Source of the DNA: Anaerolineaceae bacterium
Lineage (GTDB): Bacteria; Chloroflexota; Anaerolineae; Anaerolineales; Anaerolineaceae
DNA length: 64,000 nt
Direction: 5' to 3'
Assembly: GCA_002702705.1 (NCBI GenBank)
Contig: PABH01000014.1
Coordinates: 62,001-126,000 of the forward strand
Below are positions 1-64,000 of the stretch, piece by piece. Under the pieces are notes generated by a model, which saw only the letters and a program-made list of their open reading frames with translations, was not told where the DNA came from and searched no databases. A program made the position numbers and the translations under genes. The stretch's first letter is position 1; every line of letters starts with the position of its first letter.

Positions 1-1
1 G

Positions 2-490
2 ATGATGCACCGTCCACAGTTGATTTTTTTAGATGAACCAACCGCGGGGCTTGATCCGGTTGCCTCGGTTGCATTTCGCGATGATTTATTGAATCTGGTA
101 GAAAAAAATGGTGTCACGGTTTTCTTAACAACTCATAACCTGGCAGAAGCGGAAAAATTATGTCACCGGGTGGGTGTTATCCGGGAAGGACAATTGTTAT
201 CCGTTGGATCTCCGGATGAACTGCGTCATAAACAGGGCAATTCACAGGTTGAAGTGATTGGTTCCGGATTTACAGAAACAACCTTGCAGCAGTTGCAGCT
301 GCATCCGCAGGTGCGGGGAGTAACTGTGAAGGGGAATCATTTGACCGTTCAATTAAATGGTGACTCGGATTCGGCGTTTTTGGTGCCATTTTTGGTAACC
401 CAAGATGTGCAGATTGATGAAGTTCGAAAAGGAAAAGCCAGTTTAGAAGAGGTGTTTATGACATTGATGGAGGAAGAAAATGTTAACTGA
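2..490 (+). CDS. ABC-2 type exporter, ATP-binding subunit (C-terminal part, cut by window edge)
   Basis: This is the C-terminal half of an ABC ATPase that energises an exporter in the inner face of the membrane. The reading frame is already open at the first base, so the Walker A motif and signature loop lie upstream of the window. Visible motifs are Walker B with its catalytic Glu (LIFLDEP, about residues 7-13), the D-loop (AGLDP) and the switch His (TTHN). A beta-rich tail of about 80 residues follows, as in the drug/Na+ exporter (CcmA/NatA-like) family. The stop overlaps the start of the permease gene by 11 bp, so the two are translationally coupled. The exported substrate cannot be read from the sequence. 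Confidence 0.9.
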   Translation: MMHRPQLIFLDEPTAGLDPVASVAFRDDLLNLVEKNGVTVFLTTHNLAEAEKLCHRVGVIREGQLLSVGSPDELRHKQGNSQVEVIGSGFTETTLQQLQLHPQVRGVTVKGNHLTVQLNGDSDSAFLVPFLVTQDVQIDEVRKGKASLEEVFMTLMEEENVN

Positions 491-1220
491 TATGATGACC
501 ATTATCCGGAAGGATTTAAAAGAAGTTCTGACAGCCCGTGGTACAGGAAAACGCGGTGGTTGGATGAGCGTCTTAATTTTTATTGGTTTGCTGGGTATAT
601 TGATGCCATTACAAACCGGTGTGGAATGGTTAACCAACCCGATTCTGCCGATTTTATGGTCTTGGATTCCCGTGTTTTTAGTGGTGAGTGTCGTCACCGA
701 TTCGTTTGCTGGTGAACGGGAACGGAACACTTTAGAAACCTTATTGGCCAGCCGTTTAACCGACCAGTCCATTTTATTTGGCAAAATTGGTGCAGCGGTA
801 TTGTATGGTTGGGGATTAGGCATGGTTGGCAACCTTTTGGGCGCGGTTACTGTGAATGTGGTTTTTTGGCAGGGTCGATTGATGTTTTACCAACCTGTAC
901 CATATTTGGCCTTTGTTTTTGCTTCTTTTTTGGTCAGCTTACTGATGGGGTCCATTGGCGTCTTGGTCTCTTTGAATGCGCCAACTGCGCGAGCGGCTTA
1001 TCAAAAATTATCCATTGTCATGCTTGTGGTTTGGTTTCTTCCAACAATTGGCATTACTGCCTTACCAATAAATATTCGCGAGAATATTGGCAAAGTGCTT
1101 GAAAATATTAATTTACCGATGGTAGGGGTTGGCCTTCTGGCTGTCATCTTGATCGCGGATTTGGTTTTGATCTTTGTTGCCAGACAGCGCTTTAAACGGG
1201 CAAAATTGATCTTGAATTAA
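480..1220 (+). CDS. ABC-2 type exporter permease
   Basis: A 246-residue integral membrane protein with about six hydrophobic segments. The conserved cytoplasmic motif SFAGERERNTLETLLASRL lies between TM2 and TM3 and is the hallmark of ABC-2 permeases (ABC2_membrane family). It partners the ATPase encoded just upstream. Its start codon lies inside that gene's end and is preceded by a GGAGGAAG ribosome site. The substrate is unknown; related pairs export drugs, Na+ or lipid-linked molecules. Nothing regulatory is visible because the operon's 5' end is outside the window. Confidence 0.9.
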   Translation: MLTDMMTIIRKDLKEVLTARGTGKRGGWMSVLIFIGLLGILMPLQTGVEWLTNPILPILWSWIPVFLVVSVVTDSFAGERERNTLETLLASRLTDQSILFGKIGAAVLYGWGLGMVGNLLGAVTVNVVFWQGRLMFYQPVPYLAFVFASFLVSLLMGSIGVLVSLNAPTARAAYQKLSIVMLVVWFLPTIGITALPINIRENIGKVLENINLPMVGVGLLAVILIADLVLIFVARQRFKRAKLILN

Positions 1221-1317
1221 CGATCAACGATAAACAAATACCCCTGGCGGGGCACAGGCAGTGAAAAATCAAGAAATAAATCACTTAAAAGAGGATTTAC
1301 ACGAATATTGTTAAAGC

Positions 1318-1406
1318 GGTGCGACGCACTTTTTTTGACAGGGAAACTGTCTATTCCAAACAACTTGATAATTGGTTAGATGGGTGACAAGGAAGTGCGT
1401 TGCACC
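1318..1406. repeat. 89-bp inverted-repeat element, copy A
   Basis: Terminal arms GGTGCGACGCACT (1318-1330) and AGTGCGTTGCACC (1394-1406) are inverted copies of each other with one mismatch. Each arm is itself a short palindrome (GTGC-N3-GCAC). Inside is a perfect 5-bp hairpin, GACAG/CTGTC (1337-1351). A second element with the same arms and exactly the same total length lies at 25776-25864. It contains no gene and sits between the ABC exporter and the DUF47 gene. It is probably a MITE- or REP-like mobile repeat. Confidence 0.6.
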
Positions 1407-1539
1407 TGGCTTTATGGGGGATATTTTTTGTTTGTTGTTAAACAAATGATAATGTTTTGTTAAACAAACATTAATCTTTATGGTAATATTAAAAGTTACA
1501 TACCTTATCATTGTGGCGAAAAGAGGAAGGTGGTGCCGT

Positions 1540-2169
1540 ATGTCAATTAAGGATATTTTTAAGAAAAAACCCAATAAGTTTTTAATGTTATTGGTTCGCC
1601 AAACCGAATTAACCATGCAAGGTTTGGATCTATTAAAACAATATTGCAAAAAACGTAATCGAAATATTGCAAAACAAATCGCCGCAACCGAAAAAGAAGC
1701 AGATGAAGTTCGACGCGTTCTGATTGAAGAACTGATGCGTACGTTTATTACCCCCTTTGACCGGGAAGATATTTTTTCTCTTTCCCGAGAAATTGATGAT
1801 ATTCTGGATTATACCCACACCACTGTGGAAGAAATGGAAATTTTGGATGTCAAGCCAAACTCGTATATGTTTCGGATGGCTTCCTTATTATATGACGCTG
1901 CTTTAGAGATCAATCTGGCCGTGCAGCGTTTGCAGAGTAATCACCTAACTGTGGCGAACGAACATGCCCAACGGGCAAAGAGTTTAGAAAACCGGGTAGA
2001 AACCGTTTATCGGGAAGCGATTGCCGATTTATTTGCCAAGGCCAAAGATTTAAAACATGTGGTTGAAATGATGAAAGTGCGTGAGCTGTATCGCCATTTG
2101 AGTAATGCGGCGGATCGTGGTGATGGTGCTGCCAATGTTATTTCCGATGCCATTATGAAGATGAGTTAG
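1540..2169 (+). CDS. DUF47 / PhoU-like Pit accessory protein
   Basis: A 209-residue all-helical PhoU-like protein of the DUF47 family (YkaA/Pit accessory). Members pair with Pit-type phosphate transporters and probably regulate them or couple them to the cell's phosphate state. The open frame extends 20 codons upstream, but the ATG at 1540 is preferred because AAGAGGAAGG lies just upstream and the N-terminus MSIKDIFKKK is typical of the family. The pit gene starts 9 bp after the stop, so this is a two-gene operon. Confidence 0.88.
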   Translation: MSIKDIFKKKPNKFLMLLVRQTELTMQGLDLLKQYCKKRNRNIAKQIAATEKEADEVRRVLIEELMRTFITPFDREDIFSLSREIDDILDYTHTTVEEMEILDVKPNSYMFRMASLLYDAALEINLAVQRLQSNHLTVANEHAQRAKSLENRVETVYREAIADLFAKAKDLKHVVEMMKVRELYRHLSNAADRGDGAANVISDAIMKMS

Positions 2170-2178
2170 TGAGGTTGT

Positions 2179-3162
2179 ATGGTTTTGTTATACATCCTGA
2201 TTGGCATGGCATTAGTTTTTGATTTTTTAAATGGTTTTCACGATTCATCCAATATTGTTGCCACAATCATTTTTTCAAGGGCCATGTCACCCCGTAAAGC
2301 GTTGTTGATGACAGCGGTTGCCGAATTTTCTGGCCCATTTTTGTTTGGTGTAGCGGTTGCAAAAACAATTGGAGAGGGAATTGTTTTGCCAAGCTCTGTA
2401 GATATGTGGGTTCTGGTAGCTGCTTTATTTGCTGCTATTTTTTGGAACTTATTTACCTGGTATTTTGGTATCCCTTCCAGTTCTTCCCATGCATTAATTG
2501 GTGGTTTGGTTGGTGCTGTCATTGTGTCGGTTGGATTTCATGCAATTGAAATAGGCGGCCTTATTAAAGTAGCGATTGCCTTGTTTGCCTCTCCAATTTT
2601 GGGGTTGATTGTTGCATTCCTGATTACCCGCCTGGTATTTTTTCTGGCACGGAATGCCACCATGCGGGTGAATAAATTTTTCAAGCGGGCTCAGGTTTTA
2701 ACCGGATTGAGTTTGGCCTTGAGTCATGGAGCCAATGACGCCCAAAAGACAATGGGTATTATCACGATGGGGCTTGTGATCAGCGGCGTACTGCCAGATT
2801 TTAATGTGCCATTGTGGGTTATTGCTGTCAGTGCAGGTGCAATTGCAATTGGTACCAGTGTGGGTGGCTGGCGTTTGATCAAGACATTGGGGGGACGTTT
2901 TTATAAAATTCGCCCTGTGCATGGGTTTACCGCACAGATTTCCTCCGCTTCGATCATTTTAGGGGCGGCTCTGCTTGGTGGTCCCGTCAGCACGACCCAG
3001 GTGGTCAGTTCTTCTATCTTGGGTGCGGGTTCTGCCGAGCGCGTGAACATGGTGCGCTGGGGTGTGGCTGGTAATATCCTTATGGCTTGGGTGTTTACTA
3101 TTCCGATCACAATTTTGCTTTCAGGCGGCACCTATTGGCTTTTGCAGTATTTTTTCCATTAA
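2179..3162 (+). CDS. pit: Inorganic phosphate transporter, PiT family
   Basis: A 327-residue inner-membrane phosphate/cation symporter. Two homologous halves carry the PiT signatures: FDFLNGFHDSSNIVAT near the N-terminus and LSHGANDAQKTMG in the second half. Both place an Asp/Asn pair in a re-entrant segment. About ten hydrophobic segments are present. It follows the DUF47 accessory gene by 9 bp with a GAGG ribosome site, the usual arrangement for low-affinity phosphate uptake. The transported ion is inferred from the family. Confidence 0.93.
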   Translation: MVLLYILIGMALVFDFLNGFHDSSNIVATIIFSRAMSPRKALLMTAVAEFSGPFLFGVAVAKTIGEGIVLPSSVDMWVLVAALFAAIFWNLFTWYFGIPSSSSHALIGGLVGAVIVSVGFHAIEIGGLIKVAIALFASPILGLIVAFLITRLVFFLARNATMRVNKFFKRAQVLTGLSLALSHGANDAQKTMGIITMGLVISGVLPDFNVPLWVIAVSAGAIAIGTSVGGWRLIKTLGGRFYKIRPVHGFTAQISSASIILGAALLGGPVSTTQVVSSSILGAGSAERVNMVRWGVAGNILMAWVFTIPITILLSGGTYWLLQYFFH

Positions 3163-3526
3163 AAGATAAATCAATTCTTGACCTGGTTTAAATTAGAAAA
3201 TCCTCACCTGTAAAAGCAGATATATAGGTCCCTTTCACGGCACAAGCGACATAGAAAAAATAAATACTTGTTCTCTTCTCCGTATCTCCGAAATTCTGTG
3301 TGGGCAGTAAATAAAAAGTATATAGGAAGAATAGTCGATTGAGAACATCACACAGAAGTACGGAAGCACAGAGGAAAAATCATATTTCAATTTTTTTTTC
3401 TCTGTGCCCTATTCATGTAATTAAATAACAACGATTTAAAGTCGCACACAGATGAGGGGAAAACGAATGGTATATATATAGCGCAAAAGGGTATTGTATG
3501 CTCTCTCCTAAGGTGATTTTTGTTTT
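3163..3526. repeat. Gene-free stretch with CACAGAG-type inverted repeat
   Basis: There is no credible gene here. A hairpin is formed by GCACAGAG (3366-3373) and CTCTGTGC (3400-3407) around an A/T-rich loop. A looser inverted match exists between TTCTCCGTATCTCCG...TTCTGTGT (about 3277-3302) and ACACAGAAGTACGGAAG (about 3350-3366). The same word family (CACAGAGGCACAGAAGTAC) recurs at 8916-8960. Such CACAGAG-rich intergenic repeats are common in environmental bacterial genomes. No transposase is present. Confidence 0.5.
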
Positions 3527-4411
3527 TTATTCGCCTAACCGGCTCCAGGTTGAATTTTGAAACTCGGTTGAATTGAGATAATCCGAAACATCTTCGGGAT
3601 AACCGGAAATCCTTCGCATCGTCCCTTCAATTATTTGGCTAAAACCCTCACCGCTTAATAAAATGGTCACTTTACGCACCCCACCGGATTCCATATCGTT
3701 TGGCTGAACATGGATGACGTAGTTAATGTCAATAACATCGCCTGTGCCTTCATTGGTGGAATAATCCACTTTTTCACCTTGTATTCCACTGGCTTTTGCA
3801 TCGAGGTAAACTTCCTTTGCCACAGCCACAAAACTTCCCTTACCAACAGGTGTATCCTGGGTTAAGGGGAGAGGTTGCCCATTTTCATCCAGAATTGAAT
3901 AATCAACCCAAGCCTTATCGTCGGTTGTATTGAGAGAGATAGCCAGGTTATCACTGACAGCTTCTGCCCCGGCATCAAAATTCATTTCAATAGGTGCATC
4001 ACCAAGCATATCCTGAATAAAACCGGCGGTATCCAGTGTTGTTCTCATCCAGAATACACCCTGATAACTGCCACTTACGGCACGATTATCGTTTGCATCG
4101 ATTTTGTGTAAATAAATCTCAACTTCATTATTGGCAAAATATTCCGGAGCCAATTCTTGCTGCCATGAGCCGGAGGCTTCAATAATGAAGATGGAGGGAT
4201 CATATGGTTTATTGGGGCTTTCAGTAGGATCTGCTGGCGGTTGGGTTGGTTCGGCCGGTTTGGCAGTTGGTACATTTGCAGCACCACTGGTGTCCACCGT
4301 TGAAGTTGGCAAAATCTCTGATGGGTTTTCTATTACAACAGCTGCTTGTTTTCCGCAAGCGGATAAGACAAAAAGCAGACTAAAAAAGATTAAAGGCAGA
4401 ATACGCTTCAT
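3527..4411 (-). CDS. Secreted lipoprotein with Thr/Pro-rich linker, function unknown
   Basis: A 294-residue predicted lipoprotein. It has a positively charged N-terminus, a hydrophobic stretch and the lipobox LSAC about 20 residues in. A linker of about 50 residues rich in Thr, Pro and Ala follows, then a globular domain of about 220 residues with mixed beta character that I do not recognise. The frame opens at 4432, but the ATG at 4411 gives a normal signal peptide and has GGAG 9 bp upstream, so that start is used. It is a lone gene divergent from the pheST leader. Thr/Pro linkers after the lipobox are typical of Anaerolineae surface lipoproteins. Confidence 0.75.
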   Translation of the reverse strand: MKRILPLIFFSLLFVLSACGKQAAVVIENPSEILPTSTVDTSGAANVPTAKPAEPTQPPADPTESPNKPYDPSIFIIEASGSWQQELAPEYFANNEVEIYLHKIDANDNRAVSGSYQGVFWMRTTLDTAGFIQDMLGDAPIEMNFDAGAEAVSDNLAISLNTTDDKAWVDYSILDENGQPLPLTQDTPVGKGSFVAVAKEVYLDAKASGIQGEKVDYSTNEGTGDVIDINYVIHVQPNDMESGGVRKVTILLSGEGFSQIIEGTMRRISGYPEDVSDYLNSTEFQNSTWSRLGE

Positions 4412-4836
4412 GTTTTTTTGCTCCATTGGCAAATAAAAATTTTATTTCCGGTCTATTTAATACCGGCAAAAATAATGACCAGTTTGCACAAAAAAAATTG
4501 ATCAACTCGAGAAAAACCTTGGTTGACACAGGAATATATATTTAAATCTTCGTTGATAGAGAAACCAGTTGCTTGGCTCATCATGTTACCTAGTTGTAAA
4601 AAAGCAGATTAAACCCCATAAAAATAAATAGATTCTTGCTGAATGGTATGGATTTGGAATTTTTTACTGATTGAAAGGAAAATTAAAAGTAGAAGAAAAA
4701 AGAAAAAAATCTTTATAAAATGATTACCCTGAGATCGATTAAATTATAGCATGTTCCCAAAATCGAGATATAAATTATGCTAATGGAAGAATCAAATTGA
4801 ATGAATATTTGAGTAAATTAATTCAGAAAATACCCC
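4412..4836. other. Divergent intergenic region, A/T-rich, nothing recognised
   Basis: About 425 bp separate the lipoprotein gene (minus) from the pheS promoter (plus). The stretch is A/T-rich with no open frame, hairpin or repeat that I can support. A TTGACA at about 4523 has no good -10 partner. Confidence 0.4.
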
Positions 4837-4864
4837 TTGACAATCGCACTTATTCAGGCATAAT
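4837..4864 (+). promoter_or_regulatory. Promoter of the pheST T-box operon
   Basis: A consensus -35 TTGACA (4837-4842) and a -10 CATAAT (4859-4864) are separated by 16 bp. Transcription would start near 4871, just before the first helix of the T-box leader. This is the only strong promoter upstream of pheS. Confidence 0.75.
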
Positions 4865-4869
4865 AGGGG

Positions 4870-5174
4870 TAAGAAAAGTTAAAACCCGTTATCAGCGATG
4901 ACGGAGGAAAGTAAGACGGTGAAAGCTGACAGGGAAACAAGGGCATAGATTGAGACCCTTGCCCGGTGGAAACCGTACGAAGTTCCCTCCTGAGCTGCTC
5001 AGGGGAACGTCCTTTTTGGGACCAGTAGTCTGAGCCGGAAAGCCACCGTTAAAAGGCAGCCTGATCGCCCGGACAACCGGTGCCGTCGGGAGTGAGTGAG
5101 CTAAAAAAAGCTAACGTGGGTGGTACCGCGGGTATATTTTGCCCGTCCCAAATATTGGGACGGGTTTATTGTTT
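4870..5174 (+). promoter_or_regulatory. T-box leader, specifier UUC (phenylalanine)
   Basis: This leader senses uncharged tRNA-Phe and controls transcription read-through into pheST. The T-box core GTGGGTGGTACCGCGG is present at 5116-5131. Stem I has a base helix GGAGG/CCTCC with the AAAGTAAGA internal loop on the 5' side. On the 3' side, TTC (Phe) stands immediately before CCTCC (about 4984), in the specifier position. The competing intrinsic terminator is CCCGTCCCAA (5142-5151) with TTGGGACGGG (5155-5164), followed by a T-rich run. Its partner tRNA-Phe(GAA) gene is at 19655-19727. Confidence 0.93.
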
Positions 5175-5186
5175 ATAGGAGGCTGT

Positions 5187-6230
5187 ATGGTAGAAAAAAC
5201 CAATATCCTGGAAGAACTGGAACGTATCAAAATGGATGCATTGTCCGCGTTGGCTCAGGTTCAGGATGAAGAGGCATTACAAACCTGGCGGCGCGCATAT
5301 TTGGGGAAAAGTGCTCCGGTGATGCAGGTGTTTAGTAATATTGGTGAAGTGCCGAAGGAACTACGCCGAGATGTTGGGCAGGGTGCAAATCAGGTCAAGC
5401 AGGTTTTGGAAAGCGCGTTGGAAGAACGGGCTGCCTATGTGCGTGAAGCCGCGTTACAGCACAAATTAACCAGCGAAAAAATTGATGTAACTTTGCCAGG
5501 ACGAAAACCAATTTCTGGTGGGCTTCATCCCCAAACAAAAGTATTACGCCGCATTTTTCAGATTTTTGCTGAGATGGGCTTTCAGGTTTATCGCTCCAGA
5601 GAAGTGGAAAGTGATGAATATAATTTCGAATTGTTAAATATTCCGGCGTATCATCCGGCTCGAGATATGTGGGATACCTTTCATATTAACCAACCGGGTG
5701 TGGTATTAAGGACCCATACTTCTCCCGGTCAAATTCACGTCATGCGAGAGCTGGCACCTAACCCGGTGCGCGCCATTTTACCGGGCATGTGTTACCGGTA
5801 CGAACAAATCAGCGCGCGTTCCGAGATTCAATTTAATCAAGTAGAAGTGGTGGCGGTTGGCAAAAATATCACCTTTGGTGATATGAAAGGCACATTAAAT
5901 GGTTTTGTGCGGCGTTTGTTTAATCGTGATGTGCATACACGTTTACGCCCATCCTATTTCCCATTCACCGAACCGAGTGCGGAAATGGATGTGGAATGTT
6001 TTGTATGCGGCGGAAAAGGCTGCTCGGTGTGTAAAGGCAGCGGTTGGCTTGAAATTTTAGGCTGCGGTATGGTGCACCCCACCGTTTTGAAAAACGGCGG
6101 GTATGACCCCGAAGTTTATTCGGGTTTCGCGGCCGGGATGGGACCGGAACGGATCAGTATGCTGCTGCACCGCATTGAGGACATTCGTTATTTCTGGGGT
6201 AATGACGTTCGTTTCCGCAGCCAGTTTTAA
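5187..6230 (+). CDS. pheS: Phenylalanyl-tRNA synthetase alpha subunit
   Basis: A 347-residue class II catalytic subunit that charges tRNA-Phe as an alpha2beta2 tetramer with PheT in the cytosol. After a short N-terminal helical arm come class II motif 1, motif 2 (GMCYRYEQISARSEIQFNQ) and motif 3 (GMGPERISMLLHRIEDIRYF). A four-Cys insert, CFVCGGKGCSVC, probably binds zinc, as in PheS of several phyla. The frame is open from 5139, but that start lies inside the leader terminator; the ATG at 5187 has AGGAGG at good spacing. Expression is controlled by the upstream T-box. Confidence 0.97.
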   Translation: MVEKTNILEELERIKMDALSALAQVQDEEALQTWRRAYLGKSAPVMQVFSNIGEVPKELRRDVGQGANQVKQVLESALEERAAYVREAALQHKLTSEKIDVTLPGRKPISGGLHPQTKVLRRIFQIFAEMGFQVYRSREVESDEYNFELLNIPAYHPARDMWDTFHINQPGVVLRTHTSPGQIHVMRELAPNPVRAILPGMCYRYEQISARSEIQFNQVEVVAVGKNITFGDMKGTLNGFVRRLFNRDVHTRLRPSYFPFTEPSAEMDVECFVCGGKGCSVCKGSGWLEILGCGMVHPTVLKNGGYDPEVYSGFAAGMGPERISMLLHRIEDIRYFWGNDVRFRSQF

Positions 6231-6271
6231 AAAATCACGAGTGAACAAAGGATAGTAAAAAGGAAAAAATT

Positions 6272-8806
6272 ATGAAAATTCCGCTTTCATGGTTAAAAGA
6301 TTATATAAACATCAACCTTGGACTTGAAGATTTGGCACGAACCATGACCATGGTTGGCCTTGAAGTTGAAGAAATTCATGTGGTTGGTCTGCCCAAACCA
6401 GAGGGTCAGGGACGCCAGGAGTTCAAAATTACCGGTTTGGCATGGGACCCCGAAAAATTTGTGGTCGGACAAATTAATGAAGTTAATCCACACCCGGATG
6501 CTGACCGCCTGGTTTTATGCCAGTTGGATGATGGCAGCGGTGAAATTACAGTATTAACTGGTGCGCCGAATTTATTCGAGTATAAAGGCAAAGGTCGCTT
6601 AGAAAAACCGCTTAAGGTGGCTTATGCCAAAGAAGGCGCCATTTTGTATGATGGGCATAAACCCGGTTATGAATTGACCAAATTAAAAAGGACCAAAATT
6701 CGTGGGGTTGAATCCTTCTCAATGGTTTGTTCCGAAAAGGAATTGGGTATTTCCGATGAACACGAAGGCATTCTGATTCTGGATGCTGATGCACCAACGG
6801 GTAAACCCCTGGCAGATTATATGGGAGATGCCGTTTTTGAAGTATCCATTCTGCCCAATATGATTCGTGATGCCTGTATGATTGGTGTGGCGCGCGAACT
6901 CTCGGCAGTCACTGGTGAACCGTTAAAAATGCCACAACGGTCCGTGGCAGTTACGGGTCCAGCCATTGAAGGAAAAGCATCCATTCAAATTACTGATTCA
7001 ACGTTAAACCCACGTTTTGTTTTGGGTTTGTTGGAAGATGTAAAACCACAAGAAAGTCCCTATTGGGTGCAGCGCCGCTTACGATTAGCAGGTATGCGCC
7101 CGATCAACACCATCGTAGACGCCACCAACTACGTTATGTTGGAGACTGGTCAACCCCTGCACGCTTTTGATTATGATGTGTTAAAAGAACGTGCAGACGG
7201 GAAAGCCCCCACCATTATCACCCGTGCTGCCCGTGATGGTGAAAAATTAATGACCCTGGACGATATTGAACGTACTTTGGATACGAACGCGATTTTGGTC
7301 ACCGATACGGCCGGACCACTTTCCCTAGCGGGTGTGATGGGTGGTTTGGAAAGTGAAGTGACCAGCAAAACCAAAAACGTCTTATTGGAAGGGGCTAATT
7401 GGAATTTTATCAATGTTCGCCGAACGACCACTGCACTCCATTTAAACTCGGAAGCCGGTTACCGGTTTGCCCGTGCGATTCACCCTGAATTAGCTTCTTG
7501 GGGTGTGGAGCTTGGTTTAGACCGGATGGCAGCCTGGGGTGGTGGGCAGATCGCCAAAGGTTTGGTGGATGAGTATCCTGCGCCGGTGAATGATCCGGTC
7601 ATTTCCATCTCCGAAGACGAGGTCACCCGAAAATTAGGTATTTCGTTAACCGCCGCACAAATCAGCGAGATTTTATCCCGCCTTGAATTTACTTGCACGA
7701 TAGACGGATCCACCGTATCTGCTAAAACACCTCCCCACCGGATGGATATTGGCACAGGTGTCATTGGTAAAGCGGATCTGATTGAGGAGATTGCCAGAAT
7801 TTATAATTATGACAATATTCCCGAAACACGCCTGGCAGCAGAACTACCTTCGCAGCGCAATAATCCTCAATTAGAGTTGGAAGAGCGGGTCAAGGACCTG
7901 ATGGTGGCGATGGGCTTCCAGGAGGTGATCACGTACCGTCTTACCTCCCCTGAACGGGAAGCTCGTATTTTGCCTGATGGTGAAGATAACACAGAAAAAA
8001 CCTATGTCAGCCTTGCAAACCCCATTGCACCGGAACGTTCGGTTATGCGCCAGAACTTATTATCATCGGTATTGGAAATTTTGGAACGAAATGTCCGCTT
8101 GGATGAACGATTGGCTATTTTTGAAATTGGCTCGATCTTCCTTCCTGTAGAAGGACAGGCTTTGCCGGAAGAATCCAATCGTTTGGCGATAACGATGAGC
8201 GGTAAACGGTTTAATTTTGCCTGGGATTTACCGGAATCCGGTGAACTCGATTTTTACGACTTAAAAGGCGTGTTAGAAAACCTGTTAAACCATCTTCAGG
8301 TAAAAGATTACACCTTTAAACCGGTATCACATCCCAGTTACCATCCGGGTAAAAGTGCGGAAGTTATTTTGGATGGACAGTCCGTTGCAACGTTTGGCGA
8401 ACTGCATCCGAGGGTGAAACAACAATACGACTTTTTAGAACCGGCTGTTTTGGTTGCTGAAGTGGATTTACCTGTCTTATTAAGTTTGGTTCCGCTTAGT
8501 TTTGCAATCACTCCGGTTTCCGTTTTTCCACCCGTGTTGGAAGATATCGCCGTGGTGGTTGATGAGGCTGTTAATGCAGACCAATTAGAAGCACTCATCC
8601 GCCAGACCGGGGGCAAACTGCTTGCTGATGTTCAGTTGTTTGACGTTTTCCGCAGCGCTCAGATTGGGGAAGGGAAAAAGAGCATGGCCTACAGCCTGAC
8701 TTACCAGGCTCAGGATCATACTTTAACGGCTGAAGAATCAACGACATTACGAAACAAGATCATCAAACGGCTCGAAAGAGAACTCGGCGCAAAACTGCGT
8801 AGTTAA
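6272..8806 (+). CDS. pheT: Phenylalanyl-tRNA synthetase beta subunit
   Basis: An 844-residue partner of PheS, needed for tRNA-Phe binding and editing. It shows the normal domain order: an N-terminal segment starting MKIPLSWLKDYI, an EMAP-II-like tRNA-binding domain (about 50-160), the B3/B4 editing domain (about 220-400), a B5 domain (about 420-500), a catalytic-like core, and a C-terminal ferredoxin-like anticodon-binding domain (last 95 residues). It is slightly longer than the usual 800 residues. It lies 41 bp after pheS, has AAAGGA as ribosome site and ends at a strong terminator. Confidence 0.97.
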   Translation: MKIPLSWLKDYININLGLEDLARTMTMVGLEVEEIHVVGLPKPEGQGRQEFKITGLAWDPEKFVVGQINEVNPHPDADRLVLCQLDDGSGEITVLTGAPNLFEYKGKGRLEKPLKVAYAKEGAILYDGHKPGYELTKLKRTKIRGVESFSMVCSEKELGISDEHEGILILDADAPTGKPLADYMGDAVFEVSILPNMIRDACMIGVARELSAVTGEPLKMPQRSVAVTGPAIEGKASIQITDSTLNPRFVLGLLEDVKPQESPYWVQRRLRLAGMRPINTIVDATNYVMLETGQPLHAFDYDVLKERADGKAPTIITRAARDGEKLMTLDDIERTLDTNAILVTDTAGPLSLAGVMGGLESEVTSKTKNVLLEGANWNFINVRRTTTALHLNSEAGYRFARAIHPELASWGVELGLDRMAAWGGGQIAKGLVDEYPAPVNDPVISISEDEVTRKLGISLTAAQISEILSRLEFTCTIDGSTVSAKTPPHRMDIGTGVIGKADLIEEIARIYNYDNIPETRLAAELPSQRNNPQLELEERVKDLMVAMGFQEVITYRLTSPEREARILPDGEDNTEKTYVSLANPIAPERSVMRQNLLSSVLEILERNVRLDERLAIFEIGSIFLPVEGQALPEESNRLAITMSGKRFNFAWDLPESGELDFYDLKGVLENLLNHLQVKDYTFKPVSHPSYHPGKSAEVILDGQSVATFGELHPRVKQQYDFLEPAVLVAEVDLPVLLSLVPLSFAITPVSVFPPVLEDIAVVVDEAVNADQLEALIRQTGGKLLADVQLFDVFRSAQIGEGKKSMAYSLTYQAQDHTLTAEESTTLRNKIIKRLERELGAKLRS

Positions 8807-8815
8807 GGTTTATCA

Positions 8816-8855
8816 CAGTCCTTCTCCTGGATTAACAAGAGAAGGACTGTTTTTA
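8816..8855 (+). terminator. Rho-independent terminator of pheST
   Basis: A perfect 11-bp stem, CAGTCCTTCTC (8816-8826) with GAGAAGGACTG (8839-8849), is followed at once by TTTTTAT. It lies 10 bp after the pheT stop. Confidence 0.92.
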
Positions 8856-8915
8856 TATTAACCATGTTATTACAGGTTTCTTATTTATCTTAATTTCACT
8901 CTATCTTCAAAAATC

Positions 8916-8960
8916 TCACAGAGGCACAGAAGTACAGAAGTACAGAAGTACAGAAAAAAT
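8916..8960. repeat. Short tandem repeat ACAGAAGT with CACAGAGG lead-in
   Basis: Three perfect copies of the 8-mer ACAGAAGT (8926-8949) plus a partial fourth follow CACAGAGGC. The words match the intergenic repeat near 3350-3375. It lies in the non-coding gap between pheT and the binding-protein gene. Confidence 0.6.
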
Positions 8961-9131
8961 GTTTTCGCTCCGCTTTTTTGTATCTTTGTTTTTTTTGTGT
9001 GATTTCTATTGGGTTATGGCTTCATTCACAAAAATTAAACAGGCAGGGCTTCTTCGGAATACTTTGATTTCTGAACAAATTCGGATAAACTGTTAGGGAC
9101 TTGTTGAATCAAAGGAATTAAAAATTTTTCT

Positions 9132-10571
9132 ATGAAGCTGAACTTACATAAATTTGCTCTATTATTGGTACTATTCGGATTGTTTCTTTCCGCCTGTCAG
9201 CCTATTGATGTGCCTGAGGACCCTTTTGAAACAACAAATACGGTACAGGTTACCAAAGTTCCTGCTACGCCCATTATTCCGACCGCTACACCAACGCAGA
9301 CCCCAGTGCCTGACTGGTTTATTCCGGAAACGGAGTTAAAGGATGTTAAGATCAGCTTTGTTCACCCCTGGACAGGAGCAGCGGCGAAGCAGATTGAGAT
9401 TTTGGTGGATTCCTTTAATCAGAACAATGCTTGGGGGATTTTTGCAGAGGCTTTTGCAGTCGGTGGAGCGCAGCAGGTCTTTCAGCAGACGGAATATGCT
9501 CTTCAGGCTGGGGAAGCGCCCAATGTGGTGATTGCTCCAGCGGATGAATTGGCCTATTGGAAACAACACGACCAGCTGTTATCCCTGGATGATTATCTTC
9601 AAGATGCCACCTACGGTATGTCTGCTGATCAACAAGCGGCGTTTTACCCCTTGTTTTGGGCGCAGGATGTGGTGAATGGGGAGCGTTTGGGTATACCCGT
9701 TTTCCGCAGCGGCCGTGTTTTGGTCTATAACCAGTCCTGGGCGAAAGAGATGGGATATGGCACACCACCGCAAACCCCTTTGCAATTAAAAAACCAAACC
9801 TGTGCTGCAAGAGATGTAATATTAAACGATGATGTCTGGCAAAACAACGGCGTTGGGGGTTTAATTATTGACCGGCATACCTATACAGCTTTATCCTGGC
9901 TGGTTGGTTTTGGCATTGAAGACTTTCCGACAGATGCGAGTCTGTACCAATTTGACCAACCGCAAACCGTCGAAACATTTGATTATTTGAGAGAACTTTC
10001 GGATGATGTATGTGCCTGGACGAGCCGTAATCCCACGCCTTATGAGTATTTTGCCAATCGAGAAGCCTTGATGTATGCCGCTGAAATTGAAGAAATCATG
10101 ACACAGCAAAAAGCAATGCAGATGGCAGAAAATGAAGATGCCTGGTCCGTGATTCCTTTCCCTGCGAAAAATGGTGAACCGGCACTATTGGTTTATGGAT
10201 CTTCTTATGGCATTATTAAAAATTCACTTCAACAAGATTTGGCAGCCTGGTTATTTATCCGTTGGATGAATGATCCCATCAACCAAAAACAATTAGCACA
10301 AAAACTGGATGCATTTCCGGTCACGAACGGCCTGTTGGAAGAGTTTTCCAGTCAGCGCAGCGCTCAGTGGAAAGCAGCAGTGGAATTGCTGGACAATGCA
10401 AAACCTGCGCCATCCGGAGCGTGGTGGCGCGTGGGACGATTTGTTTTACCGGATGCGGTTTACCAGATTTACCAACCGAATTTTACACCGGATTCTTATG
10501 ATAATTTATTAAATCTGTTGGATGAAACCATTGAATCTTTAAGCAACCAGCCTGCTGCTGCGGGGTGGTAG
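9132..10571 (+). CDS. ABC transporter extracellular substrate-binding lipoprotein (family 1)
   Basis: A 479-residue lipoprotein with signal and lipobox LSACQ about 20 residues in, then a Thr/Pro-rich linker (about 30-62). A family 1 solute-binding domain (sugar/maltose type) follows, with the typical opening VKISFVHPWTG and an alpha-rich lobe. It would capture a sugar, oligosaccharide or similar substrate outside the cell. It is an orphan: no permease or ATPase gene adjoins it. The ligand cannot be inferred. The start is the first ATG; the ribosome site is weak and distant (AAAGGA). Confidence 0.82.
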   Translation: MKLNLHKFALLLVLFGLFLSACQPIDVPEDPFETTNTVQVTKVPATPIIPTATPTQTPVPDWFIPETELKDVKISFVHPWTGAAAKQIEILVDSFNQNNAWGIFAEAFAVGGAQQVFQQTEYALQAGEAPNVVIAPADELAYWKQHDQLLSLDDYLQDATYGMSADQQAAFYPLFWAQDVVNGERLGIPVFRSGRVLVYNQSWAKEMGYGTPPQTPLQLKNQTCAARDVILNDDVWQNNGVGGLIIDRHTYTALSWLVGFGIEDFPTDASLYQFDQPQTVETFDYLRELSDDVCAWTSRNPTPYEYFANREALMYAAEIEEIMTQQKAMQMAENEDAWSVIPFPAKNGEPALLVYGSSYGIIKNSLQQDLAAWLFIRWMNDPINQKQLAQKLDAFPVTNGLLEEFSSQRSAQWKAAVELLDNAKPAPSGAWWRVGRFVLPDAVYQIYQPNFTPDSYDNLLNLLDETIESLSNQPAAAGW

Positions 10572-10683
10572 AAATTAACCTCGAACTACACCAAACAAAC
10601 CAAGTGGTTGAATAAGAATAACTTCCCCTGAAGCGCGTTCTTTCTGAATCCAATAACAACTCAAACTGTATAAGTATAAAAAG

Positions 10684-10710
10684 AAAACCGCTCAAGAAAC
10701 GGTTTTTTTT
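10684..10710. terminator. Bidirectional terminator between binding protein and tRNA genes
   Basis: The stem AAAACCG (10684-10690) / CGGTTTT (10700-10706) has T-runs on both strands: TTTTTTTT on plus and TTTTCTTTTT on minus. It suits both the plus-strand binding-protein gene and the minus-strand tRNA pair that converge here. Confidence 0.8.
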
Positions 10711-10723
10711 CTGATCGTTATAG

Positions 10724-10794
<71 letters not shown>

Positions 10795-10814
10795 ATCGGT
10801 TTTTTGAAAATTAG

Positions 10815-10887
10815 AGCGGGCAACGAGACTCGAACTCGTGACCTTCTCCTTGGCAAGGAGGTGTTCTACCAACTGAACTATGCCCGC
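10815..10887 (-). tRNA. tRNA-Gly (anticodon GCC)
   Basis: A 73-nt cloverleaf on the minus strand. The acceptor stem is GCGGGCA/TGCCCGC with discriminator T. The D-arm is GTTCAGTTGGTAGAAC, the anticodon loop TTGCCAA and the T-arm ACGAGTTCGAGTCTCGT. The first base pair of the anticodon stem is a C-A mismatch. No CCA is encoded. It is transcribed first, 20 bp before tRNA-Cys. Confidence 0.95.
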
Positions 10888-10917
10888 GGAATAATGTTGT
10901 TTACCCAACGTGCCGAA

Positions 10918-10946
10918 AGTATACACCGTGCAGCTTAAATCGTCAA
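10918..10946 (-). promoter_or_regulatory. Promoter of the tRNA-Gly/tRNA-Cys operon
   Basis: On the minus strand, -35 TTGACG (10946-10941) and -10 TATACT (10923-10918) are spaced by 17 bp. This gives a start about 25 bp before tRNA-Gly. Confidence 0.85.
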
Positions 10947-10997
10947 GACTTTTTAATAGGAAAATTTAAAATTTTTTTAAGAGAAATTATGTTTTTA

Positions 10998-11750
10998 TTA
11001 ACCATTCTGATCAATTGGTAAATAACGAATCATTTCCTCAATTAAATCATCTTCAATCGTATGAGAATAATAAATTGTCTTCTCCTCAACCTGTTTTTGT
11101 TCCTTTGTTATTTTCCAGTTTTGCAAGATATTGTTTTTGATAATCGGTTTGCGGATTTCTTTTTGGCGTATGTAACCAAGAATTTCATCAAGATCAATGC
11201 TGTGTTTATTTAAAATCAGATACATATCATAAAAATCGCGATACCGCGCACGCTCATTCATCGCTCGAATTTTTTCAGCACATATTTCTCGAATATCCAT
11301 CACGCTAACAGGAAATTCAATACCCCAAACTGTTCGATAAGGAACTTCTTGCACAGGTAATAATACATTTTGCATTACGTCAATATCTATTTTAATTGAA
11401 TTGGGAAAACCGATTGGACCGGTATAAAGAAGTCTTTCGATTTTTATTGTAGCTGTAGATTGGTAATGTTTCTTGATTTCAAGATAGTCAACACTGGTGA
11501 GCACTTTTTTTAATTCATCAAATAATATGGGTTGCTGCCTGGAAGAAAAATCCAAGTCCTCTGAAAAGCGATGTTGCTCCAGATAACAGTGATGGATTGA
11601 GGTTCCACCTTTAAAAACCAATTTTTTTCCTAAAACGGAGCGACTAATCAATTGCAAAACAAGAGCTAACAGGTAATCTTTTTCAGCGATATGTAAAGGG
11701 TATCTAATAGAACGTCGATTGAGAATTTCTAATTGTTGGCGTGATAACAT
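10998..11750 (-). CDS. abiEii: AbiEii-type nucleotidyltransferase toxin (type IV toxin-antitoxin)
   Basis: A 250-residue member of the AbiEii family, a nucleotidyltransferase toxin that blocks growth during phage infection (MenT-type enzymes modify tRNA). The active-site block KGGTSIHHCYLEQHRFSEDLDFS (about 46-68) is shown here by its ends: KGGTS and RFSEDLDF, where the paired acidic residues bind metal. A further conserved D lies in IDIDVM, and the motif EKIRAMNERARYRDFYD lies about two thirds in. Its ATG shares one base with the antitoxin stop (TGATG), so synthesis is coupled. Confidence 0.92.
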   Translation of the reverse strand: MLSRQQLEILNRRSIRYPLHIAEKDYLLALVLQLISRSVLGKKLVFKGGTSIHHCYLEQHRFSEDLDFSSRQQPILFDELKKVLTSVDYLEIKKHYQSTATIKIERLLYTGPIGFPNSIKIDIDVMQNVLLPVQEVPYRTVWGIEFPVSVMDIREICAEKIRAMNERARYRDFYDMYLILNKHSIDLDEILGYIRQKEIRKPIIKNNILQNWKITKEQKQVEEKTIYYSHTIEDDLIEEMIRYLPIDQNG

Positions 11751-12541
11751 CAGTCCCCCTTCTCTGTCTGGTATTTATTGAAATATTCATCATAATAGAG
11801 TCTCCATTTGGCATTGAAAGTTTTATCATTGGTACTCATCCAATGCGTACTTCGATTACCTGCGAGATTTTGGAATAGTTCCTTTGAATCCCACCCTAAA
11901 AAATCAAAAATTAAACCAAAAATCTTAACGGTCTTTTGTGAAGCGAGACCAATATAATAAGTTAAAAGTTCTATATTTATATCCTTTTCATAGGTTTGTA
12001 GTTTTTCAATAACCAGATCAACCACATATCTTCCTGTGCGAAAATGAACGAGATCCACCAAGGCCTTTTCAGCATAGGCTATTTTGGCAGTCATACCTTC
12101 GATTTCTACCTTTTCCCAACCCACAAATAATTTTTTCTGTGATTTGATAAATTGGTATTCGATTGCTTCAAGTTTCTTCTCCTTGTACTGTTTTAATGAA
12201 ATGGAAGTGAATTGTCGAACAAATTGATCAAACATTCCCCGATAATTTAATGCTGCTTCGAAAGAAACATAGGAATCTTCCACCAGGAGTGCCGCAATTA
12301 CATAAGGTGAAACAGATAAAAGACCTCGACTACTTAAATCATTGATAGCATAAAGACTACGCTTTATCCGAATTAACCAACCATTTTTTACCAGTTGTTG
12401 GATTCGATTATGAGTCTGTTGGTAGTCCCAAATCGCCTTCGCTTCCGCTTCTATTTCGACTGATGTGACTAATTTTCCATATTTAGCGATCAACAATTCC
12501 AGAAGCTCGCCATCTTTATCAGCTAAGATTGTTTTTTTCAT
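11750..12541 (-). CDS. abiEi: AbiEi-type antitoxin / transcriptional regulator
   Basis: A 263-residue antitoxin partner of AbiEii. The N-terminal part (about 1-80) is a winged-helix domain (LLIAKYGKLVTSVEIEAEA...), and the rest is the AbiEi C-terminal region, which counters the toxin. AbiEi proteins repress their own operon by binding inverted repeats in the promoter; a matching promoter and inverted repeat lie at 12580-12645. The toxin gene follows with a one-base overlap. Together they form a complete type IV module, a common defence or stability cassette. Confidence 0.88.
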   Translation of the reverse strand: MKKTILADKDGELLELLIAKYGKLVTSVEIEAEAKAIWDYQQTHNRIQQLVKNGWLIRIKRSLYAINDLSSRGLLSVSPYVIAALLVEDSYVSFEAALNYRGMFDQFVRQFTSISLKQYKEKKLEAIEYQFIKSQKKLFVGWEKVEIEGMTAKIAYAEKALVDLVHFRTGRYVVDLVIEKLQTYEKDINIELLTYYIGLASQKTVKIFGLIFDFLGWDSKELFQNLAGNRSTHWMSTNDKTFNAKWRLYYDEYFNKYQTEKGD

Positions 12542-12579
12542 ATGCCCTTATTAATTTATACGAGTTAATATCTATATAT

Positions 12580-12645
12580 AAAATACACCAAGCTGGCTTT
12601 TGAGTCAAGAGTTATACTCGGATTTTGAGTTACTGCGACTCTTGA
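12580..12645 (-). promoter_or_regulatory. abiE promoter with overlapping candidate AbiEi operator
   Basis: On the minus strand, -35 TTGACT (12608-12603) and -10 TATTTT (12585-12580) are 17 bp apart. The -35 is overlapped by one arm of an inverted repeat, TCAAGAGT (12605-12612) and ACTCTTGA (12638-12645). That position suits autorepression by AbiEi. Confidence 0.6.
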
Positions 12646-12733
12646 AACAATCTTTAAAGCTATTCGTCATGTAAGGTTTGTTACTTCAAATTTAACAGAC
12701 TTGTAAGCCCAAAATCCTCCGCCCATATTCTGC

Positions 12734-12762
12734 TTGACACTGTTAATTGACTATGCTAAATT
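12734..12762 (+). promoter_or_regulatory. Promoter of the roadblock operon
   Basis: -35 TTGACA (12734-12739), a 17-bp spacer and -10 TAAATT (12757-12762) are preceded by TATGC. The start would be about 60 bp before the roadblock gene. Confidence 0.7.
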
Positions 12763-12827
12763 ATTAATTGGTCTATTCCTATTTTTCCTTAATTTAATGA
12801 CCAAAATCTTCGTTCAGGAGCAATGCT

Positions 12828-13199
12828 TTGACGAAATCTAGAACACAACTCATGGTTGAGCGTTTGCGCGAGCTTCAGGCATCCTCACCGGATATTGAAG
12901 CCTCAGCAATTGTTAGTGTCGATGGTTTAACCATTGCATCCGCTCTTCCCCAAGGCGTTGAGGAAGATCGTGTTTCCGCAATGTCTGCTGCCATGTTATC
13001 TTTGGGGGAGCGAATTGCAAACGAGTTAGGCCGTGGTTCCCTTGATCAGGTCTATATTAAGGGTGAACAAGGGTATGTTGTATTAATGTCGATTGGTGAA
13101 GATGCAGTTTTGACCGCCCTGGCTCGTGAACAGGCGAAATTGGGCTTAATCTTCCTGGATATGCGCCGCGCAGCCGAAGACCTTACAAAACTTGTATAA
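12828..13199 (+). CDS. Roadblock/LC7 domain protein
   Basis: A 123-residue protein that is essentially one roadblock/LC7 domain. It shows the typical pattern of a central IEASAIVSVDGLTIASALP strand-helix and a C-terminal half VYIKGEQGYVVLMSIGEDAVLT. Roadblock proteins act as GTPase-activating or scaffolding partners of small Ras-like GTPases such as MglA, and are cytosolic dimers. No GTPase gene lies in the operon, so the partner must be elsewhere or the role is different. It is first of four co-directional genes with gaps of 12, 3 and 7 bp. The start is the ATG or TTG at 12828. Confidence 0.85.
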   Translation: MTKSRTQLMVERLRELQASSPDIEASAIVSVDGLTIASALPQGVEEDRVSAMSAAMLSLGERIANELGRGSLDQVYIKGEQGYVVLMSIGEDAVLTALAREQAKLGLIFLDMRRAAEDLTKLV

Positions 13200-13211
13200 G
13201 ATTGGACCAAT

Positions 13212-13844
13212 ATGGAACCGATTCCAAAGAGTGGACTTTATTACCCTAATAAAATATCCCGGATTGCACTCACAGCACTCGAAGACGTGATGGGGAAAAA
13301 TGGTTTAAATGCGATTTTAAATCTAGCGAACTTACAACATCTTTTAGATAATTTGCCCCCAGATAATTTAAACCGTGAATTTGACTTTGCCAATTTTTCA
13401 TCCATTTGGGGTGCTCTGGAAGAAATGTATGGCCCACGCGGTGGCCGGGGTTTGGCACTGCGTGCCGGACGGGCTACTTTTGCTGAGGGATTACGTAATT
13501 TTGGTGCGCTAGCAGGCGCTGGCGACCTTGCATTTAAGGTCCTTCCGCTGCAAACCAAATTAAAAGTTGGTATTCCGGCAATGGCAAGAATTTTCAGCCA
13601 AACCAGTGACCAACATTCTACGGTTGAAGAAAAAGAAGATCATTATATCTATACCATTCACAAATGTCCTGTCTGTTATGGCCGGCATACGGAAAAAGCT
13701 TGCTGTTTTGTGGCAACTGGCTTGCTGCAAGAAGGTTTGAAGTGGGTCTCCGGTGGGCATGAGTTTCGGGTTAATGAATCAAAATGTATTGCCGTCGGGG
13801 AAGATGTTTGTGAGTTTATCATTCAAAAAGAGCCAATCGGGTAA
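13212..13844 (+). CDS. V4R (4-vinyl reductase-like) domain protein
   Basis: A 210-residue protein with a C-terminal V4R domain (about 125-205), a predicted small-molecule or hydrocarbon sensor related to the bacteriochlorophyll 4-vinyl reductase BchJ. Cys/His residues are plentiful (CPVCYGRHTEKACC, then SKCIAVGEDVCEF), which hints at metal binding. The N-terminal 120 residues are helical and of unknown family. It sits between the roadblock and response-regulator genes, so a sensory role in that system is more likely than pigment synthesis; no pigment genes are nearby. Confidence 0.72.
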   Translation: MEPIPKSGLYYPNKISRIALTALEDVMGKNGLNAILNLANLQHLLDNLPPDNLNREFDFANFSSIWGALEEMYGPRGGRGLALRAGRATFAEGLRNFGALAGAGDLAFKVLPLQTKLKVGIPAMARIFSQTSDQHSTVEEKEDHYIYTIHKCPVCYGRHTEKACCFVATGLLQEGLKWVSGGHEFRVNESKCIAVGEDVCEFIIQKEPIG

Positions 13845-13847
13845 CAA

Positions 13848-14699
13848 GTGAGCAAACAATCTCCTGCTTCTTTATTAATCATTGAAGATGATTTGGATAT
13901 TGCGGATATGCTAAACGCATATTTCCACGTTCAGGGTTATGATGTTGAAACGGTAAATTGGGGAGAAGATGGGGTGCGTCTGTGCCAAACCAACCCACCC
14001 GACCTGGTTATCCTGGATATCCGGTTGCCGGATATTGATGGGTATGAAGTGGCCAGGCGGTTAAAAGCAAACCGCAAAACCCATGATATTCCGATCATTT
14101 TCTTAACGGAAAAACGACAACGGGAAGATCGCTTACAAGGTTTGTCATTAAATGTTGATGATTACATCACCAAACCGTTTGATATTCAAGAATTACGTTT
14201 GCGGGTGCGAAATACGTTGTTACGGCACCAACGCGGGGTATTAACCAATGCGGTTACCGGACTGCCTGAACGCCAGTTAATCACGGAAGAGATTGAAAAA
14301 AGATTGATATTGGGAGATTTTGTTCTCATCCTGGTTTCGATTAAGAATTTATCCGCATTCCGCGAAGTTTATGGTTTCATCGCTTCGGATGATTTACTGC
14401 GGGCTGTGGTTATTATGTTACGTGATATTCTTAACCAACATACCCACCAGCAGTCTTTTTTAGGCCAGCTGGCAGAAGAAAATTTTGTTCTGATGCTGCC
14501 TGTTCATGAACCGGAAGTTTTGATCCAACGTTTAGAACAAAGTATTAAAAAATCCTTTGATTATTTTTATAATGAACGCGATCGTGAATCAGGCCGGTTT
14601 GAACATCAGCTTCGTTTGAATATTCACCATTGGATTATTCGCTCCGGAAGTATTAACCTGCAAACCCTGCTTTCAGAAGTGGATCAAAGAATCGTTTAG
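13848..14699 (+). CDS. Response regulator with degenerate GGDEF-like output domain
   Basis: A 283-residue protein. Residues 1-125 are a REC domain with acidic pocket EDD, phospho-acceptor Asp in LVILDIRLPDIDGYE, and Lys in TKPFD. The remaining 150 residues follow the fold order of a diguanylate cyclase, but the active-site loop GGDEF is replaced by LAEENF, so it should not make cyclic di-GMP. It may bind a nucleotide or a protein. It starts with GTG, 3 bp after the V4R gene stop. No histidine kinase is adjacent. Confidence 0.8.
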   Translation: MSKQSPASLLIIEDDLDIADMLNAYFHVQGYDVETVNWGEDGVRLCQTNPPDLVILDIRLPDIDGYEVARRLKANRKTHDIPIIFLTEKRQREDRLQGLSLNVDDYITKPFDIQELRLRVRNTLLRHQRGVLTNAVTGLPERQLITEEIEKRLILGDFVLILVSIKNLSAFREVYGFIASDDLLRAVVIMLRDILNQHTHQQSFLGQLAEENFVLMLPVHEPEVLIQRLEQSIKKSFDYFYNERDRESGRFEHQLRLNIHHWIIRSGSINLQTLLSEVDQRIV

Positions 14700-14706
14700 G
14701 GTAAAT

Positions 14707-15441
14707 TTGAAAACAACAATTGTCATTCCTACCTACAATGAAGCGGAAAACCTGAAAAAATTGGTTTCCGAATTAATGAAAATCCCTGAAATTAATTTAT
14801 TAATTGTTGATGACAACAGTCCGGATGGGACTGGGCAGATTGCTGACGAGCTTAAACAAGAATTAAATGGGCGGTTGGATGTTTTGCATCGGGCTGGTAA
14901 ACAAGGTTTGGGTACAGCCTATATTCAGGGTTTCCAATATGCCATCCAGCAAGGTGCGGACGCAGTTGGGCAAATGGATGCAGATTTTTCCCATCCGATT
15001 GATAAACTCCCCATCATGATGGAACTGCTGCCAGCGTATGATTTTGTATTAGGATCCCGCTATGTGCCAGGCGGCAGCCTGGATGAACGTTGGCCGTTTT
15101 GGCGAAAATTTTTGTCCGGATTTGGAAATGTATATGCCCGTGTTATTTTGGGAATGTCCATTCGGGATGTAACCGGCGGGTACCGCTTGTGGAAACGTGA
15201 AACCCTGCAAGGGATGCCCTTAGAGCGGGTTCGGTCCAATGGTTATATTTTCCAGGTGGAAATGGCGTACCTTGCTTCCAAATTAGGGTATTTTTGCAAA
15301 GAAACCCCGATTCATTTTGCAGACCGCCGCTGGGGAAAATCAAAAATGTCTTTTCGGATACAAATCGAAGCTGCCATTCGAACCTGGGTTTTATTAACCC
15401 GATACCGAGATTTGCAAAAAAAATTGACGATGCGGAAATAA
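14707..15441 (+). CDS. Polyprenol-phosphate mannosyltransferase (Dpm1-like, GT2)
   Basis: A 244-residue GT2 enzyme of the dolichol/polyprenol-phosphate mannose synthase family. It would transfer a hexose from a nucleotide sugar to polyprenyl phosphate on the cytosolic side of the membrane for protein or glycolipid glycosylation. Motifs are TIVIPTYNEAENL, VDDNSPDGT, the metal-binding DAD (QMDADFSHP) and GSRYVPGG. It has no C-terminal membrane domain, so it is the soluble type. The start is TTG at 14707, directly before the KTTIVIPTYNE motif, as in the family. It is last in the roadblock operon and may be only loosely related to the signalling genes. Confidence 0.9.
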   Translation: MKTTIVIPTYNEAENLKKLVSELMKIPEINLLIVDDNSPDGTGQIADELKQELNGRLDVLHRAGKQGLGTAYIQGFQYAIQQGADAVGQMDADFSHPIDKLPIMMELLPAYDFVLGSRYVPGGSLDERWPFWRKFLSGFGNVYARVILGMSIRDVTGGYRLWKRETLQGMPLERVRSNGYIFQVEMAYLASKLGYFCKETPIHFADRRWGKSKMSFRIQIEAAIRTWVLLTRYRDLQKKLTMRK

Positions 15442-15541
15442 ATAGACCTTGATTAATAGGCATTAAATTGTTAAACTTTCATTTAGATTTACCAATTCAT
15501 ATCCTCAAACTGCTGCCTTAAATCTGGAGGAGAAACGTTTT

Positions 15542-15577
15542 ATGCAGCATTCGAGGTATTTTGAGGGCGTTCAATAG
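15542..15577 (+). CDS. Putative 11-codon leader peptide
   Basis: A short open frame, ATG to TAG, would encode MQHSRYFEGVQ. It has GGAGGAG (15526-15532) upstream. Its last codons lie in the left half of a GC-rich hairpin (15562-15587). This is the layout of a translated leader or attenuator before the SGNH-like lipoprotein gene. There is no homology evidence, and chance cannot be excluded. Confidence 0.3.
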   Translation: MQHSRYFEGVQ

Positions 15578-15590
15578 AGCGCCCTCATTT
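15562..15590 (+). terminator. GC-rich hairpin between dpm1-like and lipoprotein genes
   Basis: A perfect 8-bp stem, TGAGGGCG (15562-15569) with CGCCCTCA (15580-15587), is followed by TTT only. It could be a weak terminator for the upstream operon or an attenuator tied to the short leader frame it overlaps. Confidence 0.5.
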
Positions 15591-15609
15591 ATAAGGAAAG
15601 TGTAATATT

Positions 15610-16635
15610 TTGAACTTGATTAATCGTAAAAATTTATTCTTTTTTCTCATATTGATGACCTTAACTGCCTGCCAATCACAGGTTTTACCGGCAGAAACAC
15701 AAACTTCACAGCCGATGGAAAACACAATTTCACCGGTAGAAAACGTTGGATTGGATCGAACGGAAACACCAGTGCCTTCGGTACCTGTGTCAACGGTCAC
15801 AAAAACTTTCGCAGCAGTCTCAAAAACGCCGACTCTTTCACCCGTAGTTCCTACACCAACACCAACCGTTACCATTCAAGTTACCCCAACGGAGGATACC
15901 CGGTTGTTACCGAATGATTGGCGAAATTGGCCTATCATTCCCACACTCAGCCCGAATGCTTACCGAATTTATCAAAAAGGTCTCTCCATGGGGAATGATC
16001 CGGCCCGCTTTTCTGTGATTGGAGACTGCCAGAGTGTCCCGGAAGTATTTTTGGGTGTGTATGAGACGGATTGGTATTGGTTGGGCGATGATTATTCCTA
16101 TTTGCAAGAAACAATCGATGCCTATCCCGGTTCGTTTTCTCATGAAAGTTTAGCGGTAAAAGGCGGCATGAGTACTTCCACAGCACTTTCACCGCTTTGG
16201 GCGGACCAAGAAAAATGCAGTAATAATGAAAGTCCGGTGGAGTGTGAACTGCGCGATTACCAACCCAGCATTGTTTTTATTAACCTCGGTACCAATTGGC
16301 GGGCAGATGCTTCTACCGTGCCTTATGAAGAATATTTACGAAAAATTGTGGATATTGTTATCGATCATGGCACTTTGCCGATCCTGTTAACCAAAGCCGA
16401 TAATATTGAAGGAGACTTTAGTATCAATTTGATTACGGCAAAAGTTGCCTATGACAATGATGTGCCCTTGGTCAATTTTTGGATGGCAGCCCAGTATTTA
16501 AAAAATAAAGGATTGGATGAAAGCAAGGATAATATTTACTTAACCCCGGATGGCTGGGACCAGCGCAATTTTGTTGCGTTAGAATCGTTGGATGCTGTTC
16601 GCAGACAAATCAGCGAATACAACAGCAAAGAGTAG
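15610..16635 (+). CDS. SGNH-like lipoprotein with altered catalytic motifs
   Basis: A 341-residue secreted lipoprotein with signal peptide and lipobox LTACQ about 20 residues in. A Thr/Pro/Val-rich linker (about 30-95) leads to a C-terminal domain resembling the SGNH/GDSL hydrolase fold: SVIGDCQS (block I), an NLGTNW segment (block III) and LTPDGWDQRN in the block V position. The block I nucleophile is Cys where Ser is usual, and block V lacks the expected His, so hydrolase activity is doubtful. The start is TTG at 15610, with AAGGAAAG upstream; a TTG at 15616 is also possible. Confidence 0.7.
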   Translation: MNLINRKNLFFFLILMTLTACQSQVLPAETQTSQPMENTISPVENVGLDRTETPVPSVPVSTVTKTFAAVSKTPTLSPVVPTPTPTVTIQVTPTEDTRLLPNDWRNWPIIPTLSPNAYRIYQKGLSMGNDPARFSVIGDCQSVPEVFLGVYETDWYWLGDDYSYLQETIDAYPGSFSHESLAVKGGMSTSTALSPLWADQEKCSNNESPVECELRDYQPSIVFINLGTNWRADASTVPYEEYLRKIVDIVIDHGTLPILLTKADNIEGDFSINLITAKVAYDNDVPLVNFWMAAQYLKNKGLDESKDNIYLTPDGWDQRNFVALESLDAVRRQISEYNSKE

Positions 16636-16980
16636 GTTGGGCAGGGCTGACTTTTAGATCGTTTGATTGCGAGAAAAGATTGAATTTCAAGGCAAATGGA
16701 AAGCTGCGTGCCCAACAAAAAAAGAAATTCGAAAAGAGACGTAGGTTGGGCATGGTCTGACTTTTAGATCGTTTGTTTGCGAGATGAGATTGAATTTCAA
16801 GGCAAATGGAAAGCCACGTGCCCAACAAAAAAAAGAAAAACGAAAAGAGGTGTAGGTTGGGCAGGGCCTAACTTTTAGATCGTTTGATTGCGAGAAAAGA
16901 TTGAATTTCAAGGCAAATGGAAAGCCACGTGCCCAACAAAAAAAGAAAAACGAAAAGATGTGTAGGTTGGGCATGGTCTG
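16632..16980. repeat. Tandem array of about 110-bp units containing a GTTGGGCA/TGCCCAAC hairpin
   Basis: Three full copies begin at 16632, 16741 and 16852, with a fourth, truncated after about 20 bp, at 16962. Each unit starts GTAGGTTGGGCA. Each holds an inverted repeat GTTGGGCA...TGCCCAAC (16636-16716, 16745-16826, 16856-16937) and ends with an A-rich spacer of about 28 bp. Periods are 109, 111 and 110 bp. Open frames across it are repeat artefacts because the period is not a multiple of three in every unit. It overlaps the last codon of the SGNH-like gene. Confidence 0.85.
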
Positions 16981-16991
16981 GGCAAGCGCTT

Positions 16992-17085
16992 GAAGTCGGG
17001 CTTTTATCGAAGGCCATTTTTTTGCAAGATTGGTGTTTTTGTAAGTCACCGTTGGCCGCGAGTTTAGAAAACAAAGTCCGACTTC
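16992..17085. repeat. 94-bp inverted-repeat element (GAAGTCGG arms)
   Basis: Arms GAAGTCGG (16992-16999) and CCGACTTC (17078-17085) are perfect inverted copies. The match continues inward to 13 bp with one mismatch. It is immediately downstream of the tandem array and has no coding content. Confidence 0.6.
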
Positions 17086-17184
17086 TGCTTTTTTAAAGTA
17101 GGGTGGAGTGGTTAGCGAAATTAAAGAATTCGTTGAGAATTAAGCGCTGCCGCATAATTAAATAGTGCAAACAATCCACCAAAA

Positions 17185-18036
17185 CTAAACTTGTGAATCC
17201 AAATAAGCCTGGGTCAGCGTTTTCCATTCGTAAAGGGTTAACGTTTCAGCGCGGCGGGTGGGGTCAATCTCACAACTCATCAGCAATTGCTCGGCTTGTT
17301 TACTATCAATCGGTAAGCCGCCGGAAAGGGATTTGCGCAGCATTTTTCTTTTTTGTCCAAACCCGGCTTTTGCCATCAGGAAAAAGGTTTCAAGCTGCTC
17401 GATGGGAATAATGGGTTGGGGGAAAAGATCAACCCGAATGACAGCTGAATCCACATTGGGGGGCGGGTAAAAAGCCCCGGCTGGGATTTTTGCGACAATT
17501 GTCGGATCGCCATAGACCTGCACGCTGAGTGCCAATAAACTTAAATCCCCAGCAGGGGCACAAATACGCTGGGCGACTTCTTTTTGAATGGTTAAGACGA
17601 GGCGGCTGGGTTTAACCTCCGCTTCCAATAGGTGCCGGATGATGGCGGAGGTGATGTAATAGGGAATATTAGCGACCACCTGATAACCGCTGCTCTGCAT
17701 CAATTCTACCGGGTTAAGTTTGAGGATATCCCCATGAATTAATTCCACATTATTTTCCGGGCTGAGGACGTCTTTTAAGACCGGAAGAAGATGCTGGTCA
17801 ATTTCGACCGCTACCACACGTTGGGCGGCTCGTGCTAAAAAGCGGGTCAGAGAGCCCAATCCCGCGCCAATTTCGAGTACCTGGTCATTTGGTTCTATTC
17901 CAGCGGAATTTACCACGTTTTCCAGAGCGTGGTTATCCACCAGAAAATTTTGTCCCAGGCTTTTCCGCGGGCTGAGGTGGTGTAACCGCAGCAGGTTGGG
18001 CACGTTTAATGGAGCGGGGATTAAGGCAGGATCCAT
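17185..18036 (-). CDS. rsmA: 16S rRNA (adenine(1518)/adenine(1519)) dimethyltransferase
   Basis: A 283-residue KsgA/RsmA enzyme that dimethylates two adjacent adenines in the 3' hairpin of 16S rRNA during 30S maturation, using S-adenosylmethionine. Motifs are SLGQNFLVD at the N-terminus, the SAM-binding VLEIGAGLGSLT, VEID, and the catalytic NIPYYI. A helical C-terminal domain follows. Its start lies 16 bp inside the end of the YabE-like gene, so the two are co-transcribed. The yabE-ksgA order resembles that of Bacillus. Confidence 0.97.
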   Translation of the reverse strand: MDPALIPAPLNVPNLLRLHHLSPRKSLGQNFLVDNHALENVVNSAGIEPNDQVLEIGAGLGSLTRFLARAAQRVVAVEIDQHLLPVLKDVLSPENNVELIHGDILKLNPVELMQSSGYQVVANIPYYITSAIIRHLLEAEVKPSRLVLTIQKEVAQRICAPAGDLSLLALSVQVYGDPTIVAKIPAGAFYPPPNVDSAVIRVDLFPQPIIPIEQLETFFLMAKAGFGQKRKMLRKSLSGGLPIDSKQAEQLLMSCEIDPTRRAETLTLYEWKTLTQAYLDSQV

Positions 18037-19439
18037 GGGATATAGTCCGGTACGGGGGTCAGGAAATACATGGTGGTCCAGCTGGACCAGGGTTCAAAAT
18101 CATCGTCGGTAAAACCGAGGTCGATCCAATACTCACCGGGGATACCACCGCCGATGTCTGCGATAATGCCTTTGCCGTAACCAGGCACGTAGACCTGCTG
18201 ACCAACCATCAGGTTGTACCAGGTGCGGGTGACGCCAATCACGCCGCGCTGGACGGGCAGGCCGCTGGAGGTGCCGTAGTAGCAGCGATCCACACCGGAA
18301 CGGCAGGGGGAATAGGAGGTGGCATGGACGGTGACAGCCCGCCAATATTCTATTGTCCCGTCCGGGGTTTCCATTGTTTTGACGACAGGTTTGGTGCCGC
18401 GCCCGGTGACTTGGTTTTGAGGCTGCTTGGCAACCCAGGTCGTGTCGTCAACCCGTTTAACTTCCTGCCCATCTTCATACCGAACCAGGGTGCGGGTCAC
18501 TTCCACGCCAAACTCGCCGGGCTGAACAATTTCGGTTTTATCGAGTTCGACCTGATCCGATTGGATATATTCGCTGGTATAGGGAATGGATGTTTGGGTT
18601 AGGGTAGCTTCTTCCCGCACCCGTACCACACGGATGTTCCCATCTGTTGGCAAGGGATCTGTTTCAGCCGGAATGCTGTAATCGAGGTTTTGCAGGCTGA
18701 TGCCTACTTCGGCTAATGCTTCTCCGACCGTATCCGCTGCACTAAAGCTTGGTATGGTTTGATCTTTTAGTGTGATGGTGATCGGCAAAGCGCGCTGAAT
18801 GGTAACAGTCAGGTCTTGATCCAAAACGGTTTCTAAGGGAAGATCGAGGCGGTCTGCGGGGTGAAATTCGTATCCCGCGTTTTGTAAGGCATCACCCAGA
18901 GAATCCGCGCTGGATTGGATGGTTTCTATTCCTTCGGGAGAGTCGATGGTAATAACCACCGCGTGTTTGACTTCAAAACGATATTCCGGGGCATAGGGTA
19001 AGGGTTGGTTGGTTTTAAATAACTGCCCGTTTACTTGAACTTTATCTTCTTCGGTGGGGGTAATTCCGGCAGAAGCCAACAATTGTTCTCCATCCCGACT
19101 GGCGCTGTAAATCAGCGTGACCTGGCCGGAAGGAAATTCTTCAATATATACCGGGCGGGCTTGATCCACCACAATCTGATCAACCCCCAACAGGGACTTA
19201 TCTGGTGCGGGTTGAATGAAATCCTGCGGGTTAAGGGTTAAGCCGCCGTTTTCCAGTGCGGCCTGCACTGTCCAGGCCCGGGTTTTTAAGGTTTGCGCTT
19301 CACCATTTAAGATCACACCGATGCTGCGCGGTAACGTCAGGATTAAGATCAGGGCGATGAGGGTGATCAGCCCACCGCTTAAGATCATGTGTTTTTTCTT
19401 CATGCCGCTGATTCTAACAGAGTTTTTAAATTCTTTCAT
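18021..19439 (-). CDS. YabE-like cell-wall protein: DUF348 repeats, G5 and 3D domains
   Basis: A 472-residue membrane-anchored or secreted protein. After a basic start comes one hydrophobic segment (about 15-38). Three DUF348 repeats (about 40-230) follow, then a G5 domain (about 260-335, ending KRVDDTTWVAKQ) and a C-terminal 3D domain (about 370-450). The 3D domain has the conserved acidic residues in GIIADIGGG and WIDLGF, a double-psi barrel as in MltA/Rpf-like wall lytic enzymes. It probably cuts or binds peptidoglycan. The frame opens at 19448; the ATG at 19439 has a slightly better ribosome site. It overlaps rsmA. Confidence 0.88.
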   Translation of the reverse strand: MKEFKNSVRISGMKKKHMILSGGLITLIALILILTLPRSIGVILNGEAQTLKTRAWTVQAALENGGLTLNPQDFIQPAPDKSLLGVDQIVVDQARPVYIEEFPSGQVTLIYSASRDGEQLLASAGITPTEEDKVQVNGQLFKTNQPLPYAPEYRFEVKHAVVITIDSPEGIETIQSSADSLGDALQNAGYEFHPADRLDLPLETVLDQDLTVTIQRALPITITLKDQTIPSFSAADTVGEALAEVGISLQNLDYSIPAETDPLPTDGNIRVVRVREEATLTQTSIPYTSEYIQSDQVELDKTEIVQPGEFGVEVTRTLVRYEDGQEVKRVDDTTWVAKQPQNQVTGRGTKPVVKTMETPDGTIEYWRAVTVHATSYSPCRSGVDRCYYGTSSGLPVQRGVIGVTRTWYNLMVGQQVYVPGYGKGIIADIGGGIPGEYWIDLGFTDDDFEPWSSWTTMYFLTPVPDYIPWILP

Positions 19440-19529
19440 GTTATCCACATTTGAACAACAATACCAACAGATGAAGTAAGGTTAAATGGACAAATTAAAA
19501 AAATTCCTGTGATTGCTCAAGCCCGTAGT

Positions 19530-19606
19530 GTGGGTTGGTTTGCGAGCATCACGAGACAATCTGTTTGAAAATTGGTTTGGTTTTATCCGGCGTACAACCA
19601 ACCCAC
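19530..19606. repeat. 77-bp inverted-repeat element (GTGGGTTGGTT arms)
   Basis: Perfect 11-bp arms GTGGGTTGGTT (19530-19540) and AACCAACCCAC (19596-19606) enclose 55 bp without coding content. It lies between the YabE-like gene's upstream region and the tRNA-Phe terminator. It resembles other short non-autonomous repeats in the window in size only. Confidence 0.6.
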
Positions 19607-19628
19607 CTTTTCTCACCTTAAACAAATC

Positions 19629-19651
19629 AGCCATCCTTCAAAAGGATGGCT
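19629..19651 (-). terminator. Terminator hairpin after tRNA-Phe
   Basis: A perfect 10-bp stem, AGCCATCCTT (19629-19638) / AAGGATGGCT (19642-19651), lies directly downstream of tRNA-Phe on the minus strand. It is followed by a modestly T-rich tract (GATTTGTTT). Confidence 0.7.
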
Positions 19652-19654
19652 GTG

Positions 19655-19727
19655 TGCCGAGTCACAGAATCGAACTGTGGACACCGCAATTTTCAGTCGC
19701 GTGCTCTACCAACTGAGCTAACTCGGC
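19655..19727 (-). tRNA. tRNA-Phe (anticodon GAA)
   Basis: A 73-nt cloverleaf on the minus strand. The acceptor stem is GCCGAGT/ACTCGGC with discriminator A. The D-arm is AGCTCAGTTGGTAGAGC, the anticodon loop CTGAAAA and the T-arm CACAGTTCGATTCTGTG. No CCA is encoded. It is the ligand tRNA for the UUC-specific T-box upstream of pheST. Confidence 0.95.
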
Positions 19728-19738
19728 GAGTGATTGGT

Positions 19739-19767
19739 ATTCTAACCGCATGTAGGTTGTCTGTCAA
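19739..19767 (-). promoter_or_regulatory. Promoter of tRNA-Phe
   Basis: On the minus strand, -35 TTGACA (19767-19762), a 17-bp spacer and -10 TAGAAT (19744-19739) lie 11 bp before the tRNA 5' end. Confidence 0.85.
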
Positions 19768-19805
19768 GGAATTGGTTTTTTCACCGGAAAATGCCACTGT
19801 TTAGG

Positions 19806-20429
19806 TTATATCCATTTTAAAATTCCGGCGAAAACAATCAGCATAACGATATTTACAATGGCAAGCCCGCCAATCACTTGTTTTTGCAGTTTGGGTTTCC
19901 AATCATAACTATACATGGATACCACAAAGAAGGGGATATACACTGTAACAAAAACCGGTAATGCCCCCCACCAGGGGTAAACCCAAACAAAGGCGGGTGT
20001 TTTTGCCAAAAATATTTCAAAAATCGAAAAGAAGGCAGCGTTAAAAATGGCAAAAAATAAACGGCTGTTGATGCCAAAAATCTTCGTTTTTGGATCAGCT
20101 GGCAGTAATTTTGAAAAGATCAATCCTGCAATCGAGAACATTAAACTGAGTTCAACGCCCACCCCTACCAACAATAAAAAGCTGGTTCCGGTTGGAACTG
20201 TCCAGAGGGCATGTCCGCTAAAATGCTGAATGAGTGCATTCATAATTTCAAAAAACCAGTGCACCATGTAGAGGGAAAGCCCTGCTGCTATCCCTTTCCA
20301 GTTTTTCTTTTCAATTTCGGTAAAGTAGATATACATCACAAAGGCTAATAAGGTGATAACGTACCAATTGAAATTTTCTCCACTTCGGAGAATCGATAGT
20401 GCAGCTTGTGTAGCTTCTGGGTTATTCAT
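19806..20429 (-). CDS. Integral membrane protein, function unknown
   Basis: A 207-residue protein with about six hydrophobic segments and short loops (for example NWYVITLLAFVMYIYF and SFLLLVGVGVELSLMFSIAG). It has no recognised catalytic motif, and I do not know the family. The frame opens at 20441, but that ATG is embedded in ATGGAGGGGACGATG. The GGAGGGG it contains is a good ribosome site for the second ATG at 20429, so the shorter form is preferred. It is a single gene between tRNA-Phe and the SWIM-SNF2 pair. Confidence 0.65.
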   Translation of the reverse strand: MNNPEATQAALSILRSGENFNWYVITLLAFVMYIYFTEIEKKNWKGIAAGLSLYMVHWFFEIMNALIQHFSGHALWTVPTGTSFLLLVGVGVELSLMFSIAGLIFSKLLPADPKTKIFGINSRLFFAIFNAAFFSIFEIFLAKTPAFVWVYPWWGALPVFVTVYIPFFVVSMYSYDWKPKLQKQVIGGLAIVNIVMLIVFAGILKWI

Positions 20430-20579
20430 CGTCCCCTCCATAAATATAAATTCGGATCATTAATTGTAGATCAGAATAAAAAAATAAAACTGAGAATCGG
20501 TTGATTAAATAAAAAAGGAACACATAAGGTCCCTTTTTGGTTTGGTATTGATAAAAAAATATAGAACTTTACCAGTGAT

Positions 20580-21779
20580 TTATTCCTCGTCCCCATTGCC
20601 ATTTTCAGTGGCGGTGGTATCCGCGTAGGCGATGATCATGGCAAACTGGCTGATGGAATTATAGGATTCTTCCAGCTGCCCCTGCAGGGTCAGTTGAGAA
20701 GCAAATTCAGGTTCTCCCAGTCGTTTTAACAGCGGCTGGGCGATATTTGGCATTTTTACTTGTACATTGACTTCATCAATCTGTGGTCCGATGTTCCAAA
20801 AATTGTCTAAGGTTTGTGGGAAGCGTGGTTTTTCGGTTTCGCTGCTTTGGGTGGGTGTGTTGTATTCCGGACTGCTCATATCGGCTTCGGCACCGCGCCG
20901 CTGGCGTAAGGCTTCCATGATCTGTTCTTCCGTCCGTCCGCGCATACGGAACAGCAGGAAGGGGTCTTCATCAAACCGATCTCCCAAGATATAGTGGGTG
21001 GCGGCAATGTGTTTACAAGGGGTGACTTTATCCGGGCAGGTGCATTTGGTTTGCAAATCGATGCTGCGGGTGGGGAAAAGGCTGACTCCCGCTTCGGAGA
21101 AAACTTCTTCGATGTCTTCGGGCATTTCCCCAGCCAGTAATTTGGCAACGTAAATGGCCTTATCTGCCAGCAGGTCAAACACTTTTTCCCATTGGCGGTT
21201 GCTGAGCGGGTTTAACTGGATGGTGACGCGGTAGGGTTTAGAGCGGGAGCCCTGCACCCGCGCAATAATCCCACCTTTGATTTCTTCCATGGAAACAATT
21301 TGCCCTAAACGAGCATAATGCTGACCGCGTGTCAGACGGACACCTTGCATCAGATTTTCTAAGGCGTCCAACCACGAGCGAGCCCACCAGTTTTTAGCAA
21401 ATTCACCACGTTGGCTGCGGGTTTGAATACCAGTTTCCGTAAAACGGGGATTCATGCCCCATGGGCTGTTAGCCTGGTTGTTTGGTTCACCATTGGTGTT
21501 TCGGTTTCCGTTCGTCAGACCATTATTTTTATGGTTTGGGCGTTTTTGGTTTTGCCCGTTGCGGGTTTCATTTTGCGGTTGGTCTGCCCGTTGATCATTT
21601 TTCTGATTACGAGGATGCTGGTTGTTTTGCCGATTCTTAGGAGAAAACCGTTTCCCACGTTGGTTCTGATGGGTACGGTTTTGGTGTGGTTTACGGTTTT
21701 GCCCATTGGAATCAGATTTTTGTTCCGGAGAAGAGGGTTGATTTGGTTTTTCCTGGTTTGTTTCTTTTTCTTCTGCCAT
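20580..21779 (-). CDS. SWIM zinc-finger protein
   Basis: A 399-residue protein. The first 110 residues or so are very rich in Asn, Gln, Lys and Pro and are probably disordered. The rest is a SWIM-domain region with the zinc ligands in CTCPDKVTPCKH (about residues 247-258, CxCx7CxH type). SWIM domains bind DNA or proteins. In bacteria they often pair with SNF2 helicases, as here: the helicase gene stops 3 bp upstream and its last codons carry this gene's ribosome site (AGGAG). The pair probably acts as one DNA-remodelling or repair complex; the exact role is unknown. Confidence 0.88.
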   Translation of the reverse strand: MAEEKETNQEKPNQPSSPEQKSDSNGQNRKPHQNRTHQNQRGKRFSPKNRQNNQHPRNQKNDQRADQPQNETRNGQNQKRPNHKNNGLTNGNRNTNGEPNNQANSPWGMNPRFTETGIQTRSQRGEFAKNWWARSWLDALENLMQGVRLTRGQHYARLGQIVSMEEIKGGIIARVQGSRSKPYRVTIQLNPLSNRQWEKVFDLLADKAIYVAKLLAGEMPEDIEEVFSEAGVSLFPTRSIDLQTKCTCPDKVTPCKHIAATHYILGDRFDEDPFLLFRMRGRTEEQIMEALRQRRGAEADMSSPEYNTPTQSSETEKPRFPQTLDNFWNIGPQIDEVNVQVKMPNIAQPLLKRLGEPEFASQLTLQGQLEESYNSISQFAMIIAYADTTATENGNGDEE

Positions 21780-21782
21780 AAT

Positions 21783-24700
21783 TTACTCCTGATCCTGATA
21801 ACGCAGGCGTACCAGATCTTGTAATTCGTCCGTTGATAATTCGGTAATCCAATTTTCACCGCTGCCGATAATGGATTCTGCCAGTCCTTTTTTGGATTCA
21901 ATCATTTCGTCAATTTTTTCTTCCAGTGTGCCAACCGTGACAAACTTATGGACCTGCACATTTTGGTGCTGCCCAATACGAAAAGCACGGTCGGTAGCTT
22001 GACTTTCGACAGCAGGGTTCCACCACCGGTCAAAATGAATAACGTGGTTGGCGCGCGTCAGGTTTAACCCGGTCCCCCCTGCTTTTAAGGAGAGGATAAA
22101 CACCTGAGGGCCTGATGGATCTTCCATAAAACGGCTGATCATTTGGTCGCGCATTTTGGCGGGTGTACCACCGTGCAAAAAGAGGGTCTGGCAATTTAAG
22201 GTTGATGGGATATAAGCATTTAATAACTTGCCCATTTCGGCAAACTGGGTAAAGATCAATACCCGGTCGCCCACTGCGATGATTTCTTCTAACATCTCTT
22301 TCAGGCGTTTTAATTTGCCGGAACGATTGTGCATTTCCCGGGCAGTTGGCAGCAAGTCACCTTTGGTACGGGTGTACTGCAGCGGATGATTACAGATTTG
22401 TTTTAATTTGGTCAACATGGCCAATACCTGCCCGTGGCGTTCAATCCCTTCACTTTGCTCGATCTTTTTCATGACGTCATTTACAACCGCCTGGTAAAGA
22501 CCAGCTTGTTCTTCGGTGAGATTGCTGTATGCTTTTACTTCAATTTTCTCCGGTAGATCGGTGATGACGGTGGGATCTGTTTTAACACGCCGTAAAATGA
22601 AGGGTGAAACCAGATCCCGTAATTGTTGAGTGGCATCGGGGTCACGGAAGCGTTCAATTGGTAAAGCGAATTCCCGTTTAAAACGATCGCGGGCACCCAA
22701 GTAGCCGGGGTTTAAGAACTGCATAATGGACCATAATTCCATCAGGCGGTTTTCTACCGGTGTACCCGTTAAAGCAAAACGAAATTCCGATTTTAGACTG
22801 CGGGCTGCCTGTGTTTGTTTGGCGGTTGGATTTTTAATATTTTGGGCTTCATCCAAAATAACACCATACCAGCGGATGGATTGGATGGTATCAATATCTT
22901 GTCTAAGGAGTGGGTAACTGGTGATAACCAGATCGCAGCTTTTCGCGACTTTAATAAATTCTTTGTCCCGCAGGCGGTCAGGACCCTGATGTTTGTGGAT
23001 TTTTAATGTGGGGGCAAAACGTTGGGTCTCCCGCTGCCAGTTGGTGGCTACTGAAGTAGGACAAACCAATATCACCGGTCCTGGCAGGCTGCCACCCAGG
23101 CTTTCTTTTTCGTGCAGTAATAAGGCCAGGGCTTGAATGGTTTTCCCAAGACCCATATCATCTGCTAGAATCGACCCCAATCCCCAGCGGCGGTAAAACG
23201 ATAACCATGAAAAACCAAATTTCTGATAGGGGCGTAACTGTCCTTCCAGGGACTGCGGCTGCGGCAGGTTGATCATTTTTTCGTGACCTTCCAACCCTTC
23301 CAGCCATTCTTCCACCCAGCCTTCAGCATCTACCCCTTCGATGGGCAGGCCTTCTGCGCCAGTTTCACCACCCAACACGTATTGAGCAGCCTGGATCAGA
23401 CCCATTTGTCCATCCTGTCCTTCTGTATCCCAGAAGCGGCGGGCAGCTTCTACCTGTTCTTGATCTAACTGAACCCATTTTCCATCTAACTGCACGAGTG
23501 GTTCATTTAAAGCAGCCAGGGCTTCAAATTCTTCTCTGGTCAGGCGGGTTTCACCAATGGATAGTTCCCAGTGGTAATTAATGAGGGCGTTAAGTTTTAG
23601 TTTTCCACTGATTCCAGTTGCAGCCGGGGCGGGGCTGGAGGGCGTCAATTGTAGACGGACACCCAAACGAGCGCCTTTTTGATCCCACCAATCCGGGGCA
23701 AGGATGCCAAACCCGGCTTCTTCCAGCAAGGGGGCTGTTTCTCGTAAGAAATGATAGGCCTGATGGGTCGTGATGGTCGTCCCCAAAGGATAGCGGGTTT
23801 GTAGGCTATCAATGATCGGTTCAAAATGACGGGTAACATACCCCAAACCCATTAATAATTTTTCTTGTGGATATTCACAGCGTTTGTCATTCACCATTAA
23901 GGTGGCTGTTCTGGTATTCCAGATTTGTTCTGCAGAAATGGTTAAACCGGGATCATCTCGTGATTGTAATAAATATTTTAAAACCCAGGTTTTTTCTTCC
24001 GGATTGAAGATTTGTTCTTCCGGGGAGATTAATTCAAAAGCAACACGAAAATAATTATCTCCGGCAGCCTGTAAATTGCGCATCCAGGCGCGTACACTGC
24101 TGTAAAGGGCAGCAGCTTGCACTGCGCTGACTTTTATATTTGCATCTTGGGTAAACAAAGCTTTTACCCAGGCTTCAAATGGGGTCGGATTTTCAGGGAT
24201 TAACCGGATTGCTTCCGATCCGCTGCCCCATGAACGCGCCAAGGCGTCCGTCATGGTGTTTAAAAAACTATCTAAAAGAGCCCGAGCAGGTGGTAGTGAA
24301 CCGGGAAAAATACGGTCTCCGTGCAGGCTTTCCGCCCGGCAAATTGGAGGAATGGCATCTACCAGTTTGGCAATCCGCGGTCCATCGTTTGGTCCATCCA
24401 AAACGGGCTGCCAACGGGCATGAAAGGCATCACGGTTGCTGTTGATGGGCACCATGATGGGTAATATTTTTTGTTCGGATAAGATTTCAAGGGTTAAACT
24501 ACAAACATTTTGCCAATAGATGGCATCTTGTCCCAGAATAAAGTCTCCAAATTCACTTTCGGTGGGCAGGTTGATCAATACACTGAATGCTGAACTGGCA
24601 GGGAGCCACAAACCATCTATGCGCCAGGGTGCCAGGAAGGGTTCCGTTTCAAGGTCAAGTTCCCAAACATGATTTAAGATTGGAGAAGGTATTGGACCGG

Positions 24701-24950
24701 TTCGAGTGGAAGGCATGTGTAGTGTAACCAGGTTCGCCTGAGCACTTTCTAAGGGGGTGCCAATTCCAATTCGATCTTTAATCGTTTCGGGTTTTAAACA
24801 GTAAGGGTGTTCCTGAGGTTTTGGTTTCTCAGGAATTTCGCCTTCCAAATACCATGGTGCCGGGCTTTCTGATGTTTCAGCCCAAAAAAGGATCCCGCCA
24901 GGATCCGTCGGTTTGCGTGGTGGTTGCCAATGTGTATGTAATACCCACAT
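21783..24950 (-). CDS. SNF2-family DEAD/DEAH-box helicase
   Basis: A 1055-residue ATP-dependent DNA translocase. The N-terminal half is the bacterial SNF2-associated region. The C-terminal half has the helicase motifs: LADDMGLGKT (I), DEAQNIKN (II), LTGTPVENR (III), LKAGGTGLNLT (V) and DRAFRIGQ (VI). It lacks nuclease domains. It is co-transcribed with the SWIM protein downstream. The start ATG at 24950 lacks a clear ribosome site; no in-frame alternative near it is better. About 900 bp of gene-free DNA precede it, with a candidate minus-strand promoter near 25424-25448. Confidence 0.93.
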   Translation of the reverse strand: MWVLHTHWQPPRKPTDPGGILFWAETSESPAPWYLEGEIPEKPKPQEHPYCLKPETIKDRIGIGTPLESAQANLVTLHMPSTRTGPIPSPILNHVWELDLETEPFLAPWRIDGLWLPASSAFSVLINLPTESEFGDFILGQDAIYWQNVCSLTLEILSEQKILPIMVPINSNRDAFHARWQPVLDGPNDGPRIAKLVDAIPPICRAESLHGDRIFPGSLPPARALLDSFLNTMTDALARSWGSGSEAIRLIPENPTPFEAWVKALFTQDANIKVSAVQAAALYSSVRAWMRNLQAAGDNYFRVAFELISPEEQIFNPEEKTWVLKYLLQSRDDPGLTISAEQIWNTRTATLMVNDKRCEYPQEKLLMGLGYVTRHFEPIIDSLQTRYPLGTTITTHQAYHFLRETAPLLEEAGFGILAPDWWDQKGARLGVRLQLTPSSPAPAATGISGKLKLNALINYHWELSIGETRLTREEFEALAALNEPLVQLDGKWVQLDQEQVEAARRFWDTEGQDGQMGLIQAAQYVLGGETGAEGLPIEGVDAEGWVEEWLEGLEGHEKMINLPQPQSLEGQLRPYQKFGFSWLSFYRRWGLGSILADDMGLGKTIQALALLLHEKESLGGSLPGPVILVCPTSVATNWQRETQRFAPTLKIHKHQGPDRLRDKEFIKVAKSCDLVITSYPLLRQDIDTIQSIRWYGVILDEAQNIKNPTAKQTQAARSLKSEFRFALTGTPVENRLMELWSIMQFLNPGYLGARDRFKREFALPIERFRDPDATQQLRDLVSPFILRRVKTDPTVITDLPEKIEVKAYSNLTEEQAGLYQAVVNDVMKKIEQSEGIERHGQVLAMLTKLKQICNHPLQYTRTKGDLLPTAREMHNRSGKLKRLKEMLEEIIAVGDRVLIFTQFAEMGKLLNAYIPSTLNCQTLFLHGGTPAKMRDQMISRFMEDPSGPQVFILSLKAGGTGLNLTRANHVIHFDRWWNPAVESQATDRAFRIGQHQNVQVHKFVTVGTLEEKIDEMIESKKGLAESIIGSGENWITELSTDELQDLVRLRYQDQE

Positions 24951-25435
24951 AAGATATGATTATCAATATCCTTTCATCATCAATCTTTGAGTAAAGTAAA
25001 AAAATATTTCTGCATTTTTATTAATAAAGTAAAGTCCATTTGATTTTGTTTGGCTGTCTACCGTTTGAATCCGCCCTGATGGTATCCAGCACGAGAGTAA
25101 TAAAAATCTGATCTTTCTTGCATGTTCACCAAAGTTCAGTTAAATACCAAAAAACAGTGCTGTGTTCAGCCTGAATAAGTTTTGGCATCTTTTAAGAACA
25201 TAACTGCCTTCAGTCCCCACGAAAATAAGTTTATTTCTCACTCCATCTCAACCCATGAAACCAAAAAAAGAAGTAAAAATTTGCTCCATGTGGTTAATTT
25301 ACCGGTTTCCAATTGGTTTAAAACTTGGATTGTTTATGAACAAGCCGAGATGACTCGCCCACTAAATTTTATTGAAAACAGGATTAAGTACAACATTTAT
25401 TGTACCCGAACGATATAAATATTTTACCATGTTTT

Positions 25436-25457
25436 TGGCTTTGTCAAGCCATTTTTT
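25436..25457 (+). terminator. Orphan rho-independent terminator
   Basis: Stem TGGCTT (25436-25441) / AAGCCA (25446-25451) with a TGTC loop is followed by TTTTTT. No plus-strand gene ends upstream within 470 bp, so it may end an unannotated small RNA. Alternatively, the same bases serve as a minus-strand -35 element and the resemblance is accidental. Confidence 0.5.
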
Positions 25458-25560
25458 ACAGGTGATTAACCAGAAAGAATGTGAGGATGTTTTTTTGGTC
25501 AAATGATTACGGTTGAGGGAAAAGCAAACCTGAATGGAAGACAGCGGGAATTTAAGGGCA

Positions 25561-25648
25561 AAAACCGAGATGAAATTGGCATTAATGGTATCTAATTTTC
25601 GGTGTTCAGTATATTCTTATGACTATTTTTTACAAAAATCTCGGTTTT
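25561..25648. repeat. 88-bp inverted repeat (AAAACCGAGAT arms)
   Basis: Perfect 11-bp arms AAAACCGAGAT (25561-25571) and ATCTCGGTTTT (25638-25648) enclose 66 bp of A/T-rich sequence. There is no gene content. Confidence 0.55.
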
Positions 25649-25775
25649 GGGAAGTTACCCGACCAGGAGATTTTTGGCGGCGAGGAAGGTACTTTTCAGA
25701 GAAGGATAGGGAAAAGATTAGAGAATCTCTCAAGGTCCGCTCTTATGGTAGCTCAACAAATGGGTTTTCTGTTCG

Positions 25776-25864
25776 GGTGCAACGCACTATTTCCGGTATC
25801 AGGCAATCTATATGCCGTGGTGTTGGCATAAAAGGTTAACGAGTGATCCCAAGTGCGGCGCACC
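25776..25864. repeat. 89-bp inverted-repeat element, copy B
   Basis: Arms GGTGCAACGCACT (25776-25788) and AGTGCGGCGCACC (25852-25864) match the arms of the element at 1318-1406, and the total length is identical. The interiors share a GGTTA word, a GTGA word and AAGTGCG in the same order and nearly the same positions, but are otherwise diverged. Confidence 0.6.
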
Positions 25865-25881
25865 AAATAAAAGAACGAAAC

Positions 25882-26175
25882 TTACACCCTGGTATATTTT
25901 CCTAGTACGGAAAACTCGTTGCGGTGGGGAGTGGAGCCGGCATCACAGAATAAATCAAAACAGGTATTGGCTAATTTTTTTTCTTTGGCATTCGTATATG
26001 CTTCTTTTGATTCCCAGGTGGTAATGATTTGCCAAAGGTGCGGTTCCCCCTGGCAATGGATTAACAGGGATGATTGGACACCATTTGGTGCGTGTTTTAC
26101 CGCTTTTTCAAAAGAGTTTTCAAGCAGCCGCCAATTTTCTTCCGCTACACGACCCGATAAAATAGTGATAAACAT
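25882..26175 (-). CDS. Antibiotic biosynthesis monooxygenase-like (ABM) small protein
   Basis: A 97-residue protein with the ABM ferredoxin-like fold pattern: FITILSGRVAEENWRLLENSFEKAV at the N-terminus and LWQIITTWESKEAYTNAK in the middle. Such small dimeric proteins are cofactor-free monooxygenases, haem-degrading enzymes or of unknown role. A GGAGG ribosome site precedes the ATG. It lies downstream of sdhB, separated by a strong hairpin, so it may be expressed at a lower level with the sdh operon or alone. Substrate unknown. Confidence 0.72.
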   Translation of the reverse strand: MFITILSGRVAEENWRLLENSFEKAVKHAPNGVQSSLLIHCQGEPHLWQIITTWESKEAYTNAKEKKLANTCFDLFCDAGSTPHRNEFSVLGKYTRV

Positions 26176-26197
26176 GGTGCCTCCAATCCTAGTTTTG

Positions 26198-26220
26198 TGG
26201 GGGAGGAAAACCCTCCCCCA
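26198..26220. terminator. Strong GC hairpin between sdhB and the ABM gene
   Basis: A perfect 9-bp stem, TGGGGGAGG (26198-26206) / CCTCCCCCA (26212-26220), has no T-run on either side. It may protect the 3' end of sdh mRNA or pause transcription before the next gene, rather than be a classic terminator. Confidence 0.5.
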
Positions 26221-26263
26221 TGGTTGTATCCTGCTTTTTTGCTGCAGGTAAATCGATTTCTCT

Positions 26264-26974
26264 TTATTCCAGTTTACCAGAATTTATTGCTTTTTTTACA
26301 TCGGCAATAGCTTGTGTGACTTGAATATCACGGGGACAGGCTTCCGTACAATTAAAGACAGTGCGACAGCGCCAAACACCCATTTGATCATTTAATATTT
26401 GCAAACGTTCAGCCGCAGCACGGTCACGGCTGTCATACACAAAACGGTGGGCATTCACAATAGCCGCTGGACCGACATATTCTTCGTTAGCCCAGAAAGA
26501 AGGGCAAGAGGTGGTGCAGGCAGCGCATAAAATACATTTGGTGGTGTCATCAAATCGTTCTCGCTGCTCCGGGGATTGCAAACGTTCTTTCCCATCGCTG
26601 GGCAGTGGTTCATTGTTAATGAAGTAGGGCATTACCGATTTAAAATGCTCAAAAAATGGGTCCATATCCACAATCAGGTCCCGCAGCACTTTTAACCCCA
26701 AAATGGGCTCTACGGTGATTTCATTGGTTCCTAAATCCTTTACCAGGACTTTACAAGCCAAAGCGTTGCGCCCATTAATCCGCATGGCGTCCGAGCCACA
26801 GACGCCGTGGGCACAAGAGCGGCGGTACGCCAAACTGGGGTCTGAGTCTGCTCGCACTTGTTCCAAAACGTCCAATACGCGGTCTGTAGGATTTACTTGC
26901 ATAATATAAGTGTCGTAATGAGGTTTGTTGCCATTATTGGGCAGGTAACGGAATACTTTTAGTTTAATTTCCAT
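26264..26974 (-). CDS. sdhB: Succinate dehydrogenase / fumarate reductase iron-sulfur subunit
   Basis: A 236-residue subunit that carries electrons from the flavoprotein to the quinone site in complex II, on the cytosolic side. The [2Fe-2S] ligands are in SCAHGVCGSDAM plus a later Cys (ALAC). The [4Fe-4S] and [3Fe-4S] ligands are in CILCAACTTSCP and CRTVFNCTEACP. The frame extends 25 codons further up, but ATG at 26974 has AAGGAGGG upstream and gives the normal N-terminus MEIKLKVFRY. It follows sdhA by 10 bp and is last in the order sdhC-sdhD-sdhA-sdhB. Confidence 0.96.
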   Translation of the reverse strand: MEIKLKVFRYLPNNGNKPHYDTYIMQVNPTDRVLDVLEQVRADSDPSLAYRRSCAHGVCGSDAMRINGRNALACKVLVKDLGTNEITVEPILGLKVLRDLIVDMDPFFEHFKSVMPYFINNEPLPSDGKERLQSPEQRERFDDTTKCILCAACTTSCPSFWANEEYVGPAAIVNAHRFVYDSRDRAAAERLQILNDQMGVWRCRTVFNCTEACPRDIQVTQAIADVKKAINSGKLE

Positions 26975-26984
26975 GCAGCCCTCC

Positions 26985-28778
26985 TTAGTAGGTGCGTTCT
27001 TGTGGTTCAAAGCGGGTAACCTTGACGGGTTTATAAGCCAATTCAACATCGTTTTCTTTTAGCCAGGCTAGGGTGTGTTTCATCCAGTTTTTGTCATCCC
27101 GTTTATTAAAATCTTCCCGGGCGTGTGCGCCACGGCTCTCTTTGCGCTCCAATGCGGATTTGGCTGTAATTAATGCCAGGTCTAACAAATTACCCAATTC
27201 CCAGGTATTTAATAACTCCATATTGAATTGAGGTGTACTGTCTTGAATACGCACATCCAAAAACCGTTTACGAAGCACTTTTAACTCTTCCACTGCACTG
27301 CGTAGACCTTCTTCTGTACGGAAGACACCAACTTTATCGGACATGACAGCACGCATTTCTTGTGCAATTTCGGCTGCTTTTTCTTTACCTGAGCCGGTTT
27401 TTAACTGCTGGATTTGTTGATGGGTAAATGCTTCCGCGTCATCAGGTAGTTCGGCCAGATCACTTTGTTTCGCATAGGCCGCGGCCTTAATGCCAGCTTG
27501 TTTGCCAAAAACCACCAGGTCAACCAGTGAGTTTGTTCCCAGACGGTTAGCGCCATGCACCGAAACGCAGGCTCCTTCTCCGGCAGCATACAAACCGGGT
27601 ACTACAGTCCCATTTACATCTTGGATAACAGCCCCATCAATATTGGTGGGGATACCGCCCATGGCGTAATGGGCAGTCGGTTGTACGGGCATAGGGGCGG
27701 TGACAGGATCAACACCCAAATATGTTTGGCAAAAATCGGAAATGTCCGGAATTTTATCTGCAATTTCTTTGGTAGTAATGCGGTAAGGTGTACCATCCGG
27801 GCGGGTGCGTCCATCTTTTTCAGCATAACTGTTAACGACGTCAGGCCGGATATCCAGATAAACGAAGTTACTGCCGTTAATACCGCGTCCCTCTTTTACT
27901 TCCAGATAAATAGCACGGCTGACCACATCCCTTGATGCTAGGTCTTTAATGGTGGGTGCGTATTTTTCCATAAAACGTTCACCCTTGTCATTAATTAAGA
28001 CACCACCTTCTCCCCGCACTGCTTCCGTGATCAAAATTCCCAGTTTATAGATACCTGTGGGATGGAATTGGAAAAACTCCATATCTTCCACCGGTAAACC
28101 GCGCCGGATAACAACGGCAGCACCATCCCCGGTATAGGCATACGCGTTGGATGTAATTTCCCACATTCGTCCATGTCCACCAGTAGCGAAGATGACGGCT
28201 TTGGCCCGAAAAATATGGATTTCACCAGTGGCAAGTTCCAGTGCTACTACACCGGCTACTTTACCATCCTGCATGATTAAATCCATTACATGGAATTCAT
28301 TAAAAAAGGTGGTTTCATTTTTGACGCATTGTTGAAACAGGGTTTGTAAGATCATATGACCGGTACGATCCGCAGCATAACAGGAACGGCGAACTGGTTT
28401 TTTGGTTTCATTGTTGGTATGTCCGCCAAAGGGACGTTGTGCGATCCGCCCATCTTTTGTTCTTGAGAATGGCAATCCATAATGTTCAAGGTCATATACT
28501 GCTTGCACGGCCTGTTCACACATAAATTCAATAGCGTCTTGATCCCCTAAATAATCACTGCCTTTGACGGTATCATAGGCGTGCCATTCCCAACGGTCTT
28601 CTTCCAAATTACCGAGTGCAGCCCCAATACCACCCTGGGCAGCACCGGTATGTGATCGAACCGGATACAACTTACTGACCACAGCTGTTTTTACGTTTTG
28701 GGAGGCATATAAAGCGGCCATCAATCCTGCTCCACCACCGCCAACGATTACAACATCAAATACGTGGGTTTTTGTCAT
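26985..28778 (-). CDS. sdhA: Succinate dehydrogenase flavoprotein subunit
   Basis: A 597-residue catalytic subunit of complex II that oxidises succinate to fumarate with covalently bound FAD. It has the dinucleotide fold [11 protein letters not shown] at the N-terminus. The FAD-linked His is in [16 protein letters not shown], followed by the HPTGIY substrate motif, [15 protein letters not shown], and a C-terminal domain with [13 protein letters not shown]. The upstream in-frame extension to 28823 is rejected because GAGGAGAG lies directly before the ATG at 28778. Its partners SdhC, SdhD and SdhB are encoded around it. Confidence 0.97.
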
Positions 28779-28797
28779 GTTTGCTCTCCTCTTTGTC

Positions 28798-29181
28798 TTA
28801 TGATGGTTTGGCAACGCCGCCAATTAATGCGATGCCACCGATAGCGGTGATGGTCACCCAGAAGATGATCAAAGCCCAGTTCAAGATTCTTCGTCCGCGG
28901 GGAGAATGAATAAAGTCTTCCCCCACCTGCCGGATTCCATTCACCCCGTGTGCAAATGCAAACGCCAGAAGGGCTGTATCGTAAATTCGCCATCCGATGC
29001 TCGCCCACCGCATAGCAACGTAATCCAAGTCAATTTGATGAACACCAACGATAATATCTTGTAAAAGTACATGCCCCCAAACCAGCGGGATCAACAAAAA
29101 TCCGCTGTAACGCATAAATTTCCAGGCTTTACTTTCAAAATTTTCAGGCGGTTTCGCTACTGTACGAATAACTTCACTCAT
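28798..29181 (-). CDS. sdhD: Succinate dehydrogenase membrane anchor subunit
   Basis: A 127-residue membrane protein with three hydrophobic helices. His residues at [10 protein letters not shown] and [11 protein letters not shown] are suited to haem b or quinone-site roles. The HGVNGIR motif is shared with the partner SdhC, as usual for the two-anchor type of complex II. It lies between sdhC (9 bp gap) and sdhA (19 bp gap). The assignment as D rather than C is by gene order. Confidence 0.88.
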
Positions 29182-29190
29182 GATTTTCTC

Positions 29191-29610
29191 CTATCCCCCG
29201 AACATACCAAAATTATGATGCAGGATGTTATAGATCATGATCCCGGCAGCCGGAATCCATAAGACCAAAGTGACAGCAAGTGTCCAACGTGTTGAGGATC
29301 GTGTTTTTTTGATTTGCCAAAATTTTGGTGCGATCAAATCAAAAAACGCAATTCTAAGTCCATTTACCCCGTGGAATAAAACGCTAAACACTAAAAAGAT
29401 TTCACCGATCCCAAACAAAGTGGAACGGTATAAATCAATTGCAAACTGGTACGCGTTTGGGGCAAAATATACCCAGGATGTATCAATGATGTGGATTGTA
29501 AGAAATAAGGCTGTGCCAAGACCGGTGATGCGGTGCAGCAGAAAACTATAATGCCCTTCCCTGCCGCGGTATCCAGCATAACCGGATAAGGTAGTTTTTA
29601 GACTGGACAT
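29191..29610 (-). CDS. sdhC: Succinate dehydrogenase cytochrome b subunit
   Basis: A 139-residue membrane subunit with three helices. It has the SdhC signature HRITGLGTALFLTIHI near residue 25, whose second His is a likely haem ligand, and a second conserved motif FHGVNGLRI. With SdhD it anchors complex II and reduces menaquinone or a similar quinone. The frame is open for another 80 codons upstream, but ATG at 29610 has AAAGGAGGAG at ideal spacing. It is first in the operon; the promoter in the divergent gap could not be fixed. Confidence 0.92.
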   Translation of the reverse strand: MSSLKTTLSGYAGYRGREGHYSFLLHRITGLGTALFLTIHIIDTSWVYFAPNAYQFAIDLYRSTLFGIGEIFLVFSVLFHGVNGLRIAFFDLIAPKFWQIKKTRSSTRWTLAVTLVLWIPAAGIMIYNILHHNFGMFGG

Positions 29611-29819
29611 CGAAATCTCCTCCTTTTGGGAAATGATGGGGTTAATTTTTATTGTAGCAATTTTCGATAAAAAAAGGAAACTTTTTATACAGCATCGAAC
29701 GTAGTCCTGTTTTTTGTCCAGCGTGTTGATTAATTTGGGTGAATCGGAAGAAAGGTAACTTTTATTACTGCTTACCCCTGTAAAGCTGGACTTTAAAGAC
29801 GTCAACCCCTTGCCTGCGG

Positions 29820-29825
29820 TATAAT
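29820..29825 (+). promoter_or_regulatory. -10 element before the importer operon
   Basis: A consensus TATAAT lies 58 bp before the binding-protein start. No good -35 is visible at 16-18 bp, so it may need an activator. It is shown only as a candidate. Confidence 0.4.
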
Positions 29826-29882
29826 CTAAAAAGGGCGAGTAATTCTCCCCCAAAATGAAAAATCCCTAGGAGAATGGATATT

Positions 29883-30848
29883 ATGAGGTCACAAATTTCC
29901 TTCTTGAAATTCTTGAGCCCGTTGCTTTTAATCTCGATGCTTTTAAGTGCCTGTGCTGTTAATGCAACCTCTGAAAAACAAAGTTTAAAAGTGGCTGTTT
30001 TGCCTATCATAGATTCCTTACCAATGTACGTGGCATTAGAGGAAGGTTATTTTGAAAAATATGATCTGATGGTTGAGTTGGTACCGGTAGGTTCTGCGCC
30101 TGAACGTGACCAGTTGATCGCCGCGGGTCAGGTGGATGGCATGATCAATGAACTGCTTTCAACAATGATGAACAACCGGGAGGAAACCTCCGTGCAGGTA
30201 GTTCGATACGCGCGGGCAGCCACATCGGATACCCCCTTATTCAGCATTTTGGCTTCCCAGCAAAGTGGCATTACCAACCTGGATGATTTAAAAGGTGAAA
30301 AAATCGGTATTTCCGAAGGTACGGTAATTGCTTATTTAACGGACCGGCTCTTACAACTAGAAGGATTTACCGCGGAGGAGATTCAAACTGTTGCTGTGCC
30401 AAAAATTCCGGATCGGATGGCTTTATTGGGCAGCGGTGAGCTTCCAGCAGCCATGATGCCAGAGCCTCTTTCGACCTTATTGGCTTTACAAGGGGCAAAA
30501 ATTGTTTTAGATGATACCAGCCACCCCGAGATTAGCTACAGCACCATCACCTTCCGTAAGGCTGTGATTGATGAAAAACCCAAGGCAGTAAGCGCCTTCT
30601 TGATGGGAATTGAAGATGCTGTGGAAGCGATCAATAATGATCCGCAAAAATATGAGCAAGTATTGATTGATAATAATATTCTGCCCCCGCCGCTGCATGG
30701 CAATTTTGAGGTGCCGCAGTTTGTCACGGCTGGTGTACCTACCCAGGCGCAGTTTGATGATGTATTAGCCTGGGCAAAAGAGAAGGGCATGTTGGAAACA
30801 GACGTCCCTTATGATCGTTGTGTAAATGATGGTTTTTTGCCTAAATAA
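29883..30848 (+). CDS. ABC importer substrate-binding lipoprotein (NMT1/SsuA-like)
   Basis: A 321-residue lipoprotein with signal and lipobox LSAC, then a type II periplasmic-binding fold of the NMT1/THI5/SsuA group (LKVAVLPIIDSLPMYVALEEGYF opens it; shown motif SLPMYVALEEGYF). Members bind sulfonates, nitrate, thiamine precursors or riboflavin. The ligand here is unknown. ATG at 29883 is preferred because AGGAG is 10 bp upstream; the ATG at 29874 is too close to it. It is first of a complete three-gene importer operon. Confidence 0.88.
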   Translation: MRSQISFLKFLSPLLLISMLLSACAVNATSEKQSLKVAVLPIIDSLPMYVALEEGYFEKYDLMVELVPVGSAPERDQLIAAGQVDGMINELLSTMMNNREETSVQVVRYARAATSDTPLFSILASQQSGITNLDDLKGEKIGISEGTVIAYLTDRLLQLEGFTAEEIQTVAVPKIPDRMALLGSGELPAAMMPEPLSTLLALQGAKIVLDDTSHPEISYSTITFRKAVIDEKPKAVSAFLMGIEDAVEAINNDPQKYEQVLIDNNILPPPLHGNFEVPQFVTAGVPTQAQFDDVLAWAKEKGMLETDVPYDRCVNDGFLPK

Positions 30849-30855
30849 TAATTAG

Positions 30856-31617
30856 ATGATTAATGTTCAGAATTTGACCTTCTCCTACCAAACAGGACTG
30901 CCGGTATTTCAGCAGTTCAACTGGCTGGTGGAAAAAGGTGAGTCATGGGTACTATTGGGGCCTTCTGGCTGTGGAAAAAGTACACTTTTGTACTTACTTG
31001 CCGGACTTCGTTTTCCAAATGAGGGTCAGGTTCTGATTAACGGAAATATGATTAAACGGCCACGCCCCGAAACCGGGCTGATCATTCAAGATTACGGGTT
31101 AATGCCCTGGGCTACGGTATTTCAAAATGCTGCATTGGGCTTAACCATCCGTGATTTTTATGGACCGGATGGAAAACATGCTCCTTTGGGTGCAGTAGAT
31201 GATCTTTCCCAGGTTGAATTTTGGCTCGAACGTTTGGGTTTACTGGATGTTAAACATAAATACCCCGACCAATTATCAGGTGGTCAGCGGCAGCGTACGG
31301 CTATTGCCCGCACTTTAGCTATTCATCCAGATTTATTTTTAATGGACGAGCCATTTTCTTCATTGGACGCGCCAACCCGCGAATCACTGCAGCAACTGGT
31401 TTTGGAGTTATGGCGTGAGCAGAACTTAACCCTTGTTACAGTGACTCATTCAATAGAAGAAGCCGCTATCTTGGGGCAAAAGATATTACTACTAAAACAA
31501 CCCCCTAATACTGAGGCTCAGATTATTCATAATTCACAAATGAATCAGCCGCTTTTCAGACAGACCGCAGCTTACCAGGAAGTTTGCCAGGATTTACGCG
31601 AACGGATGTTAATATGA
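30856..31617 (+). CDS. ABC importer ATP-binding protein (SsuB/TauB-like)
   Basis: A 253-residue ATPase that powers the importer from the cytosol. It has Walker A GPSGCGKST, the Q-loop (IIQDYGLMPW), signature LSGGQRQR, Walker B LFLMDEP, and switch His (VTHS). The closest families are nitrate/sulfonate/taurine ATPases. It lies 7 bp after the binding-protein gene, and its stop overlaps the permease start as ATGA. Confidence 0.93.
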   Translation: MINVQNLTFSYQTGLPVFQQFNWLVEKGESWVLLGPSGCGKSTLLYLLAGLRFPNEGQVLINGNMIKRPRPETGLIIQDYGLMPWATVFQNAALGLTIRDFYGPDGKHAPLGAVDDLSQVEFWLERLGLLDVKHKYPDQLSGGQRQRTAIARTLAIHPDLFLMDEPFSSLDAPTRESLQQLVLELWREQNLTLVTVTHSIEEAAILGQKILLLKQPPNTEAQIIHNSQMNQPLFRQTAAYQEVCQDLRERMLI

Positions 31618-32360
31618 TCCGTGGGAAACAAATTGTATTGGCTTTGTTAATTCTATTGGTATTGTGGCAGATTTTAGCGATGTTGGTGCAGATGCCGATT
31701 TTGCCATCCCCTTATCTCGTATTAACCGTATTGGTGAAAGAAGTGTTCCAGGGAAAATTAGCAGGTCATTTTTTGGCCAGTTTTTGGCGTGTATTTGCAA
31801 GCACCTTTTTGGCGATTCTTTTCGCATCTCCGGCTGGTTTGATCTTAGGCCAGTCGAAAAAAATCGGTAAGATGGCAGCTCCTTTTATTTACCTGTTATA
31901 TCCCATTCCAAAAGTGGTATTACTGCCAGTTATCTTGTTGTTTTTAGGGATTGGCGATTTATCGAAAATATTCATCATCTTTGTCATTTTGTTTTTTCAA
32001 ATATTGGTTTTGGTTCGGGATCAGGCTGCCACCATCCGTCCGGAGTTGATTCAAAGCGTACGCAGTTTGGGGGCCGGCAGGCGGGCTTTGTTCCGGTACG
32101 TTTATTTACCTGCCAGTATCCCCGGTATATTGACTGCTTTGCGTCAATCAATCGGGACTGCGGTAGCTGTTTTGTATGTGGCTGAATTGTTCGCCACACA
32201 AAAAGGGCTTGGTTATTATATTTACTTGAATGGATCCACCTTGTTTAATTATCCTGCTATGTATGCTGGGGTGGTTGCAATGAGTGTTTTGGGGTTGGGT
32301 CTGTATTTTGTGGTTGATGCGGCGGAACGAAAATTGTGTCCCTGGCTGTCTTTTAAGTAA
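31614..32360 (+). CDS. ABC importer permease (SsuC/TauC-like)
   Basis: A 248-residue membrane permease with about six helices. The EAA-type coupling motif, which docks to the ATPase, is SVRSLGAGRRALFRYVYLPAS (shown core GAGRRALFRYVYLPAS). The frame opens earlier at 31584, but ATG at 31614 forms an ATGA overlap with the ATPase stop. With its two neighbours it makes a complete NitT/TauT-family importer of unknown substrate. Confidence 0.92.
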   Translation: MIRGKQIVLALLILLVLWQILAMLVQMPILPSPYLVLTVLVKEVFQGKLAGHFLASFWRVFASTFLAILFASPAGLILGQSKKIGKMAAPFIYLLYPIPKVVLLPVILLFLGIGDLSKIFIIFVILFFQILVLVRDQAATIRPELIQSVRSLGAGRRALFRYVYLPASIPGILTALRQSIGTAVAVLYVAELFATQKGLGYYIYLNGSTLFNYPAMYAGVVAMSVLGLGLYFVVDAAERKLCPWLSFK

Positions 32361-32475
32361 AAACAAACGACTCACCATATCTATCTCCGTAGATGAAATT
32401 TAAAAATTCGTTGGCAAACATTTCAACCAACGATAAGAATATCTTTGGATAGGTCGAACAGTTTTTATAAAAGTG

Positions 32476-33408
32476 TTAACCGATAGGAAAATAGACGGCC
32501 AATATCAGACCAATTGAATATAAAAGACTGAATAGCAAGGTAAGTTGCCCCATCCCCGCCAATGTTTTGTTTAATTTTTTTCCGCTGTCGTGGATTACAC
32601 TGTGAGAAAGTGGAAAGATAAAAGGTAAAGACAACCAACTGATCAAAATCCAAGGGGAAGCCAGTGCACTGATCCCCATCAAAAACACAATCAGGTATGC
32701 CAGGGCTAAAAAAGCAATAAATTCTTGTTGGGTCCAATGTTTACCGAACTTTACCGCCAGTGTGTTTTTGTTACTTTTGCGGTCATTATCCAGGTCTCGC
32801 AGGTTGTTAATGACTAAAATAGCACAAATCATTAGTCCTACTGGAAAGGAGGATAAAACAGCCAGCCAGGAGATGGTTTGGGTCTGGGCATAGTAAGTAC
32901 CACCCACAGCCGCCAGGCCAAAAAAGAGGAAAACAAAAATTTCACCCAGCCCTTTATAACCATAGGGAAATGGGCCACCTGTATAGGCGATGGCTGCCAG
33001 AATAGCAAGGATACCGATTACAATAATCCACCAACCGGAAACCCATGCTAGGTAAATTCCACAAAAAGCTGCCAAAACAAAGGTGATCCACATGCCGGTT
33101 CGTACTGTCTGGGGAGCTAATAATCCTGATTGGGTGACGCGGGTCGGTCCCAAGCGCTCTCCCTGATCGGCACCTTTTATGAAGTCAAAATAATCGTTGG
33201 CCAGATTCGCACCAATTTGTAACAAGAGGGCTGCCAGAAGGGTGATTAGGGCCGGTAGCCATCGAAAACCACCTTCTGCAAAAGCAACCGCACAACCAAT
33301 CAAAACGGGTGCCGCAGCTGCTGGCAGGGTTTTTGGCCTGGCACCCAGAACCCAGGCTTGAAATGATGATATGGTTTGTGATGGATCGGGTTTGGTTTGC
33401 ACACTCAT
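32476..33408 (-). CDS. menA: 1,4-dihydroxy-2-naphthoate polyprenyltransferase
   Basis: A 310-residue UbiA-family membrane enzyme that attaches the isoprenoid tail to dihydroxynaphthoate in menaquinone synthesis. It has the two Asp-rich motifs NLANDYFDFIKGAD and NNLRDLDNDRKSNKNT on opposing helices, and about nine membrane segments. The NDYFDF plus DxGxRxGPxRV-like pattern (DQGERLGPTRVTQSG) is characteristic of MenA rather than UbiA. It is a single gene; no other men genes are in the window. It supports menaquinone as the quinone of this respiratory chain. Confidence 0.93.
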   Translation of the reverse strand: MSVQTKPDPSQTISSFQAWVLGARPKTLPAAAAPVLIGCAVAFAEGGFRWLPALITLLAALLLQIGANLANDYFDFIKGADQGERLGPTRVTQSGLLAPQTVRTGMWITFVLAAFCGIYLAWVSGWWIIVIGILAILAAIAYTGGPFPYGYKGLGEIFVFLFFGLAAVGGTYYAQTQTISWLAVLSSFPVGLMICAILVINNLRDLDNDRKSNKNTLAVKFGKHWTQQEFIAFLALAYLIVFLMGISALASPWILISWLSLPFIFPLSHSVIHDSGKKLNKTLAGMGQLTLLFSLLYSIGLILAVYFPIG

Positions 33409-33485
33409 GGGATGAATTACTCCGTTTATTAATGGTAAAACCTGGTTTAATCGATAAAGTTGCGGGTTTTATGCCAGTGGTTAAA

Positions 33486-34175
33486 TTAAAGGCGTTTAAA
33501 TCTACGGGTCATCACCATTCGGTTTTGCCAGATTTGTATATTTTTCCTTCTTCCTTCCAAATGGGCAAATTCAAGGTGGCGTTTGCACTGCAGGATCATG
33601 GCTTCTTGCCGTAAAGACCAGGCAGGCAAGTCCCCGTAATGGTCGAAAAAAACGGTAATATACTTCAGTTGGTTTTGATGGTGCATGCGCATGATCCATT
33701 CTACCCAGGCCAGATCTTCCACCGGGCTACCAAGGTGAGCCCATTCCCAATCCAGTAGTGCCGCTGGTTGGAAACTTTTTTGAAAAAGGATTAAATTTTG
33801 GGGACCGAAATCACCATGTACCAGGCAATTGCCGTTCCCTGGAATTTTTCCAACCAGCTCTTCTGTTGATATCTGTTGAAGCTGCCTTAATAAATCTCCC
33901 AATATAGCCATCACAACTTCACCCTGATCACTTTGAAGCAAATCTTGAGCGTGGTGTCCGTTAATCCAGGCTGTTTGTATTCCACCATGAATATTAGCAT
34001 TTATAAGATTGGGAACAGGTAATTTGCCATTCAGGTAGGTTAATAAAGCAACTTCGGTTGCCCACCGGTTTGCTGACCCAGGCCCGTTATAAGTTTTTTC
34101 AGCAGCTTTCCCAATTTTTGTGGTTTGGTTGGTATAGCCGTGTTTTAGATTGTTGACTTTTTTCATACTTACCAT
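33486..34175 (-). CDS. APH/choline-kinase-family phosphotransferase
   Basis: A 229-residue small-molecule kinase of the aminoglycoside phosphotransferase superfamily. The catalytic loop LVHGDFGPQNLI supplies the base Asp and an Asn. The metal-binding Asp is in LLDWEWAHLG. Its N-terminal lobe is short, so it is smaller than true resistance enzymes, and a metabolic substrate such as choline, a sugar or a thiamine-like alcohol is more likely. The start overlaps the previous gene's end by 7 bp. An ATG at 34166 is an alternative start. Confidence 0.82.
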   Translation of the reverse strand: MVSMKKVNNLKHGYTNQTTKIGKAAEKTYNGPGSANRWATEVALLTYLNGKLPVPNLINANIHGGIQTAWINGHHAQDLLQSDQGEVVMAILGDLLRQLQQISTEELVGKIPGNGNCLVHGDFGPQNLILFQKSFQPAALLDWEWAHLGSPVEDLAWVEWIMRMHHQNQLKYITVFFDHYGDLPAWSLRQEAMILQCKRHLEFAHLEGRRKNIQIWQNRMVMTRRFKRL

Positions 34176-34444
34176 TCATTCTGGTCGGGGATAAACAAAA
34201 AATTCATAAATCCATCAACCGAAACCAGGGCTTGTTGTGTTCGATTTGGAGATCTCCATAAAGTGGTGCCATCTTGCCAGATTTCAGTCAAAATCCATTT
34301 ACCACGGTTGGAATTGCCAAGGTTTTTTGCTGCTTGAAAGGCGGCTACAGTTATTGGATCAATTGATTTTTGTGGGAATAGACAAAGTTTGCCAGCGCTC
34401 AACCCCGTTAAATATTTATCTTGTTTCATGAAAAGATTTTCCAT
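34169..34444 (-). CDS. Small protein of unknown function
   Basis: A 91-residue protein (starts MENLFMKQDKYLTGLSAG; second ATG at 34429). It has no recognised domain. Its end overlaps the phosphotransferase start by 7 bp, which supports it being a real, coupled gene. The sequence is ordinary in composition with a helical middle part (PITVAAFQAAKNL). Confidence 0.55.
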   Translation of the reverse strand: MENLFMKQDKYLTGLSAGKLCLFPQKSIDPITVAAFQAAKNLGNSNRGKWILTEIWQDGTTLWRSPNRTQQALVSVDGFMNFLFIPDQNEW

Positions 34445-34694
34445 TATGTGTAAAAATGTTTGCGGAAAAGACTGTATTTTTTTACAGCTTCAGCGGGGTT
34501 AAGTGTATCAGAAAAAAAGATTTTATGATTCTGTTCAATTTAAACGAACTCGACCTTCATAAAAACATATCGTTTTCGGCGATAATGTTAACCGAAAGAT
34601 TACTTCAAAATTAAGATTTTTAAAAACAAGCAGGGACATTTGCTGAAACGGTGAAACAGCATGCTCCCTTTTGGAAGCATTCCCTCTAGGTTGA

Positions 34695-35588
34695 TTATGG
34701 TAATTGTAAGGTTCCGGTTAATACGGTTACCGCCGGGCCGCCAACCTTCACGCACTGAATATCGTCTCGCTCACCAATAACCTCTACCGCAGCCTGGCCT
34801 GGGCGCGACATCCAATGCCCTTGCTGTGCAGTGAATTGTTTTGTGTCGATTAACCCATAATGGTATAAAAAGGCTGCCATGCCTCCGGTAGCAGAGCCTG
34901 TAAATGGATCTTCAAAAATATCCGGTGGGGGGCTGAAATGTCGTGCGAAGGTTTGACCAACATTTGAAAGTCCTTCAGTACAAAATAGATGGGTTGAGAA
35001 CCAGTCACTGGTTTCGTGTAATTTGCGGTAGGCCAGGGTGTTAACATTGATCTTTTTTAATACAGCTAAATCTTTTACTGCAATCATTAATTGAGGGGTC
35101 CCCGTACTAACGGTTTGAATCGGCACATTAGGTACCAGGTCATCTTCTGTTAATCCAAACACAGGGAGAACTTCCTCGGGGGAATACTGGCGTTTGAACA
35201 GAGGTTTTTTCTGAGTCATGGTGATAAAACGAACACGGAGGTCTGGTGCATAAATTTCAACATCAATTGGGCCAATAATTAATTCCAGCTGGATGGTCAT
35301 TCTTTCTTGAGTGATCGGTAAACGACCCGAATTCGCCAGCGCATACGTGGTAGCAATGGTAGGATGTCCAGCTAATGGGATTTCACTCATTGGGGTAAAA
35401 TAACGAACTGCAAAATCGGCGTTGGCTGAGGGACGGACAAAAGCGGATTCAGAAAGGTTCATCTCGCGGGTGACTGCCAGCATGGTTTCATCACTCATAT
35501 CAGCCGTATCAAAAAAAACAGCACATGGATTTCCACCGAGGGCTGTTGTGGTAAAGGCATCCACTTGCATAAAAGGGTAAGTTTTCAT
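34695..35588 (-). CDS. PhzF-family isomerase-like protein
   Basis: A 297-residue protein of the PhzF family (diaminopimelate-epimerase fold, two similar halves). It has the N-terminal QVDAFTTTALGGNPCAVFFD, the catalytic Glu in NLSESAFV (about residue 47), and a second-half GSATGGMA motif. PhzF itself isomerises a phenazine intermediate. Most homologues in non-phenazine bacteria act on unknown substrates, and no phz genes are here. CGGAGAT is a good ribosome site. Confidence 0.92.
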   Translation of the reverse strand: MKTYPFMQVDAFTTTALGGNPCAVFFDTADMSDETMLAVTREMNLSESAFVRPSANADFAVRYFTPMSEIPLAGHPTIATTYALANSGRLPITQERMTIQLELIIGPIDVEIYAPDLRVRFITMTQKKPLFKRQYSPEEVLPVFGLTEDDLVPNVPIQTVSTGTPQLMIAVKDLAVLKKINVNTLAYRKLHETSDWFSTHLFCTEGLSNVGQTFARHFSPPPDIFEDPFTGSATGGMAAFLYHYGLIDTKQFTAQQGHWMSRPGQAAVEVIGERDDIQCVKVGGPAVTVLTGTLQLP

Positions 35589-35712
35589 TTTTATCTCCGA
35601 GAATAATTTGGGTTTTATGAAGTTAAAATTGACTTTCTAACAACAAAAAATACATCTAAAAATCAGATGATACCTGATGTGTCATCAATTCCTATCGATT
35701 TGTTTGGATTGA

Positions 35713-36387
35713 TTAGGCTACAGTCTTTTGAAATTGAAGTTCGGGATTTCTGAAATCATCATTTCGAATGATTACATCAGCACGTTGGTGGGGAAAACAG
35801 CGCTCGAAATATATCTTTTGACCCGGAATGTAACGAAGTTGATACAGCCGGTTAATGGCTGCTATGCTGCCATGCTGATACAGATCACGCTCTATAGCTC
35901 GCTCGATGCTGGTATCGAATTGAATATCCACGAATATTTTAACGTCCCAAAAATCAAATAACTCCGGGCGCATTAAAAAAATTCCATCAACCAGGAGGAT
36001 TGCATCTTCCTCAGCGGTTAACCACTCCTCCTGCGTTCTGAAATCTTGTTTAAAATTAAACCATGATTTTAAGTAGGTGCGAGATCCTTCAGGTGATAGG
36101 GGCTGTAGAACTTTTTCGATCAGTGCCGGGTAATTAAAGGAATCGTAATAATACCCTTCCGGTGATTCTTTTCCCCTGCGGTAACGCTGCTCTTGGGTAT
36201 TATGGAAATCATCCACTGAAACTTGAATGATTTGGCGTCCTGTTTTTTTTAATTGAAAAGCCAGTTCTTTTGCCAACCTTGTTTTTCCGGCAGCATCAAT
36301 GCCATCAATTGCTACCCGAACCGGGGAGTTTTGTTTTATTTTTAAGATATATTTGCTGAGTTGTTCGAGCAGCTGAGAACGTAACAT
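35713..36387 (-). CDS. Uridine kinase-like P-loop kinase
   Basis: A 224-residue NTPase with Walker A GIDAAGKT, a VDDFH motif after strand 2 and ILLVDGIFLMRPEL, as in the uridine kinase/phosphoribulokinase family. It would phosphorylate uridine, a nucleoside or a related sugar alcohol with ATP or GTP in the cytosol. The substrate is not certain because this subgroup (YPR/uridylate-kinase-like) is diverse. It lies 10 bp downstream of the F420-type oxidoreductase gene. Confidence 0.82.
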   Translation of the reverse strand: MLRSQLLEQLSKYILKIKQNSPVRVAIDGIDAAGKTRLAKELAFQLKKTGRQIIQVSVDDFHNTQEQRYRRGKESPEGYYYDSFNYPALIEKVLQPLSPEGSRTYLKSWFNFKQDFRTQEEWLTAEEDAILLVDGIFLMRPELFDFWDVKIFVDIQFDTSIERAIERDLYQHGSIAAINRLYQLRYIPGQKIYFERCFPHQRADVIIRNDDFRNPELQFQKTVA

Positions 36388-36397
36388 ACAGGCACCT

Positions 36398-36988
36398 TTA
36401 TTTTGATTTGCGTTTACGGCCTTTCCAGAATAACAAAATTACTGTGATTAATGGCCAGATCCAGGCTAATTCGCCAGGGCCATCCCGCCCAGTTCGTTCT
36501 GCGGTACGGTGCAGTCGAACCAATTTGTATTCTTTGCTAAATTGGCTTAATTCCTCATCACTGATTTTTTTCGGATTTATGCCTGCTACATAGGAAGCAA
36601 ATCCTGAGCCAATTAATACTTCACGTAAATAAACAAGCCGGTTTGGGTGATCGGAGACATCCTCGGCGATACCTTCCCATCTACCTTCTGTCAACCAAAT
36701 TTCGATATTAGGATTATTTAAGATGTTTTTATACCAATCGGAAACAGCCCCAAATCCTGCAGTGACGTAAATCTCCCCATCGATTTGTGCGTAGTTTACC
36801 GGGGTGAGTCGTTTAAATCCGGTTTTTCGGCCGATGTGGGTTATGACAACAAATTGTCCGAAAACACTTGGCCATAAGTTGATCCAGTCAGCCAAACCTA
36901 ATTTCCACATTAAAATCATAAACTTATTTAGTATTTTAAAATAACTTCGTAATTTATCAGGATTATAGGGCGTAATATTGTCTGTCAT
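36398..36988 (-). CDS. Deazaflavin (F420)-dependent nitroreductase-family protein
   Basis: A 196-residue protein with a central split-barrel domain of the DDN/DUF385 family (about 45-150; motifs THIGRKTGFKRLTPVNY and GSDWYKNILNNPN-like DWYKNILNNPNIEIWL). It ends in one hydrophobic helix and a basic tail (WPLITVILLFWKGRKRK), suggesting a membrane anchor. Members reduce nitro or quinone compounds using coenzyme F420; others bind flavin. F420 use is inferred only from the family. Confidence 0.82.
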   Translation of the reverse strand: MTDNITPYNPDKLRSYFKILNKFMILMWKLGLADWINLWPSVFGQFVVITHIGRKTGFKRLTPVNYAQIDGEIYVTAGFGAVSDWYKNILNNPNIEIWLTEGRWEGIAEDVSDHPNRLVYLREVLIGSGFASYVAGINPKKISDEELSQFSKEYKLVRLHRTAERTGRDGPGELAWIWPLITVILLFWKGRKRKSK

Positions 36989-37019
36989 GTTTTTCCTTGT
37001 CCTTTATTGTTCTTATTAA

Positions 37020-37361
37020 TTAATCAAACCATTCATTTAATATGGGGATAACTCGGATCAGTGGTTCTTCATAAGGATGGTTAGTTCGAATTGCGAGGAT
37101 TGCTTGAGATACAAACTCACTCCTACAATCAATTTCCATCTTTAGTTCGGGAGCACTCTCCATCTTTCCAAGAGTCCCTTGATAGGGTGAGGAACCTGCC
37201 AGTGGTCGCCAGTTTCCGGTAACCTGGGTAATGGCAAACACATGATCATAATTTCCAACAAAACCAGCGCCAGCCTTGTTTAAAGCCGTTTGAATGGCTT
37301 CCAGTGCTTCTTCCGGAAGATATACTTCAATTTTATAATTTTGAATATCTGAACGATTCAT
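37020..37361 (-). CDS. Stand-alone NIF3-insert/PII-like domain protein
   Basis: A 113-residue protein equal to the insert domain found inside YqfO/NIF3 proteins (motifs YKIEVYLPEEAL, NYDHVFAITQVTGNWRPL, NHPYEEP). These domains form PII-like trimers. The longer frame to 37436 is rejected because ATG at 37361 overlaps the upstream gene's stop as ATGA, a clear coupling signal. Function is unknown; metal or nucleotide sensing is a possibility from the fold. Confidence 0.8.
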   Translation of the reverse strand: MNRSDIQNYKIEVYLPEEALEAIQTALNKAGAGFVGNYDHVFAITQVTGNWRPLAGSSPYQGTLGKMESAPELKMEIDCRSEFVSQAILAIRTNHPYEEPLIRVIPILNEWFD

Positions 37362-37573
37362 GGATTGTAAAAATATTTTTTTGATGTGTGAGAATAAGGA
37401 GGCAGGGGGTATGCTTGTTGTGAGGGAAAAAACCATTCTTTGAGTTTAGAATACCAGGGTTGGCTTATTTTATTTTTATTATTCTCGACAACGTATCCGT
37501 ACTGAAAACAATAATAAACACAATCCGGTGATTTTGCAATTAAATGATCTCTTGCCTCGTCGGTCTCATACAT
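37358..37573 (-). CDS. Small protein coupled to the NIF3-like gene
   Basis: A 71-residue protein with a strong GGAGG ribosome site just before its ATG and a 4-bp ATGA overlap with the next gene, so translation is likely. It begins MYETDEARDHLIAKSPDCVYYC and is rich in Tyr, Pro and Lys in the second half. It has no domain that I recognise. Confidence 0.6.
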   Translation of the reverse strand: MYETDEARDHLIAKSPDCVYYCFQYGYVVENNKNKISQPWYSKLKEWFFPSQQAYPLPPYSHTSKKYFYNP

Positions 37574-37642
37574 ACTATTCCTCCTTTACGATTTATTATC
37601 AGTATAGGAAAAAAGTTGTCCCGATGCAATTGCCTAATCAAG

Positions 37643-38413
37643 TTATTTAATATTTACGATTGGATTTAACCATGTCAGAAGATTGGATTCCACATTTTTA
37701 TCACCAAAAATCTGGTAGTAAGCCGGATCTTCCTGGAATGGATCTTCTTTTAATATTTCCGGAAAAGGTGGTGGTTGACTGCCGTAATTTCTTAAGGTAT
37801 CAATTTGTTTTCCTGATATGGAATCAATTAAATAATAATCACGGTAAAAAATGACCCTTCTGGCTTTTATTGGTTGTATTTCATCCTCTTCGTAGGTTTT
37901 TTCTTCTATGGTTTCGGAAGATAATTCACCGCTGCATAAAATAAGTCGAGTGTTTTTAACATTTTTTGCTCGCCAAGTTCGTGGGAATAACCGGTACAAT
38001 TCCTTATTATTTTCGGCTGTGCTAATTTTATAAGGTGGATTTCCTGATGGAGTAAAGGTAATTGTCGTACGTTCTTCCAGTTGGTCACATATCGGTTGAA
38101 AAGCTTCCGGAAAATTGGGATTTGAAAAGGGGTGGAATAAAGAAAATAAACCGGGTAGTAGGAGAACGCTGGCGATATACACAAGCAATACCCTGTGTCT
38201 CGCTTTCGATGAAATATAAAACCCTAAACCAAAATAAATTAAAAACAAACCCCACAAGAATGGCAACCAATAAAAATAACTGGCAGTAGATAAAACACCC
38301 ATTTTTGCGGTATAGTTCGCACCATAAATAATTTCTTGGGTACGGCTGGAAAAACCAATCACCAAACTAATAAATAATACAATAAAAAGAAAAATCAGAA
38401 TGTTTTTTCTCAA
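37643..38413 (-). CDS. Membrane protein of unknown function
   Basis: A 256-residue protein with an N-terminal signal-anchor (ILIFLFIVLFISLVIGF) and two more hydrophobic segments by residue 105. A soluble domain of about 150 residues follows, mainly polar, with Tyr/Pro-rich strands. The start is TTG at 38413, which overlaps the stop of an upstream open frame (TTGA). I do not recognise a family. Confidence 0.6.
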   Translation of the reverse strand: MRKNILIFLFIVLFISLVIGFSSRTQEIIYGANYTAKMGVLSTASYFYWLPFLWGLFLIYFGLGFYISSKARHRVLLVYIASVLLLPGLFSLFHPFSNPNFPEAFQPICDQLEERTTITFTPSGNPPYKISTAENNKELYRLFPRTWRAKNVKNTRLILCSGELSSETIEEKTYEEDEIQPIKARRVIFYRDYYLIDSISGKQIDTLRNYGSQPPPFPEILKEDPFQEDPAYYQIFGDKNVESNLLTWLNPIVNIK

Positions 38414-38625
38414 TGGATGGAATTCCTCACAAAAGCTTTGGCAAAATTATCTGAATACAGCAGACTATAACCTTTGATTTGGTTGTCATTTGCATCACTG
38501 TAAAAAATATACCATTCTTCTCCGTTTACGTTTTCTGATAACTCGATATTCGGATCTTGTTTGCTGAATAATTGTATCCTGCTTTGTTCCAGGATGGTCT
38601 TTATTCTGGCTGCCAGCCAAATTGA
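38410..38625 (-). pseudogene. Open 71-codon frame without a normal start, coupled to the membrane protein gene
   Basis: A frame of 71 sense codons ends in TGA at 38412-38410, sharing bases with the TTG start of the next gene. The translated part looks protein-like: LEQSRIQLFSKQDPNIEL is followed by GEEWYIFYSDANDNQ and GYSLLYSDNFAKAF. No ATG, GTG or TTG lies at a suitable place near its 5' end, which overlaps the end of the ATL gene. It is either the 3' end of a gene that has lost its start, or a gene using a rare start (CTG at 38592 or an ATA/ATT codon). Confidence 0.45.
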
Positions 38626-38912
38626 TTAAAATCGATCCGGTTTTCTTCGTCGAAGATAACTCCTTCTGCTTCCAGGTATTGGCGCTGCACTTCCGCGCCA
38701 TATCCTACTCCCCGTGGGCTGATTTTTCCCTGACTATTGATGACTCGCTGCCAGGGTACATCATCCGGACAGGATGCCATCGCAAAACCTACCATCCGGG
38801 CAGTGCAGCGTGGAATTAATCGTGCAATTTGTCCATAGGATACTACTTTTCCCGAAGGGATTTGTTTGACAATATCGTAAATCACATCTCTATAGGTGGG
38901 TTTGTTTTCCAT
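38601..38912 (-). CDS. Alkyltransferase-like (ATL) protein
   Basis: A 103-residue protein equal to the DNA-binding C-terminal domain of O6-methylguanine-DNA methyltransferase. It keeps the helix-turn-helix (SYGQIARLIP) and the arginine finger region, but the alkyl-accepting PCHR is replaced by PWQR, so it cannot remove alkyl groups. ATL proteins bind O6-alkylguanine and hand the lesion to nucleotide excision repair. It overlaps the MmcQ-like gene by 31 bp, so the two are coupled. Confidence 0.93.
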   Translation of the reverse strand: MENKPTYRDVIYDIVKQIPSGKVVSYGQIARLIPRCTARMVGFAMASCPDDVPWQRVINSQGKISPRGVGYGAEVQRQYLEAEGVIFDEENRIDFNQFGWQPE

Positions 38913-39295
38913 TCTTGTTTTGCTTTTTCTGCTTTTAAAATATTTTTTTCGAGTTGTTTTTTTAATCGTTTGGGTAGTAAGTCAACAACTGATTGATAAG
39001 AGTGGTCAATCATCTCTGTGATGAGTTCATCTTCCAGGCTGCCGTCAATGATCACGGTGTTCCAGTGGATTTTACTCATGTGATAACCGGGGGTGATGGC
39101 TTCATGGACTTCTCTTAAATGAACAGATAAATCGGGGTCACATTTTAAACTTAAACGAAGCGGTTCTGCCTGCCAGGAAATAAGAGCGAACATTTTTCCC
39201 ATCACCTTAAATACCATTGTATCCGTTCCAAAGGGAAATTCCAGTTTTGATTCAGGGAGATCAAACAAGTATTTTTTTAACATTTCAAAATCCAT
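38882..39295 (-). CDS. MmcQ/YjbR-family DNA-binding protein
   Basis: A 137-residue member of the MmcQ/YjbR family, a CyaY-like fold with a double-stranded-DNA-binding surface. Family features seen are LPESKLEFPFGTDTMVFKVMGKMFAL at the N-terminus (core EFPFGTDTMVFKVMGKMF), MSKIHWNTVII in the middle, and YQSVVDLLPKRLKK near the end. Its biological role is unsettled. It is placed next to the ATL gene with overlapping ends. Confidence 0.9.
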   Translation of the reverse strand: MDFEMLKKYLFDLPESKLEFPFGTDTMVFKVMGKMFALISWQAEPLRLSLKCDPDLSVHLREVHEAITPGYHMSKIHWNTVIIDGSLEDELITEMIDHSYQSVVDLLPKRLKKQLEKNILKAEKAKQEWKTNPPIEM

Positions 39296-39729
39296 AATGT
39301 TTCCTTTTGTGGCTCAGAATTTTGATTTTGGTTTTATCTGTTAATAACAAATAAAATTGTAAACCATTTTTTGTTTACAATGGGATGTAAGACGAACCAA
39401 AGTAAATTAGACCCAAAATGCTTCTTAATTAATAGTATAAGGCCTGTGACGCAGAAAATCTTCTTAAACCAAAAAATCGGCTCACGGAATGTTGGGTAAT
39501 TCGTTAACCTTTAACTGGTTAATATGATTCTCAGATTCGTTAGAGAAAGAATAGAATAAAGTCTAAGTCCTCTCACGATCTTTGGTTCATGCAGGACTTA
39601 ACACTAGGCTTATATATTAATTTGGATTAAGTAGGAATAAAAGCGAAGTAGTTATGATTGAAGTTTCGCGATACACACCTGTTGAAGGGTGTCAGTGAAA
39701 TGAAAACTTAAAGAAATGCAGTAACGAAA
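39296..39729. other. 434-bp gene-free stretch with one operator-like palindrome
   Basis: A perfect 9-bp inverted repeat, ATTGTAAAC (39356-39364) / GTTTACAAT (39373-39381), lies about 60 bp upstream of the MmcQ-like start and could be a regulator binding site or small hairpin. The remaining sequence holds no supported feature. Confidence 0.45.
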
Positions 39730-39918
39730 TTAATCAGCTACAGGGACACTGGCAACTGCGTTTTTGATTTTGCATAAAACTTCTTTGCGGTTGCGTAACA
39801 TTTCTTTAAACCGGAAGTTATCTGTGTGGGAAATTTCCATTCGTAGATCGGACAAACAACTATCTAACAAATTTTGCAGTGTGAGGCGTTCTTCCTCGTT
39901 TAATTGGATTTGCAGCAT
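39730..39918 (-). CDS. Conserved small helical protein
   Basis: A 62-residue, almost entirely helical protein of a common small family. Leu-rich and acidic stretches (LNEEERLTLQNLLDSCLSDLRMEI) are followed by HTDNFRFKEMLRNRKEVL. It has an excellent GGAGG ribosome site. Function is unknown; a coiled-coil regulatory role is plausible. Confidence 0.72.
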   Translation of the reverse strand: MLQIQLNEEERLTLQNLLDSCLSDLRMEISHTDNFRFKEMLRNRKEVLCKIKNAVASVPVAD

Positions 39919-40250
39919 GATCTGCCTCCTGATTTGAGATAAATACGTGGTTTTGAATACACACGTTGATTAACGAAGGGGTTTGTTAAGGAAAAAACGG
40001 CTGTTTTTGAAAAATGTTCAACTTCCGGGCCATTATAAGTATGGCAAAATGAATACAAGATCAACAAGTGAAAAATATCACAATTAAATATGACATTTGT
40101 CTATACCAGTTGTCTGACAAGTGCACTGGTTAGATTTCGTTAATGATTATCTTCTACTGTGTTACTTAAAATTCACACATCATTCATGGATCGCGAATGA
40201 TATTTCCCGATTTGTGCGGTAGTTGGTGTAGTGCCTTCAAGAAGCCAGTT
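39919..40250. other. 332-bp intergenic stretch with nested palindromes
   Basis: ACCAGT (40105-40110) and ACTGGT (40125-40130) can pair around a 14-nt loop that itself holds TTGTCTGACAA, so two mutually exclusive hairpins are possible. No gene is seen. Confidence 0.35.
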
Positions 40251-40988
40251 TTACTTAATTGCCAATATGTCTTGTCTTTCTTTCCCTTTAATATCACGAA
40301 TGGCATACAAAGTGATAATAGAGGATATTTTTCGTTGGCGAAGGTTCTTAACATAGGCCAATACTTTTTCTTGGTTTCCCCGCATGGTATCTTTTAACGC
40401 CCATCCCACGCCTTTTAACACCAGGTCGTGGGTATCAAATAAAAGATTTTCCGCTAATTCAAGACACAAATCGGTGTAGTGATCCGTAAGACCAATTTTT
40501 CGAACAAATACAACCATAGAAGCGCGTCGTTTCCAAGGATTTTCTGATTGGTTCCACTGTTTAATCAGCTGTGTGGTTTCATGCGGAAATTTAAGCAGCA
40601 GAGGTTGTAGAACATTGATACAAAAGTCATCAACCGTTCCCCATCCTTGAAAATGATCGGCAAGTTGATCTAACAACAACACTTGGTTGGATTCAAATAA
40701 AGGAATAGATAAATGGAGTAGATATGAAGCAATTTCGCATTGCTCCCCAACATGGCTGGAATAAAGGTTTTTCACCAATTCAATTCGCTCGGGCATGGGC
40801 AGTGATAACCAGGTCTTTCTATTATGAACCATCCATTTTCGTAGGTCGTTAGTTTTGATCCCAATCCATTTATTATCTGTGGAAGCAGAATTATGATTTC
40901 TTGTTATTAAAGATGTATTTCATAAATCCTCAATAGATTTAATAATCATTTCATATACTTGTTGTGTCGTTTTGATTTCTGTATTCAT
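40251..40988 (-). pseudogene. AlkD-like DNA alkylation repair gene with in-frame UGA
   Basis: The frame from ATG at 40988 to the stop at 40251 is 245 sense-like codons, interrupted only by TGA at 40922-40920. The whole reads as a single HEAT-repeat DNA-glycosylase-like protein of the AlkD family: NKWIGIKTNDLRKW after the interruption, then LPMPERIELVKNLYSS, KQWNQSENPWKRRASMVVF and LKGVGWALKDTM. The 193-residue frame starting at 40832 lacks the N-terminal helix and has no ribosome site. A nonsense mutation, sequencing error or re-initiation are possible; the other genes show normal use of TGA as stop. Confidence 0.75.
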
Positions 40989-41218
40989 AAGAATCTATTT
41001 TATCAAATGGATCAGTTTTGATAAACATCAAAAGGAAATCGGATTCTTGTTTGAATTGGAATATAATAAACAGGTATATTTGAAATCTTTGAATGTTTCC
41101 CGTTCGAAAATTCCCCTAAATGAAACATTTTCTGAATTATGGTGTTATTGCCACTAATCGTTAATGGATGGATGTATATGTGATTAAAAATATTGAATAA
41201 GGTTAAATAGGTGAATTG

Positions 41219-42532
41219 ATGGTTGTTGATAAAATTTTGACAAAACAAGCAAAGAAAGAGCGTTGGGCCTGGTATCTATATGATTTTGGAAATTCTGCTT
41301 ATGCTGGGGTTGTCCTGCTGGCTGTTTATTCAGCTTATTTTAAAGGCCAGGTAGTAGGAGGGGCGCGGGGATCTTGGCTATGGGGGCTTTCAATTGGGAT
41401 TGCCATGTTGACGGTGGCTTTAATTTCTCCCATATTAGGAACCATTGCAGATTTTTCAGGTAGCAAAAAGAAATTATTATTTATTTTTACTTCCCTCAAT
41501 ATTGTTTTTACTGCTTTGTTATTTTTTGTAGAAGCTGGCGATGTTTTTATCGGAATGTTATTTTTTATTTTGGCAGAAATCGGATACCGATCAGGACAGG
41601 TATTTTATAATTCCCTGCTTCCGGAGATTAGTACACAAGAAGATATGGATAAAGTTTCCGGAAATGGGTGGGCAATTGGGTCTGCGGGTGGTGTAATCTG
41701 TTTGTTAATTGTGTTGGCATTGATCACAACCATCGGAGGCACGTTAATTGTTCGTTTTTCCCTTGTTTTTACAGCCATATTTTATGCTATTTCAACTATT
41801 CCTATGTGGATATGGTTGAAAGAGAAAGCCAAAGGTGAAGTTTTACCAGCAGGAGAAAATTATCTTGGTATCGGTTATAAACGTCTGCGGGAGACAGTCA
41901 AAAGTGTGCGCCAATACAAAGAATTTTTAAAATTTATCCTTGCCTTTTTGGTTTACAATGACGGCGTTTTAATGATGTTAAATTTCGCTGCGATTATTGG
42001 CGCGGTTTTATTCGGGATGGACCAAACCCAGTTGATTATCATGATGTTGATTGTGCAAGTTACCAGTGTAGCTGGAGCATATATCTTTGGTCTCATTGCT
42101 GACCGGTCGTATAGTAAAAATGCGTTAATTTTTTCACTGGGACTGATGCTCGTTTGTGTTGTGCTTCTGATCGTTGTACAGAACTTAACTCAATTTTATA
42201 TTTTGGCTGGTGTAGCTGGATTTGCTTTAACTGGTGTGCAGTCAGTCAGCCGCAGTGTGGTGGGCCAATTAGCTCCCAGCGGTCGTTCTGGAGAATTTTA
42301 TGGTCTGTTTGCTGTAGCAGGAAGGACTTCTAGTTTTATTGGTCCAACCATTTATGGTTATTTGGCAGCCTGGGCAGCAGGTTGGTATGTAAGCCAGGGA
42401 CAGGCAACTTTATTGGCGGAACAAAATGGCCAACGATTGGCTGTTGTTTCCATTGGTGTTTTCCTGGTTGTTGGTTTAGTTCTTCTTTTAAGAGTTAAAA
42501 TTCCGCGATATAATAAAAATAAGGAAATTTAA
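41219..42532 (+). CDS. MFS transporter, UMF1/Vps22-Atg22 type
   Basis: A 437-residue membrane protein with about twelve helices. It starts with the UMF1 signature WAWYLYDFGNSAYAGVV and has the LSP...PEISTQEDMDKVSGNGWAIG loop (core EISTQEDMDKVSGNGWA) typical of the family (related to yeast Atg22, an amino-acid effluxer). The substrate in bacteria is unknown. The start ATG at 41219 follows AGGTG; the frame opens one codon earlier at a TTG. plsC follows 59 bp later. Confidence 0.88.
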   Translation: MVVDKILTKQAKKERWAWYLYDFGNSAYAGVVLLAVYSAYFKGQVVGGARGSWLWGLSIGIAMLTVALISPILGTIADFSGSKKKLLFIFTSLNIVFTALLFFVEAGDVFIGMLFFILAEIGYRSGQVFYNSLLPEISTQEDMDKVSGNGWAIGSAGGVICLLIVLALITTIGGTLIVRFSLVFTAIFYAISTIPMWIWLKEKAKGEVLPAGENYLGIGYKRLRETVKSVRQYKEFLKFILAFLVYNDGVLMMLNFAAIIGAVLFGMDQTQLIIMMLIVQVTSVAGAYIFGLIADRSYSKNALIFSLGLMLVCVVLLIVVQNLTQFYILAGVAGFALTGVQSVSRSVVGQLAPSGRSGEFYGLFAVAGRTSSFIGPTIYGYLAAWAAGWYVSQGQATLLAEQNGQRLAVVSIGVFLVVGLVLLLRVKIPRYNKNKEI

Positions 42533-42591
42533 TAATTTTCCTACTCTTCAAAGTCTTCGTTAAAATCTATAAAAAAAGGACTTGATAAAGA

Positions 42592-43332
42592 ATGAAAATT
42601 GATATTCAAAAATATCCTTACCCGAGACGACGTGTATTACGTGGATTGTTAAAAAACTTAATCAACATGTTGTTTTACACAACTTCTGATTTTAAAATCA
42701 TTGGAAAAGAAAATTTTCCAAAAGAGGGCCCTTTATTGGTGGTAGGGAATCATTTTAGTTTTTTGGACCCATTAGCGGTAATTCAGTCTACCCCGTGGCG
42801 TTTGGATTTTCTTGGTGGAACGAAAGCTCCTAATTCACCACAAACGGTTAACTGGCTGCGGCATGTTTATGGCATTGTGCCCGTTTTCCGTGGTTCTGTT
42901 TCTAGAGAAACCTTTATTGCATCTGAATCGATATTAGCCCAGAAAGGTGTATTGGCAATTTTCCCTGAGGGAGGAAGTTGGGCATCTGTTTTACGGCCAC
43001 CGCGTCCTGGGGTTGCTTTTTTGGCAGCCAGAACCGGGGCAAAGATTTTACCGATCGGTCTTGAAGGTTTTGAAAACTATATGCAAAGGTTGAAGGCTGG
43101 TAAACGCCCGAAGGTTATTGTGAGAGTTGGGAAACCTTTTGGTCCATTTAATGTGGATGTGCGTACAAGGGAAGATCGTGTAAAGTTAGACGAAATTGGT
43201 GATGAGATTATGCGGCATATTTCAGAACTCTTGCCAGCTGATAAGCGTGGTTTTTATTCAGATGATCCGCTTATTCGTGCAGCAGCCAAAGGGACTGAAA
43301 TTTACCCATGGGAAAATATGCAAGAAGCCTGA
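42592..43332 (+). CDS. 1-acyl-glycerol-3-phosphate acyltransferase family protein
   Basis: A 246-residue PlsC-type acyltransferase at the membrane face. It has motif I NHFSFLD (the catalytic His-Asp pair), the GTKAP-like block III region FRGSVSR, and motif III FPEGGSW. It probably makes phosphatidic acid in phospholipid synthesis, though other acceptors are possible. It follows the MFS gene and ends at a terminator. Confidence 0.9.
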   Translation: MKIDIQKYPYPRRRVLRGLLKNLINMLFYTTSDFKIIGKENFPKEGPLLVVGNHFSFLDPLAVIQSTPWRLDFLGGTKAPNSPQTVNWLRHVYGIVPVFRGSVSRETFIASESILAQKGVLAIFPEGGSWASVLRPPRPGVAFLAARTGAKILPIGLEGFENYMQRLKAGKRPKVIVRVGKPFGPFNVDVRTREDRVKLDEIGDEIMRHISELLPADKRGFYSDDPLIRAAAKGTEIYPWENMQEA

Positions 43333-43369
43333 TGAAGTAAAATTTTTAATTAAGTTTTATTAAAAGGAA

Positions 43370-43395
43370 TTGATCTTAACCGAGATCAACTCTTT
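43370..43395 (+). terminator. Terminator after the PlsC-type gene
   Basis: The 7-bp stem TTGATCT (43370-43376) / AGATCAA (43383-43389) is followed by CTCTTTTT. It lies 37 bp after the stop. Confidence 0.8.
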
Positions 43396-43458
43396 TTAAT
43401 TAAGAAATTCGTACAATTGAACAGTATCTCAAAAATAAATAAAACACCGGAGAATTTA

Positions 43459-44004
43459 ATGTTTCTTAAAAAAGAAGATATTCTTGTCAGAAGTGCAGTT
43501 ATTGAGGATGCACCAATTCTTACGGCCTGGTGGAATGATGGTAACGTGATGGCACATGCCGGGTTTCCTAAGGGTCTTGGTATCACAGAGGAAGAAGTAA
43601 AAGCACAAATTAACTTAAATCATAACCATTTATCACAACGTTGTATGATTGAAGTGAAACGACAAAAAATTGGCGAATGTAATTTCAGGCTAAAAGAAAA
43701 TGCAGCGGAAATTGGGATTAAGATTTGTGATGTTTCCTATCAAAATAAAGGTTTGGGCACCACAATCCTAAAAATGCTTATCAATTACCTTTTTACTGAT
43801 AACTCCCTAAATAAATCAATGAAAGTCAAAAAAATTATTCTTGATACAAACCAAAAGAACTTAAGGGCCCAGCATGTGTATGAGACGCTTGGTTTTAAAA
43901 AGGTATCCACGAATATAAACGCCTGGAAGGATCAGCTAGGCATTTGGCAGACATCAATAGATTATGAATTGACAATTGATGACTTTAATCGACAAAATAA
44001 TTAA
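43459..44004 (+). CDS. GNAT-family N-acetyltransferase (RimJ/RimL-like)
   Basis: A 181-residue acetyltransferase with the RimL/SpeG pattern: N-terminal LVRSAVIEDAPIL and a central motif YQNKGLGTTILKMLINYL with the acetyl-CoA pyrophosphate loop (Q/RxxGxG). It also has the C-terminal AQHVYETLGFKKV. Acceptor unknown. ATG at 43459 has CGGAGA upstream; the longer TTG-started frame from 43417 is rejected. Confidence 0.88.
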   Translation: MFLKKEDILVRSAVIEDAPILTAWWNDGNVMAHAGFPKGLGITEEEVKAQINLNHNHLSQRCMIEVKRQKIGECNFRLKENAAEIGIKICDVSYQNKGLGTTILKMLINYLFTDNSLNKSMKVKKIILDTNQKNLRAQHVYETLGFKKVSTNINAWKDQLGIWQTSIDYELTIDDFNRQNN

Positions 44005-44033
44005 AGAAGAAAAAATAGTAATTAACACTTACT

Positions 44034-45851
44034 TTAATGATTCCAGGAACGAACCCGGTTTCTTCCAATTTGTTTTGCTTCGTATAGGGCTTTGTCACTA
44101 CGGTCAATCAACGTATCCAGATTATCACAGGAACTATCCAGAGTAGCCACACCGAGGCTGATGGTAATATAGGGAGCGGTTTGATTATTCGTGAATGGTT
44201 TTTCTGCCGTTACCACTCGTATTCTTTCTGCCACCTGAATTGCTTGCCGGTTATCTGTTTCTGGCAAGAGGATGATAAATTCTTCCCCGCCATAACGGGC
44301 AAACACATCCGATATCCTTAATTCGGCTTGTACCCTTTGTACAAAACTAATTAATAATTGATCACCAGTGAGGTGACCATATTTATCGTTAATATATTTA
44401 AAGTGATCAATATCCAACATCACGACCGACAAATGCGCTTTGTATCGTTTACTACGTTCGAATTCTGTTAAGGCTAGTTCGTAAAAATGGCGGCGGTTAA
44501 AAATGGAAGTTAATGCATCGGAAGTAGCCAATTGTTGTGATTTTTCATATAGTTTTGCGTTTTCAATCACAATGGCTGCGCCATTCGCAAAAAGTTGGGC
44601 TGTGTTAGCGTCTTCTTCCGTATAGATATCTGGCTGATTATTGTCCAGAGTCAAGTACCCAATCGTAATGTGGTTTCGGATAAGCGGAATCCCCATCCAG
44701 CTTCTGGATCGCTCTTTAATATCCCATTTTTCAAAACGTGGATCTTTGGACGCATCTTTTATAATTAGGGGCTTTCGAACTTCATCGATTGCCAGAATCA
44801 ATTTGTGATTACTGGGAAATGTGCGATTTATTAATAAACCGGTGTTTTCAAACCCCCTGGCAGCCACAATTTTTACTTCTCCATCTAGTTTTAAGAACAA
44901 AGTTGCGCTTTCATAAGACAATACCTTTTTTAAGGAATCGAGGATTTTTCTCAAAACTTCAGCCAGACTTAATTGCGTCGTGATTTCTGTTAGTGCTTCA
45001 CGCAGGGCATCAGCTTGTTGCTGCGCTTTTTTAGCTTCCATTTCAGATCGGATGCGATCTGTTATGTCCGTAATAAAGCCTTCCAGGACTAAAGATTGTT
45101 GATGATTATCAAAAGCTGCTTGTCCACGTTCCCAAACCCATTTTTCTTGTTGATCTGCGGTAAAAATGCGATAAACAAATTCATATTTTTTGTTTACTTG
45201 AATGGCTTCTTGAATTTCATCCCATATTTTAATTTGATCCTGAGGATGAATTAAATCATTGTAGGCAATTTTTTTGTTTTCAATCAAATCTTCCGGTTTG
45301 TAACCAGTGAGATCGTAACAGCCTTCGCTGACGAAGACCATCGTCCAATTGGGATCATTTTTACAACGGTACACCATTCCCGGTAAATTTCTCAGCAGAA
45401 AAGTTAACTGATCTTCACTATGGGTATTTTCTTTTTGTGTTTTTTTGGTTTTGCTGCTGTGTATGTTAAAAAGTGAATTTTCCGAAGAACTTGATGTTTC
45501 CGGTAATTCTGCTAAAAAGGGGGAAATTGTGAATTTATATAAAATTTTCCCATCTATATCATGAGAGAAGTTTAGGACAAATGTGTGCTTCTTATTGCTT
45601 TTGGGGTGAATCAGGTCAATTTGAGAATGGGGTTTTTTAAAATTTTTATCAAAAAGAGGAAAAAGATCACATACAGTTAATACTTTTAATTTTGTTGAAG
45701 AAATTTCCAAAAATGATAATAAAGATTGATTTGCGAACTCAAATTTTTCCTCTTCAGAAATAATACAAACGAATTCTTGAAGGGAATTAAAGAAAGGATA
45801 TAATGTTTCCAAGCTGGATAATCCTTGAGGTTTTTTCTGATTTGAGTTCAT
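44034..45851 (-). CDS. Diguanylate cyclase with PAS, GAF and GGDEF domains
   Basis: A 605-residue cytosolic signalling enzyme that should make cyclic di-GMP. The order is a weak PAS-like region (about 15-115), a good PAS-PAC domain (about 150-275), GAF (about 295-435) and GGDEF (about 445-600). The active loop is YGGEEF, and a product-inhibition I-site RISD sits five residues before it. No membrane segment is seen, so the stimulus is internal or a diffusible ligand or light. It is alone on its strand. Confidence 0.93.
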   Translation of the reverse strand: MNSNQKKPQGLSSLETLYPFFNSLQEFVCIISEEEKFEFANQSLLSFLEISSTKLKVLTVCDLFPLFDKNFKKPHSQIDLIHPKSNKKHTFVLNFSHDIDGKILYKFTISPFLAELPETSSSSENSLFNIHSSKTKKTQKENTHSEDQLTFLLRNLPGMVYRCKNDPNWTMVFVSEGCYDLTGYKPEDLIENKKIAYNDLIHPQDQIKIWDEIQEAIQVNKKYEFVYRIFTADQQEKWVWERGQAAFDNHQQSLVLEGFITDITDRIRSEMEAKKAQQQADALREALTEITTQLSLAEVLRKILDSLKKVLSYESATLFLKLDGEVKIVAARGFENTGLLINRTFPSNHKLILAIDEVRKPLIIKDASKDPRFEKWDIKERSRSWMGIPLIRNHITIGYLTLDNNQPDIYTEEDANTAQLFANGAAIVIENAKLYEKSQQLATSDALTSIFNRRHFYELALTEFERSKRYKAHLSVVMLDIDHFKYINDKYGHLTGDQLLISFVQRVQAELRISDVFARYGGEEFIILLPETDNRQAIQVAERIRVVTAEKPFTNNQTAPYITISLGVATLDSSCDNLDTLIDRSDKALYEAKQIGRNRVRSWNH

Positions 45852-45948
45852 TAATTAAGAGTCTAATGGGTAATTTAATTATTTATTCATAAGTATACAA
45901 GGTATCTTTATTATTTTGTATAAAAAATAGCTAAATATATAGGTGATT

Positions 45949-46803
45949 ATGGAGTTTAAAAACGAAGAAAAAAAACAAAAAAAACCATTGCGGCATGTCT
46001 TAGGATGGAATCGTACAAGTTATATGTTTTTAAGTGTGTTTTTTGTGTTGTTATTTGTGATTGGTTATGTGTGGTGGCCATTGGTAACGGATTATTTATC
46101 GACCTATGATCCAAATTATCCTTTTTGGATACAGATGGATTGGCTGTTATTATTTGACTTTTTGTTGATGTCATTATTAATTATGTCCGGTGCAGATTTA
46201 AAAAAAGATTTACCGATTGTTTTGGTTGGATTGGCAGGGGGATTGGTCATTGAAAGTTGGGGTACTCAAACCAATTTGTGGTTTTATTATACGTATGAGC
46301 GCCCTCCGTTGTGGATTATTCCAGCCTGGCCAATCGCCAGCTTAGCTATTGATCGGATATATCGTTTCTTACAGTCTCGGTTAAAAACTAAAAAAATAAT
46401 TTGGTTTAAGGTCTTTTATTGGCCTGTATTTATTGGTTTTTTGGTTTATATGTTATTTTTTGTTTGGCCAACCATTGATAAATCTTTAACAATAATGGCA
46501 GTGATTTTATGTGTGTTTTTAATTTTTACGCCGGTAGATTATAAAGCGATGATTTTGACATTTTTAGCAGGGAGCGGGTTAGGTTATTTTTTGGAGTTAT
46601 GGGGTACTACCCGGTATTGCTGGGTTTATTACACATTTCAAACGCCGCCATTTTTTGCGGTTTTGGCCCATGGTATGGCGGCTGTTGCTTTTTGGCGGGT
46701 AGTTCAGTTGTTTCCGATTTTTTTACCAAAAATATTTCAACCTTATGATCATTTCCTCAGAAATATTCGCCGTACCGAAATCCAAAAATATGGAGAAGAA
46801 TAG
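45949..46803 (+). CDS. Polytopic membrane protein of unknown function
   Basis: A 284-residue protein with a basic N-terminus and about eight hydrophobic segments. Two similar parts each contain an E-x-WGT motif (VIESWGTQTNLWFYY and FLELWGTTRYCWVYY), indicating internal duplication and perhaps a paired site. The family is not recognised with certainty. It starts at ATG 45949 with AGGTG and ends at a strong terminator. Confidence 0.65.
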   Translation: MEFKNEEKKQKKPLRHVLGWNRTSYMFLSVFFVLLFVIGYVWWPLVTDYLSTYDPNYPFWIQMDWLLLFDFLLMSLLIMSGADLKKDLPIVLVGLAGGLVIESWGTQTNLWFYYTYERPPLWIIPAWPIASLAIDRIYRFLQSRLKTKKIIWFKVFYWPVFIGFLVYMLFFVWPTIDKSLTIMAVILCVFLIFTPVDYKAMILTFLAGSGLGYFLELWGTTRYCWVYYTFQTPPFFAVLAHGMAAVAFWRVVQLFPIFLPKIFQPYDHFLRNIRRTEIQKYGEE

Positions 46804-46804
46804 T

Positions 46805-46838
46805 AAAAAAACGCCTTCATTTTGAAAGGCGTTTTTTT
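46805..46838. terminator. Bidirectional terminator between membrane protein and pspC
   Basis: The stem ACGCCTT (46811-46817) / AAGGCGT (46826-46832) is extended by A- and T-runs on both sides, serving both converging genes. Confidence 0.88.
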
Positions 46839-46849
46839 ATGAAGAGTGG

Positions 46850-47089
46850 TTATTCTTTTTTTGTTTCTTCCGGTTTGGTGATGCTTTCACCTTCAATATA
46901 GGAAGGACGAATCGGCATGATAATCCATAAAATGATATAGATTAAGAGGCCGTGTCCACCCAAGAAGAAGAGTGCAACAAAGATCAATCGGACGATCGTT
47001 ACATCTAAATTCAAGTAATCCCCTAATCCGCTGCATACACCAGCGATCATTTGGTTATTTGTATTTCTGTAAAGTTTTGAGTTGTTCAT
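46850..47089 (-). CDS. PspC-domain membrane protein
   Basis: A 79-residue protein with the PspC domain: LYRNTNNQMIAGVCSGLGDYLNLD (core AGVCSGLGDYLNLD), VRLIFV and a hydrophobic helix LLIYIILWIIMP. PspC helps the cell envelope stress response. AAAGGAG is a good ribosome site. A LiaSR-like two-component pair lies 3.5 kb away, a pairing often seen, but they are not in one operon. Confidence 0.93.
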   Translation of the reverse strand: MNNSKLYRNTNNQMIAGVCSGLGDYLNLDVTIVRLIFVALFFLGGHGLLIYIILWIIMPIRPSYIEGESITKPEETKKE

Positions 47090-47142
47090 TTTAATCTCCT
47101 TTGTAAGGATATACGCAGAGAGATCCTAAAAGTTGCAGTTAA

Positions 47143-47190
47143 TAAAAAAATCCTGCGGCAGGGCATTGTAATCTTTCCCTACCACAGGAT
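47143..47190 (-). terminator. Terminator of the chemoreceptor gene
   Basis: A 14-bp stem with two G-U wobbles, ATCCTGCGGCAGGG (47150-47163) / CCCTACCACAGGAT (47177-47190), is followed on the minus strand by TTTTTTT. Confidence 0.9.
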
Positions 47191-47210
47191 GATTGTAAGG
47201 TTTTACATAA

Positions 47211-49712
47211 TTATTTTTTAAATCGGATCATTAGTTTGTTTTTTACTTGATCGATGCTTTTTATTATCTGCTTGATCAATAATTGAGGTGTTTTACGAGA
47301 CTTTTTTCCCAATTTCTCAGAAATCTCCGAGGCAACTTTGGGTTGAATGGGTTCTTTTACGATGGACAAATCTGATTCTTCCGGCAGGGTGAATTGAGAG
47401 ACGATGTCTGCTAATTTTTTCGCCATGTCTGCCAATGTAGCTGTGGCCGCGGTAACTTCCTGAACCTGGGCACTCATTTCCTCAGTGGAAGCTGAAACTT
47501 CTTCAATGGCTGCACTGTTTTCCTGGCTTATGCTGGCAATATTTTCGATCGATTGGGAAACAACATCAGAATTACCGGCCATCTCTTCTGTAGCCGCAGT
47601 GTTTTCTTCCACGATGGCAGAAACCGAATCCACAGAACCAACCAATTCATCGGCGGCGGCCCGCATTTCATCTGTCGCTTGCCGGACGGATTCTGCTTGT
47701 TTGTAGACTGATTGGGCTGCATCCTGAATTTCAGAAAGGGCATTACCAGCCTGATTGGCTTTTTGGACCCCGTTTTCGACTTCACCCGTGCCTTCTTGCA
47801 TGGCGGTTACTGCTTCGGAAACCGATGTTTGAATGGTTTTAATTAAGTCCGCAATTTCTTTTGTTGCTGCGGCAGACCGTTCCGCTAGTTTTCGAACTTC
47901 ATCGGCAACAACGGCAAAACCTTTCCCGTGTTCGCCAGCCCTGGCGGCTTCAATGGCGGCATTTAATGCTAAGAGATTTGTTTGTGAGGCAATATCCCGA
48001 ATTGTTTCCAAAATCACACCAATCTGTTTGGAACGATCACCCATGTCCTTAACTTTTTCAGCGGATATTCCCACTTTTACTTTGATTTTTTGCATTCCAG
48101 CCAGGGTTTCTTCCACAGTCAGTGAACCCTTTTGAGCAATTTCAGTAGCTAATTTTGAATCCTTTGCGACGGAATTGGCATTTTCTGTAACTTTTTGAAT
48201 GTTCTCCATTAAGGAACTGGTTACCTGCGAAGCCTTCATGATACCGGTGGATTGTTCCTGCGCCCCTTGAGCTACACCGTCAATGGCCCGGCTGAGCTGC
48301 TCAATGGTTTGGGCAGTGCTGTTAACTGAAGCAGCCTGCTGGGCAGTACCTTGTGCAACTTGTTGAATGGTAACTGTAATTTGTTGGGTAGCATGTCCTG
48401 CTTGTTGAGCGGCATCATGCATTTCTTCAGATGAATCACTTAACTGAAGGGCACTTCCTGATAACTCGCCGATTTGTTGGCGTAAGTTTGTTATTAAGGT
48501 TCTAAAAGCCAGCCCCAGTACATCTCGTTCTGATTTAGGTTCAATCTCTCCGGTAAGATTACCCATTGCTAATAATTCCGCATTGTAGGCTACTTCGGTG
48601 ATATAAACCACCATTTTTCGGAAAGCGTTTGCCAGGTCTCCAAATTCGTCTTTTTGATTGATACCAATATCAACTTGAATATCCCCTTGTGCGATCGATT
48701 CGGAAACCGTGATTAAATTATTAATAGGTTGTGTAACCGAGCGAGTGATGAAATAAGCTGTAATTAAACCTGCCAGGACTGCAATAATCAAAGTTACTGT
48801 GGATAAATTGCGGGAAGTATTGGTCGTGGTTTCCAATGCTTCAACTTGTAAATTTTCCAATTGTAAGCTGGCACTTTCAACAGTTTTCGCTTCTTCCAGT
48901 AAAATGATTTCTTCCTGTTTTTGGCTTTCAACTGCGCTGATATAAGTTGTGAAATTGGTTTCAAATTCCTTTACCTGACCAATAATTTCATCTAACTGCG
49001 CTGCCAGATCCGGGTCATCTGAATTAAATTTGGCTACATCTAATAAACTGTAGATTCCCGGCAGGAGGTTTTTTACCTGTTTTTCATTTTCAGGGTTGTT
49101 CGTAAGGATGTAAGTTTTTTCTTCGTTAATCATTTGTAACATCCATTTTGTTAAACGATTAACATCTTCATACTGTGAGAGTGTATCTTGAATGACTTGT
49201 GTATTCTCTAAGTTTTTTATGTCAACCAAAAGTCGTTCTCTTTGATCTAAGCGTAATAAATCAATTAGAATAAAAACCGAATCCGCTGAGGCCACCATAT
49301 TTTCTTGGGTTGTTAATTTTGTTTGTTCATTGCTGACATAAACATTAAATGCTGTTCTGTAGCGGCTGAAACTATCCTCGATTTGAGTGATGGTTGTATC
49401 CGTGAAATCATCCGTTGTGTGTTCTCGTAACAATTTAATTTGGGCTTCCACCTGCATAAACAGATCAAACATTTTTTCACGAGGTGTTTGTAATTGATTG
49501 TTAACTTTTACATCCCCATAGATCATATAATTTTTTTCTTGCTGCCTTAGTTCTTGCATATATTCATTAAATTGAGCAGCTTCATCCACCAACGCATATC
49601 CCTGATGCAGGTTATTAATTGTTATATTGGAAATAACGGCGACTGCGATGGCTAAAATGATTACAATGCCAAAACCAAGACCCAACTTGTAAATTATTCG
49701 AACATTCTTCAT
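47211..49712 (-). CDS. Methyl-accepting chemotaxis protein
   Basis: An 833-residue transmembrane receptor. TM1 lies at about 10-30, with a long all-helical ligand-binding region of about 270 residues resembling the helical bimodular (HBM) type. TM2 is at about 300-322, then HAMP ([20 protein letters not shown]...) and a signalling coiled coil with the tip [21 protein letters not shown]. The frame opens at 49760, but ATG at 49712 has GAGG 5 bp upstream and gives a normal N-terminus. No che genes are nearby. The ligand is unknown. Confidence 0.95.
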
Positions 49713-49833
49713 GTAAACCTCATAGCTTGTAAAATGTTTTGGAAGGATAAAATTCCACAAGTTCTATTGTGTCAAATCTTAATGGAAGATGGGTATAAAC
49801 ACCGTGAATTATTTGTAAAAATCTTGTAAATAT

Positions 49834-49870
49834 AAAGAAAACCCGTACGTATTACATACGGGTTTTCTTT
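49834..49870. terminator. Long symmetrical terminator before the DUF-type membrane gene
   Basis: A perfect 14-bp stem, AAAGAAAACCCGTA (49834-49847) / TACGGGTTTTCTTT (49857-49870), can extend a further 3 bp. It lies just after the minus-strand gene ending at 49891, and works in either direction. Confidence 0.88.
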
Positions 49871-49890
49871 ATATATTATTTACTACCAGA

Positions 49891-50400
49891 TTAGCGTTGA
49901 ACAGCTTTTATGAGGATGATGACCCCGCCTGCAACCAGTAGGAAGGGCCACAGGTAATTACTGTATTCAAGAATGCTTAATCCGGGTTGACCTAAGAGCA
50001 GCAAGCCGCCAAAAGCGCTTAAAATTCCACCGGGGATCAATGCCCATAGATGTGTTTTTGCTGTAAAAAACCATGTCAGCAGGACAATTAAGAACCATCC
50101 CGCGGCGAAGGTCAGCATAAAAATCCCACCTTGGCTGGTTTCATTTAAGAGGGCTGCGTTTGTGTTTTCAATGATCAAGGCACTTGTTCCAATGCTTCCC
50201 ACAATGGAACCTGGAATGATCCAGCCAGCTTCTTTGTTAAAAATGCCTAACCCTATCATTAGCAGACCAGGCAGGATCAGAATGAATGCTCCAAAGTTTA
50301 CCCATTTTGAAACCAGCAGCAAAATGCCGATCAGGATCAATGCGATTCCAATGATGCCTTTTTGAACAATGTTCTTTTTGTTTGTATGATTTATTTCCAT
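49891..50400 (-). CDS. Small polytopic membrane protein
   Basis: A 169-residue protein with about five hydrophobic helices and glycine-rich turns (IIGIALILIGILLLVSKWV first). It resembles the membrane proteins that accompany LiaRS/PspC stress modules but lacks a domain that I can name. AAGGAG lies before the ATG. It is transcribed in the same direction as the response-regulator gene upstream, 173 bp away. Confidence 0.65.
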   Translation of the reverse strand: MEINHTNKKNIVQKGIIGIALILIGILLLVSKWVNFGAFILILPGLLMIGLGIFNKEAGWIIPGSIVGSIGTSALIIENTNAALLNETSQGGIFMLTFAAGWFLIVLLTWFFTAKTHLWALIPGGILSAFGGLLLLGQPGLSILEYSNYLWPFLLVAGGVIILIKAVQR

Positions 50401-50573
50401 TTTATTCTCCTTGTTTTATCCCTGACGGGTAATTTATTTATCTATAGTAATGATAATAAAAAGGAGAATTTGACAGAAGTGTCATCGGATAGAACTGACT
50501 GCCCATAAGATAGATGTTTATCTATGCCTTAAGGGGGATAAGATAGGTATAACTTGAAAGTAGAAAAAAAGAC

Positions 50574-51224
50574 TTAAATTAAATTTAATGTTTGTGCTTT
50601 TAAAACAGCTTGTGTACGGTCACGAACTTCCAATTTTGCAATCAAATTGGAAACGTGGTTTTTTACAGTGCCCTCAGTAATAAATAATAACTGCGCAATT
50701 TCTTTGTTTGATAAACCATTTGCCAGGGCTGTTAAAACGTCTTTTTCCCTTTCCGTTAATGGTTCTTGTAATACAGCTGGTTGTGTGTTTTGGGGTGTGG
50801 CCGCCATTCTGGAAAACTCGGATAAGACTTTCCTGGTGATGCTGGGCTGAATGAGTGCCTGCCCGGCGGCAACTGTCCGTACCGCTGCAGCCATCTCTTC
50901 ACTGCTAATATCTTTTAATAAATAACCACGTGCACCGGCTTTTAATCCTTCAAAGATGGTTTCGTCATCGTCAAATGTGGTCAGGATGATGATCCCAATC
51001 CGTGGGTTATGTTTCAGGATTTCCTGGGTTGCCAAAACCCCATCCATTTCAGGCATACGAACATCCATTAAGATCACATCCGGATTTAGCGTTTGGGCTA
51101 ATTGAACAGCTTCTTTACCATTCTCAGCTTGTCCGATAACTTTTAAGTCGGCTTCCGTTTCAAGCAATAGCTGAATACCCTGTCGGATTAATTTTTGATC
51201 ATCAACTAAGAGCAAGTTAATCAT
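50574..51224 (-). CDS. NarL/LuxR-family response regulator (LiaR-like)
   Basis: A 216-residue regulator. The N-terminal REC domain has DD at 8-9, the phospho-acceptor Asp in VILMDVRMPEMDG (about residue 54) and KDI near 104. The C-terminal LuxR-type DNA-binding domain is LTEREKDVLTALANGLSNKEIA (core TEREKDVLTALANGLSN). It overlaps the sensor kinase gene by 8 bp. Target genes are unknown; the membrane gene downstream is a candidate. Confidence 0.95.
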   Translation of the reverse strand: MINLLLVDDQKLIRQGIQLLLETEADLKVIGQAENGKEAVQLAQTLNPDVILMDVRMPEMDGVLATQEILKHNPRIGIIILTTFDDDETIFEGLKAGARGYLLKDISSEEMAAAVRTVAAGQALIQPSITRKVLSEFSRMAATPQNTQPAVLQEPLTEREKDVLTALANGLSNKEIAQLLFITEGTVKNHVSNLIAKLEVRDRTQAVLKAQTLNLI

Positions 51225-52440
51225 TATGGCCTCCCGAAAAGTTAATAAATACAGTTAATTTAAATCCCTGTGGGTCAATTGGCGATGCCGTTAAATGCCC
51301 ACCAAGTTGTTCAATTCGTTCTCTCAACCCCGATAGTCCAAATCCGGATTTGATCTCCTCTGACGATGATTCCAACCCGTTATCTTGAATGGTAAGTTCG
51401 ATGTGTTCCATATCTTGAAGCAGGGTTATTTTAATTAACGAAGTATTGATAGTGTGTTTTTGGATATTGGTGAGACCTTCTTGCACACAACGGTAGAGGG
51501 TATTACTAATTTTTGGATCGAGATTGGATTGGAGTCCGGTGTGGTTAAACTCAATTTTGCTTTCTGCTGTCCGCTGATAATCATTAATTAATTGCTGAAT
51601 GGCTTGCACTAATGTTTTTCCATCTAAAGGATGACGCCGCATTACCGCAACACTGTGGCGTACCTCCTCTAATGCAGCTTTTGTTTCCTCTCGGCTGATT
51701 TGAATGGCTTCGACCGCTTTTTCCGGTTTTGTGGTTATCAGTTTTTCGGCAGCTTGAAGTTGGATACTGAGGGTGGTGAGATGATGCCCAAGGCCATCAT
51801 GAATATCTCTTGCCAATCGCACACGTTCTTCCGCTGCGGCAAGTTCTTTTTCTTTTTGTTGGGCAGTAATTAATTTTTCATTCGCTAAAATGAGCTGTTT
51901 GTTTAGACTTTCGGCTCGCTCGGTTTGCTCAGCATAACGGACCAAAACCAGGCTTAGGGTGATCACAAATACCATCCCAACCACCAATGACAAACTGAGA
52001 TCCAGTATCCCTGAACCAGGTAATCCTAACAGTCGTAAGATAAGGATATACAATGCTAAAACAAAGGACATTAAGATGGTTGCCGCTTTGAACTTTAACA
52101 TCATATAGGTTTGAGCTGCCAACATGAAGAGTAAAAAAATAATGTTATAAAATTTTCCTACCAATGCTGCTAATAAAATTAATACCGAACTTGTGATCAG
52201 AAAAATCAGCTGAGCTTTTGGTTCTGAACCAATATATTTTTCCAGGTCATTTGAAAATATATTTAAGAGAAGAACTGCTGTTAATAATAAAATGGTCCCA
52301 TAAAATGAAAAACTGCCTCGCGCGACTGGTTGACTGAGCAAAAAAATTAATGTGGTGATAAAAAGAATTACGTACGTGGCAATTCTCATTAAATCTTCAT
52401 TACGTTTAATTTGTCCAGGTTGTTTGTTAACTTTTTTCAT
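51217..52440 (-). CDS. Sensor histidine kinase, HisKA_3 type (LiaS/DesK-like)
   Basis: A 407-residue inner-membrane kinase with about six N-terminal helices and no large outside domain. The HisKA_3 phospho-acceptor is ERVRLARDIHDGLGHHL, and the HATPase is recognised by TIQDNG and GFGLSGLRERIEQLGG. The stimulus is probably in the membrane. ATG at 52440 is used (GGAGCG upstream) rather than 52470. It forms a two-component pair with the adjacent regulator. Confidence 0.93.
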   Translation of the reverse strand: MKKVNKQPGQIKRNEDLMRIATYVILFITTLIFLLSQPVARGSFSFYGTILLLTAVLLLNIFSNDLEKYIGSEPKAQLIFLITSSVLILLAALVGKFYNIIFLLFMLAAQTYMMLKFKAATILMSFVLALYILILRLLGLPGSGILDLSLSLVVGMVFVITLSLVLVRYAEQTERAESLNKQLILANEKLITAQQKEKELAAAEERVRLARDIHDGLGHHLTTLSIQLQAAEKLITTKPEKAVEAIQISREETKAALEEVRHSVAVMRRHPLDGKTLVQAIQQLINDYQRTAESKIEFNHTGLQSNLDPKISNTLYRCVQEGLTNIQKHTINTSLIKITLLQDMEHIELTIQDNGLESSSEEIKSGFGLSGLRERIEQLGGHLTASPIDPQGFKLTVFINFSGGHND

Positions 52441-52512
52441 CTTTATACGCTCCGTACAATTTCTCATCAATAATTATAGATGGAATTAATTAAATTGGGC
52501 ATTGTGTTTTGG

Positions 52513-52541
52513 TTGACAGTGATATTTTTCAAGTTTAAACT
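52513..52541 (+). promoter_or_regulatory. Promoter of the MFS transporter gene
   Basis: TTGACA (52513-52518) is spaced 17 bp from TAAACT (52536-52541), placing the start about 45 bp before the gene. Confidence 0.78.
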
Positions 52542-52591
52542 AACTCATCTGTTTTTATAAATCCTCATTTTTTGACTGAAAGGGAGTTAAA

Positions 52592-53785
52592 ATGTCCCAA
52601 AATAAATTTTTAAGATATGCCATGTTTGGTTTGTTGTATTTTACGCAGGGAACGATTCTCAGTTATTTCACAGCGTTAAATGCCCTCTATTTGCTGGGAA
52701 AAGGGGTGGATATGACCCGCATTGGCATATTAGGAACCATTGCGCTTATGCCATTTGTCCTTAAAGTATTTTTGGGCATGTTGAGTGACAAAGTTAATTT
52801 ATTTGGTCTGGGACATCGGAAGCCGTATATTGTTATTGGATTGGTGATCCAAACCGTTTGTTTAATTTTGGTGCCATTAATTGATCCGGGTCGAACATTT
52901 TGGCTGTATGTGGTTCTGGCTTTTGTGCTTCAACTGGGAATGGCTTTGTATGATACGTGTACGGATGGACTGGCTTTGGATACGACCCCTGTTTCTGAGA
53001 AAGGGACCATTCAAGGCTTTATGGTGGGTGGACGGGCAGTTGGGGTGATTGTGACTGCTTCTTTGGTAGGTCTATTAGCAGAACAAGTATCCTGGACTGC
53101 TGTTTTTCTGGTGTTAGCTTTATTAACCCTCCCGCCATTTTTCTTCTTGTCACAAATTAAAGAAGCAAAACGACCGTTGGAACGCAGCTTTGATTGGTCG
53201 GCATTTTCTGCATTTAAGAAGTTGCCCGTGATTGCACTGGCTGTGATTGGTTTCGTTTTTTTCCTGATCATTGCTGGTACCAATCAAATTGTTAATCCGT
53301 ACTTACAAGATATTTTTAATATCAGTTTAAGCACAGCTGGCTTTTTCACCACGCTGTGGGGTGTTGGTGTCGTGATTGGAAGTATTACAGGCGGCGGTCT
53401 GATTAATAAAATTGGAAACAGGAATGCCGTTTTGGCTTCGATGGCTGTGGCCATTGTTTCCATTTTGTCATTGGCGTTTATTTCCAGTTTGCCCTTGGCG
53501 TGGATTTTTGTGGCTTTATTTGGGGTGTGTTATGGGGTATATCAAACCGTTTATTTTGCTTTAGCAATGGAATATACCGATCCTCGAATTGCCGCTACCA
53601 TGTTTTCGATCATGATGGCTGTCACGAATGTGGGCCAGGGTGTTGGAATGGGGATGACGGGTGCCTTTGTGGATATGATGGGTTTCCGCACAACATTTAT
53701 GATCATGGCTGCCGTGAATGTGATTGCCTTACCATTTTTACCCCTTGTATTTGGACGACGAAAATTACAGTTACAGGCATCTTAA
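52592..53785 (+). CDS. MFS transporter (AmpG/BCD-like)
   Basis: A 397-residue membrane protein with twelve predicted helices. MFS loops are GMLSDKVNLFGLGHRKPYI between helices 2 and 3 and GGGLINKIGNRNAV between 8 and 9. A DTxTDGLALDTTP motif (DTCTDGLALDTTP) in helix 4-5 resembles that of AmpG and folate/biopterin or pigment-related carriers. Substrate unknown. AAAGGGAG is the ribosome site. Confidence 0.87.
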   Translation: MSQNKFLRYAMFGLLYFTQGTILSYFTALNALYLLGKGVDMTRIGILGTIALMPFVLKVFLGMLSDKVNLFGLGHRKPYIVIGLVIQTVCLILVPLIDPGRTFWLYVVLAFVLQLGMALYDTCTDGLALDTTPVSEKGTIQGFMVGGRAVGVIVTASLVGLLAEQVSWTAVFLVLALLTLPPFFFLSQIKEAKRPLERSFDWSAFSAFKKLPVIALAVIGFVFFLIIAGTNQIVNPYLQDIFNISLSTAGFFTTLWGVGVVIGSITGGGLINKIGNRNAVLASMAVAIVSILSLAFISSLPLAWIFVALFGVCYGVYQTVYFALAMEYTDPRIAATMFSIMMAVTNVGQGVGMGMTGAFVDMMGFRTTFMIMAAVNVIALPFLPLVFGRRKLQLQAS

Positions 53786-53863
53786 GCATGAAAAAGAATC
53801 CACAATGAAGCGTTTAACGAAAAAACGTTCAGATAAGTTCTGGTAAGTGTATTCAGATATTGT

Positions 53864-54655
53864 TTATGGATTTAACAGTTCTACCGGGGACTTAGCTGGA
53901 ACCAAAAAGGCGATGGGTTGGGCTTCCTGGTATCCATAACGTTGGTAAAGTTCAATATCTCGAGTCATTTTTGAAGGGACCAAAAGTGTATATTCGGATT
54001 GTTTTTCGCGTGCTTTTTTATGCATGGTATGCAGCAAAGAAGCACTAATCCGTTTTCGGCGGTAATTGGCATGGGTGAACATATCGGCAATATAACCATA
54101 TTTGGGGTGTTCCGTAATGATTTGTGATTTCGCACAAACTTCATTTTGGTAGGCTGCCATGTAGTTATGGATATTTTCACTTCGAAGACTCAACGCGCTG
54201 GTGGGATAATCAGGATCCAGTGCGTTTACAGCGGATACATCTTCAATTGTTTTAATTTGATTGATTTCCAGACCTTCCGGGAATGGACGATGTTTTTTTC
54301 CTGTTGAAAGTTTGTATTCCATTAAGGTGTTTGTCCAGGCATGTAAAAATCCAAGATTACGATAGGCAGTAAGGACAGGTGACATATTACTGGAAAAAAC
54401 ATTGATCACATATTCTTGTGGATTAAGCCGAAGATAATCACTTATTTGGGCTTTTACTTCTGCTGGGGAGATATCATAAACGTAAAATTCCAGACTGTAA
54501 TAAAACCGCCTGGGCCAGGGTTGTTGACTTTTACCGGGAAATTGAATCCCGGTAATATGGGGTAATTTTATTATTTTGGCATTATTTTCGATTTGGTATT
54601 TATAAGTGATAGATTGAAGAAAAGCTTGAATTCTATGTTGGTCCTGTTCGTTCAC
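53864..54655 (-). CDS. GNAT-family acetyltransferase-like protein
   Basis: A 263-residue protein with an N-terminal region of about 125 residues of unknown type and a C-terminal GNAT domain (about 130-255; GYIADMFTHANYRRKRISASLLHTM and ELYQRYGYQEA). The acetyl-CoA loop RRKRIS lacks the usual glycines, so activity may be weak. The frame opens at a GTG (54661); the GTG at 54655 is better placed after GGAG. It lies about 18 bp after the Nudix-like gene in an operon. Confidence 0.75.
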   Translation of the reverse strand: MNEQDQHRIQAFLQSITYKYQIENNAKIIKLPHITGIQFPGKSQQPWPRRFYYSLEFYVYDISPAEVKAQISDYLRLNPQEYVINVFSSNMSPVLTAYRNLGFLHAWTNTLMEYKLSTGKKHRPFPEGLEINQIKTIEDVSAVNALDPDYPTSALSLRSENIHNYMAAYQNEVCAKSQIITEHPKYGYIADMFTHANYRRKRISASLLHTMHKKAREKQSEYTLLVPSKMTRDIELYQRYGYQEAQPIAFLVPAKSPVELLNP

Positions 54656-54673
54656 GAGCACTCCAATGTGAGT

Positions 54674-55255
54674 TTATAAGGGGATAATCTTATTATAAGC
54701 GATCCACCCCCAAAGATGCCGGCGGACGGCTGTCTTATTTCCTGGATCAGCTTTTTCATCGGTCCAAAATTCAATTTCAGGCAGATCATTTGCACGTACA
54801 TGAACGCTGTAGACATGATATTGGCTGGGCAATCCAGGGTAAGATTGGGATAATCGTTCATGGATAATTGGTTCGCAGTTTTTTGACAATATCGTAAATT
54901 GATTGGGCTGAAGAGATAATTCTTCATCCAGGCAGCGGATCGCTGCAGATAACCATGTTTCATCCGGTTTCATTTTTTCGCTAGGCGGTAAACAGCGTTT
55001 TCGTTTCCGTAAGTCAGATAATTCTTGTTCAAGTTCAACTAAAACCAGGTGATCCCGTTGAATGATTACCTGCACCACCGGTAAAATTCGTTTTGGTGGA
55101 TCGTTTAACAACTTGCACTCGCCTTTATTTATTTCGTGATACAACTGCAAAATGGTTTTTGCATGTCCCAAACCCCATTCTTGAATGGGGATTTGGTTTT
55201 TAATCAACCAGGATTTTAGTTCTTCAACGGATAAAAAATCTTTTTTGGTTGACAT
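54674..55255 (-). CDS. Nudix-like protein
   Basis: A 193-residue protein with a Nudix-type core. Strands ILPVVQVIIQRDHLVLVELE are followed by a degenerate Nudix box, KPDETWLSAAIRCLDEELSL. The acidic pair DEEL matches REuxEE, but the leading glycine is missing. It might hydrolyse a nucleoside diphosphate derivative or be inactive. The N-terminal 60 residues are helical and unassigned. It is followed by the GNAT-like gene. Confidence 0.65.
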   Translation of the reverse strand: MSTKKDFLSVEELKSWLIKNQIPIQEWGLGHAKTILQLYHEINKGECKLLNDPPKRILPVVQVIIQRDHLVLVELEQELSDLRKRKRCLPPSEKMKPDETWLSAAIRCLDEELSLQPNQFTILSKNCEPIIHERLSQSYPGLPSQYHVYSVHVRANDLPEIEFWTDEKADPGNKTAVRRHLWGWIAYNKIIPL

Positions 55256-55308
55256 GTTTATGGGCTTTCCTTTTTGGATGATATTTGTATTGAGTATTTG
55301 TTTAAACT

Positions 55309-55602
55309 TTAGGTTTGGGGTTTGTTTACCAGACGTATCTGTTGAGGCGCAGTACCAGGAATACGTTCAATTATATGCCGTGCTTCCAAATCCAATTTTA
55401 CTGTGATCACATACCAGGGAATCGAACCCTCAAATGTATCTTCAAGATTGAGAAGTAATGTGTCATTTAGTGATTTAAAAGTGATACTACCGTGCGTGTT
55501 TAAGAGATTTAGGATTGCGTCTTTGATAACTTCGTATTTTTCATAATCTATATTAACACCTTTTTTCCCTTCTGGGTGTAAGGTTTTAATTTTTTTTGTC
55601 AT
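55309..55602 (-). CDS. Small conserved protein (DUF6958-like)
   Basis: A 97-residue protein with the conserved opening LHPEGKKGVNIDYEKYE and a winged-helix-like pattern (ILNLLNTHGSITFKSL). It also has GSIPWYVITVKLDLEARHIIERI (core PWYVITVKLDLEARHIIER), which is typical of a widespread family of unknown function, DUF6958 as I recall. ATG at 55602 has AGGTG; the longer frame from 55632 is not used. Confidence 0.75.
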   Translation of the reverse strand: MTKKIKTLHPEGKKGVNIDYEKYEVIKDAILNLLNTHGSITFKSLNDTLLLNLEDTFEGSIPWYVITVKLDLEARHIIERIPGTAPQQIRLVNKPQT

Positions 55603-55801
55603 CCACACCTCTTTTCTTAAAAAAGGACACATTCCTTTAATACTATACTAGATTTATTCATTTTTTAAAAGTTTACCGGAATTAATTATCCGGCTTATTT
55701 GCAAAATAACACTTTAAGTAGATCTGGACAAATCTCTCTATGATTTATGAATGGTTATTCATTTTTATCTACTTTGTGAATTGTCGTGAATTAATAACAA
55801 A

Positions 55802-55825
55802 CAACCCCGGCATTTGTCGGGGTTG
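55802..55825 (-). terminator. Terminator of the VOC-family gene
   Basis: The stem CAACCCCG (55802-55809) / CGGGGTTG (55818-55825) is followed on the minus strand by TTTGTTATT. It lies 40 bp after the gene's stop. Confidence 0.8.
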
Positions 55826-55864
55826 ACAATTGAAAAGGCTTATTTGGATTTGTTGAATTCCTGG

Positions 55865-56233
55865 TTATTCTGCGCTCATATTGGATTCCATCATACCGAA
55901 CATATTTCCTTCAGTATCCAAACAATAAGCCATAAAACCCACTCCTGGTACAGGCATTTTATCTACAGCAATTTTGCCACCATTTTCCACTACCTTTTTC
56001 ATGGCTTCGTCCAGGTTTGACACATCAATAGTATTCACCACTGGGGGAAACTTATCATCTCGTAACATTAAACCCCCATCAATACCTGCTTCTTCTCTGC
56101 TGCCGGTAGAAACGAGCCAATATTCTTGGGGACCATCCCATTTGGAGATTTCCCAGCCCAATGCAGCCTTATAAAATTGGACTGCCCGCTGCATATCATC
56201 AACACTGATTTCGAAATGGACAACACGTGACAT
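55865..56233 (-). CDS. VOC-family (glyoxalase-like) protein
   Basis: A 122-residue protein of the vicinal oxygen chelate fold: VVHFEISVDDMQRAVQFYKAALGW at the start (core HFEISVDDMQRAVQFYKAAL) and GFMAYCLDTEGNMFGMMES at the end, with His and Glu in metal-binding positions. Such small VOC proteins are dioxygenases, lyases or resistance proteins; substrate unknown. AAAGGAG is upstream. Confidence 0.9.
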   Translation of the reverse strand: MSRVVHFEISVDDMQRAVQFYKAALGWEISKWDGPQEYWLVSTGSREEAGIDGGLMLRDDKFPPVVNTIDVSNLDEAMKKVVENGGKIAVDKMPVPGVGFMAYCLDTEGNMFGMMESNMSAE

Positions 56234-56388
56234 TTTAAACTCCTTTGAACAATCTTTTCACTGATACACTATAATAGCACAAATATTCTATTTTTAAAAA
56301 TTAACTTGGATAGAAAGCTTATACTTTAATTTTTATAAAAAGTTTGTTATGATGGTTTAAATCGGCTTATGAATTCTTGGAGTTTTAA

Positions 56389-56679
56389 ATGAGCCAAAGT
56401 GAATTTATTTATCAGGAGAGCAGAAGATCCATTCGACTGGGTTGGAAACGGCCGATTCGTATTGTACATCCTACGCAACATCCTGCTTATGCAGTGAATG
56501 CGAGTGCAACCGGCTTATTAATTGATACAGCTTTTGATCAAGGGTATCGGGTCGGAGCAGAAATTTCTGTTTTGATTCCCCATATGAATGGTGAATATCA
56601 AATTTTGGTTAAAGGTCAAATTGTTAGAACGGAACGCTTCCCTAATCATTTGCGTATTGCTGTTAATCTGATTGAATAA
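56389..56679 (+). CDS. PilZ-like domain protein
   Basis: A 96-residue protein that is just a PilZ-like beta barrel. RRSIRL resembles the RxxxR c-di-GMP motif, and NASATGLLI stands at the [DN]xSxxG motif with Asn for Asp. It may sense cyclic di-GMP made by the PAS-GAF-GGDEF protein 12 kb away. Binding is uncertain because the spacing is unusual. Confidence 0.6.
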   Translation: MSQSEFIYQESRRSIRLGWKRPIRIVHPTQHPAYAVNASATGLLIDTAFDQGYRVGAEISVLIPHMNGEYQILVKGQIVRTERFPNHLRIAVNLIE

Positions 56680-56799
56680 TTCCGTTAGCTTATTGGTGGG
56701 TAAAATTTGGGCAATAATATATCAGGCACAAATAGGGGAAGGTTGTTATAATGCTTAACAGGTTTTCGTGAGGTTGAGATAAAAATTGGCCATTTTATT

Positions 56800-58284
56800 A
56801 TGAGTATTTTTAAAGAATTCAAAAATCCGATTCGTAAAATACCGTTCGAACAACGGCGGGAGATCATCAGTGAAATTTCTGATAGTTCATCTCCAGGTTT
56901 TGATTTCTTTTTGTTGGTGTTTTTATCGACCAGTATTGCAACCTTAGGCTTAATCACTGACTCTGCTGCTGTAATTATTGGCGCTATGTTGGTTGCACCG
57001 TTGATGTCTCCCATCATTGGGATTGGTTTGGCTTCAATCATTGGCCGGAATGAATTATTAAAAAATAGTATTTCCGCTGTTCTGCGTGGTGCGCTTTTAG
57101 CAATTTTATTATCCGCATTAATTACCTGGGGAAATAATAATTTGCCGTTTGTGTCTTTTCAGGAACTTCCAGGAGAGATTCTTTCAAGAACCCATCCCAG
57201 TCCGATTGATCTGGTCATTGCACTGGCAGGTGGTTTGGCAGCTGCTTATTCCTTAACCCAGCCGCAATTATCGGCTGCCCTACCAGGTGTGGCGATTGCT
57301 ACTGCGTTAATGCCGCCGTTATGCACCATTGGTTTTGGATTGGCTTTGCAGCGTTGGGATGTGGCGGGCGGCGCTGCTTTGTTATTCATTACCAACACCG
57401 TGACGATTGCTTTTGCAGCGGCATTGGTGTTTTTTTTGTTGGGCTTTAATCCCTATCCGCTGGAAAGAAATAGGAAAGTACCCCAAAGTTTGCAATTATC
57501 TTTGGTCTTAATTCTTTTGTTATTGGTGCCATTAACCTATGTCAGTGTTCAATTTGTTCAACAGGCTACGGAAAATCGTTTGATTAATGATTTGGTTACC
57601 CAAGAAATGTCGAAATTAAATAACGCGGAATTGGTGGATTTACGGATTACTCGGGAACTGGATACGATTAAGATGGATCTGGCAGTGCGAACAAACAGTC
57701 CAATCAAATATGAACAAGTGGTAGCTTTACAGGAAGCGATTGTGGAAGGACTGAACCAATCCGTTTCTTTAAGCGTCAACCAAATCTTTGCGGAACGGCT
57801 TGATCCATTAATCCCCCCTACACCCACATTCACCCCTACCAACACATCCACGGCAACACCGGGACCATCTCCCACCCCAACCAATACCATTACCCCCAGC
57901 CCGACCGCCACGGTAACCAATACCGCCACGCTTCAGCCCACACTTACGCCTACATATACACCTACTCCTGCCCAAGGTAAGGTTTTCTTAACCGTTATTC
58001 CCGCCATGCGGATTTACCAATATCCCGGCGGCCCGGTGATTGGTTTGTTATATAACAATCAAAATATTACCATTCTTCCACAGGAAGTATTATATGGTGA
58101 TCTGGTTTGGGTTGAGATCATTGATTCTGAAAACCGCCAGGGTTGGGTTCCCAAAATTTATATTGTTTTAAATACACCCACTCCCACAGCAACTTTTACA
58201 ACCACCCCGACATTAAGCGAGAGTGCAGCCCAGACCGCGACAGCACTTTCATTAATCACCCATACGCCAACTCCCACGCCATAA
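56800..58284 (+). CDS. DUF389 membrane protein with Thr/Pro-rich linker and SH3-like tail
   Basis: A 494-residue protein. The first 220 residues are a DUF389 (TIGR00341) membrane domain with six helices; SAAVIIGAMLVAPLMSPIIGIG (core IGAMLVAPLMSPIIG) and PGVAIATALMPPLCTIGFGLA (core ALMPPLCTIGFG) are its signatures. About 80 soluble residues follow. A Thr/Pro linker (about 340-385) leads to an SH3-like domain (about 388-450; RIYQYPGGPVIGLL, GWVPKIYI), and then a second Thr/Pro tail. The C-terminus probably faces outward and binds wall material. Transport substrate unknown. Confidence 0.85.
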   Translation: MSIFKEFKNPIRKIPFEQRREIISEISDSSSPGFDFFLLVFLSTSIATLGLITDSAAVIIGAMLVAPLMSPIIGIGLASIIGRNELLKNSISAVLRGALLAILLSALITWGNNNLPFVSFQELPGEILSRTHPSPIDLVIALAGGLAAAYSLTQPQLSAALPGVAIATALMPPLCTIGFGLALQRWDVAGGAALLFITNTVTIAFAAALVFFLLGFNPYPLERNRKVPQSLQLSLVLILLLLVPLTYVSVQFVQQATENRLINDLVTQEMSKLNNAELVDLRITRELDTIKMDLAVRTNSPIKYEQVVALQEAIVEGLNQSVSLSVNQIFAERLDPLIPPTPTFTPTNTSTATPGPSPTPTNTITPSPTATVTNTATLQPTLTPTYTPTPAQGKVFLTVIPAMRIYQYPGGPVIGLLYNNQNITILPQEVLYGDLVWVEIIDSENRQGWVPKIYIVLNTPTPTATFTTTPTLSESAAQTATALSLITHTPTPTP

Positions 58285-58558
58285 GGGCTAAATTCTTCCA
58301 AATAAAAACCGCCGATTTCGGAGAATTATACGAGACGTTCTTTATGAATGTGCATTACCTCTTTACGGATTTTGTTTTATTATTTTCGTGAGGTGTTAAT
58401 TTTTAGGTTTGTGTGCTTTTCCATTATCTAAGACCAGTAAAATTAAAAAATTAGAGGCCGCCAAAAAACAGCTTTCAAAACGCTATAATTGAAACTGATC
58501 AGATTGAAACTATACGGTATACTTTACTCAGCTTTTCGGAAAGGCGGATCTTATACCT

Positions 58559-59356
58559 TTGAAAACAATATTAGTTACTGGTTCAACCGATGGTATCGGA
58601 AAACAAACGGCATTGGAATTAGCGCAGGTGGGGCATAAGGTGATTATCCATGGGCGCAATCTGAAAAAATGCGAACAAACTGTGATTGACATTCGCTCAG
58701 AAGTGGCAGATGCGAATTTGGATTGTGTGGCCGCTGATTTTTCTGCTTTAAATCAAGTACGGGATTTGGTTCAAGAGGTAACGAGGCGTTTTCCGGAACT
58801 TAATGTTTTAATTAACAATGCTGGTGTTTTTTCACCGACTTATCAGCTAAGCCAGGATGGAATTGAGTTAACCTGGGCAGTTAATTATTTGGCCTTGGTG
58901 GTTTTAACAGAAGGTCTGCTGCCCCTACTTAAAAAGAATGCTCCTGCTCGAATTATTAATGTCAGTTCGGTAGCTCATCAGCGTGGGCGGCTGGATTTTC
59001 AGAATTTGGTGATGGGTGAAGAAAATTATCATGGTTACCGTGCTTATGGTAACAGCAAACTGGCTGTAATTTGTTATACCAATTTGTTGGCCAACCAATT
59101 GAATGTGGATGAAGTCACGGTAAATTCTTTACATCCCGGTGTGATTACAACCAAAATGTTAAAAACCGGATTCAACATGACAGGGGATAATCTGAGCGTA
59201 GGCGCAGAAACCCCAGTTTATCTTGCTACCTCACCAACTGTGGAGCGGGTAACAGGTGCTTATTTTGATACCAAACAAATCGTTACATCTTCAAAATATA
59301 CCCATGATGTGGATTTACAGGCTCGCCTCTGGCAGGAAACACTTAAAATGATTTAA
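58559..59356 (+). CDS. Short-chain dehydrogenase/reductase
   Basis: A 265-residue SDR with the NAD(P) motif TGSTDGIG, the NNAG motif, catalytic Ser (NVSSVAH) and YxxxK (YGNSK). It resembles retinol-dehydrogenase/WW-domain oxidoreductase-like SDRs; substrate unknown. It starts with TTG at 58559, right before the conserved KTILVTG strand. It stands alone, about 100 bp before the znu operon. Confidence 0.9.
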   Translation: MKTILVTGSTDGIGKQTALELAQVGHKVIIHGRNLKKCEQTVIDIRSEVADANLDCVAADFSALNQVRDLVQEVTRRFPELNVLINNAGVFSPTYQLSQDGIELTWAVNYLALVVLTEGLLPLLKKNAPARIINVSSVAHQRGRLDFQNLVMGEENYHGYRAYGNSKLAVICYTNLLANQLNVDEVTVNSLHPGVITTKMLKTGFNMTGDNLSVGAETPVYLATSPTVERVTGAYFDTKQIVTSSKYTHDVDLQARLWQETLKMI

Positions 59357-59390
59357 GATTTCTGGTTGTATAAGGTGGGGGATGAAAAAA

Positions 59391-59443
59391 TTGACTTTCA
59401 AAGAGGGATGGATTAAACTTTTATTGAAAATGATTTTCAATAA
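59391..59443 (+). promoter_or_regulatory. znu promoter with overlapping Zur/Fur-type box
   Basis: TTGACT (59391-59396), a 17-bp spacer and TAAACT (59414-59419) form the promoter. Directly after it lies a perfect palindrome with 11-bp arms, TTATTGAAAAT (59421-59431) and ATTTTCAATAA (59433-59443), around one G. The core TGAAAAT-G-ATTTTCA is a 7-1-7 Fur-superfamily site. Its place over the transcription start suits zinc-dependent repression by Zur. Confidence 0.85.
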
Positions 59444-59454
59444 GGATTTTTATA

Positions 59455-60345
59455 ATGAAAAATAAAACTGCTTTTCCTCGGTTTTTTATTCTTTTGATCG
59501 CTGTTTTAATTTTATCGGCTTGTTCTGGTAATGTGGGGTCAGATAATCAAAAACCGATCATTACTGTTAGTGTTTTACCCCAGCAATATTTTGTGGAACG
59601 CCTGGCAGGGGATTATTTCGCCGTGAATGTGATGGTGCAGCCAGGGGAAAGTCCGGAAAATTATGAACCAACCCCTCAACAGATGCGTGCCCTAAGTTCT
59701 GCGGCTGCCTATATCAGTATTGGTGTCCCCTTTGAAAATGTATGGTTAGATAAAATTGCTTCGGCAAATCCGAACATGGTCATGGTGGATAGCACGGTTG
59801 GTGTGGAGAAACTTCCAATCACGGGACATGATCATGCGGATGAAGATCATGTTGGAGAAGAATTAGATCCACATATTTGGACTTCACCCCGTTTGGTTAA
59901 AATTCAAGCGCAAAATATTGCGGATGCGCTCACCCAATTGGATCCAACCCATGAAAGTGAATATAAGGCAAATTTGGATTCTTTTCTAAAAGATATTAAT
60001 CAACTGGATACTGAGCTTACTGATTTGTTTGCTGGTTCAAATCAGAAAAAATTTATGATTTTTCATCCCTCACTGGGTTATTTTGCAAATGATTACGGAT
60101 TAACTCAGATTCCAATTGAAATTGGTGGTACAGAACCAAGCGCGCAGGAGTTGGCACAATTTATTAAACTTGCCAAGGATGAAAATGTGCATATCATCTT
60201 TGTGCAGCCCGAATTTAGCAAACGCTCTGCTGAAACGATTGCCGCAGAAATAAACGCTAAGGTAGTGGAGTTGTTTGTATTATCACCTGATTGGTTAAAC
60301 AATTTACGGAGCATTGGTCAAACGATTGCGGAAATGAATCAATAA
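59455..60345 (+). CDS. znuA: Zinc ABC importer substrate-binding lipoprotein
   Basis: A 296-residue cluster A-I metal-binding lipoprotein with lipobox LSACS. It has the metal-binding residues in GESPENYEP (His replaced by Asn at this place in the first lobe), the His/Asp-rich loop GHDHADEDH, the LDPHIWTSP motif, and FHPSLGYFANDYGL. It captures Zn2+ (or Mn2+) outside the cell and delivers it to ZnuB. A Zur-type box upstream and the ATPase and permease downstream support the zinc role. AAGGA lies 8 bp before the ATG. Confidence 0.92.
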   Translation: MKNKTAFPRFFILLIAVLILSACSGNVGSDNQKPIITVSVLPQQYFVERLAGDYFAVNVMVQPGESPENYEPTPQQMRALSSAAAYISIGVPFENVWLDKIASANPNMVMVDSTVGVEKLPITGHDHADEDHVGEELDPHIWTSPRLVKIQAQNIADALTQLDPTHESEYKANLDSFLKDINQLDTELTDLFAGSNQKKFMIFHPSLGYFANDYGLTQIPIEIGGTEPSAQELAQFIKLAKDENVHIIFVQPEFSKRSAETIAAEINAKVVELFVLSPDWLNNLRSIGQTIAEMNQ

Positions 60346-60447
60346 ATGAATTAAAATCGATTCTTCCGGATCCGAGGAAAACAGTTACAATGAAATGGAA
60401 AAATTGTGCTTAATTCAACTTTTAAGCAGTTGGAGAAATGGATTGTT

Positions 60448-61227
60448 ATGGATGTACAACCCAAAAAAGAGGTTATTACTATAAAAGACCTATGTGCTGG
60501 TTATGATAACGAACCGGTCTTAGAGCATGTCAATTTAACAGTTTACGAACATGATTTTATTGGGTTGATCGGTCCAAATGGCGGCGGGAAAACAACATTG
60601 ATCAAAGTGCTGCTAGGATTAATTCCACCCCGCTGCGGCGAAGTACGTATCATGGGTTTGCCAGTGGAAAAGGGCAGAAAATATTTAGGCTATGTACCGC
60701 AGATATTAGAATTTGATCGAGAATTTCCGATTCGCGTTTGGGATGTTGTCCGGATGGGGCGGCTGCGAAAACGACGTATTTTCCATCCCTATAAACAGGA
60801 AGATAATGATCAGGTAGAAGAAGCACTGCGTGCTGTGGATTTACTGGATGAAGCCCAACGACCATTGGGCGAATTAAGCGGCGGTATGCGCCAGCGCGTT
60901 TACATCGCCCGTGCTTTGGCATCGGAAGCGGAGATTATGCTGCTGGATGAACCGACTTCCAGTGTTGATCCCCAAATCAGCACATCCATTTTTGAACTGC
61001 TGCATTCATTAAACGAAAAAATGACCATCTTGATGATTACACACAATATGAGTGCAGTATCAGCCTATACCAAAACAGTAGGCTGCATCAACCGCACCTT
61101 ACATTATCACGGTGGTAAAGAACTAACGAATGAGATGCTGGAAGCGACGTACCAATGTCCGGTTGATTTAATCGCCCATGGTTTACCCCACAGGGTATTT
61201 CCTTCACATCCAGGAGATGAAGCATGA
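60448..61227 (+). CDS. znuC: Zinc ABC importer ATP-binding protein
   Basis: A 259-residue ATPase with Walker A GPNGGGKTT, the Q-loop (YVPQILEFD), signature LSGGMRQR, Walker B IMLLDEP, and switch His (ITHN). It is of the metal-importer subgroup. The frame opens at GTG 60406, but ATG at 60448 fits the family's N-terminus and has GGAG at a somewhat long spacing. The stop overlaps the znuB start (ATGA). Confidence 0.92.
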   Translation: MDVQPKKEVITIKDLCAGYDNEPVLEHVNLTVYEHDFIGLIGPNGGGKTTLIKVLLGLIPPRCGEVRIMGLPVEKGRKYLGYVPQILEFDREFPIRVWDVVRMGRLRKRRIFHPYKQEDNDQVEEALRAVDLLDEAQRPLGELSGGMRQRVYIARALASEAEIMLLDEPTSSVDPQISTSIFELLHSLNEKMTILMITHNMSAVSAYTKTVGCINRTLHYHGGKELTNEMLEATYQCPVDLIAHGLPHRVFPSHPGDEA

Positions 61228-62045
61228 TCCAGTTTTTTGTGGAAGCACTTCAATATGATTTTATGCGGAATGCCTTATTAGCCGGAATTCTGGTCAGTAT
61301 TGTGTGTGGTGTGATTGGTACCTATGTGGTGGTTAAGCGGATCGTTTTTGTTTCCGGCGGAGTCGCCCATACTGCTTACGGTGGGGTGGGTCTGGCTTAT
61401 TTTTTGGGTTTTAATCCCACCTTAGGGGCTATCCTCTTCAGTCTGGGAGCCGCATTTGGCATGGGCTGGGTACACCGTAAAACACGTCAGCGGGCGGACA
61501 CGATCATTGGTGTGATGTGGGCTTTGGGAATGGCGCTTGGAATTATTTTTTTAGATCTTACACCGGGTTACAAAGCGGATTTAATGAGTTATCTCTTTGG
61601 AAGTATCCTAGCAGTGCCGACGGGGGATTTATGGTTGATGTTGATTATGAACGTTCTGATCATCACCGTGGTAATACTGTTTTACAAAGAATTATTGGCA
61701 GTAGCATTTGACGAACAATATGCTTTGGTGGAAAATGTGCCGGTTGATTGGATTTACATGTTATTAATGGGCATGATTGGATTAAGCGTGGTGATGTTGA
61801 TGCGAGTAGTGGGGTTAATTATGGTGATCGCCTTGTTAACTATTCCGGCAGCCATCAGCGCCATGTATTTACGAGACCTTAAAAAGATGATGGTATTGGC
61901 GAGTGTATTGGGGATGGTATTTACCTTTGTGGGTTTGTTCTTATCCTATACTTTAAACTTAACCTCTGGTGCCTCCATTATTTTGGTGGCAGGGGCAGCT
62001 TATTTGGCCAGTTTATTTGTGCAAACCCGCAAACAGAGCGGGTAA
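61224..62045 (+). CDS. znuB: Zinc ABC importer permease
   Basis: A 273-residue permease of the ABC-3 family with about eight helices. It opens with FVEALQYDFMRNALLAGILVSI (core LQYDFMRNALLAG) and has the conserved GTYVVVKRIVFVSGGVAHTAYGG stretch (core VVKRIVFVSGGVAHTAYG), the family signature. A 4-bp overlap couples it to znuC. A terminator follows. Confidence 0.93.
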   Translation: MIQFFVEALQYDFMRNALLAGILVSIVCGVIGTYVVVKRIVFVSGGVAHTAYGGVGLAYFLGFNPTLGAILFSLGAAFGMGWVHRKTRQRADTIIGVMWALGMALGIIFLDLTPGYKADLMSYLFGSILAVPTGDLWLMLIMNVLIITVVILFYKELLAVAFDEQYALVENVPVDWIYMLLMGMIGLSVVMLMRVVGLIMVIALLTIPAAISAMYLRDLKKMMVLASVLGMVFTFVGLFLSYTLNLTSGASIILVAGAAYLASLFVQTRKQSG

Positions 62046-62072
62046 CGATTGGGCGAAGAAGTCCCGCTTTTA
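62037..62072 (+). terminator. Terminator of the znu operon
   Basis: AGCGGG (62037-62042), which overlaps the last codons of znuB, pairs with CCCGCT (62063-62068), followed by TTTTA. The loop is 20 nt, so strength is moderate. Confidence 0.6.
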
Positions 62073-62195
62073 TCAGCGGCGTATGACGGCTGGTGTGGAT
62101 CTGTTGAAGGGGCAAAAGCTGGATTTTTATATCATCCAAAACAGATAAAAATTGTAATATATAAATATATTTTTCCAACTTCCTTGTTATTTTTC

Positions 62196-62224
62196 TTGAC
62201 ATTCGTTTTCTTTTAAGCTATTTT
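62196..62224 (+). promoter_or_regulatory. Promoter of the bd-type oxidase operon
   Basis: Consensus TTGACA (62196-62201), a 17-bp spacer and TATTTT (62219-62224) precede the first oxidase gene by about 65 bp. Confidence 0.8.
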
Positions 62225-62288
62225 CCTTAAATATTGATCTGTTTTTGAATCCCCAAGGAATGGTAAAGCGAATGAAGGAGGCAGGGAT

Positions 62289-63635
62289 ATGAATTGGCCG
62301 CCAATTGATGTTCCCATTTTAGGACGCAGTGGTTTGATAGCTTTAATTGCATTATTGCATATTCCGTTTTTTGTTAATTTTGTAATGGGTGCGCCGGTGA
62401 TTGCCGTCATCAGTGAATGGCTGGGCAAACGGACCGGAAATCCTCGTTACGACCAATTTTCAAAACATCTGGCAACCATGGCATTTGTGACGGTAGGTGT
62501 GGGTGCTTTTGGCGGGATTGGATTGGTTGCGACCAATATAGGATTGTTTCCACGATTCTTTGCAACCGGTGCCGGGATATTCTTTTGGCCGCTGGTGTTA
62601 GAAATTGGGGCGTTTTTATTGGAAGCCATCGGGATAGCGGTTTACCGTTATACCTGGGAAAAAAACAAACATAAAACCGGTCACATGGTGATCGGATGGG
62701 TGGCAGCGTTTGGCGCCTGGTTAAGTGGTTTTATTATTAACGGTTTGGCATCTTTTATGTTAACCCCAGGCAAATGGGTTCAAAGTAAACAAATCATTGA
62801 CGCCTGGTTTAACCCCAGCTTTTTGCCTAGTTTTACCCACCGTGCAGTGGCAGCATTTTCGATTACCGGCTTTTTTATGATCATTTATTCCTTGTGGATG
62901 GCAGGCCGAAGCAAAACGGATGAAGAGAAAACCTATGCGGAATGGTCACTGCGTTATGCCGGTAAATGGGCTTTGATTGCAACTGCACTGCAGTTTTTCC
63001 CCGGGGTATGGTATCTGACTTCTGTGGAACGTGGAACCAGTCTGGCTGCGCCGGAAGGCAGTGTTGTTCCTAAATTATTAAATGGACAATTAACCTTTTT
63101 CTGGTTTGGCGGCATTATTTTGGCCGCTACGGCCATTTTATTGGTTTATTTTTTGAGTGTTCAAAACCCAAAACAAGGCTTAAAACCTTTGGGGCACTTG
63201 GGTTTAATCCTTTCCGTTTTATTGATTATCACAACAACTGCATTTATGGGTTTTACCCGTGAACGCTCCCGCAAGCCCTATTTGGTATATGGTGTCATTT
63301 ATGGTAATCAAATGATGGTGGACATGATGAAAGGGAATGCACCAGCCGCGGCACCACCAACGGAAACGAATCAGCCACAAACAGCAAATGAAACCGAAGC
63401 CGGCACGGGTGACCCGGCCGCTGGACAAGTGGTTTTTGAAACCGGCATTTGTAAGGCATGTCACAGCCTGAATGGGGATGGCGGCAGTATTAAAGCGCTG
63501 GATGGCGTTGGCGACCGCAGATCGGCAGAAAACATCCGGGAATTGTTAGGGGCTCCCCCCGAAGGCATGCCGCCTTTTACTGGCAGTCCGGAAGAAGTAA
63601 ACAACCTGGTGGCCTTTTTGTCCGGTCTGAAATAG
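62289..63635 (+). CDS. CydA-like bd-superfamily oxidase subunit fused to a cytochrome c domain
   Basis: A 448-residue membrane protein with two parts. Residues 1-350 have about nine helices and resemble CydA: a His in helix 1 (H24), two Glu in helix 3 (E105, E112) and a His after the second long loop (H184), near the positions of the haem b595/b558 ligands of CydA. The CydA Q-loop signature GRQPW is not seen. Residues 355-448 are a class I cytochrome c domain with CKACH (388-392) and an axial Met in EGMPPF (about 427), placed outside the cell. This matches the cytochrome-c-bearing (OR-C) bd-type oxygen reductases known in Chloroflexota and relatives. GGAGG precedes the start. Confidence 0.85.
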   Translation: MNWPPIDVPILGRSGLIALIALLHIPFFVNFVMGAPVIAVISEWLGKRTGNPRYDQFSKHLATMAFVTVGVGAFGGIGLVATNIGLFPRFFATGAGIFFWPLVLEIGAFLLEAIGIAVYRYTWEKNKHKTGHMVIGWVAAFGAWLSGFIINGLASFMLTPGKWVQSKQIIDAWFNPSFLPSFTHRAVAAFSITGFFMIIYSLWMAGRSKTDEEKTYAEWSLRYAGKWALIATALQFFPGVWYLTSVERGTSLAAPEGSVVPKLLNGQLTFFWFGGIILAATAILLVYFLSVQNPKQGLKPLGHLGLILSVLLIITTTAFMGFTRERSRKPYLVYGVIYGNQMMVDMMKGNAPAAAPPTETNQPQTANETEAGTGDPAAGQVVFETGICKACHSLNGDGGSIKALDGVGDRRSAENIRELLGAPPEGMPPFTGSPEEVNNLVAFLSGLK

Positions 63636-63644
63636 GAGGAAAGA

Positions 63645-64000
63645 ATGGGACCTACAGCAAGCAGTTGGTTTATTGGCAGTTTTGCGATCCTTCATTTTTT
63701 GATCGTCAGTGTAGCGGGTTTAGCGCCACTCACCATTTATCTAATGGAAGGGGTCGCCCTAAAAAAGGAAAATCCACATTTAAGAAGATTAGCCAAACAA
63801 TTAATTACCATTGTGTTGGAGTTAGCCGCCGTGGGAGGTATTTTGGGCAGTGGGGTTGTGGTTTCCTTGATTGGGTTAAGACCCGCTGTCATTACCCTCA
63901 TCTTTAATATCTTTTTTTGGCTGATTGTTTTACAGTTGGTATCTTATATTGCCGGGTTTGCCTTTCAATTTGCCTATTATTTCACCTGGGATAAAAACAG
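63645..64000 (+). CDS. Second CydA-like oxidase subunit (truncated by window end)
   Basis: The frame starts at ATG 63645 with GGAGGAAAG upstream and is still open at the last base (118 codons seen). The protein (MGPTASSWFIGSFAILHF...) has about three helices. It aligns with the first part of the upstream subunit: a His in helix 1 (ILHF), a helix-2/3 loop, and a YYFTWDKN end matching RYTWEKNK. It is therefore a CydA-type paralogue (CydA'-like) rather than CydB. The 9-bp gap indicates one operon and one complex. Confidence 0.8.
   Translation, partial: MGPTASSWFIGSFAILHFLIVSVAGLAPLTIYLMEGVALKKENPHLRRLAKQLITIVLELAAVGGILGSGVVVSLIGLRPAVITLIFNIFFWLIVLQLVSYIAGFAFQFAYYFTWDKN

Follow-up and report, generated by a model that had tools for sequence, protein, structure and literature searches.

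A CydA-like gene pair with cytochrome c on both subunits in an Anaerolineaceae genome: a candidate cytochrome c-fed oxygen reductase of the bd superfamily

From which donor does a CydA-like membrane protein that carries its own cytochrome c receive electrons, and to which acceptor does it pass them? This question is raised by two genes at the end of a 64,000-nucleotide stretch of DNA from an Anaerolineaceae bacterium (G000:C16:62001-126000, hereafter the window), in a host genome of 5.9 Mb that is 96.8% complete. The fusion of a C-terminal cytochrome c to a CydA-like core is what we take to be the defining feature of OR-C, a family of the bd superfamily said to have been defined by Murali, Gennis and Hemp in 2021. 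Our literature search found no data on OR-C enzymes and no biochemical data on the lineage described here. The family is mentioned in PMC10839748, PMC13189123 and PMC11707229; a printed definition was not found in the accessible parts of these papers or in those of PMC12342949 and PMC8951039, which give at most brief mentions. For the OR-N enzymes, the accessible part of PMC10839748 states that subunit composition and function are still without experimental confirmation. The analysis presented below makes it probable that the gene pair specifies a heterodimer, a membrane-bound O2 reductase of the bd superfamily that is fed by a periplasmic cytochrome c and not by quinol.

Two CydA-like subunits and their candidate haem ligands

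The first gene (62289..63635, plus strand) encodes a protein of 448 aa, the candidate catalytic subunit A (sub1), in which an eight-TM CydA-like core is followed by a C-terminal cytochrome c. It matches PF01654 (E 4.3e-30), PF13442 (9.5e-08) and PF00034 (1.2e-05), all above the cut-offs, as expected from a preliminary description of this DNA that had recognized a CydA-like membrane part joined to a class I cytochrome c. The core covers about residues 1-345 (62289..63323, plus strand), while Pfam, alignment and fold agree on the cytochrome c domain (63405..63632, plus strand), with CKACH at 388-392 and axial Met427 as previously described. In an alignment of 52 rows, made up of the window protein and 51 of 80 loci, the residues H24, E105, R324, E325, R328, C388, C391, H392 and M427 are invariant. 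The fold model based on this alignment (mean pLDDT 86.4, pTM 0.85) consists of eight long helices, a low-confidence linker at 351-368 and a small helical domain. All of its top 10 structural matches are CydA chains; they cover residues 3-342 at Z 30.9-33.6, with 315-327 residues matched (for 7ose_A 323, at 3.1 A), and residues of about 370-448 match cytochromes c with Z up to 9.5. Lysines and arginines of the loops number 12 in 60 residues predicted to lie inside versus 6 in 82 predicted outside, a count which omits the C-linker (4 in 50); these charges fit an N-out/C-out topology. Since TM9 is missing in sub1, this topology would bring the chain end and the cytochrome c to the periplasmic face, the location that a c-type haem requires.

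The second gene (sub2, subunit A') starts nine bases further on, at 63645. Its first 118 aa lie inside the window (63645..64000, plus strand) and the rest beyond the window end, up to L004:2901. Reading on along the contig, as the preliminary description had advised, yields a 418 aa ORF that is CydA-like and has a cytochrome c of its own (CGACH at 342-346, Met381), hidden from the earlier reading because the window ends inside the gene. In the Pfam search sub2 matches PF01654 (2.5e-07) and PF13442 (8.8e-08) over the cut-off and PF00034 below it; PF02322 (CydB) is not matched by sub2 in this search, whereas the host's own CydB does match. Its fold was modelled on the homologue from a related genome, G003 (mean pLDDT 79.4, the c domain part being of low confidence), and the top 10 matches of this model are CydA chains (Z 25.8-28.1). 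The identification of sub2 as a CydB is therefore rejected, in agreement with the earlier assignment of the second gene, although the absence of CydB chains among the fold matches listed for the G003 homologue excludes nothing alone. We propose that sub2 is a degenerate CydA copy in the structural place of CydB.

According to the accessible text of PMC6853902, His186 and Met393 of E. coli CydA bind haem b558, Glu445 binds b595 and Glu99 is a haem d ligand in that model; Glu107 is a proposed proton donor in the accessible text of PMC13189123. Aligned with this protein, sub1 has Glu105 (62601..62603) for Glu99, Glu112 (62622..62624) for Glu107, His184 (62838..62840) for His186 and Glu325 (63261..63263) for Glu445, all on the plus strand, and is without Arg391 and Met393. 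It also has His24 (62358..62360, plus strand) for His19, which we take to be a residue of the di-haem O2 site. Together with Met320 (see below), the CxxCH and M427, these five residues are conserved in 5/5 genomes of the lineage, whose proteins are 49-74% identical to that of the window. In sub2, H17, H174, M296, the CxxCH and M381 are likewise conserved in 5/5 genomes (34-60% identity); of the E. coli residues it keeps only the equivalents of His19 (H17) and His186 (H174), and its three Glu positions are occupied by Q, by G or N, and by S in 5/5 genomes. To judge from the alignments, sub1 of this lineage retains the full ligand set and sub2 has a second His186 site.

Both subunits have a methionine in TM8, five residues before the Glu445 position (in sub1 Met320, 63246..63248, plus strand). 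Among 218 homologues, 26 rows have Met393 together with Gly at this site. Of those without Met393 that can be read at both sites, 99 combine His186 with the TM8 Met and 85 have neither; the exceptions are two with His only (L062, L068) and two with Met only (both subunits of L111). The survey omits two L007 rows, from the same genome as L059, and four rows are gapped at a scored position. This alignment pattern may reflect a low-spin haem held by His (TM5) and Met (TM8), the TM8 Met replacing the lost Met393 ligand. Mapped on the tree, the residues change four times (His) and five times (Met), with three independent pairs on supported branches (four on all), and with so few evolutionary events the sign test of the coupling gives a median p of 0.5. 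At L062:4992-6224 and L068:4992-6224, a CydA-like protein with cytochrome c has His186 and neither Met393 nor the TM8 Met. A second CydA-like gene was not found at L062 or L068; the L062 gene adjoins genes for a flavin reductase-rubredoxin and a rubrerythrin, and L068 looks alike by eye.

A rare lineage on the c-fused side of the tree

A scan of reference genomes returned 204 stretches encoding relatives of sub1, the best 80 of which were analyzed; titles among these 80 include Desulfobacterales, Bacteroidales, Acidobacteria, Melainabacteria and others. A c-fused CydA-like ORF is present in each of the 80, and 71 of them have a second, Glu99-less CydA-like ORF. Genes for c-fused CydA proteins are common and of a kind already known. 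The lineage studied here is rare and differs by cytochrome c on both subunits and by His186 in the catalytic subunit. A second subunit with its own CxxCH occurs at three of the 71 loci (L059, L060 and L114), the first two of which belong to this lineage. His186 is found in 4/82 c-fused A-type ORFs of L059-L138, namely in L059 and L060 and in the L062 and L068 proteins mentioned above, and in 69 of the 71 second subunits of the same loci (one has Phe, one is cut). Two other arrangements were encountered among these relatives. At L065, L075-L077, L083, L088 and others, from records whose names include Desulfobacterales and Bacteroidales, the c-fused A subunits are about 790-910 aa long with eight CxxCH motifs; L069:5001-8726 and L072:5001-8719 each have three CydA-like genes in tandem, two c-fused A-type and one A'-type.

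The lineage comprises five genomes found: the window's own, G003 (whose contig holds L059), RSWS12 (L060, 50% identical to sub1), G482 and G483. G003 was found among 61 genomes, as one of 7 congeners, and G482 and G483 by a search of 82 genomes from the phylum of RSWS12. A search of 400 genomes from the same phylum as the window gave a lineage-level match in the host genome alone; two further full-length matches (E 1e-42) belong to the main c-fused type.

In the phylogenetic trees (second subunits aligned for 41 of 71 loci), sub1 and sub2 each cluster with their orthologues with support of 99, or 100/99 and 100/100 in a more careful tree from which 7/81 rows were dropped as long branches or near repeats. 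Neither falls within the main A or the main A' clade, both of which are supported at 100 (100/100 in the careful tree). A branch supported at 91/99 in the careful tree, and at 91 in the other, separates the c-fused proteins and their partners from canonical CydA and from c-less OR-N-like proteins. This fits the earlier view that this is no ordinary quinol oxidase and belongs on the c-fused, OR-C-like side; OR-N-like is our own label, the tree being without a named Nitrospira or Nitrospina OR-N reference. Within the c-fused side, the branching order of A, A' and this lineage has support of only 30/0 and 41/53, and the best tree joins sub1 with sub2 at 30/0, so that a duplication of their own, apart from the one behind main A and main A', is at most a possibility. 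In the tree set, H19, E99 and E445 are present in 27/27 main A subunits and Glu99 in 0/17 main A' subunits, while His186 is present in 17/17 main A' subunits of the rows retained in the careful tree, a figure limited to these rows since the dropped second subunits of L008, L010 and L111 are without it.

Could the pair then be an ordinary member of the c-fused pair family, its second cytochrome c and extra His being neutral drift? The abundance of c-fused relatives is in keeping with this, as is L114 with its c on both subunits; furthermore, the AU test allows sub1 to be grouped with the main A clade (p 0.43). On the other hand, sub1 and sub2 form supported clades of their own, His184/Met320 and His174/Met296 are conserved throughout the lineage, and the Usp-PCP_red gene described in the next section, common to c-less OR-N-like loci, was not found beside L061-L138 (flanks up to 5 kb) apart from weak partial matches at L086 and L113. 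We therefore hold drift to be a rather unlikely account of these features.

The neighbouring genes and a possible haem-handling module

Downstream of sub2 and outside the window lie two companion genes (L004:3051-4924, or 65051-66924 in continued window numbering). The first (L004:3051-3728) encodes a PPOX-like protein of 225 aa with a sub-threshold PNPOx match, the second (L004:3728-4924) a protein of 398 aa with Usp and PCP_red domains, as seen with Pfam. Both follow sub2 directly in G003 and after one intervening ORF of 168-169 aa in RSWS12 and G483; in G482 the sub2 frame runs up to the contig end. On the 5′ side, the window pair is preceded by genes for a ZnuA-like binding protein, an ABC ATPase and an ABC-3 permease, and a piece of the same permease is also found upstream of the G003 pair. 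Further along the contig, on the opposite strand, L004:6303-8486 has a multihaem cytochrome c, with a weak hydrazine dehydrogenase match far below the cut-off, adjoining a membrane protein without a Pfam match; a homologue of the latter, judged by eye, is also present at L059:5878-6792.

By its Pfam and NCBIfam names, PCP_red is a domain of a protochlorophyllide reductase subunit; our literature search found none on it among the papers listed. It occurs once in the host genome, at this locus, and in 1/14 control genomes (Synechococcus). Across 400 Chloroflexota genomes, the sub1 profile matches 30 (E up to 1e-20) and the Usp-PCP_red profile 31 (E up to 1e-60), 26 of which are common to both (Fisher p 9e-32, uncorrected for kinship). 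Four genomes (G105, G263, G329, G375) have the oxidase homologue without the companion and five (G103, G184, G285, G387, G405) the reverse. Counted by family, all 13 companion-bearing families also have an oxidase homologue, out of 15 families in all; the two without the companion are f23, which holds the main c-fused type (L140, L141), and f30. Homologue and companion are less than 10 kb apart in 13 of the 26 genomes and on different contigs in the other 13. Apart from the window's and two f23 genomes, no CxxCH was found in the ORF of the best-match locus (27/27 genomes). The companion is present in 25 of these 27 genomes; it therefore accompanies this lineage and the c-less OR-N-like proteins alike.

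In G338, a single ORF of 672 aa matches both companion profiles, with Usp, PCP_red and a weak PPOX match. In G256, CydA-like, Usp-PCP_red and PPOX-like genes stand together with a radical SAM/SPASM protein that bears PCP_red and whose best NCBIfam matches, NirJ2 and AhbD, are below the cut-off (333 and 290 of 500 bits); G338 has a similar radical SAM protein with PCP_red, and G194 one with a cut end. The positions of NirJ2/AhbD-like radical SAM/SPASM proteins near OR-N-like CydA genes are L218:8230-9582, L222:1-894 and L217:8575-11046, and PCP_red forms the C-terminus in two of the three; L219:6045-8558 encodes an 838 aa protein with two Usp and five PCP_red stretches.

The identity of the PCP_red domain and the matches to the tetrapyrrole enzymes NirJ2 and AhbD lead us to a speculative haem-handling module. 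Usp-PCP_red and PPOX-like proteins, in some relatives with a NirJ2/AhbD-like radical SAM protein bearing PCP_red, might form a dedicated module on which non-quinol bd-type oxidases, those of the OR-N-like Chloroflexota group as well as those studied here, depend for making, modifying or inserting an unusual haem, with the His(TM5)/Met(TM8) site as that of the low-spin haem. We consider this unlikely as it stands, and offer it tentatively. No second PCP_red is present in the host; the radical SAM part, if needed, must therefore be absent or different there. If the companions do handle haem, they would help to explain how these oxidases are assembled, and a new pathway of haem maturation would be linked to a terminal oxidase.

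Electron donor, function and comparison with known systems

The host also encodes a caa3-type oxidase (COX1/COX2 with c), a cbb3-like COX1 with a FixO-c fusion, and a canonical CydAB with full-length loop and GRQPW. This does not agree with the earlier suggestion that the pair is the organism's oxygen-scavenging end point, and a role as sole oxygen sink is rejected; the c-fed bd-type oxidase is predicted to be one of at least four O2 reductases in the host. At the cbb3-type locus L037:2896-4254 (host C46), FixO and several cytochrome c domains lie in one long reading frame. The donor-side genes comprise two cytochrome b proteins with c-type neighbours, NrfD and ActD. Elsewhere in the lineage, the oxidase genes have rubrerythrins (L060, L212) or a peroxiredoxin and a rubredoxin-like protein (L213) as neighbours, and these stress genes suggest a part in the defence against O2 or ROS. 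The window copy adjoins metal-transport genes, with no stress genes beside it, which we counted against the reading of the pair as a c-fed O2 reductase.

The domains, predicted fold, residues, gene order and conservation reported above can be assembled into the following scheme. Sub1 would be the catalytic subunit, with a di-haem O2 site at His24, Glu105 and Glu325 and with Glu112 on the proton path. Its cytochrome c would be tethered on the periplasmic side, where quinol enzymes have the Q-loop. A third, b-type haem would probably sit on His184, with Met320 of TM8 taking the place of the lost Met393 of TM7. Sub2 carries the second cytochrome c and may bind a low-spin haem, because it retains His17, His174 and Met296. 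The donor would be a cytochrome c, in line with the bc-type and alternative complex III-like genes of the host. Its electrons would enter at the c domain of one subunit or of both, move on to the b-type haem or haems and the di-haem site, and finally reach O2; the protons would come from the cytoplasm. The likely role would be O2 removal or respiration beside the other oxidases. We infer haem binding, partner assembly and the donor, as well as the product (water), the coupling and the O2 affinity.

The choice of cytochrome c over quinol deserves closer inspection. The preliminary description had noted that GRQPW was not visible and had called it a Q-loop motif. Its absence holds, sub1 having ERSRKPY aligned to EVGRQPW with Glu, Arg and Pro conserved; its assignment to the Q-loop does not, the motif following Glu445 at the end of TM8. 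The exact string is also missing in 5/26 Met393-bearing canonical-type rows; its absence is therefore weak evidence, and we rejected the argument that it means loss of quinol oxidation. Within the sequence, the better evidence is the missing Met393 together with the span from His186 to Glu445 (the Q-loop region), which has 141 residues in sub1 versus 202 in the host CydA; no canonical quinol loop is present, as had been supposed. The enzyme might still oxidize quinol at a non-canonical site formed in the dimer, the c domains being merely an extra outlet or branch. The archaeal CydAA' enzyme reportedly does oxidize quinol (Murali et al. 2021), and genes that by eye are sdh- and menA-like lie in the same window. 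Nevertheless, with a span 61 residues shorter, with Met393 and Arg391 both gone, and with a separate canonical CydAB in the host, a quinol oxidase seems to us improbable.

Finally, the pair might use the bd fold for a task other than O2 reduction, as a cytochrome c:quinone oxidoreductase or as a reductase of NO or peroxide; we hold this to be very unlikely. In its favour, a different mode of action, for instance one like that of alternative complex III, has been suggested for the bd-like proteins of Nitrospina (PMC3578206, accessible part), and the fold matches just below CydA are membrane subunits of alternative complex III and polysulfide reductase. Yet the former reach a Z of only 19.9 and less, well below the CydA chains, and sub1 has the H19, E99, E107 and E445 equivalents in every genome of the lineage, as the main A subunits have those of H19, E99 and E445.

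If the pair is, as we think probable, an O2 reductase fed by cytochrome c, the lineage is a target of just two genes, in which the set of candidate ligands in the catalytic subunit is complete, and which singles out His184, Met320 and specific partner genes as testable elements.

Compared with known systems, the pair has the features of the bd superfamily, with PF01654 in both subunits and the di-haem site residues in sub1. Like canonical cytochrome bd (qOR, CydAB), it has the CydA fold and the H19, E99, E107, H186 and E445 equivalents; unlike it, it has no CydB partner, no Met393 or Arg391 and no TM9 before the c domain, the Q-loop is not of full length, and c domains are added. The c-less Chloroflexota homologues and the OR-N or "bd-like oxidase" proteins of Nitrospira and Nitrospina resemble it in having His186 and the TM8 Met without Met393 (15/15 c-less rows), and the OR-N-like loci share the Usp-PCP_red companion; the latter differ in having no fused cytochrome c at their best-match loci, and the tree sets them apart. 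With OR-C the pair shares the CydA-like core with C-terminal cytochrome c, the tandem of CydA-like genes, the absence of a canonical quinol loop, the catalytic residues in A and the grouping with c-fused homologues and not with quinol oxidases. It differs from that family in carrying c on both subunits (elsewhere only at L114 among the 71 loci with a second subunit), in retaining His186 in A and in having Usp-PCP_red and PPOX-like genes downstream. The enzyme is ordinary in kind and uncommon in make-up; by its domains and its place in the tree it stands on the OR-C side, and it has some traits in common with OR-N-like proteins.
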